The notes beneath the pieces are model-generated. The model was not told the DNA's origin. It saw only the letters and a list, made by a program, of their open reading frames with translations, and did no database searches. From NCBI RefSeq assembly GCF_016695175.1, contig NZ_CP068022.1, positions 1,226,001 to 1,290,000 of the forward strand: 64,000 bases of DNA, written 5' to 3'. Below, in pieces: positions 1 to 64,000 of this stretch. The translations under genes and the position numbers were made by a program. The DNA comes from Pseudoalteromonas sp. GCY (GTDB lineage Bacteria > Pseudomonadota > Gammaproteobacteria > Enterobacterales > Alteromonadaceae). Position 1 is the first letter of the stretch. Each line of letters begins with the position of its first letter.

Positions 1-454
1 CAGGTTTAAACATAGGGCCACCTAACACAATCACATCCACTAATGAATGGTAGGCCAGCTCTTTGGCGATTAGTGGACAACCCGTAACCACCGTCAGCGG
101 CATATTTTTAGGTAAGTGCTGAGCCAAATAACGGCACGTCTCGCCAGAATCAATCACTATCGTTTGTCCAGGCACGAGCATCGCCAAAGCAGGTTCAATA
201 TAACGAATTTTACTGGTATCGGGTTTATCTAAACGCTCGATATAGTCAGGAGTATTATCCTGCAGCGCTAAAGCGCCACCATGAACACGCCGCAGTAGCT
301 TAAGTTCAGCTAGCTTGTTTAAATCCCGACGGATTGTGTCTTCGCTCACATCAAGCGTTTGCGCCAAGGACACTGAGGTGATCCGCCCTTGTAAATTAAG
401 CTGATCGAGAATGAATTGATGACGTTCTGCCAATAGCATTGCATGTTCCTGCAT
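1..454 (-). CDS. DeoR-family transcriptional regulator (3' part outside window)
   Basis: The reverse strand reads open from an ATG at 454 to the window edge, about 151 codons. The N-terminus is a DeoR-type winged helix: an opening ERHQFILDQL stretch, then RITSVSLAQTLDVSEDTIRR and DLNKLAELKLLRRVHGG, the usual DeoR signature. The following part is the start of the DeoR C-terminal sensor domain (VIDSGETCRYLAQ, LTVVTGCPLIAKEL, VIVLGGPMF), which in the family binds a phosphorylated sugar or related metabolite. It is divergent from a sugar-phosphatase-like gene and a SemiSWEET-like gene, so sugar-linked control of these is a fair inference. A second ATG lies five codons in (440). The ligand cannot be told from sequence. 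Confidence 0.88.
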   Translation of the reverse strand, partial: MQEHAMLLAERHQFILDQLNLQGRITSVSLAQTLDVSEDTIRRDLNKLAELKLLRRVHGGALALQDNTPDYIERLDKPDTSKIRYIEPALAMLVPGQTIVIDSGETCRYLAQHLPKNMPLTVVTGCPLIAKELAYHSLVDVIVLGGPMFKP

Positions 455-511
455 GTTTTTGCGTAATTTTACTTGAAAAAGTTCGAGATACAAGCGTATT
501 ATTTGCACATA

Positions 512-560
512 CATGCATAATAAAGCCGGTTTAATATCAACAAACGCCTGTTTATGCATG
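512..560. promoter_or_regulatory. Inverted CATGCATAA/TTATGCATG pair, possible DeoR operator
   Basis: The intergenic region between the DeoR gene and the HAD gene carries CATGCATAA at 512-520 and its exact reverse complement TTATGCATG at 552-560, 40 bp apart. Divergent placement suits an autoregulating repressor. Binding by the DeoR protein is inference only. Confidence 0.35.
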
Positions 561-583
561 AAACATTATCATAAGGAGTAAAA

Positions 584-1231
584 ATGGCACTTAATTCACT
601 CAACCTGAACCATTATCAGGGATTGATATTCGATATGGATGGCACACTTGTTGATTCTGAAGTTGCAGTACGACAGGCCGTCGCGCCTTGGTGTGAGAAA
701 CATCATGTCGATTTAGAAATGGTATTAACTACGGGCCGAGGTGCACGTTTCAAAGACTTTATAGAACAATTTACTCCGCATTTAGATTGCCAGCATGAAG
801 TCGAGCTGTTGGAACAAGCAGAAGCCGACCTTGCCCATACCGTAACAGCCATTCCTGGAGCTAAATCGTTTTTAAGCGAAATAAAAGCACAGCAACGCAA
901 GTGGGCCGTTGCAACTTCTGCAAATCGTCACAATGCAATTGCACGACTCACCACAGCAGGTTTACCTATTCCTGAAATATTAATTACCGCAGATGATGTT
1001 GGGCAAGGTAAGCCTCACCCTGAGCCATTTTTATTGGCGGCCAAAAGATTGGGAGTGGCAACCTCTCGCTGTCTTGCATTTGAAGACTCAGATCAAGGGG
1101 TAAGATCCGCACTTAGCGCAGGCTGTGACGTAGTCGTAGTTAACCATTTTTGCACCATTCACCACGACCATATTGTTGCCCGTATCAATCACTATCAGGA
1201 CATCTACTTATCAGAGGAAGTAAGCGAATGA
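584..1231 (+). CDS. HAD-superfamily sugar phosphatase (HxpA/YfbT-like)
   Basis: A 215-residue cytosolic haloacid-dehalogenase phosphatase. Motif I is FDMDGTLVDSE near residue 16 (nucleophile and acid/base Asp), motif II is the AVATSA Thr/Ser stretch near 107, motif III is the Lys of GQGKPHPEPF near 143, and motif IV is FEDSDQG near 166. Length and layout fit the E. coli HxpA/YfbT and YqaB group, which dephosphorylate sugar phosphates; the true substrate is unknown. The start has an AAGGAG ribosome site. Its stop overlaps the next start (ATGA), so it is translationally coupled to the small membrane protein downstream. Confidence 0.85.
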   Translation: MALNSLNLNHYQGLIFDMDGTLVDSEVAVRQAVAPWCEKHHVDLEMVLTTGRGARFKDFIEQFTPHLDCQHEVELLEQAEADLAHTVTAIPGAKSFLSEIKAQQRKWAVATSANRHNAIARLTTAGLPIPEILITADDVGQGKPHPEPFLLAAKRLGVATSRCLAFEDSDQGVRSALSAGCDVVVVNHFCTIHHDHIVARINHYQDIYLSEEVSE

Positions 1232-1515
1232 AAACATGGCTGACAGGCTTTTATCAAACGAAAGATACCTACTGGGATTTCGCCGGTGTATTCTTCGGCG
1301 GTATCGGTTTTATCGCATTATTCGGCCAGCTACTCAGTGAACTTGAGCGCCAAGGCCCAACCAACTTGTCCTTTACGTTTTTAATCGGGTATGTGTTGGT
1401 GTTTAGTTTTTGGCTGATGTATGGGCTGAGATTTCAGCGAATGGCAATCATTGTTACCAATGTACTTTGCCTACTTTTACAGATCTTAATTTTACTAACT
1501 GCCATTTTGCGTTGA
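1228..1515 (+). CDS. SemiSWEET-like small membrane protein (putative sugar transporter)
   Basis: A 95-residue protein with three predicted membrane helices (about residues 18-38, 46-66 and 70-93). The second half resembles bacterial SemiSWEETs: a Trp-x-x-Tyr-Gly turn (FWLMYGL) followed by a short charged loop and a third helix with the conserved Asn (IIVTNVLCLLLQ). In the family, dimers form a sugar uniporter. The start at 1228 overlaps the phosphatase stop as ATGA. Coupling with a sugar phosphatase and a DeoR regulator supports a sugar role. The first helix lacks an obvious Pro-Gln motif, so the call is probable, not certain. Confidence 0.62.
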   Translation: MKTWLTGFYQTKDTYWDFAGVFFGGIGFIALFGQLLSELERQGPTNLSFTFLIGYVLVFSFWLMYGLRFQRMAIIVTNVLCLLLQILILLTAILR

Positions 1516-1518
1516 GTA

Positions 1519-1546
1519 GTTGGCAAAGCTAAACAGCTTTGCCAAC
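1519..1546 (+). terminator. Hairpin after the SemiSWEET-like gene
   Basis: GTTGGCAAAGCT at 1519-1530 pairs fully with AGCTTTGCCAAC at 1535-1546 around a 4-nt loop. It begins 4 bp after the stop codon. There is no T-run after it, so it may be a terminator or an mRNA-end stabiliser between convergent genes. Confidence 0.6.
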
Positions 1547-1651
1547 CCATTTAGAACGGATTGCCATTTGATTGGGAACCCATTCACGAGCCCAGATATC
1601 AGCTCTAATTGGATCACAACACTCTATACTGCAATTTAACAACTACACACC

Positions 1652-4600
1652 TCAATCCAACCACAGTTTGGGAGATATTCGCTCCGATGCAATGGCAAAT
1701 TGCTCAACCCAATCGATTAATCCCTCAATCGCCATTGGTTTGGCATAAAAGTACCCTTGTACATACTGACAACCCAAGCCTTTTAAGCAATCTAGTTGTC
1801 CTTGTTGTTCTACGCCTTCTGCTATCACTTTGAGCGATAAACTCTCTGCCATCGATAAAATCGCGTTGACCAAAACGGCCGCATCTTGGTTTTGATCTAT
1901 ATCTTGAATAAAACCTCGGTCGATCTTTAATATATTGATGGGAAAGCGTTTAAGATAGCTAAGCGAAGAGTAGCCAGTGCCAAAGTCGTCGATTGCTAAG
2001 TTGACTCCCGTTGCCCGTAGGCTTTGCAGCCAAGCGGTTACAGCTTTATCGTCTTCAAGTAAGATGCTTTCTGTGATTTCAAGCGTTAGGTTCTCTGGAA
2101 GAAAGCCTGATTGCTGCATGATTTGTTTAATGGTAGTGGCGTTAAAGCCGAGTCGATACTGCTGACTTGAGACATTTACCGTCAAATAACAGTTCATGCC
2201 AAGCGCTTTATTTAACCTGCGAATATCATTACACGCCTTGGCAAGTAACCACTCACCAAGAGGAGCAATAAGGCCGCTTTCTTCAGCGACCGGAATAAAT
2301 TCAGCAGGTGAGATATACTGGCCGAAATCAGTTGGCCAGCGCATGAGCGCCTCGACACCATATAATTTACCCGACACCGTATCGATAATAGGTTGGTAGT
2401 GTACGGTTAAGCGCTGATGTTCAAGCGCAGCTCGGAGGAGCTGCTCGAGCTCAACTCGACGATTCACCTGTTGCTGCATTTCTTGAGCAAAGAAATGATA
2501 CTGATTGCGCCCAGCCTCTTTAGCTTTATACATCGCCAAGTCGGCAAGTCGTAATAACTCTTTTTGATCTTTTGCATCACTTGGTAAAATAGCGATCCCA
2601 ATGCTTGCCCCCGTAAATACCTCAAAGCCATTGATCACAAACGGTTCGCTCAGCGCTCTGACAATTTTATCGGCTACTTGAGCGGCATGATCCGGATGGA
2701 CAATTTGACTCAATAACAATACAAATTCATCTCCACCAAAGCGGCTCAGAGTATCGCTTTTACGCAGCAGGTTGTTTAAGCGCTTGGCTACGGAGATAAG
2801 TAAGGCATCTCCGGCTTCGTGGCCCATGGTATCGTTGACCCGCTTAAATCTATCTAAATCAATAAATAACACTGCGCTTTGATGATGAGTACGGCTCATG
2901 CGTTTAATATCTTGCTCAATTCGCTCAAGTAACAGCGTTCGATTTGGCAGCCCGGTCAACACATCGTAATAGGCTTGATATTCTATTTGCTCTTCTTGCG
3001 CTTTGCGCTCGGTCATATCAGACAAAATGGCAACGTATTGTTGCACTAGCCCTTTATCATCATGCACTACACTTATCGCTAGCCACTCTGGATATAAAGT
3101 ACCGTCTTTGCGCTTGTTCCAGATTTCACTCGCCCATTGCCCGTGCGAATTGAGGGTGCTCCACATCTGCTCATAAAAATGTTTGTCATGCTTACCCGAA
3201 CTTAAAATATTAGGTCGTTGGCCGAGCACTTCATGTTCTTCATATCCGGTAATTTTGGTAAAGGCAGGATTGACCGCTGTGATCTCAAGTTTTGCGTTGG
3301 TGGTCATGATCCCTTCTTGCGTTGCATTAAATACCGCCGCTGCGGTTTTAAGCTGTGCACTTGCGCTTTTTTGTGCAGTGATATCTTCTTTGATCGCAAT
3401 AAAGTTAATGATTTCCCCTTGCTGGTTTTTAATCGGGGAAATAGACGCGTACTCCCAATAGTAATCTCCAGACTTACGGCGATTGTAAAACTCACCACGC
3501 CAGACTTTGCCTTGTTTGATGGTTTGCCACAGCGCTTTGTAGTCGGTAAACCCTTGTTTGGAGCCGAGTACTTTGGGTGTTTGTCCTTTCACATCCTCAA
3601 GTGAATACCCAGTAACTTGTTCAAACTTAGGGTTAACGTATTCAATGCGAGCACGAGGGTCAGTGATCACAATGGAGGAGGGGCTTTGCTCAATAGCATG
3701 GCCCCACTTGCGAAGCTCTTCTTCCGCTTGTTTAAAAAGGGAGACATTAACACTCACAAACACTTGGCCATTGTTGTGTGTGTTCGTTTGTTTTACCTGT
3801 AACCAAGCGCCAGATTCGGTTTGATGCAAATTGGCATCGGAGTTAAAAATTTCTCCAAACTGCTGCTGCCACTCTTCTAGTTTGCGTGGCATTTTCTCAC
3901 TATCAGCAATTGCGAAATGATTACGCCAAGCACTGTTACAGAGCAGCAAATTGCCGCTGCGACTAAAAAGAGCAAAGCCTTCGGTTAAACGCGCAACGGC
4001 ATCGGACAAAGTTTGGCTGGTGCTCAGAATTTTATTTTTGGCTACATAAAGCCGATTTGCAAACACAATCAAGAGCAGAAATAGCACAATAGTCAGCAGT
4101 AAGAGTAATTCACTTTGATGCTTGGTTTTTTCTATGGTTTCACTGTGGTGCTGGTTATATGCCGCGTAAAGCGCTGAAAAGGCTTGGTCACTAGGCAAAG
4201 ACAAAAAGCGTTGTTTTGCCTTTTTTAATTCTGCACTGTTAGCAAGCGCGACGTTAAAGTGCTGATAGATAAGCCGCTCTAAGCTACTTTCAGAGTTGAT
4301 GGTCAGTAAAGGCTCTGCGACAAATTCGTAGAGCTGACCTAACATTAAACTAGCAAGCATTCTATTGGCGTGCGTTGCCAATTCAGGCTCACTCTGTTCT
4401 AGCTCGATTAGCAACTCGGGGAGATAAAGCAGGCTGTTTTTAATATTTGCCGCCGCAGTTTTAATGGATTCGACTTGCAATACTTTATTGCTGAGCAGCT
4501 GTCGATAGGCATCAAATTGCTGTCGAATGTCGGGCGTGGATTCTGCAAATAATGCATCTCGCTGTGGTGTATTCAAAGCGTCAATTGCATGTGCTAATTG

Positions 4601-4813
4601 CGCTAACTCATCATATTGATTGAGCTGTGCACTAAGCATTTGTAACACAGCGGCATCCAGTTTGGCATCAATACTTTTGGCTTCAATGAGCAGGGTAACT
4701 CGTGCTTGGTGTGTTTGACTGCTGAGTTCTTGCTGCGAGTAAAAGTACGCAAATAGCGCAATTGGCGCGCACAGCAGTAACGCTTGCACACCAATGAAGG
4801 CCTTATTCTTCAT
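1652..4813 (-). CDS. Membrane-bound PAS-GGDEF-EAL cyclic-di-GMP signalling protein
   Basis: A 1053-residue protein. Membrane helices near residues 7-25 and 235-257 bracket a periplasmic, mostly helical sensor region. Three PAS-like units follow (about 270-360, 370-490, 495-610; the second has SSIVITDPRARIEYVNPKFE). The GGDEF domain has an intact RFGGDEF near 690 and the EAL domain has EAL near 820 and DDFGTGYSS near 943. Both catalytic signatures look complete, so it could both make and break cyclic-di-GMP, or one half could regulate the other. Its ATG overlaps the stop of the di-haem peroxidase gene (ATGA), so the two are coupled. Confidence 0.93.
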   Translation of the reverse strand: MKNKAFIGVQALLLCAPIALFAYFYSQQELSSQTHQARVTLLIEAKSIDAKLDAAVLQMLSAQLNQYDELAQLAHAIDALNTPQRDALFAESTPDIRQQFDAYRQLLSNKVLQVESIKTAAANIKNSLLYLPELLIELEQSEPELATHANRMLASLMLGQLYEFVAEPLLTINSESSLERLIYQHFNVALANSAELKKAKQRFLSLPSDQAFSALYAAYNQHHSETIEKTKHQSELLLLLTIVLFLLLIVFANRLYVAKNKILSTSQTLSDAVARLTEGFALFSRSGNLLLCNSAWRNHFAIADSEKMPRKLEEWQQQFGEIFNSDANLHQTESGAWLQVKQTNTHNNGQVFVSVNVSLFKQAEEELRKWGHAIEQSPSSIVITDPRARIEYVNPKFEQVTGYSLEDVKGQTPKVLGSKQGFTDYKALWQTIKQGKVWRGEFYNRRKSGDYYWEYASISPIKNQQGEIINFIAIKEDITAQKSASAQLKTAAAVFNATQEGIMTTNAKLEITAVNPAFTKITGYEEHEVLGQRPNILSSGKHDKHFYEQMWSTLNSHGQWASEIWNKRKDGTLYPEWLAISVVHDDKGLVQQYVAILSDMTERKAQEEQIEYQAYYDVLTGLPNRTLLLERIEQDIKRMSRTHHQSAVLFIDLDRFKRVNDTMGHEAGDALLISVAKRLNNLLRKSDTLSRFGGDEFVLLLSQIVHPDHAAQVADKIVRALSEPFVINGFEVFTGASIGIAILPSDAKDQKELLRLADLAMYKAKEAGRNQYHFFAQEMQQQVNRRVELEQLLRAALEHQRLTVHYQPIIDTVSGKLYGVEALMRWPTDFGQYISPAEFIPVAEESGLIAPLGEWLLAKACNDIRRLNKALGMNCYLTVNVSSQQYRLGFNATTIKQIMQQSGFLPENLTLEITESILLEDDKAVTAWLQSLRATGVNLAIDDFGTGYSSLSYLKRFPINILKIDRGFIQDIDQNQDAAVLVNAILSMAESLSLKVIAEGVEQQGQLDCLKGLGCQYVQGYFYAKPMAIEGLIDWVEQFAIASERISPKLWLD

Positions 4814-5760
4814 TCGTGGTTTTCCAAATCCATTTCGTGGTGATGTCCTGCTAGGCTGTCAATAAAGGCAACTAGCTTGTTAATATCGGAGTCTGAGATA
4901 TTGCGGCCAAGTTGGTATTTGGCCATGGTCGCAACGGCGGCTTCTAGGCTGCTATGACTACCATCGTGAAAAAAGTACGTTTGTTTGCTAGCAAGTCGCA
5001 AGCTCGGTACTTTGAACACGAAGCGATCTTGCTCATTGCCAGTGACGTTAAAACGGCCATAATCCGCTTTTTGAATTGGTGTATTTCTATCGCCAAAATA
5101 ATCACCAAAGGTGCCCATTTTGGCAAACATATTGCCACCAACATTGCGCCCTTGATGACAACTAATGCAACCATACCGTTTAAATAACTCATAACCAGCA
5201 ATAGCCGACTTAGGCAGTTTTACGCTTCTATCTTTAAGCCATAAATCGAACGGCGCATTCAGCGTGATTAACGACTCTTCAAAAGTCGCTATTGCGTCTT
5301 TTACCGTGTGTTTCGTTACTCCCTGCGAGTATACTTTAGTAAATTGCGCGACCAGCGTTTTATCTTGATTTAACTTAGCAACGACTTCAGGCCAAGTCAT
5401 ATCATGCTCTTTTGGGTTTAAGATTGGTGAGTCGATTTGATCATAAAGCGATTGCGCACGGCCATCCCATGCTTGACGAATATTTAAAGCCGCATTGTAA
5501 ACAGTTGGAGTTTTTAGCTCACCGAGTGCGCCATTAACGCCACTGGAAAGGGGCTTTACATCCGCGCCATGACTCGGTAATTGGTGACATGACGCACAGC
5601 TGACTTGGTTTCCTCGGGAAAGCCGTTTATCAAAAAAAAGTGTTCTGCCCAAGCTGACTTTATCGGCATCAAGCCTCATTGCTGGCTCAAGTGGCAAAAT
5701 AGGCTCATTTGCAGCTCCCAATAATGGAAACGCAAAAAGTAGTAAACTCCAAATTCGCAT
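4810..5760 (-). CDS. Di-haem cytochrome c peroxidase (CcpA/MauG family)
   Basis: About 316 residues. A short signal peptide (MRIWSLLLFAFPLLGAANE) sends it to the periplasm. Two c-type haem sites are visible: CASCH at residues 55-59 and CISCH near 197-201. The spacing and the linking text (TPTVYNAALN, DGRAQSL, PILNPKEHDM) are typical of bacterial peroxidases that reduce hydrogen peroxide with electrons from cytochrome c. I start it at 5760 because a GGAG site lies just upstream and the signal peptide then begins properly; reading from 5811 would add 17 residues. It is coupled to the downstream cyclic-di-GMP gene. Confidence 0.9.
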   Translation of the reverse strand: MRIWSLLLFAFPLLGAANEPILPLEPAMRLDADKVSLGRTLFFDKRLSRGNQVSCASCHQLPSHGADVKPLSSGVNGALGELKTPTVYNAALNIRQAWDGRAQSLYDQIDSPILNPKEHDMTWPEVVAKLNQDKTLVAQFTKVYSQGVTKHTVKDAIATFEESLITLNAPFDLWLKDRSVKLPKSAIAGYELFKRYGCISCHQGRNVGGNMFAKMGTFGDYFGDRNTPIQKADYGRFNVTGNEQDRFVFKVPSLRLASKQTYFFHDGSHSSLEAAVATMAKYQLGRNISDSDINKLVAFIDSLAGHHHEMDLENHE

Positions 5761-5862
5761 ACACTCCGCCCAAGTTGCCATCTTGGTGTAAAAGATAGCA
5801 ACATTCGGCATTGCAAATTTTGATTTAAAATAAGCTTAGCAATAGAAGTTATGTGTTTTTAT

Positions 5863-6435
5863 TCACTCACCCCGCACGGCTAGACTTGTCACTTCACTCA
5901 GCCAGTTATCAATTACCTCAGGAGTTGCTAAGTGCACAGGGCCAAATAGCGTATGTTGAGTTGGCTCTATACCACAAAACCCCAGTGTCCCATGTTCTAG
6001 CTGAGCCATAAGCCCAGCAGCAATTTCTTCCAAATAAGTTTGCGGCGTGTCTGAGGTGAGAATGACTCTTGCGGTTTTATGCGGTAGAAGCTTCTCAATT
6101 TCAGTGCCAGTCTCACTGTATTTAAAAGCAAAGCCTGGAAGTAATGTTCTATCTATTAGCCCTTTGAGCTTGGCTGGTAACGCCAACCACCAAATTGGGC
6201 TTACTATCACAATGTGCTGCGCCCACAGTAAGTTCTCTTGGAATTGCTTGAGGCATGGCTCTAATGTTTGGCTCGCTTCATAGCCATACATCAAATTGAT
6301 TTCAAAGTGCATCTCATTAAGATCCATTCTGCGTATTTGATGTTGGGTGCTTGCAGCTTGCTCGTAACTTGTGGTGATAGCGTGGCACAAGCTTTTGGTT
6401 TTGGGGTTACCGTTAAGTAGCAGTATTTTTTTCAT
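5863..6435 (-). CDS. NAD(P)H-dependent quinone reductase, flavodoxin-like fold
   Basis: A 190-residue cytosolic flavoprotein of the NQO1/MdaB/KefF group. Seen: an N-terminal MKKILLLNGNPKTKS phosphate-binding loop for FMN/FAD, HIVIVSPIWWLALPAKLKG in the middle and LPGFAFKY, all typical of the family. The family reduces quinones by two electrons and limits redox cycling. The start at 6435 is chosen because the family motif begins there and a GGAAA site precedes it; the reading frame extends upstream to 6498 but would swallow the promoter. It lies downstream of a MerR gene on the same strand, with its own MerR-type promoter. Confidence 0.87.
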   Translation of the reverse strand: MKKILLLNGNPKTKSLCHAITTSYEQAASTQHQIRRMDLNEMHFEINLMYGYEASQTLEPCLKQFQENLLWAQHIVIVSPIWWLALPAKLKGLIDRTLLPGFAFKYSETGTEIEKLLPHKTARVILTSDTPQTYLEEIAAGLMAQLEHGTLGFCGIEPTQHTLFGPVHLATPEVIDNWLSEVTSLAVRGE

Positions 6436-6466
6436 CTTCGTTTCCTTATCACATGACTGAGAAACG

Positions 6467-6498
6467 AGTGTACTGTCTCCCCTTAACGGGAGAGTCAA
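6467..6498 (-). promoter_or_regulatory. MerR-type promoter with long spacer and dyad operator
   Basis: On the reverse strand TTGACT (6493-6498) and TACACT (6467-6472) are separated by 20 bp, longer than the normal 17. The spacer holds the dyad TCTCCC-N6-GGGAGA. Stretched spacers with a central palindrome are the hallmark of promoters activated by MerR-family proteins. The MerR gene is directly upstream and the quinone reductase start is 32 bp downstream. Confidence 0.75.
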
Positions 6499-6514
6499 GT
6501 TACTCCACCTGAGA

Positions 6515-6874
6515 CTAGGATAGTTTTATTTGTGGACATTCATCAAGCGATGCGATGCAGTGTTCAATTCGGTGTATTTTTTGCTGAAGCAGCGCAACTT
6601 GTTCTATGAAGGATGCTTTGAGTTCGACTAAAAATGTGTTGATTTCGACCCAATTGACTTGTCGCCCTTTAATTTCAATCACCTGCTGTAACTGTTTAAT
6701 CGACACGCCGAGCAACTTTGCTTCTTTTATTAATAACAGCAGATCGACATCCACTTGCGAATAGACACGATACTTACCAACACGCTCCGGGGTAGGAATA
6801 AGCCCTTTCTCTTCATAAAAGCGAATGGCTTTGACTGACAGCCCAGTTTGCTTTGACAGCTTGCCAATATACAT
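6515..6874 (-). CDS. MerR-family transcriptional regulator
   Basis: A 119-residue regulator. The N-terminal MerR winged helix is clear: MYIGKLSKQTGLSVKAIRFY, then EEKGLIPTPERVGKYRVYSQ. A dimerising helix follows (about 80-107). Near the end there is a single Cys (DECPQIKLS), so a metal or redox sensor role is open. It most likely controls the quinone reductase downstream through the long-spacer promoter between them. Confidence 0.9.
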   Translation of the reverse strand: MYIGKLSKQTGLSVKAIRFYEEKGLIPTPERVGKYRVYSQVDVDLLLLIKEAKLLGVSIKQLQQVIEIKGRQVNWVEINTFLVELKASFIEQVALLQQKIHRIEHCIASLDECPQIKLS

Positions 6875-6991
6875 TTTTGATTCTCCTTGCTAAAAGCAAA
6901 ATAATGGTTTACAGCCCCTGTAAAAGTTGCAACTATCTGGCAGTAAATCTGCCACACGCTAACAAAAAGTATCGTCAAGGAATAGCAAAAG

Positions 6992-7627
6992 ATGTATCAG
7001 TTATTTTACTACCCCCGTAATGCCAGTTGGGCACCGCATCTCGTACTTGAGCACCTACAACTAGAAAAAGAACTGCTCTTGGTCGATAGAAAAATACAAC
7101 AACAAAAGTCTGCTACCTATTTAGAACTCAATCCAACAGGACGGATCCCGACATTGGTCGACGGCGACCAAGTCATCTTCGAGAGTGCAGCAATTTGTTT
7201 GCATTTATGCGAAAAGCACCCTGAAGGACAGCTTATCCCAGCGCCAGCAACCCCACAGAGAGCCACGTTTTATCAGTGGCTTTTTTATTTAACCACGACA
7301 GTTCAGCCAGAACTCATGCTGTATTTCTATCCTGAAAAATATCAATTATCTCCAGAGAGCAGCAAGACCATGCCTCAAGTCGCTGAGCAACGAGTCGGCG
7401 ACATGTTTGCACTTATCGACAAGCAGTTAGCAACACACACCTACTTAGTTGGTGAACAGCTCACGCTTTGTGATTATTATTTATTTATGCTGGCCCATTG
7501 GGCTAGTGGGTTTAATACTGCGCCAAAAGAATATGCACATTTGGGCCGATTTATGCGAATGATGGCACAGCAAAAAGTGGTAAAAAGAGTGTGCGAAATT
7601 GAACAAACCGATCTAAGTTTTTATTAG
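6992..7627 (+). CDS. Glutathione S-transferase family protein
   Basis: A 211-residue cytosolic protein with an N-terminal thioredoxin-like GST domain (MYQLFYYPRNASWAPHLVLE with Ser/Tyr candidates; cis-Pro in NPTGRIPTLVDG; the glutathione-binding VIFESAAICLHL) and a C-terminal all-helical domain with the usual LTLCDYYLFMLAHW motif. It would conjugate glutathione or act as a thiol-dependent reductase. It runs divergently from the MerR gene and is followed after 24 bp by an NTF2-like gene, probably in one transcript. Confidence 0.9.
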   Translation: MYQLFYYPRNASWAPHLVLEHLQLEKELLLVDRKIQQQKSATYLELNPTGRIPTLVDGDQVIFESAAICLHLCEKHPEGQLIPAPATPQRATFYQWLFYLTTTVQPELMLYFYPEKYQLSPESSKTMPQVAEQRVGDMFALIDKQLATHTYLVGEQLTLCDYYLFMLAHWASGFNTAPKEYAHLGRFMRMMAQQKVVKRVCEIEQTDLSFY

Positions 7628-7651
7628 CATCCATTACGCCAAGGAGGAAAA

Positions 7652-8020
7652 ATGGAAACCTTAGTGAAAAACTATATCTCAGCCTACAATCATTTTGATA
7701 TTCCGGGAATGCTAGCTCAGCTCACCGATGATGTCGTGTTTGAGAATCTCGCCAATGGCGAAATTACAACGCGTACAACCAGTAAAATGGAGTTTGCAGA
7801 ATTAGCAAATCAGTCAGCTAAGTTATTTTCCGAACGCAATCAATCTTTAACCGCCGCCACGCAAGACAATGATCTGTTTATTGTTCATGTGACCTACAAA
7901 GCTAAATTAGCCAAAGACTTAGCCAATGGCATGAAAGCAGGGCAAAGCATCTCCTTGCAAGGCCGCTCAGAGTTTGCATTTCGTGATGGAAAAATTTGTT
8001 TGATAAGAGATATAAGCTAA
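7652..8020 (+). CDS. NTF2-like (SnoaL) family small protein
   Basis: A 122-residue protein with the SnoaL/NTF2 pattern: an N-terminal helix (VKNYISAYNHFDIPGMLAQL), TDDVVFENL, and alternating strands ending in LQGRSEFAFRDGKICLIRDIS. The family forms a cone-shaped ligand pocket and includes isomerases and orphan binding proteins. A strong AAGGAGG site precedes the ATG. The position behind a GST hints at detoxification, but the substrate is unknown. Confidence 0.8.
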   Translation: METLVKNYISAYNHFDIPGMLAQLTDDVVFENLANGEITTRTTSKMEFAELANQSAKLFSERNQSLTAATQDNDLFIVHVTYKAKLAKDLANGMKAGQSISLQGRSEFAFRDGKICLIRDIS

Positions 8021-8239
8021 CTTCTTACTCCAAACTCGGGTTATTGGAAGTGAATTCAACACAGTTTGCACTAAAACTGGCTGCTAGAAAGGCATTAATT
8101 ATCCAAAATCAGGTTATTAATTTGGCAAAGTCAGCGCGCTTTTCTATGCTGGTTTTGCACTTTCATCATTAATTCATTTCGACATAAGCACTATCTTGCG
8201 ATCAGTCTAAGACGAATTGAAATAAAACGGAGAACAACA

Positions 8240-8614
8240 ATGGGACTATTAAGTGGTCTACTCGGAAATGCAAGTGAAGTAGACAGTAGCGAAGTAGATA
8301 AGTTATTAGCAGATACGCTAATTCAAGGGGAAGAAGTTGCACAAGCTTACAAGGTGATCCGTGACTTGTTTATTTTTACCAACAAGCGTCTAATTTTAAT
8401 CGACAAGCAAGGCATGACGGGCAGCAAAGTAGAAATGCTCAGTATCCCGTATAGCAAAATCACAAAATACAGCAAAGAATCTGCGGGTCACTTCGACCTT
8501 GATGCGGAATTAAAAATCTGGATTGGCTCAGATCCAACGCCGATTAGTAAAGAATTTAAAGCAGGCGACAATATCAACCAAGTGTATAAGATCATTTCAC
8601 AATATTGTTTATAG
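8240..8614 (+). CDS. Bacterial PH-domain protein
   Basis: A 124-residue soluble protein matching the small bacterial PH (bPH/YvbH-like) family: Gly-rich start, GEEVAQAYKVIRDLFIFTNK, RLILIDKQG, EMLSIPYSKITKYS and a final helix with NINQVYKIISQYCL. The role of this family is poorly known. It has an AACGGAG ribosome site. The 219 bp before it hold no gene that I can see. Confidence 0.8.
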   Translation: MGLLSGLLGNASEVDSSEVDKLLADTLIQGEEVAQAYKVIRDLFIFTNKRLILIDKQGMTGSKVEMLSIPYSKITKYSKESAGHFDLDAELKIWIGSDPTPISKEFKAGDNINQVYKIISQYCL

Positions 8615-8638
8615 CCGCATGCAGTTAACTATGAATAG

Positions 8639-8655
8639 GCACGCAGGATGCGTGC
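8639..8655 (+). terminator. Short hairpin after the PH-domain gene
   Basis: GCACGC (8639-8644) pairs with GCGTGC (8650-8655) around a 5-nt loop, 25 bp after the stop. A modest stem and no long T-run, so only a possible terminator. Confidence 0.35.
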
Positions 8656-8709
8656 TTCTACCTCGCACTTTTTTGTCCACTCTTTTATCAATAGATTGCT
8701 GGCTTGGCG

Positions 8710-9069
8710 CTATAACAAATTTGCAGAGTGACCTATCAAGCGCCATTTTTCATCGCTACATAAATACCAAATAGACTGCCTTAGTGCGTCATACGACCTC
8801 TCACCCAAGGTATTTTCCAGTGCGGAGACGTACTCAATCACAACCTTATTGGGACTCTGCTCAACTAACTTATAACCCTCGCTAATTATTTTATGCTCGC
8901 TGAGATCTTCACTCTTCAAGCCTTCAATAATGTCATCTTTCGTCATACCATCACAAAATAGTCCACTTTCTGAAAACTCATCATGGATGTAGTCCGAGAT
9001 CAGATTAATATTTTTTCGTAGCTCTGGCGAATGTAACGCTCGCTCTAAAGCTTCAATTTTATCCAGCAT
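8710..9069 (-). CDS. DUF4440-like (NTF2 fold) protein
   Basis: A 119-residue protein. The text fits the DUF4440 branch of the NTF2 superfamily: an opening IEALERALHSPELRKN, then ISDYIHDEFSESGLFCDG, MTKDDIIEGL, and a closing SIWYLCSDEKWRLIGH. The exact function of this family is not known. It sits downstream of a 40-residue ORF and the GRDP-like gene on the same strand, but a hairpin at 9081-9102 separates them. Confidence 0.72.
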   Translation of the reverse strand: MLDKIEALERALHSPELRKNINLISDYIHDEFSESGLFCDGMTKDDIIEGLKSEDLSEHKIISEGYKLVEQSPNKVVIEYVSALENTLGERSYDALRQSIWYLCSDEKWRLIGHSANLL

Positions 9070-9080
9070 ACTCTTTCCAA

Positions 9081-9102
9081 AAAGCCAGCATAAACCGGCT
9101 TT
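9081..9102 (-). terminator. Terminator of the 9116-9810 gene pair
   Basis: Reading the reverse strand, AAAGCC pairs with GGCTTT across a 10-nt loop, with T's following. It lies just after the small ORF ending at 9116. Confidence 0.5.
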
Positions 9103-9115
9103 GCTTCTGCGCTAC

Positions 9116-9238
9116 TTACTTGCGAGGCCAAACACCTGCTAGGCATACATCTACAAACTTTTTGGGTTTCGTCAGCTCAATATCAACTTGTGAATGGGCA
9201 GCTTCATTACGCTTAGCACGATTTTTTAAATATGACAT
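9116..9238 (-). CDS. Small basic ORF, 40 residues, unknown
   Basis: An ATG at 9238 with a good AAAGGAG ribosome site opens a 40-residue frame ending at 9116. The peptide starts MSYLKNRAKRNEAAHS and ends VCLAGVWPRK; it is basic with no membrane segment. It begins 11 bp after the stop of the GRDP-like gene, so it may be co-translated with it. No family is recognised. Support is the ribosome site and position only. Confidence 0.5.
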   Translation of the reverse strand: MSYLKNRAKRNEAAHSQVDIELTKPKKFVDVCLAGVWPRK

Positions 9239-9249
9239 GACTATCTCCT

Positions 9250-9810
9250 TTACTCTTGAATTATAAAGTTATGTACACCTAACTTAGGCAGTACAGATTG
9301 AAAAAACTTGATGTCGAATAAGGCGGCGTGTTTTTCAGGCAATATTGAATCGACTTTAAATAGGTAGGGAACTTGATTAGTGGTTAGCGGATCGAGATCT
9401 GATGCCTGACAAGCTAGACAGTATGTTCTTATTATGGATTGGTAATGATCATTATATTCAATCTTTTCTAGTGGAGTTTCATTCCCAAGAACCACTTTTT
9501 TTCTAATTGGATAATGGTGTATAAACTGCCCAACATCTTTGCAAAATGCTTGGTATAGTTCTGTATGCAAAATAAATGCATGGAATAACTCATCAACTAA
9601 CTTGCTTGCTGCAGCAACTGCTTGTGGTGAAATAACCACAAATATTAGATAGTCTTTTAGACCCTCAACGACCACCTGGATCTCATCATCAGATAATTTA
9701 TATTCCAAGTGCGTTTCTATATACCAGTCAAACCACTCCAGTACAGCATCGTCAAACTTATAGTTTTCAATGAAATCGACCGCATTTTCCTTACCCTCAA
9801 TTGCTTTCAT
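9250..9810 (-). CDS. Glycine-rich-domain-protein-like (DUF1399-type) protein
   Basis: A 186-residue soluble protein. The central stretch ASKLVDELFHAFILHTELYQ followed by AFCKDVGQFIHHYP resembles the Asp-x-x-(Trp/Phe)-His ... Phe-Cys ... His-His-x-Pro pattern of the glycine-rich-domain-containing protein family, widespread but with no firm function in bacteria. I start at ATG 9810, preceded by GGAGACGGG; the frame can be extended to a TTG at 9834. A 40-residue ORF follows it closely. Confidence 0.6.
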   Translation of the reverse strand: MKAIEGKENAVDFIENYKFDDAVLEWFDWYIETHLEYKLSDDEIQVVVEGLKDYLIFVVISPQAVAAASKLVDELFHAFILHTELYQAFCKDVGQFIHHYPIRKKVVLGNETPLEKIEYNDHYQSIIRTYCLACQASDLDPLTTNQVPYLFKVDSILPEKHAALFDIKFFQSVLPKLGVHNFIIQE

Positions 9811-10104
9811 TAAATCCCGTCTCCATCTCAGCAACAGCTTTAAGGTATACGTCTCACTTTAATTAGTCAAAGTGATTCTACCCCTAATTGATTACTCGCA
9901 TGAAACAATAAACATGCTCCTGCTACCGAATTTCAACTGGCTTTAATGAATTTAAACACTGCAAAAGCATTGAAACAATAAAAGTAAAATTAGGCAATCT
10001 AGCTACACGTTTGCCAATTCAAACTTACCCATTTGCTCCTTAAAGTTTACAGCTGTTCAAATAACCGCCAATTTGTACCTAAAATATTGCATAAGGATAT
10101 AAAA

Positions 10105-11937
10105 ATGATAAAGCAACTTACTAGCATAATTTTATGTTTTGTAATGACGGCATGCGGCAGTGACACAAATGATACAACTCCAACAGATATAACCTCCAAC
10201 AAGCCTCCAACAAATACGCCTTTACCATCATCACCTAAACCCCTTCCTGATATGAGCTTCGACCAAAGCTTTATCGATGATGTCTCTGAGTTTGTTAAAT
10301 TAGCGCATGCTGTTCAGTATTTTTATCCATCGGCCGAGGTAAGAGGTTCGGATTGGTCACTTTTCATCGCGGAAAGCATTGTCGAATTAAACCAAACACC
10401 AAGTACAGAGCGTAGAGAAAAGGGGATTGAACTCATAAGGCAAATTGCGCCTTACATGGTTACACAACAAAACCACATCCCAAAATTGCTCCCTGATACG
10501 CAAACATATACTTGGATACAAAATGCGTCCGCGCATTTCAGCGCTTATACTCGGTTGCTAGTATCAGCTACGTTAGCTGAAATTCAAGAGGAGAAATACG
10601 CCCCCAGCGAGCAATTTGTAACTCTTAACTTTTATCAAAGTCCCCTCTACTTACCACTCTACCTGCCCGTTAAAACTGAACTCTCTGGTGGTACATTCAC
10701 CGAATTAGGCCGTTGGCAGGTTGAATCTAACTTCGCGCGTACCGAAGCTTGTATGGCTACCGTGTCGGGAATGTGGGCCAATATTCAACATTTCTGGCCT
10801 TACTTTGGGCAGATTGATATTGACTGGTCAGCAAGTCTTACACCGTTACTAACCGCTTGCAAAACTGAAGAGCCAGATCGAAGGCTGCAGCTAATTAAAA
10901 CCGAGCTCACTAAATTGAATGACAACCACATTGTTGTTAAGACTCCGGATATGTTTACAGTTAGCTATGCGTACTATGGTACTTTTTTTTACGAGATTGT
11001 AGAGGGAAAAGCCATTGTAACGAGAGTTCAACAAGATGAGCAAACTGGTATCGAAATTGGGGATGAAGTACTTACTATTAATGGTGAAGATATAATAGAA
11101 CATCTATCAAAGAAAGCGCTTTACTCGCTTAAAAATACGCTACATAGGTTGAGCCACACTGCAAGACAAGAAGTTTATTTTAAAGATAAGACCCCTGTTA
11201 ACTTTACCATTAAAAAACCGGCGGGGGAGATTTTTCAGGTAAATATTACACCGCTAGAGCAGAGTGAAGTAAAACCTTTTATCGGATTACCTTACATCCC
11301 CCATTCAACATCAAAAATTGAAGATTTAGGCGACAATATATATAAAATCAATATTTATAACGTTATGCCAGATGACTTGAACGCGATAAAAGAAGCGTTA
11401 AAAAATGCTCATGGCGTTGTAATCGACTTTCGCCATTACCCACAAAGCTGGGACGGATGGCGAAACGTATTAAGTTGGTTTATCAAACAAGATGCGACCA
11501 ATGATACTTGGGCTCTATTATGGCAAGGTGCACCAAATCAAACAGATAAAAAGCTCTACCCCGTTCAGCAAATAATTCATCGAGATGCCAACCCACTTTC
11601 AATTCCATCCATAGTACTTTCTTCTAGAGGAAGTATAAGTCAGAATGAACACGCTTTGGTGTTTGCACGTAGTGGCGGCCTAGCAATCTTAGGGGAGCAC
11701 ACATCAGGGATTAATGGTAACGTTTTTTGGGTTCCGTTTTTTGGCGGTTTAGAAGAGGGCAATCTAGGTGCTGAGTTCCAATACACAGGTATGCTCGCGA
11801 ACCGACATAATGGTGACCCTTTAATCAACGCAGGTATTGCGCCAGATTATTTAGTGCCAAGAACCAGAGAAAGCATTATCAATGGTACTGATAATCAAGT
11901 AGAGCGTGCCATTGATATTCTAAAATCAGAGCTTTAG
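10105..11937 (+). CDS. S41-family peptidase lipoprotein
   Basis: About 610 residues. It starts with a lipoprotein signal (MIKQLTSIILCFVMTACGSD, lipid-carrying Cys17) and a Thr/Pro-rich linker. A PDZ-like stretch is near GIEIGDEVLTINGEDI, then the tail-specific-protease (S41) core: VVIDFRHYP, SSRGSISQNEHAL with the likely catalytic Ser, and GEHTSGINGN. The tricorn/CtpA-like core suggests a periplasmic or outer-membrane-anchored peptidase. The frame opens at 10033, but the lipobox and an AAGGA site support 10105. The 294 bp upstream hold nothing I can name. Confidence 0.8.
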   Translation: MIKQLTSIILCFVMTACGSDTNDTTPTDITSNKPPTNTPLPSSPKPLPDMSFDQSFIDDVSEFVKLAHAVQYFYPSAEVRGSDWSLFIAESIVELNQTPSTERREKGIELIRQIAPYMVTQQNHIPKLLPDTQTYTWIQNASAHFSAYTRLLVSATLAEIQEEKYAPSEQFVTLNFYQSPLYLPLYLPVKTELSGGTFTELGRWQVESNFARTEACMATVSGMWANIQHFWPYFGQIDIDWSASLTPLLTACKTEEPDRRLQLIKTELTKLNDNHIVVKTPDMFTVSYAYYGTFFYEIVEGKAIVTRVQQDEQTGIEIGDEVLTINGEDIIEHLSKKALYSLKNTLHRLSHTARQEVYFKDKTPVNFTIKKPAGEIFQVNITPLEQSEVKPFIGLPYIPHSTSKIEDLGDNIYKINIYNVMPDDLNAIKEALKNAHGVVIDFRHYPQSWDGWRNVLSWFIKQDATNDTWALLWQGAPNQTDKKLYPVQQIIHRDANPLSIPSIVLSSRGSISQNEHALVFARSGGLAILGEHTSGINGNVFWVPFFGGLEEGNLGAEFQYTGMLANRHNGDPLINAGIAPDYLVPRTRESIINGTDNQVERAIDILKSEL

Positions 11938-12053
11938 TCTTATAACAGCTCACTTAATTGAATGATCCGCTTAAATGCTATGACAACAGGTAATTAGTTT
12001 TTAAGTGGACCCAAACTTTATGAACTAACTCAGAATGAGGAGTTAGCGCCACA

Positions 12054-12281
12054 TCAGCTTACCGTACGTTCTGATCGCAGGCAAAAAACCGCAGAAAAGA
12101 GTAAGGAAACAAACACTTGATTCCAAAAGTTAGAGACAAAGGGATCAGCAACAAACTGAGATGCAATATGCCAAATACTCAGGTTTAGCAAAAAACCGAG
12201 TACAAACCCATAGCCTTTGTATTGTACGAGCAATTGCCCCAGTTCTTGCCTAAAACGCTGATATTGAGCTAATTTGCTCAT
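12054..12281 (-). CDS. Two-helix membrane protein (2TM-domain-like)
   Basis: A 75-residue protein: an N-terminal basic amphipathic part (MSKLAQYQRFRQELGQLLVQ) and two membrane helices (about 27-45 and 53-70). It starts 13 bp after the stop of the CadC-like regulator with a CTGGAG site, so the two probably share a transcript. It resembles small 2TM-domain proteins found beside signalling genes; no firm family call. Confidence 0.65.
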   Translation of the reverse strand: MSKLAQYQRFRQELGQLLVQYKGYGFVLGFLLNLSIWHIASQFVADPFVSNFWNQVFVSLLFSAVFCLRSERTVS

Positions 12282-12294
12282 TTTTATACTCCAG

Positions 12295-14430
12295 TTATTG
12301 ATTAGCAACCGTAAGCTCTACCACTTCTTTCTTGGCCGATATTCGATTTATCAACAGTACATCGTTGTCGTTAATGTCGGTGAGATAGTCAACACTGGTA
12401 GGCACTTCGCCGAGTATAGTAAACGACGTTTTGTCCAGATCATAGGACCAAAGTTGATTATCTTCATTGACGCCATATATCCCATTGCCGCGCATTACAA
12501 AAGATTTTCCTCTGCCGCCTTGATTGTTTAGTTCACTGATCCGCTGAGGTTCAACAGCGCCGATTTGCCAAAACTGATCAAGTCTATCCTTATACACAAC
12601 TTTACCGTGTTCACTTTCAAGTGCCCACAGCACAGGTTGCTGCGTCAGTATTTCAAACGATTGTTGAGCAAAATCATAAGCAGCTAACTTCATTTCTCCC
12701 TTTACCCGAATCTGTGTTAGCGCACGTTGTTTTGCACTTTTCCATTGATATAAGCGTAAAACAGGGTAGGCGTGCGGGTAAGATGTCAAGCTGCCATCTA
12801 AAGCAATTCGCGTCAGTACACCACTGGCACTGACTAATATGCTTTGGCCATCCTCAGCCCAGTGGATCCCGCGAACAAAAGTATCTAAGGGGAAGTTAGT
12901 CAGTTGTCGCGTGTTATTGCCATCGCTTAACCACACCTGTTCAGTACCAGAGCGCTCTGACCAAAATGCCACTAAATCTCCATCTGGCTGAAAAACAGCA
13001 TAATCTTCACCAAGGTTGGTTCGCGCAAAGCTGGTGTATGTTTGAGCGCCTTGTGCTAACTGTGCCAGCGGTAATTTGACGATATCGCTGTCGTAAGGCC
13101 CTTTGATCATCAGTACACTTTTGCCATCAGGACGAAATTCAGGCTGCCTCATTCGATCTGAAAACGGCAATTGAATTTTACTCACAAGCCCTTCATAAGT
13201 CAGGCTAAATAGCTGACGTCCGGTACTAAAAATCAATTGCTGGTTGAGTGGGTCAAAACTTGGGTAGATATCGTGAAATTTAGTAATTTCCGGCGGTCGC
13301 TGGATCTGATGGCTAGAGATCAACTCACCGTCGGGTTTTAACATATCAATATAATGTAAGCCATCGGCATGAATACTACTGACCGCGATTAAATCATCTT
13401 GAGGGGAATAAGCGTAATCAATCAACGTCCCCTCTTCTACGGTATAAAGATCGGCACTGCTGTCGTCATCAATGGAATAATTGATCAGCTTCCAGCGCTC
13501 GCCTTGTTTTTGCTTCAATACCACATTGCCATCGTTCAGCCAGATAGGCTTATCAACCACCGAATTTTTACACTGGAGAATAACTTTTGGCTGCTGAGGG
13601 CTTTTCAATGCTTTAGTAAAATCGAGTGTTACAAGGTCGTAGCAGCGTTTTTGTGTAACGGGCTCGCTACAAGCGTCGGTGGCCAAAAACAGTAACTGCT
13701 CACCATCTTTTGAGAAACTATGCCTGCCGTATGCTCCAAAGCGCTCGGTGAGCAGGATCTCTTGCTGGGTATCCGCCTTTTTTGCCCATATCTTATTATC
13801 GCAAAACTTATCTAAATAGCGGTGAAAAACGATGTATTGACCATCTGGGGAATAGCTTGCATCAAATTCTTTATCGTCAGTTGCGGTCAATGAGCGCAAA
13901 GTATCAAAGAACAGTGGTGAAGGTTTTTTGATGGAAAAATATTGATAACTGATAGCCCCAAGCAAAATAGTGAAGGCAAGTAAGACAAACACATAAAGAC
14001 TGAGTTTGTTTTTATTCTGGCTTTGATTGAGGTAATTATCTTGTTGTATTTCAGGTTCAGGGACTGGCATCACCTCAAGTTGCGGCTCAGTATTCGTCAG
14101 CTCGCTCGTTTGCCCTTCCCAACGTACTTCACACTCTAAGCTATATCCTTTTTTAGCATGCGTTTGGATATAACCTTGCACCTTACCATCATCCCCAAGC
14201 GCCTTTCTCAATTGCGCAATACTACGCTGCAAAGTATTAGGAGAGACCACCGTATCTGGCCATACTGTATCGAGCAAGGTATCAAGGCTTATCACTTTGC
14301 CTTGATTCTGAGCCAAGCAAGTGAGTACCGCCAGCGCCTTTGGTGCAAGTGTTTGACATTCACCTTGGTGTGAAATCTGGTTACGTGATAAATCTACAAA
14401 AAAATTACCAACCCAATATTGTTCTACCAT
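12295..14430 (-). CDS. CadC/ToxR-type membrane transcription regulator with PD40 repeats
   Basis: A 711-residue protein. Residues 1-105 form an OmpR/CadC-type winged helix (APKALAVLTCLAQNQGKVIS, TLDTVWPDTVVSPNTLQRSI, HAKKGYSLE). A low-complexity linker leads to one membrane helix near 146-166, and the large C-terminal part carries TolB-like PD40 propeller repeats (DASYSPDGQYIVFHRY, SFSKDGEQLLFLA, PEFRPDGKSVLMIKG). The layout is that of one-component regulators that sense outside and bind DNA inside. It faces an esterase and an exported PD40 protein, its likely targets. Confidence 0.88.
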   Translation of the reverse strand: MVEQYWVGNFFVDLSRNQISHQGECQTLAPKALAVLTCLAQNQGKVISLDTLLDTVWPDTVVSPNTLQRSIAQLRKALGDDGKVQGYIQTHAKKGYSLECEVRWEGQTSELTNTEPQLEVMPVPEPEIQQDNYLNQSQNKNKLSLYVFVLLAFTILLGAISYQYFSIKKPSPLFFDTLRSLTATDDKEFDASYSPDGQYIVFHRYLDKFCDNKIWAKKADTQQEILLTERFGAYGRHSFSKDGEQLLFLATDACSEPVTQKRCYDLVTLDFTKALKSPQQPKVILQCKNSVVDKPIWLNDGNVVLKQKQGERWKLINYSIDDDSSADLYTVEEGTLIDYAYSPQDDLIAVSSIHADGLHYIDMLKPDGELISSHQIQRPPEITKFHDIYPSFDPLNQQLIFSTGRQLFSLTYEGLVSKIQLPFSDRMRQPEFRPDGKSVLMIKGPYDSDIVKLPLAQLAQGAQTYTSFARTNLGEDYAVFQPDGDLVAFWSERSGTEQVWLSDGNNTRQLTNFPLDTFVRGIHWAEDGQSILVSASGVLTRIALDGSLTSYPHAYPVLRLYQWKSAKQRALTQIRVKGEMKLAAYDFAQQSFEILTQQPVLWALESEHGKVVYKDRLDQFWQIGAVEPQRISELNNQGGRGKSFVMRGNGIYGVNEDNQLWSYDLDKTSFTILGEVPTSVDYLTDINDNDVLLINRISAKKEVVELTVANQ

Positions 14431-14676
14431 AAATCCCCAATGTGCCTAGCGCACGCGCTAACCACGCCAATTATTATAATTATCAGTATAAGAATAAACT
14501 TGAAGCAATCGAAACTCAACAACATAACCACTTGATAAAAATAGTTTTTTATTTAAAAGTCACAATTCAGCACAACATCATGTAAACGTCATGCATTTTT
14601 GTTCTCAGCTGCTAAGTTGCCAGTACGAGATACTTATTCACTAGTCTAAAAATAACATGAAAGAAGGAAATGTGTG

Positions 14677-15513
14677 ATGAAACGTTTGCTGTTTATGCTG
14701 ATATTACTCCTATTCTGTAGCTTGCTACATGCCAGTGAAGTACCGCAATATGCAATGCCCGGAACGCAAGTTGTGCCACTAAAAGATATCACTACCGGCC
14801 ATCAATATGAGCTTTATATCAAGCTACCTGAGGAATACTCAAAAGATAAAAGCTACCCTGTGCTCTACTTTACCGATTCGGTATGGCATATCGAAGCATT
14901 GTCTTCGGCAACCTTCTTTTTGTTCGATGAAGTGATCCTCGTCGGTATCTCGTGGCGGAAAAATATCAACACCACACAGCTTCAAGAAGAAGGCCCTTTT
15001 GTTAGCCGTTACGCTGACTATTCTTTTACAAAGTCAAAAAACAGTGAACATCAGCAAAAGTACCAATTTGGCCAAGCCAATGCCCACGCGGCCTTTATTC
15101 GCAATCAAGTTATTAAGTATGTTGAAAGCAATTACTCGGTAAAGTCCAATAGTCGCAGTTATTTTGGCTATTCACTCGGTGGACTATTTGGCGCCTATAT
15201 ACTGCTCACCCAGCCAAATACCTTTGACAACTATATGTTAGGCAGTCCATCTGTTAGACAACTGGATGCGCTAAAAACACTCTCTAGCTCCAAACAACCA
15301 CTCAAAGGGAAAGTGTTTATCTCTGTTGGTACAGACGAACATAAGTTAGCACCGCAAATCGACGCATTTATCGACTATCTAAAAAGCAAGCAAAGTGACA
15401 GCTTATCACTGCACAAGACAATGCCCGATGGCACACATCAAACCGCTTTCCCTGAAACCGTAATCCGTAGTATCAATTGGTTAAAGTCTATTTATGGGAG
15501 TAGTCAACAATGA
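14677..15513 (+). CDS. Exported alpha/beta-hydrolase, esterase D/IroE-like
   Basis: A 278-residue protein with a signal peptide (MKRLLFMLILLLFCSLLHAS). The esterase fold shows the nucleophile elbow GYSLGG near residue 165 and a late HQTAFP His. Homologues of this group hydrolyse siderophore esters or other acyl esters in the periplasm. An AAGGAA site supports ATG 14677; a GTG directly before it is possible. The stop overlaps the next start (ATGA). It is divergent from the CadC-like regulator. Confidence 0.82.
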   Translation: MKRLLFMLILLLFCSLLHASEVPQYAMPGTQVVPLKDITTGHQYELYIKLPEEYSKDKSYPVLYFTDSVWHIEALSSATFFLFDEVILVGISWRKNINTTQLQEEGPFVSRYADYSFTKSKNSEHQQKYQFGQANAHAAFIRNQVIKYVESNYSVKSNSRSYFGYSLGGLFGAYILLTQPNTFDNYMLGSPSVRQLDALKTLSSSKQPLKGKVFISVGTDEHKLAPQIDAFIDYLKSKQSDSLSLHKTMPDGTHQTAFPETVIRSINWLKSIYGSSQQ

Positions 15514-16403
15514 AGTTAGCACCGATGTTTCTTTTACTAGCGATTGTTGCTTCTCTCGGTCATCGAGCTTCGGCACAAGACGAATTCCCTATACTGGAAG
15601 GTCCTTTAATGGGACAAAAACCTCCTGGATTAAAAGCAGAACCTTTCGCACCTGGAATTATCTCTAAGTCGGGATGGGAGCTAGAAGGCGTATTTGCTCC
15701 AAACATGAAAGAGTTCTATTTCACCTTAGATCGTGGTGTATACACCACTGAAAATAAAACTGGATTTCGTCCAACTGTCATTGGTTTTCGACTAATCAAT
15801 AATAAATGGGTGAAATACACTGAGTTTCCTCGTACCGGAGAGGTAAGCTTTTCACCAGATGGTAAACGCATGCACATGGCAAAAAAATACAAAGACAAAG
15901 CAGGTGATGATTGGTCTGAACTTACCAGCTTGGGAGTCATGTTTGACCGCCCTGAATGGGGGATAATGCGATTGTCCGCTTCAGCAACTGGAACCTATGT
16001 ATTTGATAATTTTAAGCAAATGAATACGGTTAGAATTTCAACAGTAAAAGATGGTATGCGCCAAGAACCAGTACTCTTAAGCAGTGAAATTAACTCAGGG
16101 AAAAAATCAGCACACCCTTTCATAGCGCCAGACGAAAGCTATTTAATTTGGGATAGTGAGCGTGAGGGTGGTTTTGGTGACTCCGATCTGTATATCAGCT
16201 TTAAGCAACCTGATGGAATATGGGGGCCTGCAATAAATATGGGGGAAAACGTTAATTCAGATAAGTGGGATGCTTATGCAACGGTCACCTCAGATGGCAA
16301 ATACCTACTGTTCAACCGTGCTATTGATAAAGCAAATAACAACGTCGACATCTATTGGGTGGACGCTAAAATCATTGATGAAATTAGAAACAAAAATCAA
16401 TAA
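15510..16403 (+). CDS. Exported PD40/TolB-like propeller protein
   Basis: A 297-residue protein with a signal peptide (MKLAPMFLLLAIVASLGHRASA). PD40-type repeats are visible: EVSFSPDGKRMHMAKKY, SAHPFIAPDESYLIWDSE and YATVTSDGKYLLFNRA. It is translationally coupled to the esterase. It has the same repeat type as the sensor domain of the facing regulator, which suggests one regulated unit, but no substrate can be named. Confidence 0.78.
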   Translation: MKLAPMFLLLAIVASLGHRASAQDEFPILEGPLMGQKPPGLKAEPFAPGIISKSGWELEGVFAPNMKEFYFTLDRGVYTTENKTGFRPTVIGFRLINNKWVKYTEFPRTGEVSFSPDGKRMHMAKKYKDKAGDDWSELTSLGVMFDRPEWGIMRLSASATGTYVFDNFKQMNTVRISTVKDGMRQEPVLLSSEINSGKKSAHPFIAPDESYLIWDSEREGGFGDSDLYISFKQPDGIWGPAINMGENVNSDKWDAYATVTSDGKYLLFNRAIDKANNNVDIYWVDAKIIDEIRNKNQ

Positions 16404-16501
16404 AAACAAAATCTTAAATATTTTAACAATGTAATCCTTAGCGTATGTGATAAATGCCTATTTCTCACATATACGGAAGCTTTGTCTGCCTCCATACCTG
16501 C

Positions 16502-16533
16502 GTTCGCTTTGGTAAAATACTACCAAAGCGAAC
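16502..16533 (+). terminator. Strong 13-bp hairpin
   Basis: GTTCGCTTTGGTA (16502-16514) pairs perfectly with TACCAAAGCGAAC (16521-16533) around AAATAC. It lies between the PD40 gene and the SatD-like gene, 98 bp after the stop. No T-run follows, so it may be a terminator or an RNA element. Confidence 0.5.
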
Positions 16534-16582
16534 AAACCTTACCGACTGCTTGCTTTTTATCCAGCTTCAGACCAAAATAAAT

Positions 16583-16628
16583 GTAACCAATATTAGTTAC
16601 TTATCTAAATGTAACCAAATTAAGTTAC
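16583..16628 (+). promoter_or_regulatory. Two GTAAC-N8-GTTAC operators before the SatD-like gene
   Basis: GTAACCAATATTAGTTAC (16583-16600) and GTAACCAAATTAAGTTAC (16611-16628) are near-identical 18-bp palindromes 28 bp apart. The second ends 4 bp before the ATG at 16633, leaving no room for a normal ribosome site. The gene product has a C-terminal helix-turn-helix, so autoregulation is the simplest reading. Confidence 0.65.
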
Positions 16629-16632
16629 CTTT

Positions 16633-17241
16633 ATGACATCAATACCTCAAGGTGCAGTGATCACAGCAGACATTGTCGGCTCACAATCACTGTCACAATT
16701 ACAACTTACATCGCTGCAAAGCGAGTTAAAGGATTACTTAGCTGAAATCGCGACTGCGGAGCAGGGCTATTATAGTTTTTACCGCGGCGACGGCTTTCAG
16801 CTTGTGTTGCCAGATGCTACGAAACTGTTCAATGTGGCATTACGGCTACGATTGTTTTTAATTAGCCGACATAGCGATGCCAGACTCAGCCTCGCGATCG
16901 GTGAAGTCAATATCACAGCAGCAGATTTATCAACCGCAACAGGTGCTGCGCTGGTACTAGCAGGCCGAGGGTTGGACGCAATAGGACAAGTAAGACTCAA
17001 GTATAACAATGACAGCAATGCCCACTTTGCATTAAACCTTGCATTCGTGGATTTATTACTTTCGAACTTAACCCAAAAACAAGCAGAGGCCGCTTTTATT
17101 CATATTTCACACCCTAAGTTGAGCCATGCCGATATTGCAAAACAACTCAACACCAGTCGGGTGAATGTGACTAAGTTACTCAATAGCGCACATTATGCTT
17201 TATTAGATCAATTTTTAGCAATTGCACGCTCACACCAATAG
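16633..17241 (+). CDS. SatD-like protein with C-terminal helix-turn-helix
   Basis: A 202-residue protein. The N-terminal half is SatD-like (GAVITADIVGSQSL, FYRGDGFQLVLP, RLSLAIGEVN), a fold that recalls a degenerate nucleotide-cyclase domain. The C-terminal part (LSHADIAKQLNTSRVNVTKL, near 165-190) is a helix-turn-helix. The following gene is a DUF3307 protein, the usual partner of SatD-type genes. Function is not established; the palindromes over its start suggest it controls itself and its partner. The start has no Shine-Dalgarno, so it may be leaderless. Confidence 0.75.
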   Translation: MTSIPQGAVITADIVGSQSLSQLQLTSLQSELKDYLAEIATAEQGYYSFYRGDGFQLVLPDATKLFNVALRLRLFLISRHSDARLSLAIGEVNITAADLSTATGAALVLAGRGLDAIGQVRLKYNNDSNAHFALNLAFVDLLLSNLTQKQAEAAFIHISHPKLSHADIAKQLNTSRVNVTKLLNSAHYALLDQFLAIARSHQ

Positions 17242-17279
17242 TCGAATGCTCAACACTTAAATATCACGAGGTGGACTTA

Positions 17280-18035
17280 ATGAACGAATGGCAAGTATTG
17301 TTATTGTGGTTAGTAATAGGCCACACAATCACTGACTTTTACCTCCAACCTATGAGCTGGGTGCATGACAGAAATACCCATCACTATAAGTCCATCAAGT
17401 TGTTGTGGCATAGTGTCGCGCATGGCGGGGCTGCACTTGCAATCATCCTACTTTGGCAGTCGACTTTGTTTTGGGGAGCACAGTGGAATGCGTTGCTCTT
17501 TGCGCTAGCGGTAGGTATTAGCCACTATTGTATCGACTTAGCTAAATCCTATTCTAGCAAAGGCGTTATTCCTTTTGTGCTAGACCAATGTGCACATATC
17601 GCCATATTAGTGGCCGTCACTTGGCAAATTGCAGAGCCTGAGATTGCGCTCAGTGCCTTTGCAAAGCCTTTTGCCAATGTCCAGCTGCTGATATTGGTTG
17701 TGGGCTATTTAATGGTATTGCATCCCGCATCGATATTCACCAGCATGCTGCTTGAGCGTTGGCAACTCAATAATTCAGCTCTTGATAGCCTGCCGCAAGC
17801 AGGAAGTTTAATTGGTCAGCTTGAACGTGTATTACTACTGAGCTGCGTATTACTGGATAGTTGGGCTGCTATCGGCTTTATTCTCGCCGCTAAATCGGTA
17901 TTTCGCTTTGGCGATCTAACCCAAAGCCAAGACAGAAAGCTCACCGAATACGTGATGTTGGGCACGCTTGTCAGTGTGTTGCTGGCCCTTGTGGTCGGCG
18001 CCTTAATCAAACCATTTATGCCCATTCAATTGTAA
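17280..18035 (+). CDS. DUF3307 family membrane protein
   Basis: About 251 residues, mostly hydrophobic, with several membrane helices. The conserved opening LLWLVIGHTITDFYLQP, the Trp-x-His-Ser-x-x-His stretch (LLWHSVAHG) and HYCIDLAKSY are typical of DUF3307. The conserved His/Asp residues suggest a metal or lipid-related activity, but none is known. GAGGTGG precedes ATG 17280. It forms a pair with the SatD-like gene upstream. Confidence 0.8.
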   Translation: MNEWQVLLLWLVIGHTITDFYLQPMSWVHDRNTHHYKSIKLLWHSVAHGGAALAIILLWQSTLFWGAQWNALLFALAVGISHYCIDLAKSYSSKGVIPFVLDQCAHIAILVAVTWQIAEPEIALSAFAKPFANVQLLILVVGYLMVLHPASIFTSMLLERWQLNNSALDSLPQAGSLIGQLERVLLLSCVLLDSWAAIGFILAAKSVFRFGDLTQSQDRKLTEYVMLGTLVSVLLALVVGALIKPFMPIQL

Positions 18036-18068
18036 TTTAATCAATTCCGCGCCTTGACATTTAATCTA

Positions 18069-18093
18069 GTGCCTGCAAAATAAATGTAGGCAC
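18069..18093 (+). terminator. Hairpin after the DUF3307 gene
   Basis: GTGCCTGCA (18069-18077) pairs with TGTAGGCAC (18085-18093), with one G-T pair and a 7-nt loop, 33 bp after the stop. Weak T content after it. Confidence 0.45.
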
Positions 18094-18154
18094 AATTTAT
18101 CGCTAATTATTTGCCTCTATTCGTTTTATTTCCTCATTAGGAGTTGCCATCACA

Positions 18155-18298
18155 ATGAATAACTAAGCCCTTTGTAACTGACGAACTTATTATTAATTTC
18201 CAGTGCAAGGCTTATGGTTATCTTTGAGGCTTCTCAGACCAATCTATAGACTCATTTTCTGTTCTGCTGTTAATTGCTTTTTACGAGTCTCTTAGCCT
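18155..18298 (+). promoter_or_regulatory. Possible attenuation leader of the ABC-F gene
   Basis: Upstream of the ABC-F start lies AGGAG, then a minimal frame ATG-AAT-AAC-TAA (18155-18166). TAAGCC over its stop can pair with GGCTTA (18209-18214), and AGGCT (18227-18231) plus AGACTC (18248-18253) can pair with GAGTCT (18285-18290) and AGCCT (18294-18298), nested, followed by TT. Such stems with a tiny upstream frame are seen in ribosome-controlled leaders of some ABC-F genes. By-eye folding only. Confidence 0.3.
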
Positions 18299-18324
18299 TT
18301 TGCCCTGCAGCAACTAGGAGCAGA

Positions 18325-19860
18325 ATGATGCCTTGGATACAGGTAAAGCAAGCAAGCTTGACGCTTGCAAATGGTCAATGTTTATTTTGCGATGTCGACT
18401 TAACAATAGAGCGACAATTTATTGCGATAACGGGCCCAAATGGGGCGGGAAAATCACACTTACTCAAAGTCTTATCCGGTGAACAGCCTCTAACCTCGGG
18501 CGAGCGCCAAAGTCATGGGAAATGCTTTTATCTCCCACAAGATGCGACTAACCGCTTTACCACCGTTTCTGAACTACTCGGGCTTGAAGAGAAGCTAGTA
18601 GCACTGCATCGAGCCCATCAGGGGGTAGCCTCTGAGCACGATTTTGACTTAATCTCAGATGATTGGCAGTTAGAATCAACTTGGCAAGCAACACTTGCAC
18701 CGCTAGAACTCACTTTGGAAACCCCCTTTACAAGGCTTAGTCCAGGAGAGCGAATGCGAGTTTATATTGAGATACTACAATCTCAGCCTGCAATACTATT
18801 ACTGGATGAGCCGAGTAACCACATGGACAGCATCAATAAGCACTGGCTAACTGAGCGACTAAAGAACCACAAACATGGTGTGGTTGTCATCACACACGAT
18901 CCTATTTTATTGGATGCAGCCGACCATATACTGCACATAAAGCAGGGGGAGCTAACTCATCACTCGCTTGGATTTGACGCCTTTAGAGAGACACTACTTC
19001 AAACTCAAGATCGACAAAAACAACAACACTTGGCAAATCGCGCGGCACAAAAAGCACTTAAACAAGCCATGATTGCAGCGGATCTGCAACATCAACGGCA
19101 GGCTAATAAAGGAAAAGCACAAGTGCGCGCTGGTAGCCAAAGTAAACTGGTTACTGACTTTAAGTCAGACAGGGGGAGTAAGCGTCATGCCGGACAAACC
19201 CATAAAATTCAGCAAGCTCAAGATAGGGTTAAGAAAAATGCAGTTTACTATCGAGAAGACAAACAGCAGTTTCATTTTAATTCAGCTTTTCGAGCGAAAG
19301 AAAAGATCCGCTTATGTGAAGCCGAACTGTGCTTTGGACCGGAAAAGACACTGAACCTTTTTGCGGATACAACACAAAAGCTCAGGGTAATTGGAGAAAA
19401 TGGCATCGGAAAATCGACCTTGCTTAAAACCCTTGCGGGTAAGCTAGAGTTAAAGCGCGGAGAAATTCAGCGCCCAGCAACATGTGTTAACTTAGATCAG
19501 CATTGCGCTTGGCTTGAGCAGGGCCCTTGCGTTTTAGATATTGCCGAGCGCTCACTTGACACGCCACATCATAATATAATCACCAGCTTTGCAAGCGTTG
19601 GTCTGAATCTAGATAAGATTTCAGGACCTATCACGAGTCTCAGTGGTGGCGAGAGAATGAAAGCGGCCATCGTGCTGGCAGTGCAACTACAAGGCTTTTT
19701 ACTGCTTGACGAGCCGGATAATCACCTCGACCTTGAAGCACAAGAAGAGCTTGCTGCTATGCTTAATCAGCTTCCTTGTGGATTTATACTGGTCTCTCAC
19801 AATGAGTATTTTTGCACTCAGCTTACCAACATAAAAACTCTACCGCTGCGTGATCAATAA
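18325..19860 (+). CDS. ABC-F family ATPase
   Basis: A 511-residue protein with two ABC domains and no membrane part. First domain: Walker A GPNGAGKS, signature LSPGERMR, Walker B LLLDEPSNHMD. Second: GENGIGKS, LSGGERMK, LLLDEPDNHLD. A charged linker lies between (about 230-330). ABC-F proteins act on ribosomes, either housekeeping translation factors or antibiotic protection. The signature shared with neither EttA nor a known resistance type can be settled by eye. GGAG precedes ATG 18325. Confidence 0.9.
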   Translation: MMPWIQVKQASLTLANGQCLFCDVDLTIERQFIAITGPNGAGKSHLLKVLSGEQPLTSGERQSHGKCFYLPQDATNRFTTVSELLGLEEKLVALHRAHQGVASEHDFDLISDDWQLESTWQATLAPLELTLETPFTRLSPGERMRVYIEILQSQPAILLLDEPSNHMDSINKHWLTERLKNHKHGVVVITHDPILLDAADHILHIKQGELTHHSLGFDAFRETLLQTQDRQKQQHLANRAAQKALKQAMIAADLQHQRQANKGKAQVRAGSQSKLVTDFKSDRGSKRHAGQTHKIQQAQDRVKKNAVYYREDKQQFHFNSAFRAKEKIRLCEAELCFGPEKTLNLFADTTQKLRVIGENGIGKSTLLKTLAGKLELKRGEIQRPATCVNLDQHCAWLEQGPCVLDIAERSLDTPHHNIITSFASVGLNLDKISGPITSLSGGERMKAAIVLAVQLQGFLLLDEPDNHLDLEAQEELAAMLNQLPCGFILVSHNEYFCTQLTNIKTLPLRDQ

Positions 19861-19874
19861 TCATAGAAGGAAGA

Positions 19875-19904
19875 AAAGGGGGAGGAAGGAACGCCTCCCC
19901 CTTT
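19875..19904. terminator. Bidirectional terminator
   Basis: AAAGGGGGAGG (19875-19885) pairs with CCTCCCCCTTT (19894-19904), an 11-bp stem with an 8-nt loop, between the convergent ABC-F and DUF4198 genes. Confidence 0.8.
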
Positions 19905-19989
19905 GGGCACTTAGTGGCGTCTCTGTTATGACCACTAAATTAAATGGGCTGAGACGACTGCACATCTCAAACCACATGGGGACGATGGG

Positions 19990-20817
19990 TTAAAGCGCTA
20001 ATACCTCGAGGGTAGTGACATAGCTGCCGGCACGTTTTGTGGCGGGTGCTTGTGCTTTGTCGTCTTCATATTCCACTTCAAACCAATACATGCCTGGCTC
20101 AGATAGTGTTAGCGTCACTTCACCTTTGGCATTCGTTGTATATTTGCTTGGTTGACTGTTATCACGGTACTTTTCATCTTGACGTACCACTATCACTTCT
20201 GCACCCTTTGCAGGTTCACCATCTATCGTATACTGCAAGGTAATTGGTTCACCGGTGTACAAATCATTAGGATGAGTAACCGGGTTTAGTTCTAGCCCTT
20301 TGCCCGTTGGCTTAAGCGCGGTGTTATTTGGCGCACCCAAAGTTACAAAGACTTCTAATCGTCTTGCAACGTCGGTCACACTTAAATCTTTTGCCGTTTT
20401 TGGTACTTCTTTGTTAAAGGCCTCTACTGAGCCAACTTTGCCGCGTCCTGGCCAGTAATGCTTTTCACCGTTTTCATCAGTCCAGCGCGCCACCAGCGAA
20501 CGACTTTGATTAAACACTTTGTAAGTGCCTTGCTGATTGAGCTCAATGTCAAACACACTACGATACTTAAGTTTTGCGGCGTTCTTAAGCTCGACTTTGC
20601 TACCAGAAGGAGACAGTGCGAATAGGCGCTCTAGTGGATAAGCATAATGATCTGGGTTAAAGATCCCATTGGCGATGGCAGCATCAAACGTGATCCATTC
20701 GCTGTCACCAGACACCACTGTGGTACTTGGCTTTATCCATACTCGGTGCGCTTCACTTAACGGGCTATATGCGGCTAAGGCAACTAAGACACCAGAAACT
20801 AACGTTGAAATTTTCAC
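19990..20817 (-). CDS. DUF4198 periplasmic protein
   Basis: A 275-residue secreted protein: signal peptide ending near SPLSEA, then HRVWIKPSTTVVSG, the typical DUF4198 opening, and a C-terminal Ig-like part (GEVTLTLSEPGMYWFEVEYE). Members are often found with metal or haem uptake genes. It is the last gene of a three-gene operon with a TonB receptor and a PepSY protein. The start is GTG at 20817, with GGAGCC before it. Probable role is metal handling in the periplasm; direct evidence is only context. Confidence 0.82.
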   Translation of the reverse strand: MKISTLVSGVLVALAAYSPLSEAHRVWIKPSTTVVSGDSEWITFDAAIANGIFNPDHYAYPLERLFALSPSGSKVELKNAAKLKYRSVFDIELNQQGTYKVFNQSRSLVARWTDENGEKHYWPGRGKVGSVEAFNKEVPKTAKDLSVTDVARRLEVFVTLGAPNNTALKPTGKGLELNPVTHPNDLYTGEPITLQYTIDGEPAKGAEVIVVRQDEKYRDNSQPSKYTTNAKGEVTLTLSEPGMYWFEVEYEDDKAQAPATKRAGSYVTTLEVLAL

Positions 20818-20819
20818 GA

Positions 20820-21911
20820 TTAAGGCTCCATTGTTAAAATTGTTGTAGCGAGTTCAGATTTACCTTCTGCAATCACAGTGACAGGCGCAGTGATAGGTAA
20901 AGTCACAGGCAGTTTCAATACTTCACGACCTCCAAGCTCACGAGCAGCCTCTACAAACAGCGTGTATTCACCCGCAGGTAAAGCTTTAAACTCATCGCGC
21001 CAAGGGGTTAAATCAATCTTTGCCGTACCTGGACGCCTTGTAGCACCAGTCACGCCATCTACAGGCATGGATAGGCTACGACCGCTTCTGCGCCACCAAA
21101 GGCGTAAGTCTTTTAGCCACTTTTCACCTTCTTTATCCGCCATATTAACGTCATACCAAACGGCAATATCGGCAACTCGCTGTTGTTTGCCGTCCGCCAG
21201 CCATACTGCTACATAAGGTGGATGATATTCCGCAACGTTTAAGCGCGGGATCGTGATTTCAACTTCATCAGCTTTAGCGTGCGCGGGTACCATCAGCACT
21301 AAAACAGGCAATACAAAGCCTGCTGCGACGAGCGGCCAAGTCGACTTTCTTCCTCGAGAGTGCTTGTATAAAAGCCATAACCCTGTGAGTGAAAACACTA
21401 CACAAGCTACTGAAAACAAATCAATAAACATACGCCATGCAAATCCTGTATTACGTCCTTTGTGAAGATCGTTAAGGTATGATACCCAACCACGATCCGT
21501 GATCTCTTGATAAAACTCACCGCTATCAAGGGCGATGCTAAACCAGCCATCGCCACCAGCTCTTGGCAGCGCAACATACAATTCGTACTCGCTCCACTGC
21601 ACTTGCTGTAGTGCAGGTAACGCCGCGCCTGTGTGTGACTGATACCAAGATTGAAAGCTGTGTGGCAGCGCTGTTTGCCCTGCCGCCGCGTTAAGCTGGG
21701 TCAACAGAGCGCTTGGCAGAACCGCTTCTTTAGCATATGTAGTAGGCGCAGCTTCTATCTGGCTTGCGTGATTTAAGGTGATCCCAGTCACGGCAAACAG
21801 CAGCATTCCCACCAAACACACGGCAGAGCTCATCCAATGCCAAGTACGCCAATCAAACAGCTTTTTAAGTCGCCGACTCGAAGACTTAGCCGCTGAGCGA
21901 GCTCGCGTCAT
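20820..21911 (-). CDS. PepSY-associated membrane protein with DUF2271 domain
   Basis: A 363-residue protein. N-terminal basic part, membrane helix in WHWMSSAVCLVGMLLFAVTG, then a PepSY-like periplasmic region (DRGWVSYLNDLHKGRNTGF), further helices near 150-170 and 185-200, and a C-terminal DUF2271-like domain (VAVWLADGKQQRVADIAVWY, DGVTGATRRPG). PepSY membrane proteins often assist iron or siderophore uptake, some as reductases. The start ATG at 21911 overlaps the stop of the TonB receptor as TAATG, with GGAG ahead. Confidence 0.85.
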   Translation of the reverse strand: MTRARSAAKSSSRRLKKLFDWRTWHWMSSAVCLVGMLLFAVTGITLNHASQIEAAPTTYAKEAVLPSALLTQLNAAAGQTALPHSFQSWYQSHTGAALPALQQVQWSEYELYVALPRAGGDGWFSIALDSGEFYQEITDRGWVSYLNDLHKGRNTGFAWRMFIDLFSVACVVFSLTGLWLLYKHSRGRKSTWPLVAAGFVLPVLVLMVPAHAKADEVEITIPRLNVAEYHPPYVAVWLADGKQQRVADIAVWYDVNMADKEGEKWLKDLRLWWRRSGRSLSMPVDGVTGATRRPGTAKIDLTPWRDEFKALPAGEYTLFVEAARELGGREVLKLPVTLPITAPVTVIAEGKSELATTILTMEP

Positions 21912-23905
21912 TAAAAGCTCCACGCCAATGAAGCCCAATAGCGACGACCATCTTCAAAGTAGCCGTAATCTGCTTCAGTAATTTCTTCATCGAAGAGGTT
22001 GTAAATCCCAAATCCAAGCTTGATCGCTTCGTTCAGCTGATAATTTGCACCTAAATCAGTTAGGTTATACGAAGGTGCGACTAAGCTACTTTGAGAAGGC
22101 CCTGTTACAGGCTGGCTTTCTTCACCACGATAATGGAAGCGTAACCACGTGCTCAGCTCATCCGAATACTGATAATTAAGCGAAGTTTGGAATAGATGTT
22201 TAGGTAACTGGTTTAATGGGCTACCAGCATACACTCCGGTTTTTTGCTCCGAATCTGTGTAGGTATAGTTTGCGCTAAGCTTTAGTTTTTCAGTCAATTG
22301 ACCCGAGAAGCTAATTTCACCACCTTGGGTTACAGCTTCATCAACGTTGACATAGGTTGTCGGTAACGAGCCAAACTCGTTAGGGCCGTCCGTGCATTGA
22401 GTTAGTGGGCATGAAACCCGTGAAATTTTATCGTCAAACTCGTTATAGAATACCGTTGCTGAGGTGCTGATCCCTTTAGCAAGCTCAACGTATACGCCTA
22501 CCTCGTAATTAATTGAGGTTTCAGGGCTTAAATCTGGATTACCATAAATATTGCCACCACGACTCACTTGGCCCCATGCCGCAGTACTTTGACGCAAGTT
22601 CGGCGCTCTAAAGCCGGTTGAGATCCCACCTTTAACCGTCACCGCGTCTGATGCAGTATAAACACCGTATAAGCGCGGGCTAACGTGGCCGCCAAAGTTA
22701 CCGTCTTTGTCGTAGCGTAGCCCCATAGTCAGGGCAAATGGCTCAACGATGCGCCACTCATCCTCAGCAAATACCGACCACTGATCGTTGTCGACTTGCT
22801 GCAAATCACTAATGCGGTTACTGGTTTTGTCGGTCAAGTCTTCATTGAGATAAGCGACACCGATTGAGCTAGTATGAGACTCGCCAAGCGGTAACGTCCA
22901 AAGAGACTGGAAGTCTACGTTTTTGACCGTCATCTCACGGGATTTATTGTCAAACTCTTCATGTTTTACGTAACTACGAGAGCTACCAAATGACCAGTAA
23001 CCGTTATGCGTCAAAGAGATTGACTCACTATCGTATTCGGTTGTGGTGGACTCAGGACAGCCACGACGGCCACACGGCTCACCTGGCGCAAGCGGTGCTA
23101 TCGTTTTACCTAGCGTTGCATCAAGCGTTTGTGAGGCAATGCCATAATCCAATAACCATTCGTGTTCATCTGATGGTGTATAGGCCAGTTTTACCTTCAG
23201 CGTATCTGCATCGCGACCTCTAAAGCCAGACACGATTTCGTCTTCATCTCTGTGCGTAGTTTGGCCGTAAATTTGTACCCCTAAGGTATCTTTGATTAGC
23301 GAGCCGGCGGCAAAGAAATTAGCCTGATAAATATCACCTGAGCGACTGTTTTCTTGGCTGGTTGCATCAACTCTGACTTCTCCATGCCACTCGTCAGGCG
23401 TTTTTTTAGTGATGATGTTAATTACGCCGCCAATTGCATCAGAGCCATACAGCGAAGACATAGGCCCGCGCACAACTTCAATACGTTCGATGGCAGCAAC
23501 AGGAGGCGTCCATGCACCTTCAACACCAGGGCCGTCACTATTTGGCCGAGTCTCACGCGAACTTTGTCTTTGCCCGTCGACTAAGATAAGCGTGTACTGA
23601 CTGCCCATGCCGCGAAGGCTAATATCTTCCCTGTCTCCGCCTCCAGTTACTACAACTCCCGGGACATCTGTCATGGCATCGGTAAGGTCTCGATAAAAGC
23701 GCTGCTGTAGCTCCTCTTGATTGATAACGCTAACAGATGCCGGCGCATTTTTTAGCAGTTGCTCAAATCCAGAAGCGGATACGACGATCACTTCCACCTC
23801 TTCTTTTATTTCTGATTTTGCATCACTTTGTGCTAGTGAGGAAAAAGGCAGGGCAGCTGCAACAGCTAAAGAGAGTGGCGCCAAACTACGACAGACCATC
23901 AACAT
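21911..23905 (-). CDS. TonB-dependent outer-membrane receptor
   Basis: A 664-residue receptor. Signal peptide after MLMVCRSLAPLSLAVAAAL; TonB box near EEVEVIVVSASGFE; plug domain with LRGMGSQYTLILVDGQRQ and VRGPMSSLYGSDAIGGVINI; 22-strand barrel ending in the outer-membrane Phe (YWASLAWSF). It resembles CirA/FepA-type siderophore receptors. A CxxxxGRRGCP loop near residue 270 is an unusual Cys pair. ATG 23905 follows GGAGG; the upstream frame to 23953 is unlikely. It heads an operon with a PepSY and a DUF4198 protein, typical of iron uptake. Confidence 0.9.
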   Translation of the reverse strand: MLMVCRSLAPLSLAVAAALPFSSLAQSDAKSEIKEEVEVIVVSASGFEQLLKNAPASVSVINQEELQQRFYRDLTDAMTDVPGVVVTGGGDREDISLRGMGSQYTLILVDGQRQSSRETRPNSDGPGVEGAWTPPVAAIERIEVVRGPMSSLYGSDAIGGVINIITKKTPDEWHGEVRVDATSQENSRSGDIYQANFFAAGSLIKDTLGVQIYGQTTHRDEDEIVSGFRGRDADTLKVKLAYTPSDEHEWLLDYGIASQTLDATLGKTIAPLAPGEPCGRRGCPESTTTEYDSESISLTHNGYWSFGSSRSYVKHEEFDNKSREMTVKNVDFQSLWTLPLGESHTSSIGVAYLNEDLTDKTSNRISDLQQVDNDQWSVFAEDEWRIVEPFALTMGLRYDKDGNFGGHVSPRLYGVYTASDAVTVKGGISTGFRAPNLRQSTAAWGQVSRGGNIYGNPDLSPETSINYEVGVYVELAKGISTSATVFYNEFDDKISRVSCPLTQCTDGPNEFGSLPTTYVNVDEAVTQGGEISFSGQLTEKLKLSANYTYTDSEQKTGVYAGSPLNQLPKHLFQTSLNYQYSDELSTWLRFHYRGEESQPVTGPSQSSLVAPSYNLTDLGANYQLNEAIKLGFGIYNLFDEEITEADYGYFEDGRRYWASLAWSF

Positions 23906-23935
23906 CGAGAAACCTCCATGATAGAATACAAGATA

Positions 23936-23954
23936 AATAACAATTATTTTCATT
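23936..23954. promoter_or_regulatory. Weak Fur-box-like site
   Basis: Between the TonB receptor and LysR genes, a 19-bp AT-rich site matches the Fur consensus GATAATGATAATCATTATC at about 12 of 19 positions. Iron control of the receptor operon would fit, but the match is modest. Confidence 0.35.
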
Positions 23955-24027
23955 TGTAATGGTATGATGATTGCGTATTTTGGAGCAATGCGGTTTTTCT
24001 TAAAGGTATTTTAAGCAGGTCTTAACA

Positions 24028-24963
24028 ATGAATCAGAAATTGACTCGCGGACTTAAAGTGTTCGCAAAAACGGTAGAAGCTGGCAGTATGAGTAAAGCCG
24101 CTGACTTATTGCATATGACCACCTCGGCCGTCAGCCAGCAGATCAGCAAATTAGAGCAAGACATAGGCCTAAGTTTATTTAATCGAAATACTCGTAACCT
24201 CACGCTCACCGAAGCGGGCTCTATCTATTACAAATCCGCGATACAAATACTGCAAACCGCAGAGCAAGCGGAGCATGAACTTGAGTTATTACAACATACG
24301 CCATCTGGCATATTGAAGATCTCTGCCCCCATCGGGTTTGGAGGAGGGCTACTCAGTAAGCCACTGCGCTACTTGAGTGAGCAGTTTCCACAAATAAAAG
24401 TCGATTTAATCCTAACCGACGAGCCCATTGACATCATTACTGAGGGCGTCGACTTGGCTATCTGTATCGGTCCTTTACAGGACTCAAACCTTATTGCCCG
24501 TCACCTTGCTGACTGGCAACTGATCCCCTGTGTCAGTTGCCATCATCCACTGGCACAACTCAATATATCGCACCCAGACAGCTTAGCACCTCACGCCTTG
24601 ATTGGTCATTCGAGTAGCAAACTACACCCCTACCATTTGAGCAACCAACAAACCCATCAGCAAGTAGCGCTGCCGACAGCGCGCTTTATGGTGAATAATA
24701 TGCAGGCTTGCATTCAGCTCACTCTAGATGGCATTGGCTATGGGGTATTACCGGAACCCGAAATTAGGCATCACCTTTCATCAGGGAGGCTAAAACGGCT
24801 ATGTTCAGACTGGTCATTACAAAAATATAGCGTTTACGCCGTGACGCCGCATCGCGATACCGTTGCGGCAAAAACAACCGCTGCAATTGAAAGCCTAAAA
24901 GAGTGGTTTACCCAAGTTTCCAACGACAACCAAGTGTTTGTTGGCGACTTCAGTTTTATCTAA
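24028..24963 (+). CDS. LysR-family transcriptional regulator
   Basis: A 311-residue regulator. N-terminal LysR winged helix (FAKTVEAGSMSKAADLLHMT, SAVSQQISKLEQDIGLSLFN, RNTRNLTLTEAG) followed by a two-lobe effector domain (GILKISAPIGFGGGLL, VDLILTDEPIDIITEGVDLA). Of the CrgA/DsdC-like group. It faces the TonB receptor operon and is next to a cupin gene on the other strand. Its target is not clear; local control of a neighbour is typical. Confidence 0.9.
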   Translation: MNQKLTRGLKVFAKTVEAGSMSKAADLLHMTTSAVSQQISKLEQDIGLSLFNRNTRNLTLTEAGSIYYKSAIQILQTAEQAEHELELLQHTPSGILKISAPIGFGGGLLSKPLRYLSEQFPQIKVDLILTDEPIDIITEGVDLAICIGPLQDSNLIARHLADWQLIPCVSCHHPLAQLNISHPDSLAPHALIGHSSSKLHPYHLSNQQTHQQVALPTARFMVNNMQACIQLTLDGIGYGVLPEPEIRHHLSSGRLKRLCSDWSLQKYSVYAVTPHRDTVAAKTTAAIESLKEWFTQVSNDNQVFVGDFSFI

Positions 24964-24988
24964 GCTTCGCTCAGTTGAACTTTGGTAG

Positions 24989-25297
24989 TTAATAAAAAAT
25001 AGCGAGCCATATAGTTGGCTCAGAAGTGTCTGTATAACTTACTTTATGCTTTTGATGTGCGGGAATATTAAGACTATCACCCGCCTTTAAGGTTACTATT
25101 TTACCGTCATCAAAAGTCAACTCACCACAACCCTTTAATACCAGTACCCATTCGTTTTCGTCTTGGTCGTAATATCCAGCGCTTGGAGAGGTATGACCGT
25201 TTGATACTATCCGTTCAATACGAATATTTGGATGAGACAGCACCGTTTCAAAAATTTCTTCGGTTACATCAGCTGGAATATCTTTTAGAAAGTTCAT
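24989..25297 (-). CDS. Cupin-domain protein
   Basis: A 102-residue single-domain cupin. Motifs: HTSPSAGYYDQDENEWVLVL then GCGELTFDDG (motif 1) and LKAGDSLNIPAHQKHKVSYT (motif 2). Such small cupins bind a metal through His/Glu; the substrate is unknown. Convergent with the LysR gene. Confidence 0.85.
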   Translation of the reverse strand: MNFLKDIPADVTEEIFETVLSHPNIRIERIVSNGHTSPSAGYYDQDENEWVLVLKGCGELTFDDGKIVTLKAGDSLNIPAHQKHKVSYTDTSEPTIWLAIFY

Positions 25298-25587
25298 AGG
25301 CTTGAAACTAGCAATTAGTCAAGGATAGAGAAATAATTTGCCGCAACAGCACATCCGTTTATCTGGCAACGGCAAATTGGGAGAATGGTACAACTTGATC
25401 TGTAGAAATGTTCAATACGTCGTTCTCAATCTTTCAAAACAATCCATCAGGCGATTGGTGAAAAATCCCCTAACTTAAGCGACTCCACTCGGACTTCTTA
25501 CCCAGTTGTACAGTCACCATTAAAGTTACACAATTTAACAATGTTTGTAAAACAAAATTTAACATTAAATAAACAAGAGTGAACTTA

Positions 25588-25971
25588 CTAAAATCCTTTA
25601 AGTTCTACACGCCAAGGAGGATCCAGTCGATTTTCACCAGCCCAGTACAATTTGATCTTGTTCCCTGCGGGGTCAAACAGTATGGCTTCTCGCCACAGAT
25701 AGCGCTGCTCTGTCGGCAGTTGCTCAAATATGATACCCCGGGCCTCAAGCTCAGTGACCCACTCATCTAATTGTTCATGCTCGAAGTAAATAACCGCACC
25801 ATTATTGATGGGAGGCGTTTCTAACGATAAGGAGAAGGTTGCATTACCTTCAGGGCATTCAAATCGAGCATAGTGAGGTGTATCAACAATTTGAGTAAAA
25901 CCTAGCGTTCGATAGAATTGACAAGCTGCATCCATATCATCAACGGGCAGGGTAACTTGGTTAAGATTCAT
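25588..25971 (-). CDS. VOC-family (glyoxalase/bleomycin-resistance-like) protein
   Basis: A 127-residue protein with two beta-alpha-beta-beta-beta units: MNLNQVTLPVDDMDAACQFY, RTLGFTQIVD and, in the second half, AVIYFEHEQLDEWVTEL and REAILFDPAGNKIKLYW. The VOC superfamily covers metal-dependent isomerases, dioxygenases and resistance proteins. Upstream ATGs at 25980 and 25977 fall on the ribosome site, so I prefer 25971. The 290 bp before it toward the cupin hold nothing clear. Confidence 0.82.
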   Translation of the reverse strand: MNLNQVTLPVDDMDAACQFYRTLGFTQIVDTPHYARFECPEGNATFSLSLETPPINNGAVIYFEHEQLDEWVTELEARGIIFEQLPTEQRYLWREAILFDPAGNKIKLYWAGENRLDPPWRVELKGF

Positions 25972-26021
25972 AATCATCATCCTTATAATAATACTGAATC
26001 ATTGTGCCTTGTAGGCAAAAA

Positions 26022-26048
26022 AATACCAGCCTAGGTTAGGCTGGTATT
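26022..26048 (-). terminator. Terminator of the porin gene
   Basis: AATACCAGCCTA (26022-26033) pairs perfectly with TAGGCTGGTATT (26037-26048), loop of 3, followed on the reverse strand by a T-run. Downstream of the TorF-type porin. Confidence 0.88.
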
Positions 26049-26072
26049 ACAATCATCACATCTTAATGCGAG

Positions 26073-26774
26073 TTACAAATCAAATGTTCTCGACACAGAA
26101 AGTACGATACGTTCATCAGCCGTATCCCAATCTAAGCTCGTGTTTTCAGCCGCCACTTCAATATCAAACCCTTTAAATGCAGTTTGGTAAGCAAGGCGAT
26201 AGTGATTGTAAGATTTATCGTTACCATCCCACGTATATTTATCGCCATCCAATGAATTGGAGATATCAAAGCTTGCTCGTAATGCATGACCTTCTGCAAT
26301 TTCAAAAGTATGTGCTACCATCGCAATAGTGTGACCCGCTTCGGTTCCGAAATAGTCCCAGCTGTACCAAAAATTAAACTCAGTTTGGCCAAACTCACTC
26401 GCGTAACCAAACTTAGTATAGATCTCTGGGTAGTTACCATCGCTTGAGTTGTCACCACCATGATAAGAGTAGTAAGCAATACCATAGTCAAGGCTCCAGC
26501 TTTGGTTCAGCTCGATAAAGCGACCAACATAAAAGTCCCACTCTAGATCCGTGTCATCACCAAAATCGACGTTAGACGCCCAGCTCCCAGCATACACGCC
26601 ATTAGCAAAGGCTTTATCGATGCTGCCTTGTAGAGCTGGATCATTTTGCGTTTGACTCACACCGTTAAAGGTATAATCAGATGCACCTGTAAGCGTTGCA
26701 GACCAGTCTGCCACCGCATAGTTAGACGCGAGTACAAGTGGGAGTGCACAAAGTGTTTTCTTTAAAGTTGTCAT
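26073..26774 (-). CDS. TorF-family putative porin
   Basis: A 233-residue outer-membrane protein. Signal peptide up to NYAVA, then DWSATLTGASDYTFNGVSQT, the characteristic opening of TorF putative porins, amphipathic strands throughout and a C-terminal SVSRTFDL. It starts 12 bp after the BCCT-like transporter, so it most likely belongs to the betaine operon and may let choline or betaine across the outer membrane; this role is inference. Confidence 0.84.
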   Translation of the reverse strand: MTTLKKTLCALPLVLASNYAVADWSATLTGASDYTFNGVSQTQNDPALQGSIDKAFANGVYAGSWASNVDFGDDTDLEWDFYVGRFIELNQSWSLDYGIAYYSYHGGDNSSDGNYPEIYTKFGYASEFGQTEFNFWYSWDYFGTEAGHTIAMVAHTFEIAEGHALRASFDISNSLDGDKYTWDGNDKSYNHYRLAYQTAFKGFDIEVAAENTSLDWDTADERIVLSVSRTFDL

Positions 26775-26786
26775 GTAGTTGTATCC

Positions 26787-28010
26787 CTAGTTTACTGATT
26801 CAATTTTTCTAAAGTCGATAAGGTTGTCTTTTGGCGAGCTATCAATCTTGCTCACGGTTTTGTATTTGCTATATGCAATGTAACCAAAACATGAGAAGAA
26901 CAAGCCTATGACTAACGCACCAACCCATTGGATCTGTAAAAAGTTTAGTTTAAATAACAGCGTAAGCAGTGATAACGCCACGATATTAAATAAAATATAG
27001 TTTCTTTTTCCTAAACGGCTAACTGTAAGGTTTAGGTTGTCTGTATATAGGCGGATCAAAGAGTCGAGTGAGTTAATTACAAACACCACGCCAACAAAGA
27101 CCATTGCAAAGTTTTTAATACCCGCAGTTGGGATCCCAGCCTCATGGTAGTGATAAAGCACACTAAACCATGCTGCGATTGGAATAGACGGGAAAATCAA
27201 CATCGCCGCTAGCACTTGATAGGTTTTCAAACCACCGACAAAACGCGATGTGAATTGCCCAATCATGATACTCCACGCAAACCACCAGAATAGATAAAAC
27301 TCGTGATAGTCATTCAGTGGCAGCACAAACTGATCTAAATTGGCAAAATACCCACCGATCAACGCCAAGTTGTTGGTATAACTCGACATTGCACTGTCAC
27401 CAAAGACAAACGCTGACGCCCACATAAAGGCGATTAAACCGATAAAGACCCAAGTCGTCGTAATGCTTAAAAAGCGCACGTACTTCAGGCTGGTGCTTGA
27501 ATAAACCGCAAAAGCAATCGCCGCAAACACTATCAAATAGAAACTAGGAATAACCGACTCACCGTCACCTAAGCTTGGTAAATACCAAGGTAGATTAGAC
27601 AACAATAAGAATGCGGTAAACGCACAAGTACCGATAATAACTAGGTTATTAATGAATTTAACCCAAGGAATTTCAAAGAATTTCACTTTGGGCTCTATTA
27701 CGCAGAAATAAAAGCACGTAAGAAAGTAGAACCCCCAGATTAAAAATCCCCAAAAGCCAAACTCTATGGCCAGCGGATTAGTAAATGCATACTCTGGGCT
27801 TGCTTTTATGTCTGCGTAACCCGCAAACTCCGTAAGCGGAAACATGATCAGGCCAACATCTAGGCCAGAAGTAAATAAGATTGCAATAAAAGTGAACGTT
27901 TTAACCGGTGTAACGCCAACGCACTGTAAATTCCCCCACTTCAATAAAATAAAGGCAATTGCCAATAGAGTGAAAATGATGCCTGCACTAAGCCATACTG
28001 TCATTGTCAC
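26787..28010 (-). CDS. BCCT-like transporter, short form
   Basis: A 407-residue, 10-12 helix membrane protein. The central EFYLFWWFAWSIMIGQFTSR stretch corresponds to the conserved Trp-rich helix of BCCT (betaine/choline/carnitine) transporters, and GLDVGLIMFPLTEF fits an early helix. Usual BCCT proteins are about 500-700 residues, so this is a short divergent form with little cytoplasmic tail. Its place after betA makes choline or betaine uptake the likely job. GGGAGGG precedes the ATG. Confidence 0.75.
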   Translation of the reverse strand: MTMTVWLSAGIIFTLLAIAFILLKWGNLQCVGVTPVKTFTFIAILFTSGLDVGLIMFPLTEFAGYADIKASPEYAFTNPLAIEFGFWGFLIWGFYFLTCFYFCVIEPKVKFFEIPWVKFINNLVIIGTCAFTAFLLLSNLPWYLPSLGDGESVIPSFYLIVFAAIAFAVYSSTSLKYVRFLSITTTWVFIGLIAFMWASAFVFGDSAMSSYTNNLALIGGYFANLDQFVLPLNDYHEFYLFWWFAWSIMIGQFTSRFVGGLKTYQVLAAMLIFPSIPIAAWFSVLYHYHEAGIPTAGIKNFAMVFVGVVFVINSLDSLIRLYTDNLNLTVSRLGKRNYILFNIVALSLLTLLFKLNFLQIQWVGALVIGLFFSCFGYIAYSKYKTVSKIDSSPKDNLIDFRKIESVN

Positions 28011-28077
28011 CCTCCCAAAATTGATAGAAGTAACTCATTTTTTCTCCGTTGTTTTTATTTACATTATTCCCGCATTA

Positions 28078-28104
28078 ATGCAGTGCAAACGATTTGCACT
28101 GCAT
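28078..28104. other. Perfect 12-bp hairpin between betA and the transporter gene
   Basis: ATGCAGTGCAAA (28078-28089) and TTTGCACTGCAT (28093-28104) form a perfect stem with a 3-nt loop in the 145-bp gap. No T-run follows on the reverse strand; it could slow RNA decay or partly terminate, letting betIBA exceed the transporter in amount. Confidence 0.55.
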
Positions 28105-28155
28105 GCCACTGCAGGTCTCATATGGGGCACGAACTTTCCCATACGAGTGGCGAAA

Positions 28156-29823
28156 CTAGATCTCCGAACTACGTTGAACCTGTTGCCAGTTTTGTGTCAT
28201 AGCAACGTTTGCTCCCTCAGCGGCAAGTGGTGAATTGCCTAAAATCATATCCGCTGCTTTTTCCGCGACCATAATAGTCGGCGCATTGAGGTTGCCGTTT
28301 GGAATGGTCGGGAAAATAGATGAATCCACAACGCGTAGCCCCTTTACACCGTGCACACGGGTTTGAGAATCTACAACCGCCATTTCATCCTCGCCCATTT
28401 TGCATGAACAAGAAGGGTGATAAGCACTTTCTACCGCTTGACGCACAAAGGCATCAATTTCTTCATCGGTTTGCACTTGCTCACCTGGTTGGATCTCACT
28501 CTCCCGAAAATCATCAAACGCACTCTGCTCTATGATTTCACGAGTCAATCTGACACATGCTCTAAAGCCTTCGATGTCTTCTTGCTCAGCTAGGTAATTG
28601 AACTGTATTTTAGGCGCAACCGTTGGATCTGCTGATTTAATCGTTACTTCACCACGGCTCTTTGGTTTATTGTGGCCAACATGAACTTGGAATCCATGAC
28701 CATCAAAGGCACTTTTACCATCGTAGCGAATAGCCGCAGGTAAAAAGTGGTACTGAAGATCTGGCCACTCAACGCCCGCTTTCGAACGAATAAAGGCGCA
28801 AGATTCAAAGTGATTGGTCGCGCCAAGACCTGACTTATCAAGCAACCATCTTGCACCGATCAAACCTTTAGAAATTAACCCCAGCTTGCCGTTTAAGGTG
28901 ATGGGCTGCTTACACTTGTATTGGAAATAAAACTCCAAGTGATCTTGAAGGTTTTTGCCAACCCCAGGTAAATGATGTTTCACTTCAACGCCTGCGGCAG
29001 TCAAAGCTTCTTTATCGCCAATGCCAGATAACTGTAATAAGTGCGGTGAACCGATTGAACCTGCACTTAGGATCACTTCCTTCGCTGCATTCGCTTTTTT
29101 CAGGTTTCCTTTCACACTGTATTCAACGCCTGTAGCTGTTTTGCCATCTAACAGTACTTTTTGTACCAAGGCACCCGTGACTATGGTGAGGTTGCTGCGA
29201 TGTTTAATGGGGTCTAAATAGGCTCGACTAGACGAGCAACGTTTACCGTCTTTTACGGTCATATGCATTGACCCAAAGCCTTCTTGCTGCTCACCGTTAT
29301 AGTCTTTAGTAAACGCATAACCCGCTTGCTCACCAGCGCTAATAAACGCACGATAGAGCGGGTTTGCCATTTCATTACCATTATTGGTGCCAAGTGGACC
29401 TTGCTCACCACGGTATTCATCGCCACCTAAATACCAAGACTCAGCGCGCTTGAAGTAAGGTAAACAAGACTGATAATCCCAACCTTGTGCACCATGGTCT
29501 TGCCACTCATCAAAGTCTTTAGCATGACCTCGAACGTACACCATGCCATTGATTGACGATGAACCACCAAGTACCTTGCCGCGAGGACAATGCATAACGC
29601 GATTGTCTAAGTGCGGCTCGGGCTCAGTATGGAACTGCCAAGCATATTTATCGGTATTCATTGGAATAGATAGCGCGGTTGGCATCTGAATAAAAATACT
29701 CTTATCACTACCGCCAGTTTCGAGTAATAGTACTTTGTGCGCTGGATTTTCCGATAGGCGGTTTGCAAGCACACAGCCTGCAGAACCTGCACCTACAATA
29801 ATATAATCAAAATCAGTCATCAT
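28156..29823 (-). CDS. betA: Choline dehydrogenase
   Basis: A 555-residue GMC-family flavoenzyme that oxidises choline to betaine aldehyde. The FAD dinucleotide motif is [19 protein letters not shown] at residues 7-25; [18 protein letters not shown] and the C-terminal [20 protein letters not shown] follow the family. The His of [10 protein letters not shown] lies in the active-site region. Length is as usual. It is preceded by betB with a 9-bp gap and GGAG. Two adjacent ATGs (29823, 29820) are possible. Confidence 0.96.
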
Positions 29824-29832
29824 ACTCCTCGA

Positions 29833-31296
29833 TTAAAATGGACTTTCAATATCGCTCATACCAACATACACAGACTTAGTCTGGGTATATTGATCTAGCG
29901 TCTCTATGCCATTTTCGCGGCCAATACCCGACTGCTTATAGCCTCCAACGGGCATTTCAGCGGGTGAGTTGCCATAACTATTGATCCAACAAATACCAGC
30001 TTCTAGCTGGTGGATGACACGATGTGCACGTTTAATATCTTTACTAAACACACCTGCAGCCAAACCTAAGTGGGTGTTGTTTGCACGCTGAATGACTTCT
30101 TCCTCGTCATCGAATACCAATACCGACATCACTGGGCCAAAGATCTCTTCTTTCACTATGGTCATGTCATCATGACAGTCGATAAATACGGTCGGTGCGA
30201 CAAAGTAGCCGTTTGGCGCCGTTTCAGGACTAAGTGCTTCACCACCGGTCAGTACGGTTGCACCTTCAGCTTTGCCTTTTGCAATGTAATCCATCACCAG
30301 TGTGTGATGCTGCTTTGAGATTAGGGCGCCAAGATTTACGTTTGGATCGAGCGGATCGCCGGCGATGATATTTTGTTCTGTTCGCTGCTTTAGCTCAGCT
30401 AAGAAGGCGTCGTAAACCTTACGCTGTACAAATACGCGTGTGCAGTTGGTACACACTTCACCTTGAGTGTAGAAGTTGCCCAACATCGCGGCACCTATCG
30501 CTTGAGAGATATCAGCGTCTTCAAAGACGATAAGTGGTGATTTGCCGCCAAGCTCCATCGTCACTTCTTTTAAATTGCTTGCCGCACTTTGCATTACTTT
30601 TTTGCCAGTACCCACTTCACCGGTGAACGATACTTTTTCAATATCAGGGCTGGTAGTAAGCCATTGGCCCACCTCAGCGGCACCTTGTACCACATTGAAT
30701 ACGCCCGCTGGGACACCGGCTTCAATAAAGATTTCGGCCAGCTTAATCGCGCCTAGTGGTGTTTCTTCCGATGGCTTAAAAATGAGGGCGTTACCAGCGG
30801 CAAGTGCAGGGCCTGATTTCCAACACGCAATTTGCAGTGGATAATTCCACGCGCCAATGCCTGCACAAATCCCCAGAGGCTCTTTACGTGTATAGAAAAA
30901 GTCCCCTCCCACAGGCTGCTGAGTGCCAACATGAGCGGGTGCTAACCCTGCAAAGTATTCAATCACATCAGCGCCAGTTTGAATGTCTACACATTCCGCC
31001 TCTTGCCAAGGTTTACCTGTATCTAGCACTTCAATCTTGGCAAGCTCATCGTTACGCTCGCGCAACAGAGATACCGCTTTATGTAAAACACGACTACGCT
31101 CAATTGGTGCCATCGCTGACCATAATGCAAAGCCCGCTTTGGCACTTTCAATCGCAGCTTGCTGAACATGACTATCGGCAACCTCTACCTCGTAGATCAC
31201 TTCATCCGTTGCTGGATTTTTTACTGCAAACTTTTCGCCTGAGTGATTTGCCAAGAACTGGCCATGAATAAAATTTTGATATACAGGGACTGTCAC
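29833..31296 (-). CDS. betB: Betaine aldehyde dehydrogenase
   Basis: A 487-residue NAD-dependent aldehyde dehydrogenase that completes glycine betaine synthesis. Seen: [30 protein letters not shown] (general-base Glu) and [13 protein letters not shown] (the catalytic Cys). The start is GTG at 31296, one base after the betI stop, with GGAGG inside the end of betI; this gives the normal family length, while the frame open to 31368 overlaps betI. Confidence 0.96.
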
Positions 31297-31297
31297 A

Positions 31298-31888
31298 TTA
31301 TCCTCCAAACTGCTTAATAAGTGATTGAATGTAGCGTTTTGCGAGCGTTTCGCTGTGATGAAACGCATGATGGTCAGCTTTGCTTAGCACGGCTCTTAGC
31401 CAGAGTCCGTCAATCATACCGGCGGCAAGCTCAGCCGCTTCTTTTGCCTGTGCTCGCGACATAAAAGCAGCAAACGAAGTCGCTAAGTTACTCTGCAGAC
31501 GGCGACTGTTAACGCGCTGTAGTCGGTGTAGCTCGTCATCGTGCATAGACTGCGCCCAGAAACTCAACCAAGTACGCGTCGTATTTGACTGCTGCTGCAC
31601 CATGGCAAAGTTAGCTTCTACGATATACATGAGTCGCTGCTCGGCACTACAACCACCGTAAGTTTTGTCTAACAAACTGTATTTCAAGTTGTTTAATAGA
31701 TAGCGCACGGTTGCTTCAATCAAGCCTTGTTTACCACCAAAATAGTGACTAATAATCCCTGATGAGAGACCGGCTCTTTTACTGATACTATTAATCGTGG
31801 TTGCTTGTAATCCTAACTCGGCAACTGACTCTAAAGTGGCGTCAATTAGCTGCTGACGACGAACAGGTTCCATTCCGACTTTTGGCAT
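31298..31888 (-). CDS. betI: TetR-family repressor of betaine synthesis
   Basis: A 196-residue protein nearly the same length as E. coli BetI and matching it at the N-terminus: [20 protein letters not shown] and the helix-turn-helix [20 protein letters not shown]. BetI represses bet genes and is relieved by choline. It is the first gene of betI-betB-betA. A palindrome lies 10 bp upstream of its start. Confidence 0.95.
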
Positions 31889-31897
31889 AGCTTTTTA

Positions 31898-31917
31898 TTA
31901 ATTGACTGTTCAATTAA
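31898..31917. promoter_or_regulatory. BetI-type operator
   Basis: TTAATTGACTGTTCAATTAA is a 20-bp palindrome with 8-bp arms and a 4-bp centre, 9 bp before the betI start. Its ATTGAACAGTCAAT core is like known BetI sites. The rest of the 299 bp up to 32187 is AT-rich with poly-A/T runs. Confidence 0.75.
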
Positions 31918-32187
31918 AATAAATCTTAGGGTGATAAAGATGAGACTTCAAGGTTGACTTTTTGTAAAAAGCCAAATTTTTGACGTTTGTACCTAGGTTA
32001 ATCCCATGATAGCTAAGGGGTTTTAAAGGATTACAAAAAATCTTAAAAAATTTTAAAAAATCTGAGATTTTGCAGGTATTTGCGATAATTTACCGTTTTG
32101 ATGTGACAATTTGATTAAGTTTGGTTTGGCTGGAAAACAATCAAAATCGAATCAAATGATGGAACTGAGTAAGACTAAAAATCCTTG

Positions 32188-33039
32188 CTAGTTAAGATTT
32201 GAAAGCGGTAACGGTTGGTAACTAGGAAACCTATTTGAGACAGTTGAAACCCCAAAAGAAGCGTTTGACTGATAACTCGCCACTAACAATTCAATCTTGG
32301 GTTTAAGCGCTAAGATCGCCTCATCAATTTTGCTTTTCAGCCTCGCACTAAAAACATTTTTACGCAGCAAAAAATGTACTTGGTTATCATGTACCACATA
32401 AGGCCAAGCCTGTGCAGCGTCAAGTCCTCGCTCTTTGATAAAGTAGTTCCCCGTGATCATATCATCCACAATAAAATCAACGCGCGCTTTCATTAACATT
32501 TCAACCCGCCGCTGCGCACTGGCAATACTCACAAACTGATCTTTATAGTGGGGATCTTGTTTAAGCTTACCAAGCTCCTCTCCATAATAAGATCCAATGC
32601 TTAACCCTATGGTTTTCGATTGCTTTAGTAATGAAGCTAAATCGGGAAGCGCTGTGGGAGGCGATAATGAAAATAATCGCATACGTTCAAAACGGTAGGG
32701 CAGAGAGAAATCTCCGTAAGCTTCTCTATCTTTAGTGTAGCTAACCATTACTGCGACATCTATCACACCTTTTGACATTTCTTCAAAAGTGCGAGCGCTG
32801 GAAGGCAGACGAATATAGGTGGTACACACGGCAACATGCTGGAACACCATCTCGGCAATGTCTACGTCTAGGCCCCAAGGTCCAAGCTTATCAAATACAG
32901 TTAATGGCGGCCAATCGGCAACAACGCCAATATTCACCGTTTTACTGCATTCGCTTGCACTGGCAGGGAGAAATACCAAGCCCCACACCAATATAGCCAT
33001 GCCAATCAAGTTATTCACTGATATGTACTGCTTAACCAT
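32188..33039 (-). CDS. Periplasmic solute-binding protein, family 3 type
   Basis: A 283-residue secreted protein: signal segment up to FLPASAS, then VNIGVVADWPPLTVFDKLGP, LDVDIAEMVFQHVAV, SYTKDREAYGDFSLPY and RRVEMLMKARVDFIVDD, the SBP_bac_3 pattern. No permease or ATPase gene is adjacent, so it may be a stand-alone sensor-type binding protein, as is common in Alteromonadales. The ligand is unknown. Confidence 0.85.
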   Translation of the reverse strand: MVKQYISVNNLIGMAILVWGLVFLPASASECSKTVNIGVVADWPPLTVFDKLGPWGLDVDIAEMVFQHVAVCTTYIRLPSSARTFEEMSKGVIDVAVMVSYTKDREAYGDFSLPYRFERMRLFSLSPPTALPDLASLLKQSKTIGLSIGSYYGEELGKLKQDPHYKDQFVSIASAQRRVEMLMKARVDFIVDDMITGNYFIKERGLDAAQAWPYVVHDNQVHFLLRKNVFSARLKSKIDEAILALKPKIELLVASYQSNASFGVSTVSNRFPSYQPLPLSNLN

Positions 33040-33212
33040 GACACCTCGTGAGCAAGTCTATGACAATCGGCCTTATAACATGACGACTCAGTTCATTGCA
33101 TAGGCACTATCTTTAGTAGTAACAATATATTTACCTAAAGCCTAGATCACAATGCCTAATTATTAAACTATTTAAATCAAAAAACGCATCGGTGCTCACA
33201 GGAACAAAAAAA

Positions 33213-33239
33213 CGTGACGTAAATCCCCTTTACATCACG
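33213..33239 (-). terminator. Terminator of the XRE/DUF2178 pair
   Basis: On the reverse strand CGTGATGTAAA pairs with TTTACGTCACG (one G-T pair, 5-nt loop) and is followed by a run of seven T. Confidence 0.88.
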
Positions 33240-33252
33240 CTTGTTTTGCACT

Positions 33253-33465
33253 TTACGGCTGATATTCGAAGACCTCTTCAATAGGGACATTAAATACATG
33301 CGCTATCTTAAATGCTACTTCGAGCGAGGGTGAGTACTTTGCAGCCTCGATAGCCATAATCGTTTGCCTCGTGACACCCACTCGCTCAGCAAGCTCTTTT
33401 TGTGTCATTTCACCGCTCATAAAACGTAACATTCTGATTTTGTTTTTTATTGGTAAATCAGCCAT
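33253..33465 (-). CDS. Small XRE-type transcriptional regulator
   Basis: A 70-residue helix-turn-helix protein (MADLPIKNKIRMLRFMSGEM, TQKELAERVGVTRQTIMAIE, AAKYSPSLEVAFKIAHVFNV). This is the short YozG-like type that usually pairs with a DUF2178 membrane protein, as here; its start lies 8 bp inside the end of that gene. GGGAG is at a good distance. Probably represses the pair. Confidence 0.92.
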   Translation of the reverse strand: MADLPIKNKIRMLRFMSGEMTQKELAERVGVTRQTIMAIEAAKYSPSLEVAFKIAHVFNVPIEEVFEYQP

Positions 33466-33958
33466 ACACAGCTCCCAAACGGGCTTTGACTAGCTGGGTT
33501 CCATAACCGACCAACTCAGCCAGCAAAAATGCAATCACTAAAATATGAAGTGGTGCAAATGGTAGTTCAAAAGGAAGCGCTTGCGACCAATTTTGCGCTT
33601 CGGCAGAATACTGGAAAATAGAGATACACACACCAACCTGAAGCACCCAGTAGGCAGGTTTGCACCCCGATAGCGCAATCAACTTTTCACGCTCATCTAA
33701 CGGCTTATCCATATCTTTATCGCTAACAAAGCTTAGTAGCAGCTGACCTGCAATAGATGTCACGATAGAAATAACAATCACCTTAAGCAACAATCCTGAT
33801 ACCCAACTCGGATCTTGACGTAACTGCTCTGTAGCCGCTGTTATTTCGCCTAAATAAAAATACAAGATATAACCTGTTACCAAAAACTCTATCGCAATCG
33901 TTAAGTCACGGAAACTCAACGAGTCTAAAAACGCTTTAATCTTATTGCTGCTTTCCAT
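33458..33958 (-). CDS. DUF2178-like membrane protein
   Basis: A 166-residue protein with four predicted membrane helices (about 18-38, 55-78, 100-120, 132-152) and a cytoplasmic KDMDKPLDEREKLIALSG segment, typical of DUF2178-type partners of small XRE regulators. Function unknown. It overlaps the regulator gene downstream. Confidence 0.75.
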   Translation of the reverse strand: MESSNKIKAFLDSLSFRDLTIAIEFLVTGYILYFYLGEITAATEQLRQDPSWVSGLLLKVIVISIVTSIAGQLLLSFVSDKDMDKPLDEREKLIALSGCKPAYWVLQVGVCISIFQYSAEAQNWSQALPFELPFAPLHILVIAFLLAELVGYGTQLVKARLGAVYG

Positions 33959-34039
33959 GTTACCCTCACTTTACTCAAGGTTAAGTATTCTTTACATTAA
34001 AAGCGTAAACTTTGACCAATAACAAGTCAAATATTTTTT

Positions 34040-34053
34040 ACTTTAAGTAAAGT
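34040..34053. promoter_or_regulatory. ACTTTA-AG-TAAAGT dyad, possible XRE operator
   Basis: A 14-bp dyad in the AT-rich gap between the DUF2178 gene (start 33958) and the end of the GlxA-type gene (34062). Similar fragments (CTTTACATTAAAAG) lie closer to the start. Operator role for the XRE protein is inference. Confidence 0.35.
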
Positions 34054-34061
34054 TTAAATAA

Positions 34062-34973
34062 CTAGAAACGTTTTCGAAACTCGCTTGGTGTTAAGCCCAT
34101 AGACTTATTAAACACCTTACGGCAGGCTGTCGTATCCTCGTATCCGACCTGATGCGCAATCCAATCAAATGGCTTGCTCGTGCTTTCTAATAAATCACAC
34201 ATTTTCTGCACTCGAAACCGTTGCAGATATTGATTTGGCTTGAGTCCGAGCACCTTAGCAAAACGTCGCTGTAAGGTTCTTTGAGTAAGTAGAGCGATAT
34301 CAGCCAGTTCTGTAATTGAAATATTGCGACCATAATGGGTGTTAATGTATTGCTGAGCGCGCAGCACAGCATCATCACCATGTTGAAAGTTTGGCTGAAA
34401 TTGATGATAGTAGCTCTGCTCCCGCTGAGCCGTATCTACGACAAGCGTTTTGCCTAACTTGCGCATGACTAAGTGACCGCTATATTTTTTGACTAGCTCT
34501 AATCCAAGATCAAGCCATGACATCATGCCGCCAGCCGACATAATATCATTGTGATCGATTAAAATTTTTCGCGTATCAATAGGCTGGTTAGGAAAGTGCC
34601 GTTTAAATGCCTCAGTTAACCCCCAATGCGTGGTAAGTAAGCGCTGATGACTTAGCCCCGAGGCCGCAAGTATAAAAGCCCCCGCGCAGGCAGAGGCGAT
34701 AACTGCACCTCGTTGGTGCTGCTCGGTTAACCAAGCAAGTAATTGAGGTTCAGGTTTGAGGTAATAGTCAGAGCTAACACTCGGCGGCAATAACACAATA
34801 TTGTAATCCCCCTTTACAGCGCTACTGAAGGTAACAACATGTGTTGTAAAGCGGGTATCCAGTGACTCTTCGATACAAATTCTATCTGCTAGAAAAAACA
34901 GCTCTTCTAGACCATACACAGCCGACTTCATCGCATGAGGATAGTGACAAATCGCCACTTTGATTGGTTTCAT
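34062..34973 (-). CDS. GlxA-type AraC-family regulator
   Basis: A 303-residue regulator with an N-terminal DJ-1/PfpI-like domain (residues 1-180; GAVIASACAGAFILAASGLS around the nucleophile-elbow Cys) and a C-terminal AraC double helix-turn-helix (ISITELADIALLTQRTLQRR and FDWIAHQVGYEDTTACRKVF). The group often senses small amines or amides. It faces an isochorismatase-like hydrolase, its probable target. Confidence 0.9.
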   Translation of the reverse strand: MKPIKVAICHYPHAMKSAVYGLEELFFLADRICIEESLDTRFTTHVVTFSSAVKGDYNIVLLPPSVSSDYYLKPEPQLLAWLTEQHQRGAVIASACAGAFILAASGLSHQRLLTTHWGLTEAFKRHFPNQPIDTRKILIDHNDIMSAGGMMSWLDLGLELVKKYSGHLVMRKLGKTLVVDTAQREQSYYHQFQPNFQHGDDAVLRAQQYINTHYGRNISITELADIALLTQRTLQRRFAKVLGLKPNQYLQRFRVQKMCDLLESTSKPFDWIAHQVGYEDTTACRKVFNKSMGLTPSEFRKRF

Positions 34974-35076
34974 CTACATTGTCGAATTTGAACTCAAAAA
35001 TGTCATTTTAGACACTCCAGTCAAAGTTACAACTCCAGCACAATACCTCTGCAAATTAACTAACGAGGTAAAAGAA

Positions 35077-35592
35077 GTGAACAATAGTGCACTATTGGTT
35101 ATCGATATTCAAAATGACTACTTTCCTGGAGGACTTTTCCCGCTATGGAATACCGAAAATACACTAGCAAACATCAATACAGCTATCAAAAAAGCAGCAG
35201 AGCAAAATATGGAAGTCATTTATGTCCAGCACATAGCTAATCCAGAGCAAGGAAAAGCACCATTTTTCAATGCCAACACAAGCGGTGTAGAGCTTCATAA
35301 TGGCCTACGCCAAGCGCAAGAAAACGGCCACCATATAGTAAAGTCCTACGCCGACAGCTTTGAGCAAACCTCCTTAAACGATTTGCTCCAATCTAAAGGT
35401 ATCGACACTTTATATATCTGCGGCATGATGACACAAAACTGTGTAACCCATACCGCGCTATCGAAATCGGCGGAGCAGTACAATGTCTACATTCTCAGTG
35501 ATTGCTGCACTACCCTAGATGAAATGATCCACAAAATTGCACTCAACGGTGTTTCAACACGAGTACCGTTAATCACCGCATCGCAAATGTAG
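35077..35592 (+). CDS. Isochorismatase-like cysteine hydrolase
   Basis: A 171-residue protein. The family triad is visible: Asp in ALLVIDIQNDYF, a Lys in the HHIVKSYADSFEQT region, and Cys in CGMMTQNCVTHTAL preceded by the cis-peptide Met-Met. Members hydrolyse amides or isochorismate-type esters; the facing GlxA-type regulator suggests an amide substrate. The frame runs back to 34960, but GAGGT and the family start support GTG 35077. Confidence 0.84.
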   Translation: MNNSALLVIDIQNDYFPGGLFPLWNTENTLANINTAIKKAAEQNMEVIYVQHIANPEQGKAPFFNANTSGVELHNGLRQAQENGHHIVKSYADSFEQTSLNDLLQSKGIDTLYICGMMTQNCVTHTALSKSAEQYNVYILSDCCTTLDEMIHKIALNGVSTRVPLITASQM

Positions 35593-35618
35593 CCTATAAC
35601 TGCGAGATATAAATAGAA

Positions 35619-35690
35619 GCTTGTCGTGATGGATTACGACCCACGAACCCATGTAGGTCGGGGTTTACCTCGACACATATCTCGACAAGC
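35619..35690. repeat. REP-like palindromic repeat, copy 1
   Basis: About 72 bp bounded by GCTTGTCG and CGACAAGC. It contains GTCGTGATnnATnACGAC and TGTAGGTCGGGGTTTACCTCGACA, two inner palindromes also found in copy 2. Confidence 0.7.
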
Positions 35691-35713
35691 ACCTTAACAA
35701 TCCACGACAAAAA

Positions 35714-35779
35714 AGCTCGTCGTGATAAATCACGACCTAAGAGCCCAACATGTAGGTCGAGGTTTACCTCGACACAAGC
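35714..35779. repeat. REP-like palindromic repeat, copy 2
   Basis: About 66 bp. GTCGTGATAAATCACGAC is a clean palindrome, followed after 16 bp by TGTAGGTCGAGGTTTACC and TCGACA, matching copy 1. Two copies side by side between convergent genes fit the usual place of REP elements. Confidence 0.7.
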
Positions 35780-35791
35780 ATAAAAACCAAA

Positions 35792-35812
35792 AAGGCTGGA
35801 TTGACCAGCCTT
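35792..35812 (-). terminator. Terminator of malate synthase gene
   Basis: AAGGCTGG (35792-35799) and CCAGCCTT (35805-35812) with a 5-nt loop, followed on the reverse strand by TTT-GG-TTTTT. Confidence 0.82.
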
Positions 35813-35841
35813 GATTTGAGTGACATCGAAATGAAAAGGGA

Positions 35842-38019
35842 CTAATTAGCCTGCTGCTTATAGGCTTGTCGATAGGCGTGAAGCAGCGGCTCGGTGTAAC
35901 CATTGGGTTGTACTCGGCCTTCAAATACCAAAGATAACGCCGCTTTATAGGCAAGGTTTTCAGTAAGCGGTTTATGGTCATTGAGCATTGGTTGGTAGAG
36001 GCTGTCACCTTCGTTTTGGCCATCTACCACAGCGGCCATGCGTCTAAAGGTTTTTTCTACTTGTTCTTCGCTACAAATGCCATGATATAACCAGTTAGCG
36101 ATATGCTGGCTTGAAATCCTAAGCGTTGCTCTGTCTTCCATTAATCCAACGTGATTGATATCAGGCACTTTTGAGCAGCCTACGCCTTGGTCTATCCAGC
36201 GCACCACGTAGCCCAAAATGCCTTGTGCGTTATTGTCTAATTCGGCTTGAATATCCTCCGCAGACAAATCGTTTTCTAACATCAACGGGGGCGTGAGTAA
36301 GTTATCGAGCGATGCTTGCTGACGTGTTTTTATCTCAAGTTGGCGTGCAAACACATCCACATAGTGATAGTGCATCGCGTGGAGCGTTGCTGCGGTAGGA
36401 GAGGGCACCCACGCAGTATTAGCACCAGACTCAGGATGGCCTTGCTTTTGCTCCATCATCAGCGCCATTTTATCTGGCATTGGCCACATTCCTTTGCCTA
36501 TTTGTGCCTTTTTCCTAAAACCAGTTTTAAGGCCAATATCCACGTTTTGATCTTCATAGGCCGCTATCCAAGACTGTCCTTTAATTGCCACTTTGGGCAA
36601 TACAGGGCCCGCCAGCATTGAGGTATGAATTTCATCGCCCGTTCTATCTAAAAAGCCCGTATTAATAAATACTACACGCTGCTTAGCGGCGGCAATACAC
36701 GCTTTTAAGTTTACCGAAGTGCGACGCTCTTCGTCCATAATGCCCATTTTAATGGTATTTTTGGGTAGCGAGAGCAGCGCTTCAACTCGGCTAAATAGGG
36801 TATCAGTGAAAGCGACTTCTTCAGGCCCGTGCATCTTCGGCTTCACGATATTGATACTCGCTGCCGTCGAGTTTTTAAACGGACTATTGCCTTGTAAATC
36901 ATGCAGCGCAGCCGTGCTTGTCATGATGGCATCTAAGATCCCTTCAAACTGCTCGTTTCCTTCTGCATCCAGTATCGCTGGCGTTGTCATTAGGTGGCCA
37001 ACATTGCGCACAAACATCATAGAGCGACCTTTTAGTGTCATACGCTGGCCTTGTGTATCTACGTAACTTCGGTCGGCATTTAGCGTCCGAGTCAGCGATT
37101 GCCCTGACTTTTCGAAGGTCTCACTCAAGCTCCCTTTCATCAAGCCTAACCAATTTTGATATACCAATACTTTGTCTTGTGCATCCACCGCCGCAACCGA
37201 GTCTTCACAATCCATGATTGTCGTAAGTGCAGCCTCAAGGACGACATCTTTGATCCCGGCTTTGTCTGCCTGTCCGATCGGATGGTGTGGATCAATTTGG
37301 ATCTCAATATGCAGATCATGGTGACGCAGCAATACTGCGCTTGGATTTTGCGCCTCCCCCTGATAACCCACCAGCTGCTCAGGCTTTTGCAGTGCAACTT
37401 GGGTGCTGTCGTTGAGTGTAATCACCAAATTGCCGTCTAGAATCGCGTAGTTCGTACTTTCTATGTGAGAACCTTCTGCCAGCGGTAGCGCTTTATCGAG
37501 AAACTGCCTAGCATAAGCCATGACTTTAAACCCACGATTAGGATTATAGGCTTGAGTACGCTCAGCGCCATCTTCTTCGCCAAGGACATCCGTTCCATAG
37601 AGCGCATCGTACAAGGAGCCCCAACGCGCATTAGCCGCATTGAGCGCAAACCTTGCGTTACTGACAGGCACCACTAACTGAGGACCGGCAGCGCTCGCTA
37701 TTTCAGGCTCCACATGCTCGGTTTCGATGGCAAAATCTTCAGGCTCAGGCTGCAAATAACCAATAGATTCAAGAAATGTCCGATATTCTGCAGATTGCCA
37801 ATCAGGATGAGAGAGGTGGTAATCGTCAATTTGCTGTTGCAGGGTATCGCGTTTGTCGAGTAACGCTTGGTTTTGCTTCCCAAGTTCCGAAAAAATATTC
37901 GCTACGCCTTGCCAAAATTGATTGACCGCGATCCCCGTACCGGGAAGTAGAGATTGCTCAACAAACTGCGCCAGTGGAGTCGCAATTTGGAAGCCTGAAT
38001 GAGTGACATACTTGCTCAT
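35842..38019 (-). CDS. glcB: Malate synthase G
   Basis: A 725-residue single-chain enzyme that joins glyoxylate and acetyl-CoA to malate, the second step of the glyoxylate shunt. The length is that of the G form. Typical text: [55 protein letters not shown] with the catalytic Arg/Glu/Asp set, and [20 protein letters not shown]. An AAGGA site supports ATG 38019, not the frame end at 38100. It is divergent from isocitrate lyase, so one control region can serve both. Confidence 0.95.
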
Positions 38020-38266
38020 GGAGTGTCCTTGATTAACATTTTTTGAACGGGATAGGTCAAACATAAAACAATTTTTGGAAAAACGAACCCCTTTTCCCAT
38101 TCACAAAAAATATACTCGTAATAATAACTATAAATTTAAAAAATCTAATTTATCGGCCTAGTGTTTAATTAAGCCCGCAGCCAACCACTCTCACACCGGT
38201 CGGTTTCGTGTAACAAACAACCAGAATTTAATTTGATTTATAGTACCCGTTCAAAGGAAGCTAATT

Positions 38267-39871
38267 ATGTCTCAGTATCAAACTCAGTTAGATCATTTCT
38301 CTAGTCTATGCCAAAGCCAAGGAAAAACTTGGCAGTCTATCAGTCCTGAGTATGCCAGCCGTATGCACCTACAAAACCGCTTTAAAACCGGTTTAGACAT
38401 TGCAAAATACACGGCAAAAGTGATGCGTGAAGACATGGCAGCGTACGACGCAGATAGCAGCCAATACACGCAATCGCTTGGTTGTTGGCACGGTTTTACC
38501 GCGCAACAAATGATGATGGCAGTAAAGCGTCACAATAAAACCACAAAACGCTCTTACGTATACCTAAGTGGCTGGATGGTTGCTGCGCTGCGCTCAGAGT
38601 TTGGCCCACTACCTGACCAAAGTATGCATGAAAAAACAGCGGTTCCAGCTTTGATTGAAGAGATCTACACCTTCCTCAAGCAAGCCGATGCGCGAGAGTT
38701 AGATCATCTCTACAAAGATCTTGATGCAGCGAGAGCAAAAGGCCAAGATACAACAGAGATCCTTAGCAAAATCGATAACTTCGAAACCCATGTAGTGCCT
38801 ATCATTGCTGATATTGATGCCGGTTTTGGTAACGAAGAAGCAACCTACCTATTAGCTAAACAAATGATTGAAGCGGGTGCCTGTGCAATTCAAATCGAAA
38901 ACCAAGTATCGGACGCAAAACAGTGTGGCCACCAAGCAGGTAAAGTAACGGTTCCCCATGAGGACTTTTTAGCTAAGATTAACGCTGTACGATATGCTTT
39001 CCTTGAGCTTGGTGTTGAAGATGGCGTTATCGTCGCACGCACTGACTCATTGGGTGCAAGTTTGACGCAAAAAGTGCCAGTATCAAAAGCGCCGGGCGAC
39101 CTTGCGAGTCAATACACTAGCTATTTAGACACCACGCCAGTTACCTCGGCCGCTGACTTACAAGAAGGTGAGATGGCAATTAAATTGGGTGGCGAACTGC
39201 AAAAGCCAGTTCGCTTAGACAACGGTTTATACCAATTCAGAGCAGGCACAGAAAAAGATCGTGTGGTACTAGACTGTGTAACCAGTCTTCAATCAGGCGC
39301 AGATCTATTGTGGATTGAAACCGAAAAGCCAAATATCGAGCAAATCGCCGAGCTGGTTAACCGAGTTCGTGAACAAGTGCCTAACGCTAAGCTTGTGTAC
39401 AACAACTCGCCATCGTTCAACTGGACATTAAAATTCCGTGAACAGGTATACCAACAATGGCAGGAGCAAGGTAAAGACTTATCGGCATACCCAAATCCAA
39501 GTGCGGACGCAAAAGTGTTGATGGCGCCAGAGTTAGACGCAACCGAATTGGCAACCGAAGCCGATCTACTGGTGCAAAACTTCCAGCGTGACTCAGCAAG
39601 AGAAGCGGGAATTTTCCATCACCTTATTACACTGCCAACTTACCATACCGCAGCGCTCAGCACAGATATTCTGGCTGAAGGCTATTTTGGTGACGCGGGT
39701 ATGCTTGCCTATGTACGCGATGTGCAACGACAAGAAATCCGTCGCGAACAAGCATCAGTTAAACACCAAGACTTAGCGGGCTCTAATATCGGTGACACTC
39801 ACAAAGAGTATTTCTCTGGTGAGAACGCACTCAAAGCAGGTGGTGAAGCCAACACCATGAACCAGTTCTAA
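38267..39871 (+). CDS. aceA: Isocitrate lyase (long form)
   Basis: A 534-residue enzyme cleaving isocitrate to succinate and glyoxylate. The active-site Cys motif appears as AKQCGHQAGK near residue 218, with PIIADIDAGFGNEEATYLLA before it and VIVARTDSLGA after. Length and the KQCGHQ form match the Pseudomonas-type ICL (about 530 residues), not the 430-residue E. coli type. AAGGAAG precedes the ATG. The 247-bp divergent gap to glcB must hold both promoters. Confidence 0.95.
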   Translation: MSQYQTQLDHFSSLCQSQGKTWQSISPEYASRMHLQNRFKTGLDIAKYTAKVMREDMAAYDADSSQYTQSLGCWHGFTAQQMMMAVKRHNKTTKRSYVYLSGWMVAALRSEFGPLPDQSMHEKTAVPALIEEIYTFLKQADARELDHLYKDLDAARAKGQDTTEILSKIDNFETHVVPIIADIDAGFGNEEATYLLAKQMIEAGACAIQIENQVSDAKQCGHQAGKVTVPHEDFLAKINAVRYAFLELGVEDGVIVARTDSLGASLTQKVPVSKAPGDLASQYTSYLDTTPVTSAADLQEGEMAIKLGGELQKPVRLDNGLYQFRAGTEKDRVVLDCVTSLQSGADLLWIETEKPNIEQIAELVNRVREQVPNAKLVYNNSPSFNWTLKFREQVYQQWQEQGKDLSAYPNPSADAKVLMAPELDATELATEADLLVQNFQRDSAREAGIFHHLITLPTYHTAALSTDILAEGYFGDAGMLAYVRDVQRQEIRREQASVKHQDLAGSNIGDTHKEYFSGENALKAGGEANTMNQF

Positions 39872-39913
39872 ACACTCGATTTAGATAGTGACTTATATAG
39901 TTCCTTAATCAGC

Positions 39914-39931
39914 AAGGGCCGTCAGGCCCTT
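39914..39931 (+). terminator. Terminator of isocitrate lyase gene
   Basis: AAGGGCC (39914-39920) pairs with GGCCCTT (39925-39931), 4-nt loop, followed by TT. It separates aceA from the iteron array that starts 13 bp later. Confidence 0.85.
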
Positions 39932-39943
39932 TTATCTATTGTG

Positions 39944-40247
39944 GATCAGATTTTTACTAGCCACTGATAACTTAGATCATGTTTTTACCAACGTCAGTTA
40001 TTCAGATCATATTTTTACTAACCTGGGCCTATTTGAGATCAGGATTTTATCAACTCAACACCCAACGATCCCGATCTTTACAGTAAAGATCTAAGATCCA
40101 GACAAAAAAGAGCTCATTTGTGACTTTTTTCACTTTCACAAACCAAAATTTTACTAACTAAACCAGCGACAGGTCACATTTTTACTAACTTACTTAGTAA
40201 AATTTTGTTCTGAGTTTATTTTGACTAAAAATCAAAATATTACTAGC
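39944..40247. repeat. Second iteron array, 15 kb from the origin
   Basis: At least seven direct units like those in the origin: 39944 (GATCAGATTTTTACTAGC), 39975, 40005 (GATCATATTTTTACTAAC), 40037, 40067 (weak), 40141 and 40172, plus one inverted (40193-40210) and a weak one at 40230. The first five are 30-32 bp apart, and 40141/40172 are 31 apart. There are eight GATC sites in the first 155 bp and a 19-bp palindrome (40073-40091). I see no DnaA box TTATNCACA. It ends 112 bp before the kinase start. Role unknown; binding by the chromid initiator is the likely reading. Confidence 0.85.
40073..40091. promoter_or_regulatory. 19-bp palindrome made of two inverted half-iterons
   Basis: GATCTTTAC-A-GTAAAGATC is a perfect palindrome inside the array. 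Inverted half-iterons are a known operator form for initiator dimers in iteron plasmids. Here it is far from the initiator gene. Confidence 0.6.
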
Positions 40248-40359
40248 CTTAGATTTTTAAGCACTACAATCTGCTGTAAACCCCCTTTACACTTTCCATA
40301 TTTACCCCACTTTTCCATGTAAAACTATAAAACTGATTACAGTACATTGAAGTTGATAC

Positions 40360-42408
40360 ATGACCCCAATTAAGAACTTAATAAAAGCAGTAGCACTGCT
40401 TACAGCGATGCATTGCCAAGCCGGGAACACAGTTATCAAGGAAATAGAAGACCTCGAAAAGGCAGGAAAATACACCGAAGCCTTAGTTAAAATTGAAACG
40501 GCCAGTGTCAGTGACGAAGAGGAAACACGATATCAAGCGATTTATTTGCAGGCTATGATTTATCGAAAGCAAGACTTATACGAGAAATCGATTTCCACAC
40601 TGAGCTATATCGAAAAGCAGTTTTTCCTTACCGAAGCACGCAAATATCAGGTATACAGAGAGATAGGCATTAACTATCGTAATCTAAGCCAGCTTGAGCA
40701 GGCCGAATCTTTTTACCTAAAAGCGCTCTCTTCTGCCGAAGCGATGAAAAAGTCAAGTTTAGTGGCGCAAACCTATAATAATCTAGGTGTTGTTGCCGAC
40801 CACAGAAATTTGCTTGCGCAATCTATGCAATACCACTTAAAAGCCTATGAACTGCTAAAAGGAACTGATCAGTACGAAAAGCAAGGGGCTAACTTTTATA
40901 ATCTCGGTGATATTTCTGTGCGTATGGGGGATGAGGAAAATGCTGAGTATTTCTTTCAACAAGCTCTCGTTGCAGATAAAGCTTCAAAAGAATTACGCAA
41001 CGTCGCAGGCACAGCCCTTCGCTTGGGGGAGCTGAAGTTTAAAAATGGTAAAACGGACGAAGCATTAGCGCAAACAAAAGAGGCCATTGAATTTCTAAAA
41101 GAACTCAATGCTAGGGTTTCTCTAGCCAGAGCATATCGTACTTCCGCACTGCTCCATATAGCTAAGGCTGACTTAGACAGTGCCCTATCGGATGCACAAG
41201 CAGGCATTGAGTATGCCACTCAAACCAGTTCAACACTGCAACAATTTTACGCCTACCTGACGGAGTTAGAAGTAAGGCTTAAACGCGAAGAATTAAACAA
41301 AGCAAAAACACTACTCACTAAGCTGGACGCCCTAACTGAAATTGAAACGGCTGAGCTACTGCTCGAAAAATATCATCGCCTTAAAGCGATAACGCTCGCT
41401 GCACATCATGAATACGCCCAATCCTATCAATTTATGAAATCGACTTCAGAGCTGCAGACTCGACTTCATGATGCATTACTAGAAAAACAAGTAAGTACCT
41501 ATAAAGCCAGTATTGACGCGCTTATTCAATCTCAACAACTAGAGCAGGCCCGCTCTGCACAAGCCATAACCGAGGTCAACTTACAAAATGCAAAGCTATC
41601 CACACAAATGTGGGTAATCACAGCAATCTCGACCTTTTTAGCTGGATTATTTCTAGTCGGATTTTTTGTCGTCAAACATAGAAATGCGGCGCTAAAAGCA
41701 AAAATGTATCAATTGAATATTGAGCATAAAGATAAAATGCTGGCCGATATTTCCCACGAGTTACGCACGCCACTCAGTGTCTTAAAACTCCATATAGAAG
41801 CGATGGAACACAATCTTATTGATGACAGCACAATTGCATATGTCAAGATCAACAACAAGATAAATCAGCTAAATGAATTGATCTCGAACGTATATCAATT
41901 GTCTCAAGCAGATCATGAAGCACTTGTGATCCATCCTCAGCAGCATGGCGCGAAAACGGTTATCCAAAGCTATGTGTACGATATTGAAAGACTAGTAACA
42001 AGTAATCAGCTGCAATTTATCGCCGACATTCACGTCGATGATATGAGTATTTATATTGATAAACCAAAGCTGGATAGGGTTATCGATAATCTTGCTAAGA
42101 ATGCATGTTTGTATACAGATAAACCCGGCAAGGTAAGGTTTAAAGCAGTGGTCAATAAACAAGGGCTGTTTCTACAAGTAGATGATAGCTCACCAGGGGT
42201 ATCTGAGGCCGAGCAGAACAAACTGTTTGAACGTCTGTATCGTGTCGAAGCATCGAGAAGTCGTGCAACAGGAGGATCAGGTCTTGGTTTATCTATTTGT
42301 AAGAGCTTAATTGAAGCGATGAATGGAAAAATCACAGTGAAGTCAGGGAAGTATGGCGGTTTGTGTATTCAGATAAACTTACCTCATGCGGTAGATGTGC
42401 CAGCATAA
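40360..42408 (+). CDS. TPR-containing sensor histidine kinase
   Basis: A 682-residue protein. Signal segment (MTPIKNLIKAVALLTAMHCQ), then about nine TPR-like helical repeats (residues 25-390), a coiled stretch, one membrane helix in MWVITAISTFLAGLFLVGFF (near 418-438), HisKA with SHELRTPL (His466) and an HATPase domain (NLAKNACLYTD and GGSGLGLSICKSLI). The TPRs would lie in the periplasm, the kinase inside. No response regulator is adjacent; the nearest is at 47501. An iteron array sits directly upstream. Confidence 0.9.
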   Translation: MTPIKNLIKAVALLTAMHCQAGNTVIKEIEDLEKAGKYTEALVKIETASVSDEEETRYQAIYLQAMIYRKQDLYEKSISTLSYIEKQFFLTEARKYQVYREIGINYRNLSQLEQAESFYLKALSSAEAMKKSSLVAQTYNNLGVVADHRNLLAQSMQYHLKAYELLKGTDQYEKQGANFYNLGDISVRMGDEENAEYFFQQALVADKASKELRNVAGTALRLGELKFKNGKTDEALAQTKEAIEFLKELNARVSLARAYRTSALLHIAKADLDSALSDAQAGIEYATQTSSTLQQFYAYLTELEVRLKREELNKAKTLLTKLDALTEIETAELLLEKYHRLKAITLAAHHEYAQSYQFMKSTSELQTRLHDALLEKQVSTYKASIDALIQSQQLEQARSAQAITEVNLQNAKLSTQMWVITAISTFLAGLFLVGFFVVKHRNAALKAKMYQLNIEHKDKMLADISHELRTPLSVLKLHIEAMEHNLIDDSTIAYVKINNKINQLNELISNVYQLSQADHEALVIHPQQHGAKTVIQSYVYDIERLVTSNQLQFIADIHVDDMSIYIDKPKLDRVIDNLAKNACLYTDKPGKVRFKAVVNKQGLFLQVDDSSPGVSEAEQNKLFERLYRVEASRSRATGGSGLGLSICKSLIEAMNGKITVKSGKYGGLCIQINLPHAVDVPA

Positions 42409-42453
42409 AGTACCCGCATAAAATGCGAGTTGATATTAAGTGAGTAAAGTACA

Positions 42454-42479
42454 AAAGGCCAAGCAGATGCTTGGCCTTT
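42454..42479. terminator. Bidirectional terminator
   Basis: AAAGGCCAAGC (42454-42464) and GCTTGGCCTTT (42469-42479) with a 4-nt loop, between the convergent kinase and TonB-receptor genes. Confidence 0.88.
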
Positions 42480-42496
42480 CCTCTTTCTAAACTTGC

Positions 42497-45040
42497 TTAG
42501 AAACGGTAGCTGATATTGCCATACACAAAACGACCATCGGTGTTATATGCCGAGAACGCAGAGTAAGGGAAGATCTGGTTAAACGTTGTATAACCAATAT
42601 TACTAACAGTATCTTGTGGATATTGATCAAATAGATTGTTAGCGCCTACAGCAAACTTCCAGTTGTCACCTAGGTTATAAGCCACTTCTAAATCGGTGAT
42701 CCATTTAGCGTCTAATACTTCATCGCCTTCGACTGCGCTAGAAGAATCCACCGTTTCACCATAGCGTGTGGCACGTAATGTCGTCTGCCAATCACCAAAT
42801 TGCCAAATTGCAGCTAAGTTCCATTTGTCTTTTGGTGTCCCATCTTCAAATCGTGCAATTTCACGACGAGCAAAGTACTCATAGCTGTCGCCAAGGGCTT
42901 CAAGCTCAGCAGGGTTTGCTTTTACATGCGTCACTTCAGTGTCATTGATGTTTACCGCGGCACTTAAACGCAGGTTACCGTAGTCGGCGAGATCAAAACT
43001 GTACGTTGCTACGATATCCACACCTTGAGTACGCGAGTCGATAGCATTAGTGAAGTACCTTACACTTTGTGTATTAAGCTCACCCGCTTGCTGCAAAATA
43101 TTAATGACCTCAGGACCACCCAAGTTCTCAGAAAGTACGATGCGATCGTCGATGTCAATTCGATAGGCATCCACAGTAAATGAGAACGCGTCTAGTGTGT
43201 AGACAAAGCCCGCCGTCATATTGACCGACTCTTCCGGTTCAAGCTCTCGAGCACCCAGCGCTTTTGCAGCTGGCGTATCAACAGGGAAGTGACCAACTTC
43301 ACTCGGTACGCCATTTTCAAATACCGTAGCAATTGATTTATAGGACGTTTGAGCCAATGAAGGCGCTCTAAAACCTGTGCTTACTGCACCACGTAGTGAA
43401 AAGTTATCCGACACCACATAGCGCGATGCCAGTTTACTGGTGAAAGTGCTGCCAAAATCACTGTAATCTTCAAAACGACCCGCCAAGACAACGTTCCAGT
43501 CCTGCGTTAAGTAGGTATCAAACTCTGCGAATAAAGCGATGTTATGACGAGATTCATCGACAGCACTTGCTGGTGAGAAACCAGCGAGCACCTGCGCACC
43601 ACCAGCTGCAACAGGATTACCTTCTGCATCCAGCACGGTGAGGTAAGACGCTTCTTCACCGACTTCAATTTCATAGGTTTCGCGGCGATATTCTGCACCA
43701 ATCGTGAAAAATACGTCATCCGGTAAGCCCAAATCCAATGCCGTTTTAGCATCGGCATTCACAAGCCACTGTGAATAAACTAAAGCGCCGTTATTAAACT
43801 CAGTCGGGCTTGTTACCCCCATCGAAGTATTCAAACTATTTACGACACCCAAAGCGAAGTCATTCACACCATAGTTTGTACTGATATCGTAATCCCACTC
43901 ACCTTGAGTGCCTTTGACACCAACCGCAAAAGAGTAATCATCTACATCGCTGACGATTTGAGGCAAGAAACCATCTGGGTATACCGCAGTTAAGTTGCGA
44001 CTGTCATTTGCGCGGCGATAGAAACCACCGGAGTTACCTTCACGTGTCGAGTAGCTACCAAATGAATAAAGTTCGGTTTCCGCATCTAGGTTGTAACCCG
44101 CATTATAAAATAGTGCAAAGTCTTCCACTTCAGCTTTACCAAAACGGTGGTTGTAGCGATCGAATGAAAACTCTCTAGAGTCAAGTTGGCCATTTTCATC
44201 ACGAGCATACTGCTCTCTTGGATCAAAGCCTGAACGATTAGTCGGCTTTTTATCTCTATATTCGGCAGACAGATTAATAAAACCATCATTACCCAAAGCA
44301 AAACCGATGTTGGCACCAATTGTTGTAGTACCACCGTCGTTACGCTTACGGTCATCTCCTAATACAAAGTCTAAATCGCCTGCAGCATTTGCACGGGTTT
44401 GTAATAAGTCAGGCACACCAGCCATCTGCGTATCATGCTCACCATAGGTCACACTAATACTGCCGCCTTCTTCTGCATCTTTAAGCACGATATTGATAAC
44501 GCCAGCAATGGCATCTGAGCCGTATTGAGCAGCAGCGCCATCACGCAGTACTTCTATACGCTTAATCGCGGCAGCTGGAATGGTATTTAAATCAACCGCC
44601 GTTGAACCACGACCAACGGTACCATTTAAATTCAATAATGCACCAGCATGACGACGTTTACCATTTACTAGCACTAAGGTGTGATCCGGTGCTAAACCTC
44701 TAAGCACTGCCGGACGAGCGTGATCGGTACCATCCGCCAATGTTGAGTTTGGGAAGTTAAAACTAGGTACGAGCGTAGTTAGTACTTGGCTCAACTCCAG
44801 CTGACCGGTACTTTGCATATCATCTAAAGAAATGACATCTACCGGCACCGTGCTCTCGGCAACACTACGAAGACTTCTTCGCGTACCGGTGATTTCGATG
44901 ACTTCAACACTTTCTTTGGCTTCAGTGTTGTTACTTTCTGCTTGCACATGAATTGAAATAGTTGAAAGAAGCGCAGCACCGACAGCCAACGAGATTGGCT
45001 TGCGAACAGCGTTTTCTAGCTTGTTATTAATAAATTGCAT
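42497..45040 (-). CDS. TonB-dependent receptor (large)
   Basis: An 847-residue outer-membrane receptor. Signal peptide up to SIHVQA; TonB box near SVEVIEITGTRRSL; plug with LRGLAPDHTLVLVNGKRRHA and LRDGAAAQYGSDAIAGVINI; barrel ending in FVYGNISYRF. The Gly-Thr-Arg-Arg TonB-box region and the DGAAAQYGSDAIAG form are common in receptors of Alteromonadales for sugars, peptides or cofactors; the ligand is unknown. I start at 45040, where the signal begins. About 358 bp upstream are free of genes. Confidence 0.9.
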   Translation of the reverse strand: MQFINNKLENAVRKPISLAVGAALLSTISIHVQAESNNTEAKESVEVIEITGTRRSLRSVAESTVPVDVISLDDMQSTGQLELSQVLTTLVPSFNFPNSTLADGTDHARPAVLRGLAPDHTLVLVNGKRRHAGALLNLNGTVGRGSTAVDLNTIPAAAIKRIEVLRDGAAAQYGSDAIAGVINIVLKDAEEGGSISVTYGEHDTQMAGVPDLLQTRANAAGDLDFVLGDDRKRNDGGTTTIGANIGFALGNDGFINLSAEYRDKKPTNRSGFDPREQYARDENGQLDSREFSFDRYNHRFGKAEVEDFALFYNAGYNLDAETELYSFGSYSTREGNSGGFYRRANDSRNLTAVYPDGFLPQIVSDVDDYSFAVGVKGTQGEWDYDISTNYGVNDFALGVVNSLNTSMGVTSPTEFNNGALVYSQWLVNADAKTALDLGLPDDVFFTIGAEYRRETYEIEVGEEASYLTVLDAEGNPVAAGGAQVLAGFSPASAVDESRHNIALFAEFDTYLTQDWNVVLAGRFEDYSDFGSTFTSKLASRYVVSDNFSLRGAVSTGFRAPSLAQTSYKSIATVFENGVPSEVGHFPVDTPAAKALGARELEPEESVNMTAGFVYTLDAFSFTVDAYRIDIDDRIVLSENLGGPEVINILQQAGELNTQSVRYFTNAIDSRTQGVDIVATYSFDLADYGNLRLSAAVNINDTEVTHVKANPAELEALGDSYEYFARREIARFEDGTPKDKWNLAAIWQFGDWQTTLRATRYGETVDSSSAVEGDEVLDAKWITDLEVAYNLGDNWKFAVGANNLFDQYPQDTVSNIGYTTFNQIFPYSAFSAYNTDGRFVYGNISYRF

Positions 45041-45398
45041 AGTTTGTCCCGTGAATATGTTGAACGCAGAGTCTGTAAAAGACCGACTATTACTTAATTT
45101 AGTCAATATGAAGATAAATCAAGACTGAATAAGGTATCCAAGTAAATAACACAAAATGCGGTACGATGCCCATTCGACTTACGACCAAAATGTTGGTACT
45201 TACTTATTCAATACCAGCCTAAAATTAAGTCACTATCATAAGAAAAGACGCGGATTTTAGAATTATTCTTTCATCGATAATAAAGAATTTTTTGATCTAC
45301 CTTATACCTCATAAGGGCACTGGTCTAATGTTTACTCACTCCATCTTTACTCCACATTGAAGCGCTTAAATACCAGCATGCAGAAACGGAGAGTACCA

Positions 45399-45884
45399 AT
45401 GACACAACGGACGCTAAAACATGCTGAATGGTTGAAAATTGTTGAATCTAGATCGAACCAGCAGCAACTTCAAATAAAGCCAAAAAATAAGCTATCATCT
45501 GCTGTGATTTGGACTTTTGTACTAGCCACTATTATTTCACTGGTAAGTGCATGGACATTTGTTACCGAAACGCCTGAGGCACCCACTCAGCAGCTTAGTA
45601 AAGAATCCCAAATGCGTATCAACCGCTACTTTACCAAACAGTATATGGTTGGCAGCTGGCAGTTCTCACATTTAAAAACCAGTAAAGATGACATCAATGT
45701 GTTTATCCGTATCCCGACTAAACTTGCATTAACGGGACAGGCACTTAAGGGTTATATCGAGCAGTCACTATGCCCACCGGCCAGTAGCAACGTTTGGCGT
45801 GATGTCAGCCAGTTTGCGCTTTATATGCATTTGTACTCAGATACGCCACGCCACAGTGACTATGCCAAGTGCAAGGCTCCTTAA
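45399..45884 (+). CDS. Hypothetical single-pass membrane protein
   Basis: A 161-residue protein: charged N-terminus, one membrane helix (SSAVIWTFVLATIISLVSAW, near 35-55) and a periplasmic domain with two Cys (SLCPPASS and KCKAP) that could form a disulfide. No family recognised. GGAG supports ATG 45399; earlier ATGs at 45357 and 45378 lack a good site. A clear terminator follows. Confidence 0.7.
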   Translation: MTQRTLKHAEWLKIVESRSNQQQLQIKPKNKLSSAVIWTFVLATIISLVSAWTFVTETPEAPTQQLSKESQMRINRYFTKQYMVGSWQFSHLKTSKDDINVFIRIPTKLALTGQALKGYIEQSLCPPASSNVWRDVSQFALYMHLYSDTPRHSDYAKCKAP

Positions 45885-45917
45885 TCATTTCAGGTTAAAT
45901 TCTTTTATCTTTCGTTC

Positions 45918-45936
45918 AAAGGCCCGATGGGCCTTT
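45918..45936 (+). terminator. Rho-independent terminator
   Basis: AAAGGCCC (45918-45925), loop GAT, GGGCCTTT (45929-45936), then further T. Serves the hypothetical gene and perhaps rmuC from the other side. Confidence 0.88.
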
Positions 45937-45956
45937 TTTGTTTTTTAATTCAAGAG

Positions 45957-47438
45957 TTATTTCGAGCTATCGTGGTTACCAAGCGAACTTACCGGCTCGA
46001 GCTCAAGTTTGGCTTTTTCTTCGAGTTCTTCGGGTAGCTCTTTGACTACAGCAACACCTAGCTCTTTAAATTCAGAGGCTTGCTTAATTAAGTTGCCTTT
46101 ACCCATATACAACTGAGAAAACGCTCGCTCGTAGCTCTCTTTTGCTTTATCAAGCTGTTTGCCCACCCCTTCCATACTATGTAGGAAACTATTGAGTTTG
46201 TTATAAAACTTCTCAGCTCGAAGCGCCAGCTCTCTGGTGTGCTTGCTTTGCTCCTCAAAACGCCATAACTGTTTAACGATATTAAGACTGGTTAAAAGCG
46301 TTGTTGGCGTTGCCACCAATACATTGTTTTGTAAAGCCTCCTGATAAAGCGTTGGCTTATGCTTAACCGCCTCAACAAATGCAGATTCCACAGGGATAAA
46401 CATAATGACCACCTCTGGGGAGTTAAGACCTGGTAAGCGCTCATAAGATTTACTACCCAACTCTTTGATCCGTGCAGTGATGGCTTCGGTGTGTGCCACA
46501 ATGGCTTGATTCGCTTCACTATCGGTTGTGGCATTAATATACCTTGTATAGGCATTTAATGAGGTTTTAGCGTCAATTACCAGGTGACGAGATTGCGGTA
46601 AGTAAACCACGACGTCAGGGCGAAACTTGCCTTCGTCGGTATTAAAGTTGACTTCTCGCTGATAGTCGTAACCCGGACGTAGCCCAGCGCTATCTAGCAC
46701 ATTTTCGAGCATGAGTTCGCCCCAGTTACCTTGTGCTTTCTTTTGCCCTTGTAACGCAGTGGTCAAACGATCTGCTTGCTCAGTCATGGCTTTATTGTTG
46801 GCTTGTAAGTGCAGCAATTCAGTTTTCAATGACGCCCGTTGCTTAAGCTCTTCACTATGAATGGCTTCCATTTTATCTCTAAAACCCTTTAATTCACCTT
46901 GTACTGGCTGCAGCAACTGCTGGATTTTTTCTTTACTTTGGTGACTAAAACGCTCGCTTTTCTCATCAAATATTTGATTCGCGAGATTGTGAAACTCTTC
47001 TTTCAACTGGACTTTTGCTTGCTCAAGCTGCGCGAGCTGCTGCTCAAAACTTAGTTGCTTTTGCTCCAGCAAGGTTTGCAGATTGGCCATTTCAACTTCT
47101 AACTCATGAGCATGCACTTGAATTTCTTCCTTGGCATCGAGCTCTCGCTGCCACAGCTGCTGATATTCAGCGGCTTGCCGTTGACGCTCAGCTAATCTTG
47201 CTTGCAATTGCTGCTGTTGGCCATGACTTTGTAGTTGCTGCGCTCTTAATTGCTCAGCGAGTTGCTCAGCTTGACTTAATTGCGACCTAAGTGCTTGCTC
47301 GGAGGCGAGTTGAGTATTGAGTTGATTTTTGAAAGTGCTGCGCATAACCCAAACGACGGGGAGTAGGGTAGCCGCACCGCCTGCAAATAGCGCAAGACTA
47401 AACCATGCAGGCGTATTGGAGAGCATTGACCAAAGCAT
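45957..47438 (-). CDS. rmuC: DNA recombination protein RmuC
   Basis: A 493-residue protein: N-terminal membrane anchor (WFSLALFAGGAATLLPVVWV), a Gln/Leu/Glu-rich coiled coil (about 35-210), and the RmuC nuclease-like domain (GNWGELMLENVLDSAGLRPG, FRPDVVVYLPQSRHLVIDAK, VVIMFIPVESAFVEAV). RmuC limits rearrangement between short inverted repeats in E. coli. The domain has the Asp/Lys (PDVVV...IDAK) pattern of restriction-like nucleases. Confidence 0.94.
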   Translation of the reverse strand: MLWSMLSNTPAWFSLALFAGGAATLLPVVWVMRSTFKNQLNTQLASEQALRSQLSQAEQLAEQLRAQQLQSHGQQQQLQARLAERQRQAAEYQQLWQRELDAKEEIQVHAHELEVEMANLQTLLEQKQLSFEQQLAQLEQAKVQLKEEFHNLANQIFDEKSERFSHQSKEKIQQLLQPVQGELKGFRDKMEAIHSEELKQRASLKTELLHLQANNKAMTEQADRLTTALQGQKKAQGNWGELMLENVLDSAGLRPGYDYQREVNFNTDEGKFRPDVVVYLPQSRHLVIDAKTSLNAYTRYINATTDSEANQAIVAHTEAITARIKELGSKSYERLPGLNSPEVVIMFIPVESAFVEAVKHKPTLYQEALQNNVLVATPTTLLTSLNIVKQLWRFEEQSKHTRELALRAEKFYNKLNSFLHSMEGVGKQLDKAKESYERAFSQLYMGKGNLIKQASEFKELGVAVVKELPEELEEKAKLELEPVSSLGNHDSSK

Positions 47439-47500
47439 ATTGAGATCTCATCGGTTCTTCTACTTTGATAATACCTTAGATATAAATTTCAATCACTTAG

Positions 47501-48187
47501 TCATTCAGTGATCTGTTGACCATTGTAGCGATACCCGGCGCCATATACCGACTCTACAATTTTCGGAGATAAATCTAATCCTTTGATTTTCTTTCTGATA
47601 TTTTTAATGTGGCTGTCGATTACGCGATCCGAAATATCAAAGTTATCCGGCTGAATATAATCAAGAATTTGCTGTCTTGAAAAGACACGGTTTGGTGCAT
47701 CATATAAAAGCGCAAAGACATCAAATTCAACTTTGGTTAAACCTAATGTACTGCCATTCAGCTTAACCGTTAATTCTTCGCGATTTACTTCGATAGGCTT
47801 TTGATACGCATTGGTGTTCACACAACGACGTAAGATCGCTTTCATGCGCATCACTAATTCAGCAGCGCTAAAAGGTTTACATACATAATCATCTGCGCCG
47901 ACTTCTAAGCCCTGTAAACGGTCTGCTTCTGCCACTTTAGCAGTCAGCATCACAATAGGTACTTCAGAAAACGCTCGAATTTGACGCATACACTCTACGC
48001 CGTCTTGGTTCGGCAACATGATATCCATCAAGATTGCATCTGGTTGATTTAACTTTACCCAAGGTACAACTTCGGCACCGTCTGCAATATGAAACATTTC
48101 AAAACCGGATGCTCTAAAAAACAACAGCACCTGCTCTGCAATATCTTGGTCGTCTTCGACAAGCAAAATTCTTGATGGGGTAGACAT
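47501..48187 (-). CDS. OmpR/PhoB-family response regulator (BaeR-like)
   Basis: A 228-residue regulator. Receiver domain with the acid pair at 11-12, phosphorylated Asp55 (ILMDIMLPNQDG) and Lys in DDYVCKPF; C-terminal winged helix (LTKVEFDVFALLYDAPNRVF, SRQQILDYI, VIDSHIKNIRKKIKGL, VESVYGAGYRY), closest in feel to BaeR. No kinase is adjacent; the TPR kinase at 40360 is a possible partner. It follows a 67-residue ORF on the same strand. Confidence 0.92.
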   Translation of the reverse strand: MSTPSRILLVEDDQDIAEQVLLFFRASGFEMFHIADGAEVVPWVKLNQPDAILMDIMLPNQDGVECMRQIRAFSEVPIVMLTAKVAEADRLQGLEVGADDYVCKPFSAAELVMRMKAILRRCVNTNAYQKPIEVNREELTVKLNGSTLGLTKVEFDVFALLYDAPNRVFSRQQILDYIQPDNFDISDRVIDSHIKNIRKKIKGLDLSPKIVESVYGAGYRYNGQQITE

Positions 48188-48192
48188 AGGAT

Positions 48193-48396
48193 TTATTTAC
48201 TCTTTGCTTTTAACTTTTTCAATTGTTGTCTAACTTGGCGCTTTAACTTGTCTGAAAGCGTGTCATCGAACAGTAACATGGTCAGTATACTAGACAAGTC
48301 TTCTGAACTCGCAACTTCATTGAGTAGATCATAGTCCGATTCAGATTGTGTCTCAATAAAGTTTAAGTGTGAAATTGTCGCGTCGTAGCAAAGCAT
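48193..48396 (-). CDS. Small acidic hypothetical protein
   Basis: A 67-residue protein: acidic first half (ESDYDLLNEVASSEDLSS) and basic end (KLKRQVRQQLKKLKAKSK). It ends 5 bp before the response-regulator start, so the two are probably co-transcribed. No family recognised. Confidence 0.6.
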   Translation of the reverse strand: MLCYDATISHLNFIETQSESDYDLLNEVASSEDLSSILTMLLFDDTLSDKLKRQVRQQLKKLKAKSK

Positions 48397-48485
48397 AACG
48401 TTATCCTAATTGGTCTATGGCGTTTCTCCGTTGTAGCTATTAAAGCGCGAGATTATGGAATAAAAATGGAGTGAAAGATGTTTTA

Positions 48486-48748
48486 GGGCCTGTTGACCTT
48501 TGCTGTTTGATTTTTGTTCTTCTGAGTGTGTTTTGGTCGCGACGCTCGACTTGCCGCCTAGTAATCTAGGCAAAAGTTGAGCAACAATGAACAAAGCGCA
48601 CTCAGGTGAACCCAAAGGGCAGCGCTTGATTGGCATTTCTACTGTGTTATCGCCAGACTTACATAGAATGACTATGCTACGCAGGCTCTGCCTTGTATAA
48701 ATACCAGTCAAACTGCTGCAAAAACAAACTTGAAAGATAAACAGGCCC
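48486..48748. mobile_element. MITE-like element with terminal inverted repeats
   Basis: A 263-bp element. Its ends read GGGCCTGTTGACCTTTGCTG and, on the other strand, GGGCCTGTTTATCTTTCAAG, with similarity going on for about 31 bp. Both sides are flanked by TA, as for TA-targeting (IS630/mariner-like) elements. Inside is an imperfect palindrome around CCTAGTAATCTAGG. It has no transposase. An open frame through it (48415-48711, reverse) is probably not a gene. Confidence 0.72.
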
Positions 48749-48766
48749 TAGAGCCAGAAAAAAGAA

Positions 48767-48790
48767 AAGCCAACTTAATTAAGTTGGCTT
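48767..48790 (-). terminator. Terminator of the SNF2 helicase gene
   Basis: AAGCCAACTTAA and TTAAGTTGGCTT form a perfect 24-bp palindrome, followed on the reverse strand by a T-rich run. Confidence 0.82.
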
Positions 48791-48899
48791 ATTACAATCA
48801 GTAACAAAGGGGGAAAATCAACATATGCCTACTGTTTCAACAATGTCACAACAAGCACTATCATAGACCTTCACCTTTGTTGATTAGTTCCAAATTATT

Positions 48900-51800
48900 T
48901 TAATTTTTTATCAGCGCTAGCATTTGCGACTCATCAAACTGACCAAGATTGACTCCAGACTCAGCAAACAGGGCGTCAACAAGGGCTTGTTTATCGCGCT
49001 GCATCTTAAACACTTTCTCTTCGATAGAGTTCGCCATAATCAACTTGTACACGAATACCGGCTTATCTTGGCCGATACGATAGGCGCGATCTGTTGCTTG
49101 ATTTTCTACCGCAGGATTCCACCAAGGATCGAAATGGATAACCGTATCTGCTTGAGTCAAATTCAAACCAGTTCCCCCTGCTTTTAGGCTTATCAGAAAA
49201 ACATTGCATTTACCTTGGGTAAACGCCTCAATGGCTTTATCCCGTTGCCTTGTCTGCCCTGTCAGCATAGTGTATTTCAACTGTTGCTGTTGGCACTGCT
49301 CAGCAATGAGATCTAACACGCTGGTGAACTGGCTGAAGATAATTATCTTACGGCCCTCACTGAGTAGCACTGGCAGATGTTGTGCAAGCCACTCAAATTT
49401 AGCGCCATGTTGGTCGGTCAGTGATTTATCAACCAATTGTGGGTGACAGCAGATCTGACGTAACTTTAACAAGGCATCGAGGAATGCCAGCTTGCTTCTT
49501 TCAACGCCTTGCTCCTGAAATAGATTGAGTAATTTGCTTTCTACTTGGTGCTGAACACCTTGATATAGCTTATGTTGTTCATCAGAGAACTCTAATTCTT
49601 TGATGAGTTCTGTCTTATTGGGTAGCTCTTTCACTACCTCAGCTTTCGTACGACGAAGAATAAACGGCGCGATCAGCGATCTGAGCTCTCGGGCTCTAGG
49701 GCGATCTTGTTCTTTTTCAATTGGGATCTGGAAGTGTTGTTTAAACTGCTGCTTAGTACCCAGCACATCAGGCATGACAAAATCGAGCAGCGACTTAAGC
49801 TCGAGTAAATTGTTCTCTACCGGTGTGCCACTTAAACAAAGTTTAAAACGCGCGGATAGACTCTTTACGCATTTAGATATTTGTGCGCTTTCGTTTTTAA
49901 TATATTGCGCCTCATCCAACACAATAGAATCAAAATCAAGCCCTTTATAATACGCCACATCGCGCTTAAGTAGCGGATACGTCGTTAGAATAAATCGTGC
50001 ACCAGACAAGTTAGTGAGTGCTTCCTCTCTATTGGATCCATGAATAATAGTTAGAGGTAGATGCGGTGCGAAACGTTTAAATTCGTCACGCCAGTTCCCC
50101 ACTAAACTCGTCGGACAGACAATTAAACTTGGTTGTGTCACCAGCGTATTGTGCTGAGAAATAAAGTAAGCAATAACCTGAAGCGTTTTTCCAAGGCCCA
50201 TATCATCGGCCAGAATGCCACCTAGCTGATGACGATTAAGGAATTTAAGCCAGTTAACACCTTGCACTTGATAATCCCGTAGGGTGAAGCTCTGTCCTTC
50301 GCTGGCTGGGATCACGTCAAGATTTTCTATCGGTTTATCTAGCTCAGCGAGGTACTCAAGTAGCTTTTGATCGTCTGAGTCGGCATGAATATGAGTCAGT
50401 TCAAACAGCTTTTTGGCATACGACAACGGAAATTTAAACTGTGAGCTCGAAAGGTAATAACTAAAACGAGATTTCAGCTCCAGCAATTCATCAAATATGG
50501 ATTTGCTAATGGCATAGAACTGCTCGCCGATTTCGACGTAGCGATATTCATGTGCGAGGTTGTTAAGCTCATGAGCCGGATGCTTATCCCAGTTAAGCGT
50601 AACGGGCTTGTCATCCAACATCACCTTTCCGAGCACATGATGTTGCTTATCTCGTTTAAGGCTTAACAGCACTTTTGGTGTAACAACGAGGCCATTGCTT
50701 GGCAACTCGTCAACAATCCAACGTTTACCCTGTAGAAGCGGCCTGATCTCTCTGTTAAACCAATGGATCTCAACGCCATCCTCGGTTGGTAATAAGAATT
50801 CGTCGCCCTCATGAACAAAGCCCAGACCTGTGAGTACCTGCTCCAACCTCGCTAACTGCTTTTTCGTCGCGCCTTTTCCAAGCGGCTCAATTGCAAAGCG
50901 AATTTTATTTGGCCTATCTAGCTTTATAAGCTTAGCGACATTAGATTGCTTACTCGCTAACTGCGAAAACCCAGCAGGAGGCGCAATTACATCGTCCGTA
51001 AAGATATCTTGGAAACGCGCCATCACCTGCTCTAGCTTTTCAGCCGTGATGGTAGGCATAGTATGAAGGTGGGCGATTTCCTGCGCGGTAAGCTCTGACT
51101 CAATTCGGCCAACGACCAAGTTTTCAGTATCTAGATACACCGGAGGTTCGGTTTTAATCAAGCGCCAGTGTTCAACATTCGCTAGGCGGCTTTTAAGTTG
51201 GTATTCATTGCCTTCCTGATGCCAGTAAAAATCTAGTGTTTGCTTATGTCCAAGCTCCAAAGGTTGGCGCTGGTTACGATAAAAACAGCGATGGGTATGC
51301 ACAAGTTGTGCGAGTGCATTAAAGCCCCAGGCGCCAAATAACTCAAAATGACCCGGTGTATTTTGCGAGCGGATCCAGCTAAATAAGCGAAAATCGTTTT
51401 CTAATAAACCAGCTGGAGCGACCTGACTATTGAGCTGCTGCTCGGTTAACACTCGACCTAAAGGGTAAACACCATCGGGCCGATTTGGCGATACCTTAGG
51501 GCTTACAAGGACTTCATTTGCTCGAGGCTCTAACACGAAGAGTAAGACGTTTTCCGCGTCTGCTTTGTCGACTTGCTGCAACTGCCCGAGTTCATTAAAC
51601 CAGTCATTAACCAAATAAGCCTCACCAAAACCGCCTGAATGTTCGATTTTAAGTTTGAGCAATACCGCAGCAATGTGCCGACATTTAGGGTTATTAGAAC
51701 AAGAACAGTTTGCTTCGACCGAAACGGTACCTTGTGATTGGTTTATTTTGATGTGCTGAGTGAAGGTATTGCCGTAATTTCCCAATACCTGCGCGTCGAT

Positions 51801-51992
51801 TTGCGCAAAGTTTTCGCTATGTTGAAGATAGCAAACTTGTTCGTCTTTCAAATACTCCTTAGCTTTCGCAAGTAAAGCTGAATTGAAGTACTGACGAAGA
51901 AAACGTTCAGATAAAGGAAATTGATTAGCCTGTTCCTGTTTGATTTCTTCAAATAAGGCGAAAAGTTGCTCTTTAGATAACTGCGAAGACAT
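48900..51992 (-). CDS. SNF2-family helicase with SWIM zinc finger
   Basis: About 1030 residues. N-terminal SWIM finger (CSCSNNPKCRH near 92-103), a middle region with strand/helix repeats, and the SNF2 motor: Walker A DDMGLGKT near 596, DEAQ near 693 (LDEAQYIKNE), LSGTPVENNLLELKSLLDF and AYRIGQ near 971. The HepA/RapA-unlike bacterial SNF2-SWIM family moves along double-stranded DNA; its task in bacteria is not known. ATG 51992 is preferred to a GTG at 52001. It lies beside parB on the same strand, separated by a terminator. Confidence 0.9.
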   Translation of the reverse strand: MSSQLSKEQLFALFEEIKQEQANQFPLSERFLRQYFNSALLAKAKEYLKDEQVCYLQHSENFAQIDAQVLGNYGNTFTQHIKINQSQGTVSVEANCSCSNNPKCRHIAAVLLKLKIEHSGGFGEAYLVNDWFNELGQLQQVDKADAENVLLFVLEPRANEVLVSPKVSPNRPDGVYPLGRVLTEQQLNSQVAPAGLLENDFRLFSWIRSQNTPGHFELFGAWGFNALAQLVHTHRCFYRNQRQPLELGHKQTLDFYWHQEGNEYQLKSRLANVEHWRLIKTEPPVYLDTENLVVGRIESELTAQEIAHLHTMPTITAEKLEQVMARFQDIFTDDVIAPPAGFSQLASKQSNVAKLIKLDRPNKIRFAIEPLGKGATKKQLARLEQVLTGLGFVHEGDEFLLPTEDGVEIHWFNREIRPLLQGKRWIVDELPSNGLVVTPKVLLSLKRDKQHHVLGKVMLDDKPVTLNWDKHPAHELNNLAHEYRYVEIGEQFYAISKSIFDELLELKSRFSYYLSSSQFKFPLSYAKKLFELTHIHADSDDQKLLEYLAELDKPIENLDVIPASEGQSFTLRDYQVQGVNWLKFLNRHQLGGILADDMGLGKTLQVIAYFISQHNTLVTQPSLIVCPTSLVGNWRDEFKRFAPHLPLTIIHGSNREEALTNLSGARFILTTYPLLKRDVAYYKGLDFDSIVLDEAQYIKNESAQISKCVKSLSARFKLCLSGTPVENNLLELKSLLDFVMPDVLGTKQQFKQHFQIPIEKEQDRPRARELRSLIAPFILRRTKAEVVKELPNKTELIKELEFSDEQHKLYQGVQHQVESKLLNLFQEQGVERSKLAFLDALLKLRQICCHPQLVDKSLTDQHGAKFEWLAQHLPVLLSEGRKIIIFSQFTSVLDLIAEQCQQQQLKYTMLTGQTRQRDKAIEAFTQGKCNVFLISLKAGGTGLNLTQADTVIHFDPWWNPAVENQATDRAYRIGQDKPVFVYKLIMANSIEEKVFKMQRDKQALVDALFAESGVNLGQFDESQMLALIKN

Positions 51993-52114
51993 TAAGTGCA
52001 CGTCAAAATTAAAGTAAAAAGCCAGTATATGAAATTAGTGATTTGAGCTAAAGAGAGAAATGCGAGAAATTCGCTAAAAAAGGACTGGTTGGAGGTCAAC
52101 TGACTAGAAAAAGC

Positions 52115-52146
52115 GCCGAGTTGCTTGATAATTCAACCAACGCGGC
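52115..52146 (-). terminator. Terminator of the parAB operon
   Basis: GCCGAGTTGCTTGA (52115-52128) and TCAACCAACGCGGC (52133-52146) pair at 12 of 14 positions with a TAAT loop. On the reverse strand a TTTTT run follows. Confidence 0.75.
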
Positions 52147-52162
52147 AATTTTTGAACAAACC

Positions 52163-53125
52163 TTAATTATAACTGCTAAGTAATTTTTGCAGTTGTTCCA
52201 AACGCTTATCAGTCAATACTCGATTATCTATTTTCACGGTAACATCACCGCTTTTAAGATTTCTTTGTACTCGAATGTAGTCGTTCTCTAGCATGGATTC
52301 CACACGTGAGTCGCTACTTCCGAAAGTAGTCAAGAATTTGGTGATCTGAACAGCACGTTTCTCATCTGACATCTCTTCTGTCATAAAGTCTTGCGCTTTA
52401 AGTGCAGCAATTTGCTCTGAAAACTGCTCAGGTTGTTCTTGTTTCGCAGTGATGAGCTTTTTAGCCGCTTCACGGCCTAAATGATTCGCAGTTGGATACA
52501 ACTGCAATACTTCGACCGGAATGCTTTCATAAGCTTTCAATGCGTCTGCGATAGCTGTGTGAGAAACACCTTCCACGGCAGCGATTTCTCGATACGATCC
52601 TTTTTGGCCTTGTTCGATCAAGTTATGCTTAGTATCAAAATAGGCTTTACCCAATTCCCAAAGGCTCGGGGCGATGTATTGATCGGAAGATACCGCTAAT
52701 GTTTTTGCATCTTCGTCACTAAAGTCTTTCGAGCTCAACACCACGTAATCTGCTTCGGCCAGCAAACAGGCTTTACGGCGTCTTGAGCCTGATAAAACGT
52801 GAAGTTTGCCATTGTGATGCCAACATAGAGCAGGGTGGAGATTTCGCTTATCTTTTTTAATGGCAGGTAATATATCAGCGACCGCTTTTTCGCTTAATAA
52901 GGATTGCTCGCGGCGATTCTGCCCATAAACGGTGGTTTTACTCTCAATTTCGCTAAACGGCACTACTTCACAGGTCAGTACTATAGTTTTTGTCGGATCG
53001 CTTGGCGCAGGCATAGTAACCACATCGCCTACTTTAGCCTGATCTAAAAGATCGTCGAGGCTACTGCCTTCAACCGCAGTAGCAAAAGGATCTATTCGTG
53101 TGTCATTTTTACGTTTTCTAGCCAT
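52163..53125 (-). CDS. parB: Chromid partition protein ParB
   Basis: A 320-residue centromere-binding protein. N-terminal basic tail (MARKRKNDTRIDPF), ParB/Srx-like domain (VPFSEIESKTTVYGQNRREQ, LHVLSGSRRRKACLLAEADY), then a helix-turn-helix (GSYREIAAVEGVSHTAIADA) and a C-terminal dimer part. This is the plasmid-type ParB; with ParA it moves the replicon to daughter cells. It starts 13 bp after the parA stop. No chromosome-type parS was found nearby. Confidence 0.9.
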   Translation of the reverse strand: MARKRKNDTRIDPFATAVEGSSLDDLLDQAKVGDVVTMPAPSDPTKTIVLTCEVVPFSEIESKTTVYGQNRREQSLLSEKAVADILPAIKKDKRNLHPALCWHHNGKLHVLSGSRRRKACLLAEADYVVLSSKDFSDEDAKTLAVSSDQYIAPSLWELGKAYFDTKHNLIEQGQKGSYREIAAVEGVSHTAIADALKAYESIPVEVLQLYPTANHLGREAAKKLITAKQEQPEQFSEQIAALKAQDFMTEEMSDEKRAVQITKFLTTFGSSDSRVESMLENDYIRVQRNLKSGDVTVKIDNRVLTDKRLEQLQKLLSSYN

Positions 53126-53138
53126 TATTAATACCTTT

Positions 53139-54371
53139 TTATTCTGCTAGCGAGGATTGTGTTGAAGGCCAATTTGAACGGATCAGCATCTCTAATTCAT
53201 CAACCACGTCTTTGATATTTTCTTGCGCTTTTAGCAATGCTTCACGACTTGCTAAACTATCTGAAGTCTTTTGGTCAAAAATTGTGTTAAACGATGAAGA
53301 GCTCGCTGTAATTGCTGAGCTGTGATTGATTGGATAGCTCATTACTTGACGGCCAAAAGCACTACGTACATCTTTAACGATATCGCGCTGAGAATGGTTG
53401 CCTTTAACATAGTTAGTGACCAAGAATTGCATAAAGTCCCAGCCTTCATGACCAAGAGCTGCAACTGTATGGTATATCTCACCAAGACGCTTCAGGTATT
53501 TATTATTAGCGTCGAAGTCTACGGCCTCTGGGTGTACAGGTATTAACATAGCCGTAGACGCCATCAATGCGTTGTAGAACATAAAATTAAGTGAAGGTGC
53601 GGTATCTACTAGGATAATATCAAACTCGTCTTGTACGGGCTCTATAACCTTCTCTTTAAGCTTATGGTAATGACGTGTCTTTTCGTAGCTTGAACTTTCT
53701 TTTAACTCTGTTGCTGTTTCGTGTTCAAAGTAAAAGTCATCCATACCAGAAGGTAATACGCGAATATTTGGAATGTGGGTTTCTTGGAATGAATTAGAGA
53801 CAAGATCTTTCCATGTTTCACCTTCATCTAATTCAATGCAATCTCTCATCAGATCGCCAACCGTGATCGGTTCATGATCATTAGATGGAAAAAAGCTTGA
53901 TGACGATCCTTGTGGATCAAGATCAATGATCCCGATGCGATAGCGCTTAATATTAGTTGTAGCTAGTGCTGCTGCGATATTCACTAAACTTGTTGTTTTA
54001 CCACAACCGCCTTTCAAACTATTAATCACGATGACTTGTAATTTATCGCTAGACTTTCGTTGATCAGCATTTACACCGAGAACATCTGCCATCGCAAAGA
54101 TATTTGCTAATGTGTATGCATAATGACCGTTTGCGCCTTTCTTTATATTGATGGTATCAAAGTCACCTTGGTCATGACGTCTTTTGAGTGTTCTATTATT
54201 TACACCAAGTAGGTCTGCTGCAGCTTTCTGCGTGTAAGTTCTAAGCTCTTTTTCTTCAGTTTTAAGATGAGCTCTATAATGTTGAATACGACCGGCAAGT
54301 GATTGTTCTGCCACTTCTGCTGTAGCTTTTAAGAGCCGGTACGTTGATAGCGCATTGTTATTTATAGACAT
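53139..54371 (-). CDS. parA: Chromid partition ATPase ParA with N-terminal DNA-binding domain
   Basis: About 410 residues. The N-terminal part holds a helix-turn-helix (TYTQKAAADLLGVNNRTLKR), as in type Ia plasmid ParA proteins that repress their own promoter. The deviant Walker A is LKGGCGKTTSLVN near 115, with DLDPQGSSSSFF (A') and ILVDTAPSLNFMFYNAL (B). AAGGA is 8 bp from ATG 54371; an ATG at 54377 lies too close to it. It faces the origin and runs away from it, with parB downstream. Confidence 0.93.
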   Translation of the reverse strand: MSINNNALSTYRLLKATAEVAEQSLAGRIQHYRAHLKTEEKELRTYTQKAAADLLGVNNRTLKRRHDQGDFDTINIKKGANGHYAYTLANIFAMADVLGVNADQRKSSDKLQVIVINSLKGGCGKTTSLVNIAAALATTNIKRYRIGIIDLDPQGSSSSFFPSNDHEPITVGDLMRDCIELDEGETWKDLVSNSFQETHIPNIRVLPSGMDDFYFEHETATELKESSSYEKTRHYHKLKEKVIEPVQDEFDIILVDTAPSLNFMFYNALMASTAMLIPVHPEAVDFDANNKYLKRLGEIYHTVAALGHEGWDFMQFLVTNYVKGNHSQRDIVKDVRSAFGRQVMSYPINHSSAITASSSSFNTIFDQKTSDSLASREALLKAQENIKDVVDELEMLIRSNWPSTQSSLAE

Positions 54372-54578
54372 ACACATTATCCTTTATTTGATAACGATTA
54401 TTATAATGTCCATATATTTTGCTGTAAACACAAAAAAATAAAGACATTTGTAATTTTGATTTACATCTAAGTATAAATAAGAAAGTTTAGATATGGTTAA
54501 GTATATAGGTATTAAAGGCTAAGGCAGAGAAATCATGAACTATCCAACTGTTTTACATCATTTTTTTTAATTTTTATA

Positions 54579-55006
54579 GATCTACTTTTTACTAGGTTAA
54601 GATCAGATCTCTTATAACTCCGAGATCGAAATTTTACTAACTACTATTTAAAAAAGTTATATATGAACAGTTTATGCACAGAATTATTCACAGATGTGGT
54701 AGTGGAGATCAATTTTTTACTAAGTAAGATCAAATAGTTATGCACAGATGATATAAGATCAAGTCCTTTAAGGTATGTATAGATCTGATCTCTACCTAGC
54801 ATAGATCAGATCTTTACTAATTAATGGTAGAGTTTTCCACAAGGACGTCTGGTTTGTCCGTGTAAATCCGCTAAATAGGCCTTAAACAAAGGTTTTTCAG
54901 CGTTAATTTTATCTTTGTTAGTAAAAGCTTGATCTGAAAACGGGCCCTACTTAGTAAAAGAATGATCCCAACAAAAAAAGTTACTTCGGATCACTTTTTT
55001 ACTAAC
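54579..55006. other. Chromid replication origin (ori2)
   Basis: Seven 18-bp iterons with pattern GATC-N4-(T)TTTTACTAA(C/G): direct at 54579, 54624, 54707, 54804 and 54989; inverted at 54917-54934 and 54950-54967. DnaA boxes: TTATGCACA at 54672 and 54738, TTATTCACA at 54684, TTTTCCACA at 54833. There are 14 GATC sites in about 415 bp, far above chance, so Dam methylation probably matters. An 11-bp inverted repeat AGATCTGATCT/AGATCAGATCT spans 54781-54813 (also one copy at 54600). The region lies between parA and the initiator gene, and is AT-rich. Confidence 0.92.
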
Positions 55007-55073
55007 TTTAATCATTAACTTTTTCTGTCGAATATGTTGTTATTAGACGTCATGAAAATTTGGAAGTAAAACA

Positions 55074-56288
55074 ATGAGCCGGAAGGTGAACATCTCTGTA
55101 GACAATTTGCCCGATTCGCTTCGTGGACAGATCCATGGTGTAGAAAGTGCAATCGATAACGAAAGTTTGGCGTTGTTTACGGATAATAAAGATGTTCGAG
55201 TATCTTTAGAAAATGCCGCCCATGGGTTAAGAGCTTATTCTAACACCTTTAATCATTACGATTTATGGGGACGCTTTGTTCGTTCGGGACATAAAAAATT
55301 ACCGTTAGAAGAAGCGCCTAAAAAAACGATCGTAACGAGAAAAATATCTGAAAAAGTAGATGGTATTCTATACGAAGGTGAGATAAAAATTACGCCTGCT
55401 GTTGTTAGTACTAAAAAAGATGGTGATGACGAAGAGTTTTTAGTTTGGCCATCTGACCGAGAAGAAAAGGTCGAGCGCGCGCTGATCCGTCTAGCTTCCA
55501 AAGGCAAGATTGTTAAAATAAATTTTAAGTCCGGTATTCAATACGCCGTTATTTTTTCGATGAACGAGCTTGCTCAAGAATTAAAAGCTGTTGGTCAATC
55601 AATGCCTTATCCGCAAATTAAGGAATCTTTGGAAGCCCTTCAAGGTTCTAAACTTTCGTTCAAATATACGGCTACAGATACTAAAAACCCAAGTATTGAT
55701 GATTCATTTTACGAATCAAACATGAACTTTCTGTCCTCACTACATTTTAGTGGTAAAAAAGGACAGGGTGGGAACATCAAATGTGTTGCATGTTTAAATG
55801 CATTTGTTCATAACATGATCGATAACTTGGAGTATAAAGGTTATTATTTCAACAGTGCTCAAGAGTTAAAACGCGGTTTATCTCGTTGGATGATGCTACG
55901 TTTGTATCATCTATGGCGTTACGCAGCCCCAGGTAAAACTTATCATTTTCGCCTAATTTCAATTATGGAAAAATACGGCTCAATTTATTCTGATGATGAA
56001 ATTACAGAGAATAAATTGAAGGCACTTCGTCGTGATATGACCACAACAATGAAAGATTTGATCGAGAAAGGGGCGATATCCGAATACAATATTTCAAATG
56101 TTAAGGATGAAAAGTCCGGAAAAATCGTTGATTATGTGTACGAAATGCACCCATCTGCACAATTCTGTGACGAAATATTGGCTCTCAATAAACACCATAA
56201 ACGTATCGAAATTCAAGGTGGAAAACGTATCGTTGAAAATGTTGAAGTAATTGATGAAGATACATTAGAAGAAATCGTTAAAAAATAA
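55074..56288 (+). CDS. Iteron-binding replication initiator of the chromid
   Basis: A 404-residue protein. The central and C-terminal parts suggest two winged-helix units as in plasmid Rep initiators (RALIRLASKGKIVKINFKSG, QELKRGLSRWMMLRLYHLWR, KALRRDMTTTMKDLIEKGAI). It is next to an iteron and DnaA-box origin, which gives the strongest support. It is neither DnaA nor a clear RctB. GGAAG precedes the ATG. I recognise the role from context more than from a named family. The last iteron (54989) lies 68 bp before its start, so self-control is likely. Confidence 0.85.
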   Translation: MSRKVNISVDNLPDSLRGQIHGVESAIDNESLALFTDNKDVRVSLENAAHGLRAYSNTFNHYDLWGRFVRSGHKKLPLEEAPKKTIVTRKISEKVDGILYEGEIKITPAVVSTKKDGDDEEFLVWPSDREEKVERALIRLASKGKIVKINFKSGIQYAVIFSMNELAQELKAVGQSMPYPQIKESLEALQGSKLSFKYTATDTKNPSIDDSFYESNMNFLSSLHFSGKKGQGGNIKCVACLNAFVHNMIDNLEYKGYYFNSAQELKRGLSRWMMLRLYHLWRYAAPGKTYHFRLISIMEKYGSIYSDDEITENKLKALRRDMTTTMKDLIEKGAISEYNISNVKDEKSGKIVDYVYEMHPSAQFCDEILALNKHHKRIEIQGGKRIVENVEVIDEDTLEEIVKK

Positions 56289-56487
56289 GATTTCTTATTT
56301 TGGCTAGAATAGTATTTCTAGCCAAAATAAAGAACTTTGATATCAAAGCTAATTTCTATTTCAACTGAAGATACATTCTGACCGAAATTTATCACCACTC
56401 AATTCTTCAAAACGATGAAGTCTAAAGAGCTAAAAGCCTTCTTAAAAATTTTCTGCGATGAAAAAAATACTGATATTAATAAATCTA

Positions 56488-56500
56488 GAACACATCATAC
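56488..56500 (-). other. Ter site blocking leftward forks (origin-guarding)
   Basis: GAACACATCATAC on the plus strand, i.e. GTATGATGTGTTC on the reverse strand, exactly the same 13-mer as the five copies to the right but inverted. By E. coli polarity it stops forks coming from the right and lets rightward forks pass. It sits 200 bp after the initiator gene. The 318-bp gap 56289-56606 holds no gene. Confidence 0.85.
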
Positions 56501-56553
56501 TTTAATTTGGCCAAGTCACTTAGCACTTGCTATGGACTAGGTTTATCTATCAG

Positions 56554-56569
56554 TATTATGTTAAATTAA
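56554..56569 (+). repeat. 16-mer with dif-like XerD arm, copy 1
   Basis: TATTATGTTAAATTAA, in which TTATGTTAAAT equals the right half (XerD arm) of E. coli dif. The left half does not match dif. An inverted copy lies at 59425-59440. Confidence 0.4.
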
Positions 56570-56606
56570 GTAATATCTCTAAATTCCGTATGAGATCCCC
56601 TCATTA

Positions 56607-57473
56607 TTATTCAAATCTTTCTAAATAAATTCTATCGACTAGAAAGTTGTACTCTCGCTTTCTTGGATGATCATCTTTTTGTGTAAAATGACCTAACTCT
56701 CCAAGTTTAGTGTCTGGGTGCGGGTTAAAGAGTATAAATGGAAGTGCAGCGCTTACATGATAGCGATTTTGAGCTGTATATCTCACATTTACCTCAGGCG
56801 TTACTCTGGTTGGCCTTCTAATTCTAAGCTTTGCATTTTCTGATAGACTAGAAACTCTATATTTTTCTTGTTCTACTAGCTGTTGCCACTTTTCCTGATC
56901 TATCATCCTCGGGTTTGAATAAAGTGAAGAGCGATTCAACATCTCCATAGCAAGTTCTTTACTCAAAACTCTGGTTGCATGTTTTTTCATCCAGGTAAAT
57001 CGAACGGAATAGGGAGCTGTGGATTCGCTATGTATTTTGCGATAGGCAGCCAAAGTCATTAAGTTAGGAACTGCACTATGAACAGCTTCGAATCTGGCAT
57101 CATTGTTAGAAATTTCTAGAATAGCATTTTTAAAATTTTCTTTGGCTAGATTCACAGCATTCACTCTAGACTTGATAATTTCTTTAGGGTCATTTACTAA
57201 CAGAAGACCTGGGAACCTTTGCAATAACTTCCCACTTTCTCGGTCGTTTAAATAGAGATCGCGATAAGCATCTAAACATTTAGAGAGTGCTTTTTCACCT
57301 TCTATTTTTGTAACAGTTATATTTGTTGGAGCGGTTTCTTCATCTTGTTTTTTTATATCAGGCAGTTCATAAAAAGTTGCCTTTTTTATATCAGCTTCTG
57401 TAAGTTCACGGCATAGCTGGCTAATATGTTCATTAAGAATATCGAAGGTAGAACGTATATTAAATTTATTCAT
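56607..57473 (-). CDS. tus: Ter-binding replication terminator protein Tus
   Basis: A 288-residue protein (E. coli Tus is 309). It aligns with E. coli Tus at several blocks from memory: LPDIKKQDE (37-45; E. coli LPEVKKEDE), RFEAVHSAVPNLMTLAAYR (127-145; E. coli RFEWVHRHLPGLITLNAYR) and SENAKLRIRRPTRVTP (211-226; E. coli PQNAKLKIKRPVKVQP). Phe128 and His132 correspond to Phe140 and His144 of E. coli; Arg189 in NPRM probably to Arg198. Tus binds Ter and stops DnaB in one direction. A Ter copy begins 2 bp upstream of its ATG. Confidence 0.93.
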   Translation of the reverse strand: MNKFNIRSTFDILNEHISQLCRELTEADIKKATFYELPDIKKQDEETAPTNITVTKIEGEKALSKCLDAYRDLYLNDRESGKLLQRFPGLLLVNDPKEIIKSRVNAVNLAKENFKNAILEISNNDARFEAVHSAVPNLMTLAAYRKIHSESTAPYSVRFTWMKKHATRVLSKELAMEMLNRSSLYSNPRMIDQEKWQQLVEQEKYRVSSLSENAKLRIRRPTRVTPEVNVRYTAQNRYHVSAALPFILFNPHPDTKLGELGHFTQKDDHPRKREYNFLVDRIYLERFE

Positions 57474-57474
57474 T

Positions 57475-57487
57475 GTATGATGTGTTC
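57475..57487 (+). other. Ter site in the tus promoter, blocking rightward forks
   Basis: GTATGATGTGTTC. By E. coli polarity this is the first site that stops a rightward fork from ori2. It touches the tus start codon region (2 bp away), so Tus bound here should shut off its own gene, like TerB at E. coli tus. Confidence 0.9.
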
Positions 57488-57705
57488 TTATTATCTCTTT
57501 TATATTATACCAAAAAGAATGGAATCTCGCTAAGCGATTTTACTATGAGTACCTAATGGAACAAACTAACAATATCATTTGCACTAGACCTGCATTTGCT
57601 AAATTAAGTTGGATACCTTATTAGAATATCAGTTTGAGAAGTTAGATATCTGACCAATTATTTGCGAATATTTTAGTGATGAGGTATATGTCTATTACTT
57701 AAAAA

Positions 57706-57718
57706 GTATGATGTGTTC
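57706..57718 (+). other. Ter site 2, blocking rightward forks
   Basis: GTATGATGTGTTC preceded by AAAAA, as in E. coli TerB (AATAAGTATG). After 16 bp comes ATTATATCA, as at two other copies. Confidence 0.9.
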
Positions 57719-57920
57719 CCATTGATGTATACAAATTATATCAGAAATACTCTGATAGCTCATATTTATCTTCACTTATTAAACTTTTATTCGGAGCGTC
57801 TAGGTTTTTTTGAGAAATAAAATATCAGCTAGTGAATTTTAAAATAGGAAAATGATTCTGTGTTGTCTTGATGAAACTACTAATTAGTTTTGTGGAGCTG
57901 AGATTGTTTTACTTAACGTT

Positions 57921-57933
57921 GTATGATGTGTTC
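57921..57933 (+). other. Ter site 3, blocking rightward forks
   Basis: GTATGATGTGTTC, followed by N16 and ATTATATCA. Confidence 0.9.
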
Positions 57934-58133
57934 CTTATGGATAGGCTAAATTATATCAAATTTTTTGGACTTTTCCTATAAAATTGGATTTTGATAAATT
58001 TTGGAGGGAGTTCTTAACGGACAATAGTCACTTAAAAGCGGTGGCTAGTAACCACTCAGAATGACAACGCTACTTATCAGCTTTTTGATTAATTTTTAAA
58101 TTTGGTATTGATTTTATATAAATTATAAAATAT

Positions 58134-58146
58134 GTATGATGTGTTC
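58134..58146 (+). other. Ter site 4, blocking rightward forks
   Basis: GTATGATGTGTTC; 213 bp after site 3, close to the 215- and 231-bp steps between the earlier ones. The ATTATATCA tail is eroded here. Confidence 0.9.
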
Positions 58147-59424
58147 CTTAAAGTTCCTCGTGATGATACTCTTTTTTATAAATTAAAGTCAACTTTTGAT
58201 ACTGACAGAGTCTTCTTCTGGTTCAAGATTTTAGTCGTGAAAAACAATAGTAAGTGTTCACTTATTTTGTTTCGACCGAGCACTTTCTGTAGACATGAAG
58301 GTTTGATAAATTCTAGTTAGGCCGGAAAGGGAAGATGATAGATGGTTAGTAAGTGTGTACTCACTTTGCAATAATCATCATTTGGGATCCTTTAAAGGGA
58401 TTGGCTAAATTATAGAGTAGAACACTGAGTTTAATTTTGCACTTTCAAAGAGAACAACCGTACCACTTCTTTTTCTTGGCTATGAATTCTTCGAGTAACA
58501 TTCGCACTTTTGCAGTCGTACCTGACTAAAACCACGAAGACGGTTATAGTACAAGTTTCTTTTTCTACATGCATATGTTCAGTTCGGAGTTGCAACGCAA
58601 GTACTAACTTTATAATAACTAAACCAGCTACTTCAGTGATTGTTTACTGTTATTCAAACTTCACCGGAATAAATACTAATGTCAATGCCGTACTCGATTT
58701 GTAGTGAAGTTAAAATAACGGACAAACACGAGTAGATAGAAGACACATCTCCTGTGCTTTGATTATTTACCTGAATTCATGGTCTGATCGTCAAAGAGCA
58801 AAGTAGACAGAGATCTTTTCAAGCGTCTGAACAGCTTGGTTGAGAACGAGTCAAGCTAGATGTGCTAACTGTTCATGGGAAAATATTTCTGAAATTAACT
58901 GTCCCGAAACTAGTGAGGTTTTTGGAAAAGAAAATAGCATTAAGCTATTAAGCGACTTATACCTAATTATTTTAGGCAAAGTGACTATCCCTTAGTACTG
59001 TAAGAATAAAAAAGTCGTTGTGTTAGACATAAAGAAAAGAGTGAGGGTCAAGAGCAAACTCAGTAGTACTCTTGTTATCAATACCACCTTCTTGCCAGTA
59101 GAATACTTTACTTTATTTATCTGGTTAAGAGATAAGCACTGTGTTACTAGGTTGCTCGGCGAGATCTCGCCGTTTCAATAAGATAGTTTAATCAAGAAAA
59201 TTTATTTTATTTAAATAACCCAGTGCATTGAAGAAAAATCCTTTCAGTATTGAGCTCTCATTGGAGGAGAGGCCTGTTGGAAGTATCTAAACGCGTTATT
59301 ACTTCCAAAAACTATATACCATATGTGATTAGTACTCATAGCTATCACTATATGACTCATTTTTCTCTCGCTTCCTTATTACTCATGAAATGCGACTATT
59401 AACTAGTCTGAACTTAAAAAACCA

Positions 59425-59440
59425 TTAATTTAACATAATA
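59425..59440 (-). repeat. 16-mer with dif-like XerD arm, copy 2 (inverted)
   Basis: Reverse complement of TATTATGTTAAATTAA. Same XerD-type half-site as at 56554, opposite direction, outside the inner fork trap. No left dif half is seen. Confidence 0.35.
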
Positions 59441-59834
59441 ACGGGGCTAAAATCAGTGTGTCATCTTTGTATATAAATGCTTTGTCAGACGATTTGCTGA
59501 AGCTGTAGGGTGGGATCCCGCTTGCTCACAAATTCTTGAATTGACTTCCATTCGTCCGCGCAACTAATCAAGGTACTCAAAGTGAAAAACAAGACGCCGA
59601 CAAGATTATCTTTGATATTGGTATAGGTTCTTCAATTCACTCTAAAATGAGTGATGGTACTCATTATAGCGACTTAAAGACTAGATTATAAAAGTCCGAT
59701 ACTCGTCAACTTTAAGTCCCGTTTTGTGCTCGCAGGAAAGATGTATTAAAAACCATCATATCTTAAGTAGGACGGTACTGTGGTTAATTTTTAAAATAGT
59801 TTAGCGAATGTATCAAATTAGTAAACACTAATAT

Positions 59835-59847
59835 GTATGATGTGTTC
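59835..59847 (+). other. Outermost Ter site, blocking rightward forks
   Basis: GTATGATGTGTTC, 1.7 kb beyond site 4 and 96 bp before the DAHP synthase gene. A last back-up in the same direction as the four inner sites. Confidence 0.9.
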
Positions 59848-59942
59848 TTGTTTAAAAACAAACTGAAGTTTTTCCTTGATGAATAAAGGGGCTTGGGGTA
59901 CTGTTCAATGGTGGTAACACATATTGGAATGAGGAAAATACA

Positions 59943-61298
59943 ATGGCTAATTGGAGCCCAAATAGCTGGAGAGATAAACCTATCTTGCAGCAACCTGAAT
60001 ACCCAAATTCAGAGAAGTTAAAATCAGTTGAAAAAGAATTAAATTCAGCACCACCGCTCGTTTTTGCAGAAGAGACTAGAAGCTTGTATAAAAGCCTTGC
60101 AGATGTCTGCGAAGGTAAAGCGTTTATATTGCAAGGCGGTGATTGCGCAGAATCGTTTTCAGATTTTAGTGCCGCTAATATTCGGGATACGTTCAAGACA
60201 CTTTTGCAAATGGCTGTCGTTTTAACATATGGCGGGAAGTGCCCAGTCGTTAAAATTGCAAGAATGGCAGGGCAGTATGCTAAGCCCCGTTCTTCAGATT
60301 TTGAGACTATTGATGGTGTTTCTTTACCGTCATATCGTGGCGATATCGTTAATAGCTTTGAGTTTACGGAAGAAGCACGTATCCCTGATCCTGATAGATT
60401 GATGAAAGCGTATCACCAGTCTGCAGCAACACTTAATCTACTCCGCGCGTTTGCGCAGGGTGGTCTTGCAGATCTGCATCAGGTAAATCGCTGGAATATG
60501 AGTTTCGTAGCTGCAAATCCGTTAAAAGACAAGTTTCAACAACTCGCAGAGCGTATTCAAGAAGCACTTGAGTTTATGGAAGTTTGTGGCATCGATTCAA
60601 CAGTAGCACCAAGCCTGAAGGAAACTCCGCTTTATACCTCACACGAAGCGCTATTGTTAGGTTATGAAGAAGCGTTAACGAGACGAGATCACTTATCGGG
60701 GGACTGGTACGATTGTTCTGCTCACTTTGTTTGGATTGGTGAACGTACGCGTCAATTAGATCACGCACATATCGAGTTTTTCCGTGGTATTAAAAACCCA
60801 ATTGGCGTAAAGGTTGGCCCAGGGATGCAAGAAGATGAGTTAATTAAACTTGTCGATGCGCTTAACCCTGATAATATTCCTGGCCGTCTAACACTTATCA
60901 CACGCATGGGTGCAGATGTGCTGCCGGAAAAACTGCCTAAATTAGTTCATAGAATTCAAGAAGAAGGCCGCAAAGTTATTTGGACTTCAGATCCGATGCA
61001 CGGAAACACTGAGAAGGCGACTACTGGATATAAAACACGTAGCTTTAACAATATCCTAAGAGAAATCAGTCAGTTCTTCGCAGTTCATAAAGCTGAGGGT
61101 AGCTATCCTGGCGGTGTGCACTTAGAAATGACAGGGCAACACGTCACTGAGTGTGTTGGTGGTGCCTATGGTCTATCAGACGAAGACTTATCTCAGCGTT
61201 ACCGCACCCAGTGTGATCCGCGTCTAAACGCAGACCAAGTTCTAGAGCTAGGCTTTTTAGTTGCTGATCTACTAAAAGATGCTCGCAAAACAGTATAA
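59943..61298 (+). CDS. Class II 3-deoxy-D-arabino-heptulosonate-7-phosphate synthase
   Basis: A 451-residue plant-type DAHP synthase, the first step of aromatic amino-acid synthesis from PEP and erythrose-4-phosphate. Clear signs: [36 protein letters not shown] (metal-binding Cys), [47 protein letters not shown] and [15 protein letters not shown]. It is unlike E. coli AroF/G/H (class I). It lies just beyond the outer Ter site and is followed by a terminator. Confidence 0.95.
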
Positions 61299-61310
61299 AT
61301 AACAAACAAA

Positions 61311-61329
61311 GGGCCGCTTTGCGGCCTTT
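61311..61329. terminator. Terminator between DAHP synthase and ppsR
   Basis: GGCCGC (61312-61317), loop TTT, GCGGCC (61321-61326), then TTTTT. A-rich before it, so it can serve both convergent genes; it touches the ppsR end. Confidence 0.88.
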
Positions 61330-62154
61330 TTAGTATTTATGGCGCTTTAGCCCAGTCTCAGAAATAATCTTTGCTGATATTTCTTCAACAGAATAACGTG
61401 TACTGTTCAAGTAAGGCGTTTTATTCTTTTTAAATAGCATCTCAACTTCTTTAACTTCTATACGGCATTGTCTGATTGATGCATACTTGGAGTTTGCCAT
61501 TCTCCCTTGCCTAATTGCGGCTAGTCTTTCAGGATCTATGGTTAAACCAAAGAGTTTACCTTTATATTTATCCAAACACTTGGGCAGTTTTCCACTTTCT
61601 AAATCATCTTCTGTCATTGGATAATTCGCGGCTTTTATCCCATATTGCAACGCTAAATATAAGCTAGTAGGTGTTTTACCACTGCGACTGACACCAACCA
61701 ATATTATGTCTGCTTCATCATAATCCTTAATGTTTGCCCCGTCATCATTAGCAAGGGCGTAGTTAACTGCATCTATTCTAAAATCATACGAGGATTCGTG
61801 GATGCTATGCGTTCGGTGCATTTTTGGCACCGGCTGAACTTTTAGCTCTCTTTTTACTATTTCGCTCGCATAAGATAAAAAGTCGTAACAAACCCCTTGC
61901 GACGATAAAATAATATCGGACAATTCTGGATTAACGAATGTAAAAAACACCAACGGTTTCTCACCTGAAGTCTCAGCAACAGAGTCGATTAGTTTTTTGA
62001 TTTCATTTGCTTTTTTTACTGTTTCTACAAATGGTATCGTTTGATGATTGAATTCTACAGGGAACATTGAAAGCGTCGCGTGACCAAACACTTCAGAGGT
62101 GATTGCGGTACCATCGGAAATATAAAATGCTGTTCTCATTTTGCTATTATTCAT
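61330..62154 (-). CDS. ppsR: PEP synthase regulatory protein (kinase/pyrophosphorylase)
   Basis: A 274-residue DUF299 protein that switches PEP synthase off and on by ADP-dependent phosphorylation and Pi-dependent removal. Family marks: AFYISDGTAITSEVFGHATL, the P-loop GVSRSGKTPTSLYLALQYGI, ANYPMTEDDL, LFGLTIDPERLAAIRQGRM and YSVEEISAKI. Length as in E. coli. ATG 62154 gives the same lead length as E. coli PpsR; an ATG at 62139 is possible. It is divergent from ppsA. Confidence 0.95.
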   Translation of the reverse strand: MNNSKMRTAFYISDGTAITSEVFGHATLSMFPVEFNHQTIPFVETVKKANEIKKLIDSVAETSGEKPLVFFTFVNPELSDIILSSQGVCYDFLSYASEIVKRELKVQPVPKMHRTHSIHESSYDFRIDAVNYALANDDGANIKDYDEADIILVGVSRSGKTPTSLYLALQYGIKAANYPMTEDDLESGKLPKCLDKYKGKLFGLTIDPERLAAIRQGRMANSKYASIRQCRIEVKEVEMLFKKNKTPYLNSTRYSVEEISAKIISETGLKRHKY

Positions 62155-62218
62155 TCAGAAATTGTTGAAAATAAGCCATCGCGGTTTACGAAGACTGCCT
62201 TACCGTTGTAGAATGCCC

Positions 62219-62239
62219 TTGACCAAGTGGAAAGGTCAA
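62219..62239. promoter_or_regulatory. TTGACC-N9-GGTCAA inverted repeat before ppsA
   Basis: In the 128-bp divergent gap, TTGACC (62219-62224) and GGTCAA (62234-62239) form an inverted repeat 43 bp before the ppsA start. It could be an operator for a central-carbon regulator; which one is not clear. Confidence 0.35.
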
Positions 62240-62282
62240 TTAATCTCTCACATTTAATACAATTTGTTTTGGAGACAGTTCC

Positions 62283-64000
62283 GTGCAAGACTACGTTCTC
62301 TGGTATCAAGAGTTGGGTATGCAAGATGTACCTCGAGTTGGTGGTAAAAACGCTTCTCTAGGTGAAATGATATCTAACCTTGCTAACGCTGGTGTACAAG
62401 TACCTGGTGGATTCGCAACAACTGCTGATGCGTTTAATGAATTTCTTGAGCAATCAGGCCTCAATGAAAAAATCCACTCAATCCTAGATACTCTCGATGT
62501 TGACGATGTCAACGAATTAGCCAAAGTCGGCGCCCAGATTAGACAATGGGTTATCGATACACCATTCCAACCAGAATTAGATAAAGCAATCCGTGAGGCG
62601 TATAGCCAGTTACACGGTGACGCAAGCCAAGATGTCTCCTTTGCTGTTCGTTCATCAGCAACAGCAGAAGATATGCCAGACGCCTCCTTCGCTGGCCAAC
62701 AAGAAACTTTCCTAAATGTTCGTGGCATTGATGCCGTAATGGTCGCTATCAAGCATGTTTTTGCTTCGCTATTCAATGACCGTGCAATTTCTTATCGTGT
62801 ACACCAAGGCTATGATCACAGAGGCGTGGCGCTTTCTGCTGGTATTCAGCGTATGGTGCGTTCGGACAAAGCGTCATCTGGTGTTATGTTCTCAATCGAT
62901 ACCGAATCAGGCTTCGAAGACGTTGTCTTCGTTACTTCTAGCTATGGTTTGGGCGAGATGGTAGTTCAGGGCGCAGTAAACCCAGATGAATTTTATGTTC
63001 ATAAGCAAACACTTGCAAAAGCAAAACCTGCTGTTCTTAAGAGAAATATTGGCTCAAAAGCAATCCAAATGATTTACTCAAGTGACGAGTCTCACGGTAA
63101 ACAAGTTGAGATTGTTGATGTAGACTCAGCACTATCTAACCAATTCTCGATTACAGACGCTGAAGTAGAAGAGTTAGCAAAACAAGCTGTTATTATCGAA
63201 AAGCACTACGGTCGTCCAATGGATATCGAATGGGCAAAAGATGGTAATGACGGCAAGCTTTATATCGTTCAAGCCCGTCCAGAAACCGTTCGTTCAAATG
63301 AAGATGCGAACGTAATGGAACGCTTCCAGCTAAAATCAAAGTCTGAAGTTATTGTTGAAGGTCGTGCTATCGGTCATAAGATTGGCTCAGGCGTAGTTAA
63401 AGTCCTGTCTTCAATTGATCAAATGGACTCGGTAAAGCAAGGCGATGTACTTGTTACTGATATGACGGATCCTGATTGGGAACCTATCATGAAGCGTGCC
63501 TCTGCTATCGTAACGAATCGTGGTGGACGTACTTGTCACGCTGCAATCATTGCGCGTGAGCTGGGGATCCCAGCCGTGGTTGGATGTGGTAATGCAACCG
63601 ATTTGATCACCAATGGCGACACGGTAACAGTTTCATGTGCTGAAGGCGATACAGGTTATATCTATAAAGGTGAACTTGAATTCGATGTTATTTCTTCTCG
63701 CATCGATTCAATGCCAGCTATTCCGATGAAGATAATGATGAACGTAGGTAACCCAGATCGCGCGTTTGATTTTGCGAAGTTACCACATGCAGGTATCGGT
63801 CTTGCGCGTCTTGAATTTATCATCAACCGTATGATTGGTATTCACCCTAAAGCACTACTTCATTTTGATAAGCAAGATGCAGAGCTACAGGCTGAAATTA
63901 AAGAGCTAATCGCGGGATATGAATCACCAGTAGAGTTCTATATCAGCAAGTTAGTTGAAGGTATTTCTACGCTAGGTGCAGCATTTGCTCCAGAGCGTGT
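62283..64000 (+). CDS. ppsA: Phosphoenolpyruvate synthase (3' end outside window)
   Basis: About 572 codons are present of about 790. The text follows E. coli PpsA closely: [60 protein letters not shown] and the phospho-His loop [20 protein letters not shown] (His419). The enzyme makes PEP from pyruvate with ATP for growth on C3 acids. The start is GTG 62283 with GGAG seven bases before it. Divergent ppsR regulates the enzyme. Confidence 0.96.

Follow-up and report, generated by a model that had tools for sequence, protein, structure and literature searches.

Polar replication fork traps have been described in several forms. In Escherichia coli, as in the type I traps of Edwardsiella and Dickeya, the Tus protein acts at Ter sites, which we take to start with GTATG-N-TGT and, in E. 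coli, to have AACTA as their second half; one site lies beside tus, and an inverted pair flanks dif on the main chromosome. Plasmid R1, which uses the host's Tus, replicates one way by a theta mechanism, with Tus-Ter beside its origin. Two forks are described as forming on R1, one being arrested almost at once and the other being stopped on its return by a single origin-near ter (PMC8347550). The RTP-terminator system of Bacillus subtilis is likewise a polar trap, and its terminator gene is autoregulated (PMC10331603).

By sequencing depth, the chromids of Pseudoalteromonas replicate mostly one way (Xie 2021, PMC7858055), and one-way replication has been measured for the P. translucida chromid (PMC13342612); the preliminary description of the present locus had mentioned reports of this kind. 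When the E. coli consensus was used to search the chromid of P. tunicata, no ter sites were found, and whether one fork or two leave ori2 was left open (Xie 2021, PMC7858055). A ter by tus at the Pseudoalteromonas ori2 has been suggested twice (PMC8347550, PMC10331603), in the latter with a question mark in the figure; the passages concerned state neither its sequence nor the number of copies, their strand or a copy on the chromosome.

We name a candidate Ter to the base in all 108 genus genomes searched, with its orientation checked in 73 loci, and describe a second candidate trap on the main chromosome as well as a lineage in which replication mode, judged by skew, and site position changed together. 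The locus shares with E. coli Tus-Ter the Tus family and fold, a site that starts with GTATG-N-TGT, as we take the E. coli core to do, a site beside tus, and the inverted pair around the main-chromosome dif. Unlike in E. coli, tus is on the chromid, a single Tus presumably serves two replicons, the second half of the site reads GTTC instead of the presumed AACTA, and an in-line array lies near an origin (2.4 to 13 kb) rather than opposite it. With R1 it shares Tus-Ter beside the origin and one-way theta replication, here deduced from skew, but tus is carried on the same replicon rather than supplied by a host. The single ter of R1 stops the returning fork (PMC8347550), whereas the conserved sites here face the outgoing fork and are repeated, with six in line. 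The likeness to B. subtilis is that of a polar trap, which the layout suggests here; protein and sites are unrelated.

Results

The whole stretch of DNA analysed, the 64-kb window, contains six perfect copies of the 13-mer GTATGATGTGTTC, arranged around tus beside repA and ori2 of the 1.29-Mb chromid of a marine Pseudoalteromonas:

52163..53125, minus strand: parB2, chromid partition protein (NCBIfam ParB/RepB/Spo0J models, best E=2.6e-26, below the curated cut-offs)
53139..54377, minus strand: parA2, chromid partition ATPase (NCBIfam partition_RepA E=9.1e-63, below the curated cut-off; AAA_31 E=2.7e-26)
54378..55073, no strand: ori2 region, 696 bp (parA2-repA gap; adjoins repA as in PMC7858055)
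55074..56288, plus strand: repA, chromid initiator (adjoins tus; initiator role from PMC7858055)
56488..56500, minus strand: candidate Ter, inverted (exact 13-mer; would stop a leftward fork after a full circle)
56607..57473, minus strand: tus, Tus homologue, 288 aa (PF05472 E=3e-78; E. coli Tus structures by sequence and fold)
57475..57487, plus strand: candidate Ter site 1 (exact 13-mer; ori2-facing; 1 base from the tus start codon)
57706..57718, plus strand: candidate Ter site 2 (exact 13-mer; ori2-facing)
57921..57933, plus strand: candidate Ter site 3 (exact 13-mer; ori2-facing)
58134..58146, plus strand: candidate Ter site 4 (exact 13-mer; ori2-facing)
59835..59847, plus strand: candidate Ter site 5 (exact 13-mer; ori2-facing)

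All six copies, one inverted against five, lie on the strands and at the positions that the preliminary description had assigned to them, as does the Tus homologue, and the trap of about 1 kb that it had drawn around tus spans 987 bp (56488 to 57475). No seventh exact copy was found in the 64-kb window, the next best matches being 2-mismatch sequences at 62851(+) and 15431(-). Relaxing the search to 3 mismatches gave 25 matches in the window, where shuffled sequence averaged 16.8 (sd 4.2), so that the signal resides in the six exact 13-mers. Between 54300 and 60000, the only tandem repeat is one of 23 bp at ori2; the 13-mers are thus not a tandem array. GTATGATGTGTTC opens with GTATG-N-TGT, presumably the GC(6) core of E. 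coli Ter in the numbering of that site. E. coli Ter itself, AGTATGTTGTAACTAA, was rejected as the site, as it gave 56 matches at up to 3 mismatches against 70 for a reversed control and none within 1 mismatch.

Across the whole 5.47-Mb genome, there are nine exact copies of GTATGATGTGTTC and none of the backwards-read control, where arithmetic on a uniform composition predicts about 0.16 per genome; allowing 1 mismatch added one match for the 13-mer and four for the control. The three copies beyond the window are C1:2973(+) on the chromid and C2:2101153(-) and C2:2131731(+) on the chromosome. The first of these lies across the contig join, 10.7 kb right of 57475, and makes the in-line array six sites long, starting 2.4 kb from ori2 and extending to 13 kb from the origin. 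Rather than many randomly stranded copies, which the preliminary description had named as evidence against a trap, the genome contains few beyond the locus, and those on the chromosome bracket dif1 in trap order. The trap that had been called complete is part of a larger system, with an in-line site 10.7 kb further on and a second candidate trap on the chromosome.

The Tus family is the only Pfam match of the 56607-57473 protein, and the match is full length (residues 6-284; 263 bits against a cut-off of 22). A sequence search returned E. coli Tus structures at E=2.2e-26, and a fold search with a structure model of pLDDT 81 and pTM 0.73 gave four PDB matches at E<0.001, all of them E. coli Tus (E 4.7e-23 to 6e-24; TM-score on the query 0.71-0.74). 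The protein misses the NCBIfam equivalog cut-offs (251.5/323 bits for NF002810 and 124.1/178.3 bits for TIGR02648) and, by these models, is a divergent member of the family. Of the residues that we take to form the C(6) pocket of E. coli Tus (F140, H144, I79 and G149), the first two align with F128 and H132, which are invariant in 16/16 rows, while the positions of I79 and G149 are occupied by L and N, respectively; only 9/16 Tus rows retain the arginine that aligns with E. coli R198.

We placed ori2 at the parA-repA gap on the strength of minimal-replicon tests that located the origin there in two other species (PMC7858055); the gap measures 695-851 bp in 10 relatives. In 72 of the 73 named loci, tus has a RepA homologue beside it, always on the same side, and the remaining locus gave no match; RepA was not found in G003, in a search run without a positive control. 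The repA product matched no Pfam or NCBIfam family.

Exact GTATGATGTGTTC occurs in every one of the 108 genus genomes searched, at 518 copies in total, where the reversed pattern occurs 3 times; among 188 genomes from other genera of the family, 7 have it, each as one copy. A motif-free count returned the same sequence as the commonest 13-mer within 1.5 kb upstream of tus (62/64 loci). Of the 73 named loci, 71 have at least one site facing forks from ori2 no more than 706 bp from the tus start. The 73 together contain 163 sites upstream of tus that face ori2 and, on the ori2 side, no site of that strand, and all 83 exact sites more than 300 bp upstream of tus are ori2-facing; since loci and genus genomes overlap and are related, these counts do not represent independent events. 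The inverted, return-blocking partner is exact in 23 loci, altered in 33 and absent from 17. In this comparison, the inverted candidate at 56488 is a feature of the source's species group, and the conserved part is the ori2-facing array. The comparative tests left the interpretation offered in the preliminary description unbroken, and it is supported: the only loci without the ori2-facing orientation come from a lineage whose skew is two-way. It needs correction with respect to the inverted partner, which is exact in only 23/73 loci.

On the main chromosome, C2:2101153(-) and C2:2131731(+) form an inverted pair that brackets the skew switch and a dif-like sequence (dif1) with a perfect XerD arm at C2:2115490, relatives of which occur in 32 of 33 genomes. 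E. coli-type dif had no match within 3 mismatches, and two perfect XerD arms in the window (56556 and 59428) were rejected as dif2 because no convincing XerC arm was seen by eye. In 29 of the 33 genomes, after exclusion of 1-mismatch sites and of G044, G055, G099 and G102, which had no main-chromosome dif1 match, 53/53 exact Chr1 sites are on the trap side of dif1, with sites on both sides in 23/29. All 43 contigs that lack tus and have exact sites on the two strands show, by eye, the order -,+ (68 genomes covered). With E. coli polarity assumed, opposed sites of this kind would admit forks to dif1 and bar their exit; reversed polarity would bar both forks from dif1, so that the layout within the genus points to the polarity of E. 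coli. Some genomes lack this pair: neither G061, at up to 1 mismatch, nor G099 gave a Chr1 site, and G044 gave a single one, with 1 mismatch.

The source chromid shows negative raw skew in 18/18 stretches sampled (64-1168 kb) and a gene-strand-corrected third-position skew of -0.087 (interval, -0.116 to -0.054), from which we infer that it is replicated one way. As a boundary marker near ori2, raw GC skew was rejected, being confounded by gene strand, and the strand-corrected third-position skew, computed with a mechanical ORF caller, was therefore used instead. Within the window, raw skew stays positive all the way from ori2 to the right-hand edge, and the raw skew pooled over loci, taken within some 9 kb outside tus, mostly carries the sign of the blocked fork. 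Beyond the array, the pooled corrected skew is +0.132 (0.115 to 0.152; 146 ORFs in 50 of the 73 loci, taken at full length, with L190 and L191 left out), the sign of the long-way fork; the gene-strand correction alone reverses the pooled near-tus result. For parA and parB beside ori2, the corrected skew is -0.054, where a positive value is expected.

The two loci among the 73 that have no ori2-facing site belong to a lineage in which two complete chromids, those of G044 and G099, have a two-armed skew, opposite in sign on the two arms. No site within 2 mismatches was found in the tus locus fetched from either genome. In both, a candidate Ter pair flanks dif2 (0.493 and 0.497 of the circle), the + member of the G099 pair carrying 1 mismatch. 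RepA of this lineage is 86-88% identical to that of G102 and G103, which keep ori2-side sites. In the source's group, dif2 lies 110-154 kb from tus. The dif2-to-array arc of G075 has a mixed raw skew, positive in 4/7 stretches, and a corrected skew of +0.059 (0.037 to 0.079), again the sign of the long-way fork; in the sampled part of the dif2-tus arc of the source chromid (G000), the corrected skew is near zero. G061 keeps two ori2-side sites and has its dif2 about 410 kb from tus, with negative raw skew in 10/14 stretches between dif2 and ori2. It was rejected as a clean test of dif2 versus Ter, as its corrected skew of 0.010 is uninformative on both arcs and leaves the case ambiguous.

Discussion

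Considering these data, we regard it as highly probable that GTATGATGTGTTC serves the genus as its Ter site and is bound by the Tus that the chromid encodes, with the ori2-facing array blocking the outgoing fork and the chromosomal pair trapping forks at dif1. Most likely, the 13-mers are the Ter sites that the E. coli consensus missed in Xie 2021, and it is most likely the array that keeps replication of the chromid one-way. We infer that Tus binds the 13-mer, that forks are arrested there, and that ori2 fires in two directions.

In this scenario, the in-line sites right of tus (five, or six with C1:2973) would show their blocking GTATG end to the rightward fork from ori2, while the leftward fork would copy the remaining chromid and return through the permissive faces of the same sites. 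Termination would take place where the returning fork meets the fork held at the array. Because the inverted partner is poorly conserved and the array is conserved, the returning fork probably ends at the held fork, and the inverted 56488 site would act, in the source's species group, as a backstop against running into ori2. One chromid-borne Tus presumably acts on the main-chromosome pair too, where, working in trans on inverted Ter sites around dif1, it would form an ordinary fork trap. We lean, if only slightly, toward a broader picture in which ori2 fires both ways and the placement of Ter decides the direction of a megabase replicon, so that loss of the array, together with an antipodal pair, made one lineage two-way while its initiator was kept, and one Tus polices the ends of both replicons.

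RepA and ori2 might themselves start or keep a single fork, with Tus-Ter stopping that fork on its return and preventing over-replication. This R1-like explanation is compatible with the identity of the 13-mers as Ter; the early arrest of one of the two R1 forks speaks for it, as does the return-blocking site at 56488, found exact or altered in 56/73 loci. Nevertheless, we consider it unlikely, as sites in the conserved orientation would pass the returning fork and stop the outgoing one, which would be pointless without an outgoing fork; moreover, the return-blocking site is missing from 17/73 loci, and the RepA type is unchanged in the two-way lineage. It has also been proposed that replication mode follows the position of dif2, shifted by insertions (Xie 2021), in which case Ter would not be decisive. 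Two-way chromids do have an antipodal dif2, and the dif2 of G061, remote from ori2, lies near a change in raw skew. However, the G075 arc, in a group with dif2 close to tus, keeps the long-way sign after correction; moreover, dif is a recombination site, and we know of no role for it as a fork barrier. We give this proposal little credence.

A polarity opposite to that of E. coli, with the GTATG end permissive, is scarcely credible; nothing was found in its favour, and it would shut both forks out between the sites of the 43 -,+ contigs, including dif1 where located, and would likewise fence off the antipodal dif2 pairs. A role of the 13-mers as autoregulatory operators of tus, or as targets of another protein (RepA, ParB or a regulator), rather than as fork barriers, is also very improbable: the strand of the sites remains the same out to 10.7 kb, pairs bracket dif1 on the other replicon, and the two-way lineage is without sites at tus. 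Site 1 does sit 1 base from the tus start codon, and in E. coli, tus is itself under the control of a ter site (PMC10331603); autoregulation may be an added role of the 13-mers.

Ter-like sites of the window and genome

Six exact copies of the 13-mer GTATGATGTGTTC were recovered by a search of the window, at the positions and on the strands that the preliminary description had given them:

56488, minus strand, inverted site between repA and tus
57475, plus strand, site 1, the first in-line site (facing forks from ori2), one base off the tus start codon
57706, plus strand, in-line site past tus
57921, plus strand, in-line site past tus
58134, plus strand, in-line site past tus
59835, plus strand, in-line site past tus

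These copies flank a Tus homologue of 288 aa (PF05472, E=3e-78) that matches E. coli Tus (E=2.2e-26) and whose PDB matches with E<0.001 in a fold search are four, every one E. coli Tus. Both NCBIfam Tus equivalog models match it with scores under their cut-offs, and we therefore regard it as a divergent member. The gene order is parB-parA-ori2-repA-tus; by eye, ori2 (54378-55073) carries repeated AGATCTGATC-type GATC motifs and CTTAGTAAAA-like repeats.

The window spans 1,226,001-1,290,000 of the 1,291,188-bp chromid (contig C1), and the only other contig is the main chromosome (C2, 4,181,162 bp). The whole genome holds nine exact 13-mers, six of them inside the window, and no copy of the reversed pattern. 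An additional in-line copy, C1:2973(+), lies across the contig join, 10.7 kb to the right of 57475. The remaining two, C2:2101153(-) and C2:2131731(+), are spaced 30.6 kb apart with a dif-like site (C2:2115490) between them, and raw GC skew flips there from +0.019 (2100001-2120000) to -0.042 (2120001-2140000). No ORF of more than 80 codons runs across either chromosomal site or C1:2973.

Distribution in the genus and polarity on the main chromosome

Of 108 genus genomes, 107 have Tus and all have the exact 13-mer, with 518 copies versus 3 of the reversed pattern. A motif-free count over the 1.5 kb upstream of tus, taken at the 64 loci whose upstream sequence extends to 1 kb or more, returned GTATGATGTGTTC as the commonest 13-mer (62/64 loci). 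The site array is real, strongly non-random and biologically coherent. Among 188 other-genus genomes of the family, the exact 13-mer occurs in 7, one copy apiece, and other Tus-family proteins occur in 11; since none of these 11 has the 13-mer, their Ter sites presumably differ. These carriers include G173 (C1:2060130-2060981), G221 (C2) and G242 (C7); G173 is a single contig of roughly 4.1 Mb with tus near its midpoint.

A dif-like sequence was searched for in 33 mostly complete genomes, with a main-chromosome match (dif1) in 29. In these 29, far from lying on random strands, all 53 exact main-chromosome 13-mers stand in trap order, on the side of dif1 where they would admit forks but not release them. 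They flank dif1 on both sides in 23 genomes, on one side in 5 (the tus-less G003 among these) and on neither in 1, and the innermost traps are 22.8 to 143.8 kb wide. A reading by eye of 68 genomes gave the site order -,+ in all 43 tus-less contigs where both strands bear exact sites; two of these (G021:C30 and G029:C29) measure less than 4 kb in width, and another (G096:C124) probably represents the chromid. Some tus-less contigs have sites on a single strand, for example G046:C1, with two on +. Because the opposite face would bar both forks from dif1, the genus layout itself appears to fix which face blocks, without reference to E. coli. The main-chromosome trap is not universal, as an exact Ter pair is absent from the main chromosomes of three genomes with divergent Tus (G044:C1, G099:C1, G061:C1).

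G003, a single 3.63-Mb contig, has no Tus match and no RepA match. Its dif-like site (2312578) is flanked by an exact C1:2342679(+) and by C1:2287514(-), which reads GTACG; this pair looks like a relic, one member being altered in the GTATG half as expected after Tus loss.

A probable outward-facing barrier at ori2

We compared 73 named tus loci, which overlap the genus genomes and share kinship, so that the counts are of non-independent events. The side of tus on which repA lies is identical in 72, the other locus having no repA match. Exact ori2-facing sites number 163 upstream of tus and 0 on its ori2 side, and every one of the 83 exact sites lying over 300 bp upstream (56 loci) faces ori2. 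In 71 loci an ori2-facing site is found no more than 706 bp from the tus start, the exceptions being L190 (sp. P1-9) and L191 (sp. G4). Of the exact inverted sites, 19 lie upstream at a short distance from tus and 4 lie downstream.

An exact inverted partner is present in 23 loci and an altered one in 33 (GTAAG 22, GGATG 7, GCATG 2, GTAGG 1, GTACG 1), while 17 have none; the changes fall on base 2 or base 4 of GTATG. We take base 4 to be position 9 in E. coli numbering. According to PMC8707476, TerB loses much of its arrest when position 9 is turned to CG or GC, and TerI and TerJ, whose function is doubted, carry AT there; from these reports, weak function is predicted for 24 of the 33 altered sites. 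Of the trap first proposed, the sites and strands stand, within a wider system that takes in C1:2973 and the main-chromosome pair; the conserved element is an outward-facing barrier, not a closed trap.

Replication mode and rival explanations

Since skew also tracks gene strand, we used third-position skew averaged over ORFs of both strands (corrected skew), with a bootstrap over stretches. Raw skew of the window's chromid is negative in 18 of 18 stretches from 64 to 1168 kb, with -0.005 and +0.007 in those adjoining ori2. Its corrected skew is -0.087 (-0.116 to -0.054); that of the G102 chromid is +0.125 (0.090 to 0.158), and the arms of the window strain's main chromosome give +0.099 and -0.079. 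The arms of the G044 (+0.078/-0.087) and G099 (+0.091/-0.081) chromids indicate two-way replication. The fetched tus loci of both have no site within 2 mismatches, and their Ter pairs lie around dif2, the chromid dif-like site, with midpoints at 0.493 (G044) and 0.497 (G099) of the circle from ori2:

G044: 825066(-) and 926045(+), around dif2 at 862568
G099: 737392(-) and 849851(+, 1 mismatch), around dif2 at 819264

G044 has an extra exact site, 304188(-), permissive to the native fork, and two 1-mismatch chromid sites. The drafts G063 and G096, with RepA 99-100% identical to that of G044/G099, likewise have no sites by tus. PMC7858055 reports three two-way strains, of one clade.

Corrected skew was pooled over 50 one-way loci of the 73 (full length; L190 and L191 left out). 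Past the array, in the interval -10 to -3 kb relative to tus, it is +0.132 (0.115 to 0.152), near the +0.135 obtained across the origin, a value from only 2 minus-strand ORFs; between the two it is +0.054, -0.020 and -0.054. DNA just beyond the array thus resembles DNA copied by the long-way fork. Negative skew at parA/parB, resting on 5 minus-strand ORFs, is a misfit, and raw skew alone mostly has the opposite sign, which we attribute to gene strand.

Less probably, one-wayness is set at initiation, as in R1, or replication mode follows the position of dif2; the probabilities of these readings are not exclusive, both taking the 13-mers as Ter sites. PMC7858055 leaves open whether one fork or two leave ori2. 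In-line sites would matter only with an outgoing second fork, and their conservation argues that ori2 probably makes two. As for dif2, it lies 110-154 kb from tus in the window's group. The intervening arc has the long-way sign in G075 once corrected (+0.059; raw skew mixed) and is near zero in the sampled part of the window strain's (25 ORFs). In G061, dif2 is about 410 kb from tus; raw skew there counts against the array as a boundary, and corrected skew has no clear sign on the arcs sampled. The G061 chromid is possibly intermediate between one-way and two-way replication. Its contig C2 (L087, L194-L203, L214-L225) has ori2-side Ter sites despite the distant dif2.

With the array as barrier, Tus at an in-line site would turn its non-permissive face towards the rightward fork out of ori2; strands parting at the GTATG end would free C(6) and lock Tus, a mechanism described in PMC8707476. 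Single-molecule work cited in that paper puts failure at a single E. coli TerB at 52%, which would explain why most loci (56/73) have more than one in-line site. The leftward fork would circle round, enter the array by its permissive side and meet the held fork. Tus may in addition repress itself, given the single base between site 1 and its start codon.

The Pseudoalteromonas system is most likely a variant of the Tus-Ter fork trap, and broader than the preliminary description claimed. Earlier papers suggested it, without locating its sites in the passages covered; among the open-licence PMC papers reached by full-text search, none was seen to name a Ter sequence for Pseudoalteromonas (PMC7858055, PMC10331603, PMC8707476, PMC8347550, PMC6549158, PMC12053903, PMC8496264, PMC13342612, PMC12809603, PMC2731167).

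Second Tus proteins and variant sites

Second Tus proteins, 26-33% identical, are encoded on other contigs (G013:C3, G037:C3, G005:C3, G030:C85, G087:C188 and others) and on small plasmids (matches H26 and H27), such as one of 64.8 kb in P. translucida TAC125; these proteins may have their own Ter sites.

P. rubra-type loci carry, between repA and tus, Ter-like 13-mers that keep ATGATGTGTTC without the first G, which we take to be GC(6), the lock base in E. coli numbering. They lie at the following loci:

L148, 11484-13741
L141, 11924-12998
L193
L135
L143
L092, 11514-13538
L091, 7473-8989

Among the 73 named loci, 5 carry 28 copies in all, with 1 to 12 in each; L092 has 11 and L091 has 10. Such variants might bind Tus without locking, as a sink or soft brake. 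In L148 they sit within 176- and 309-bp repeats.
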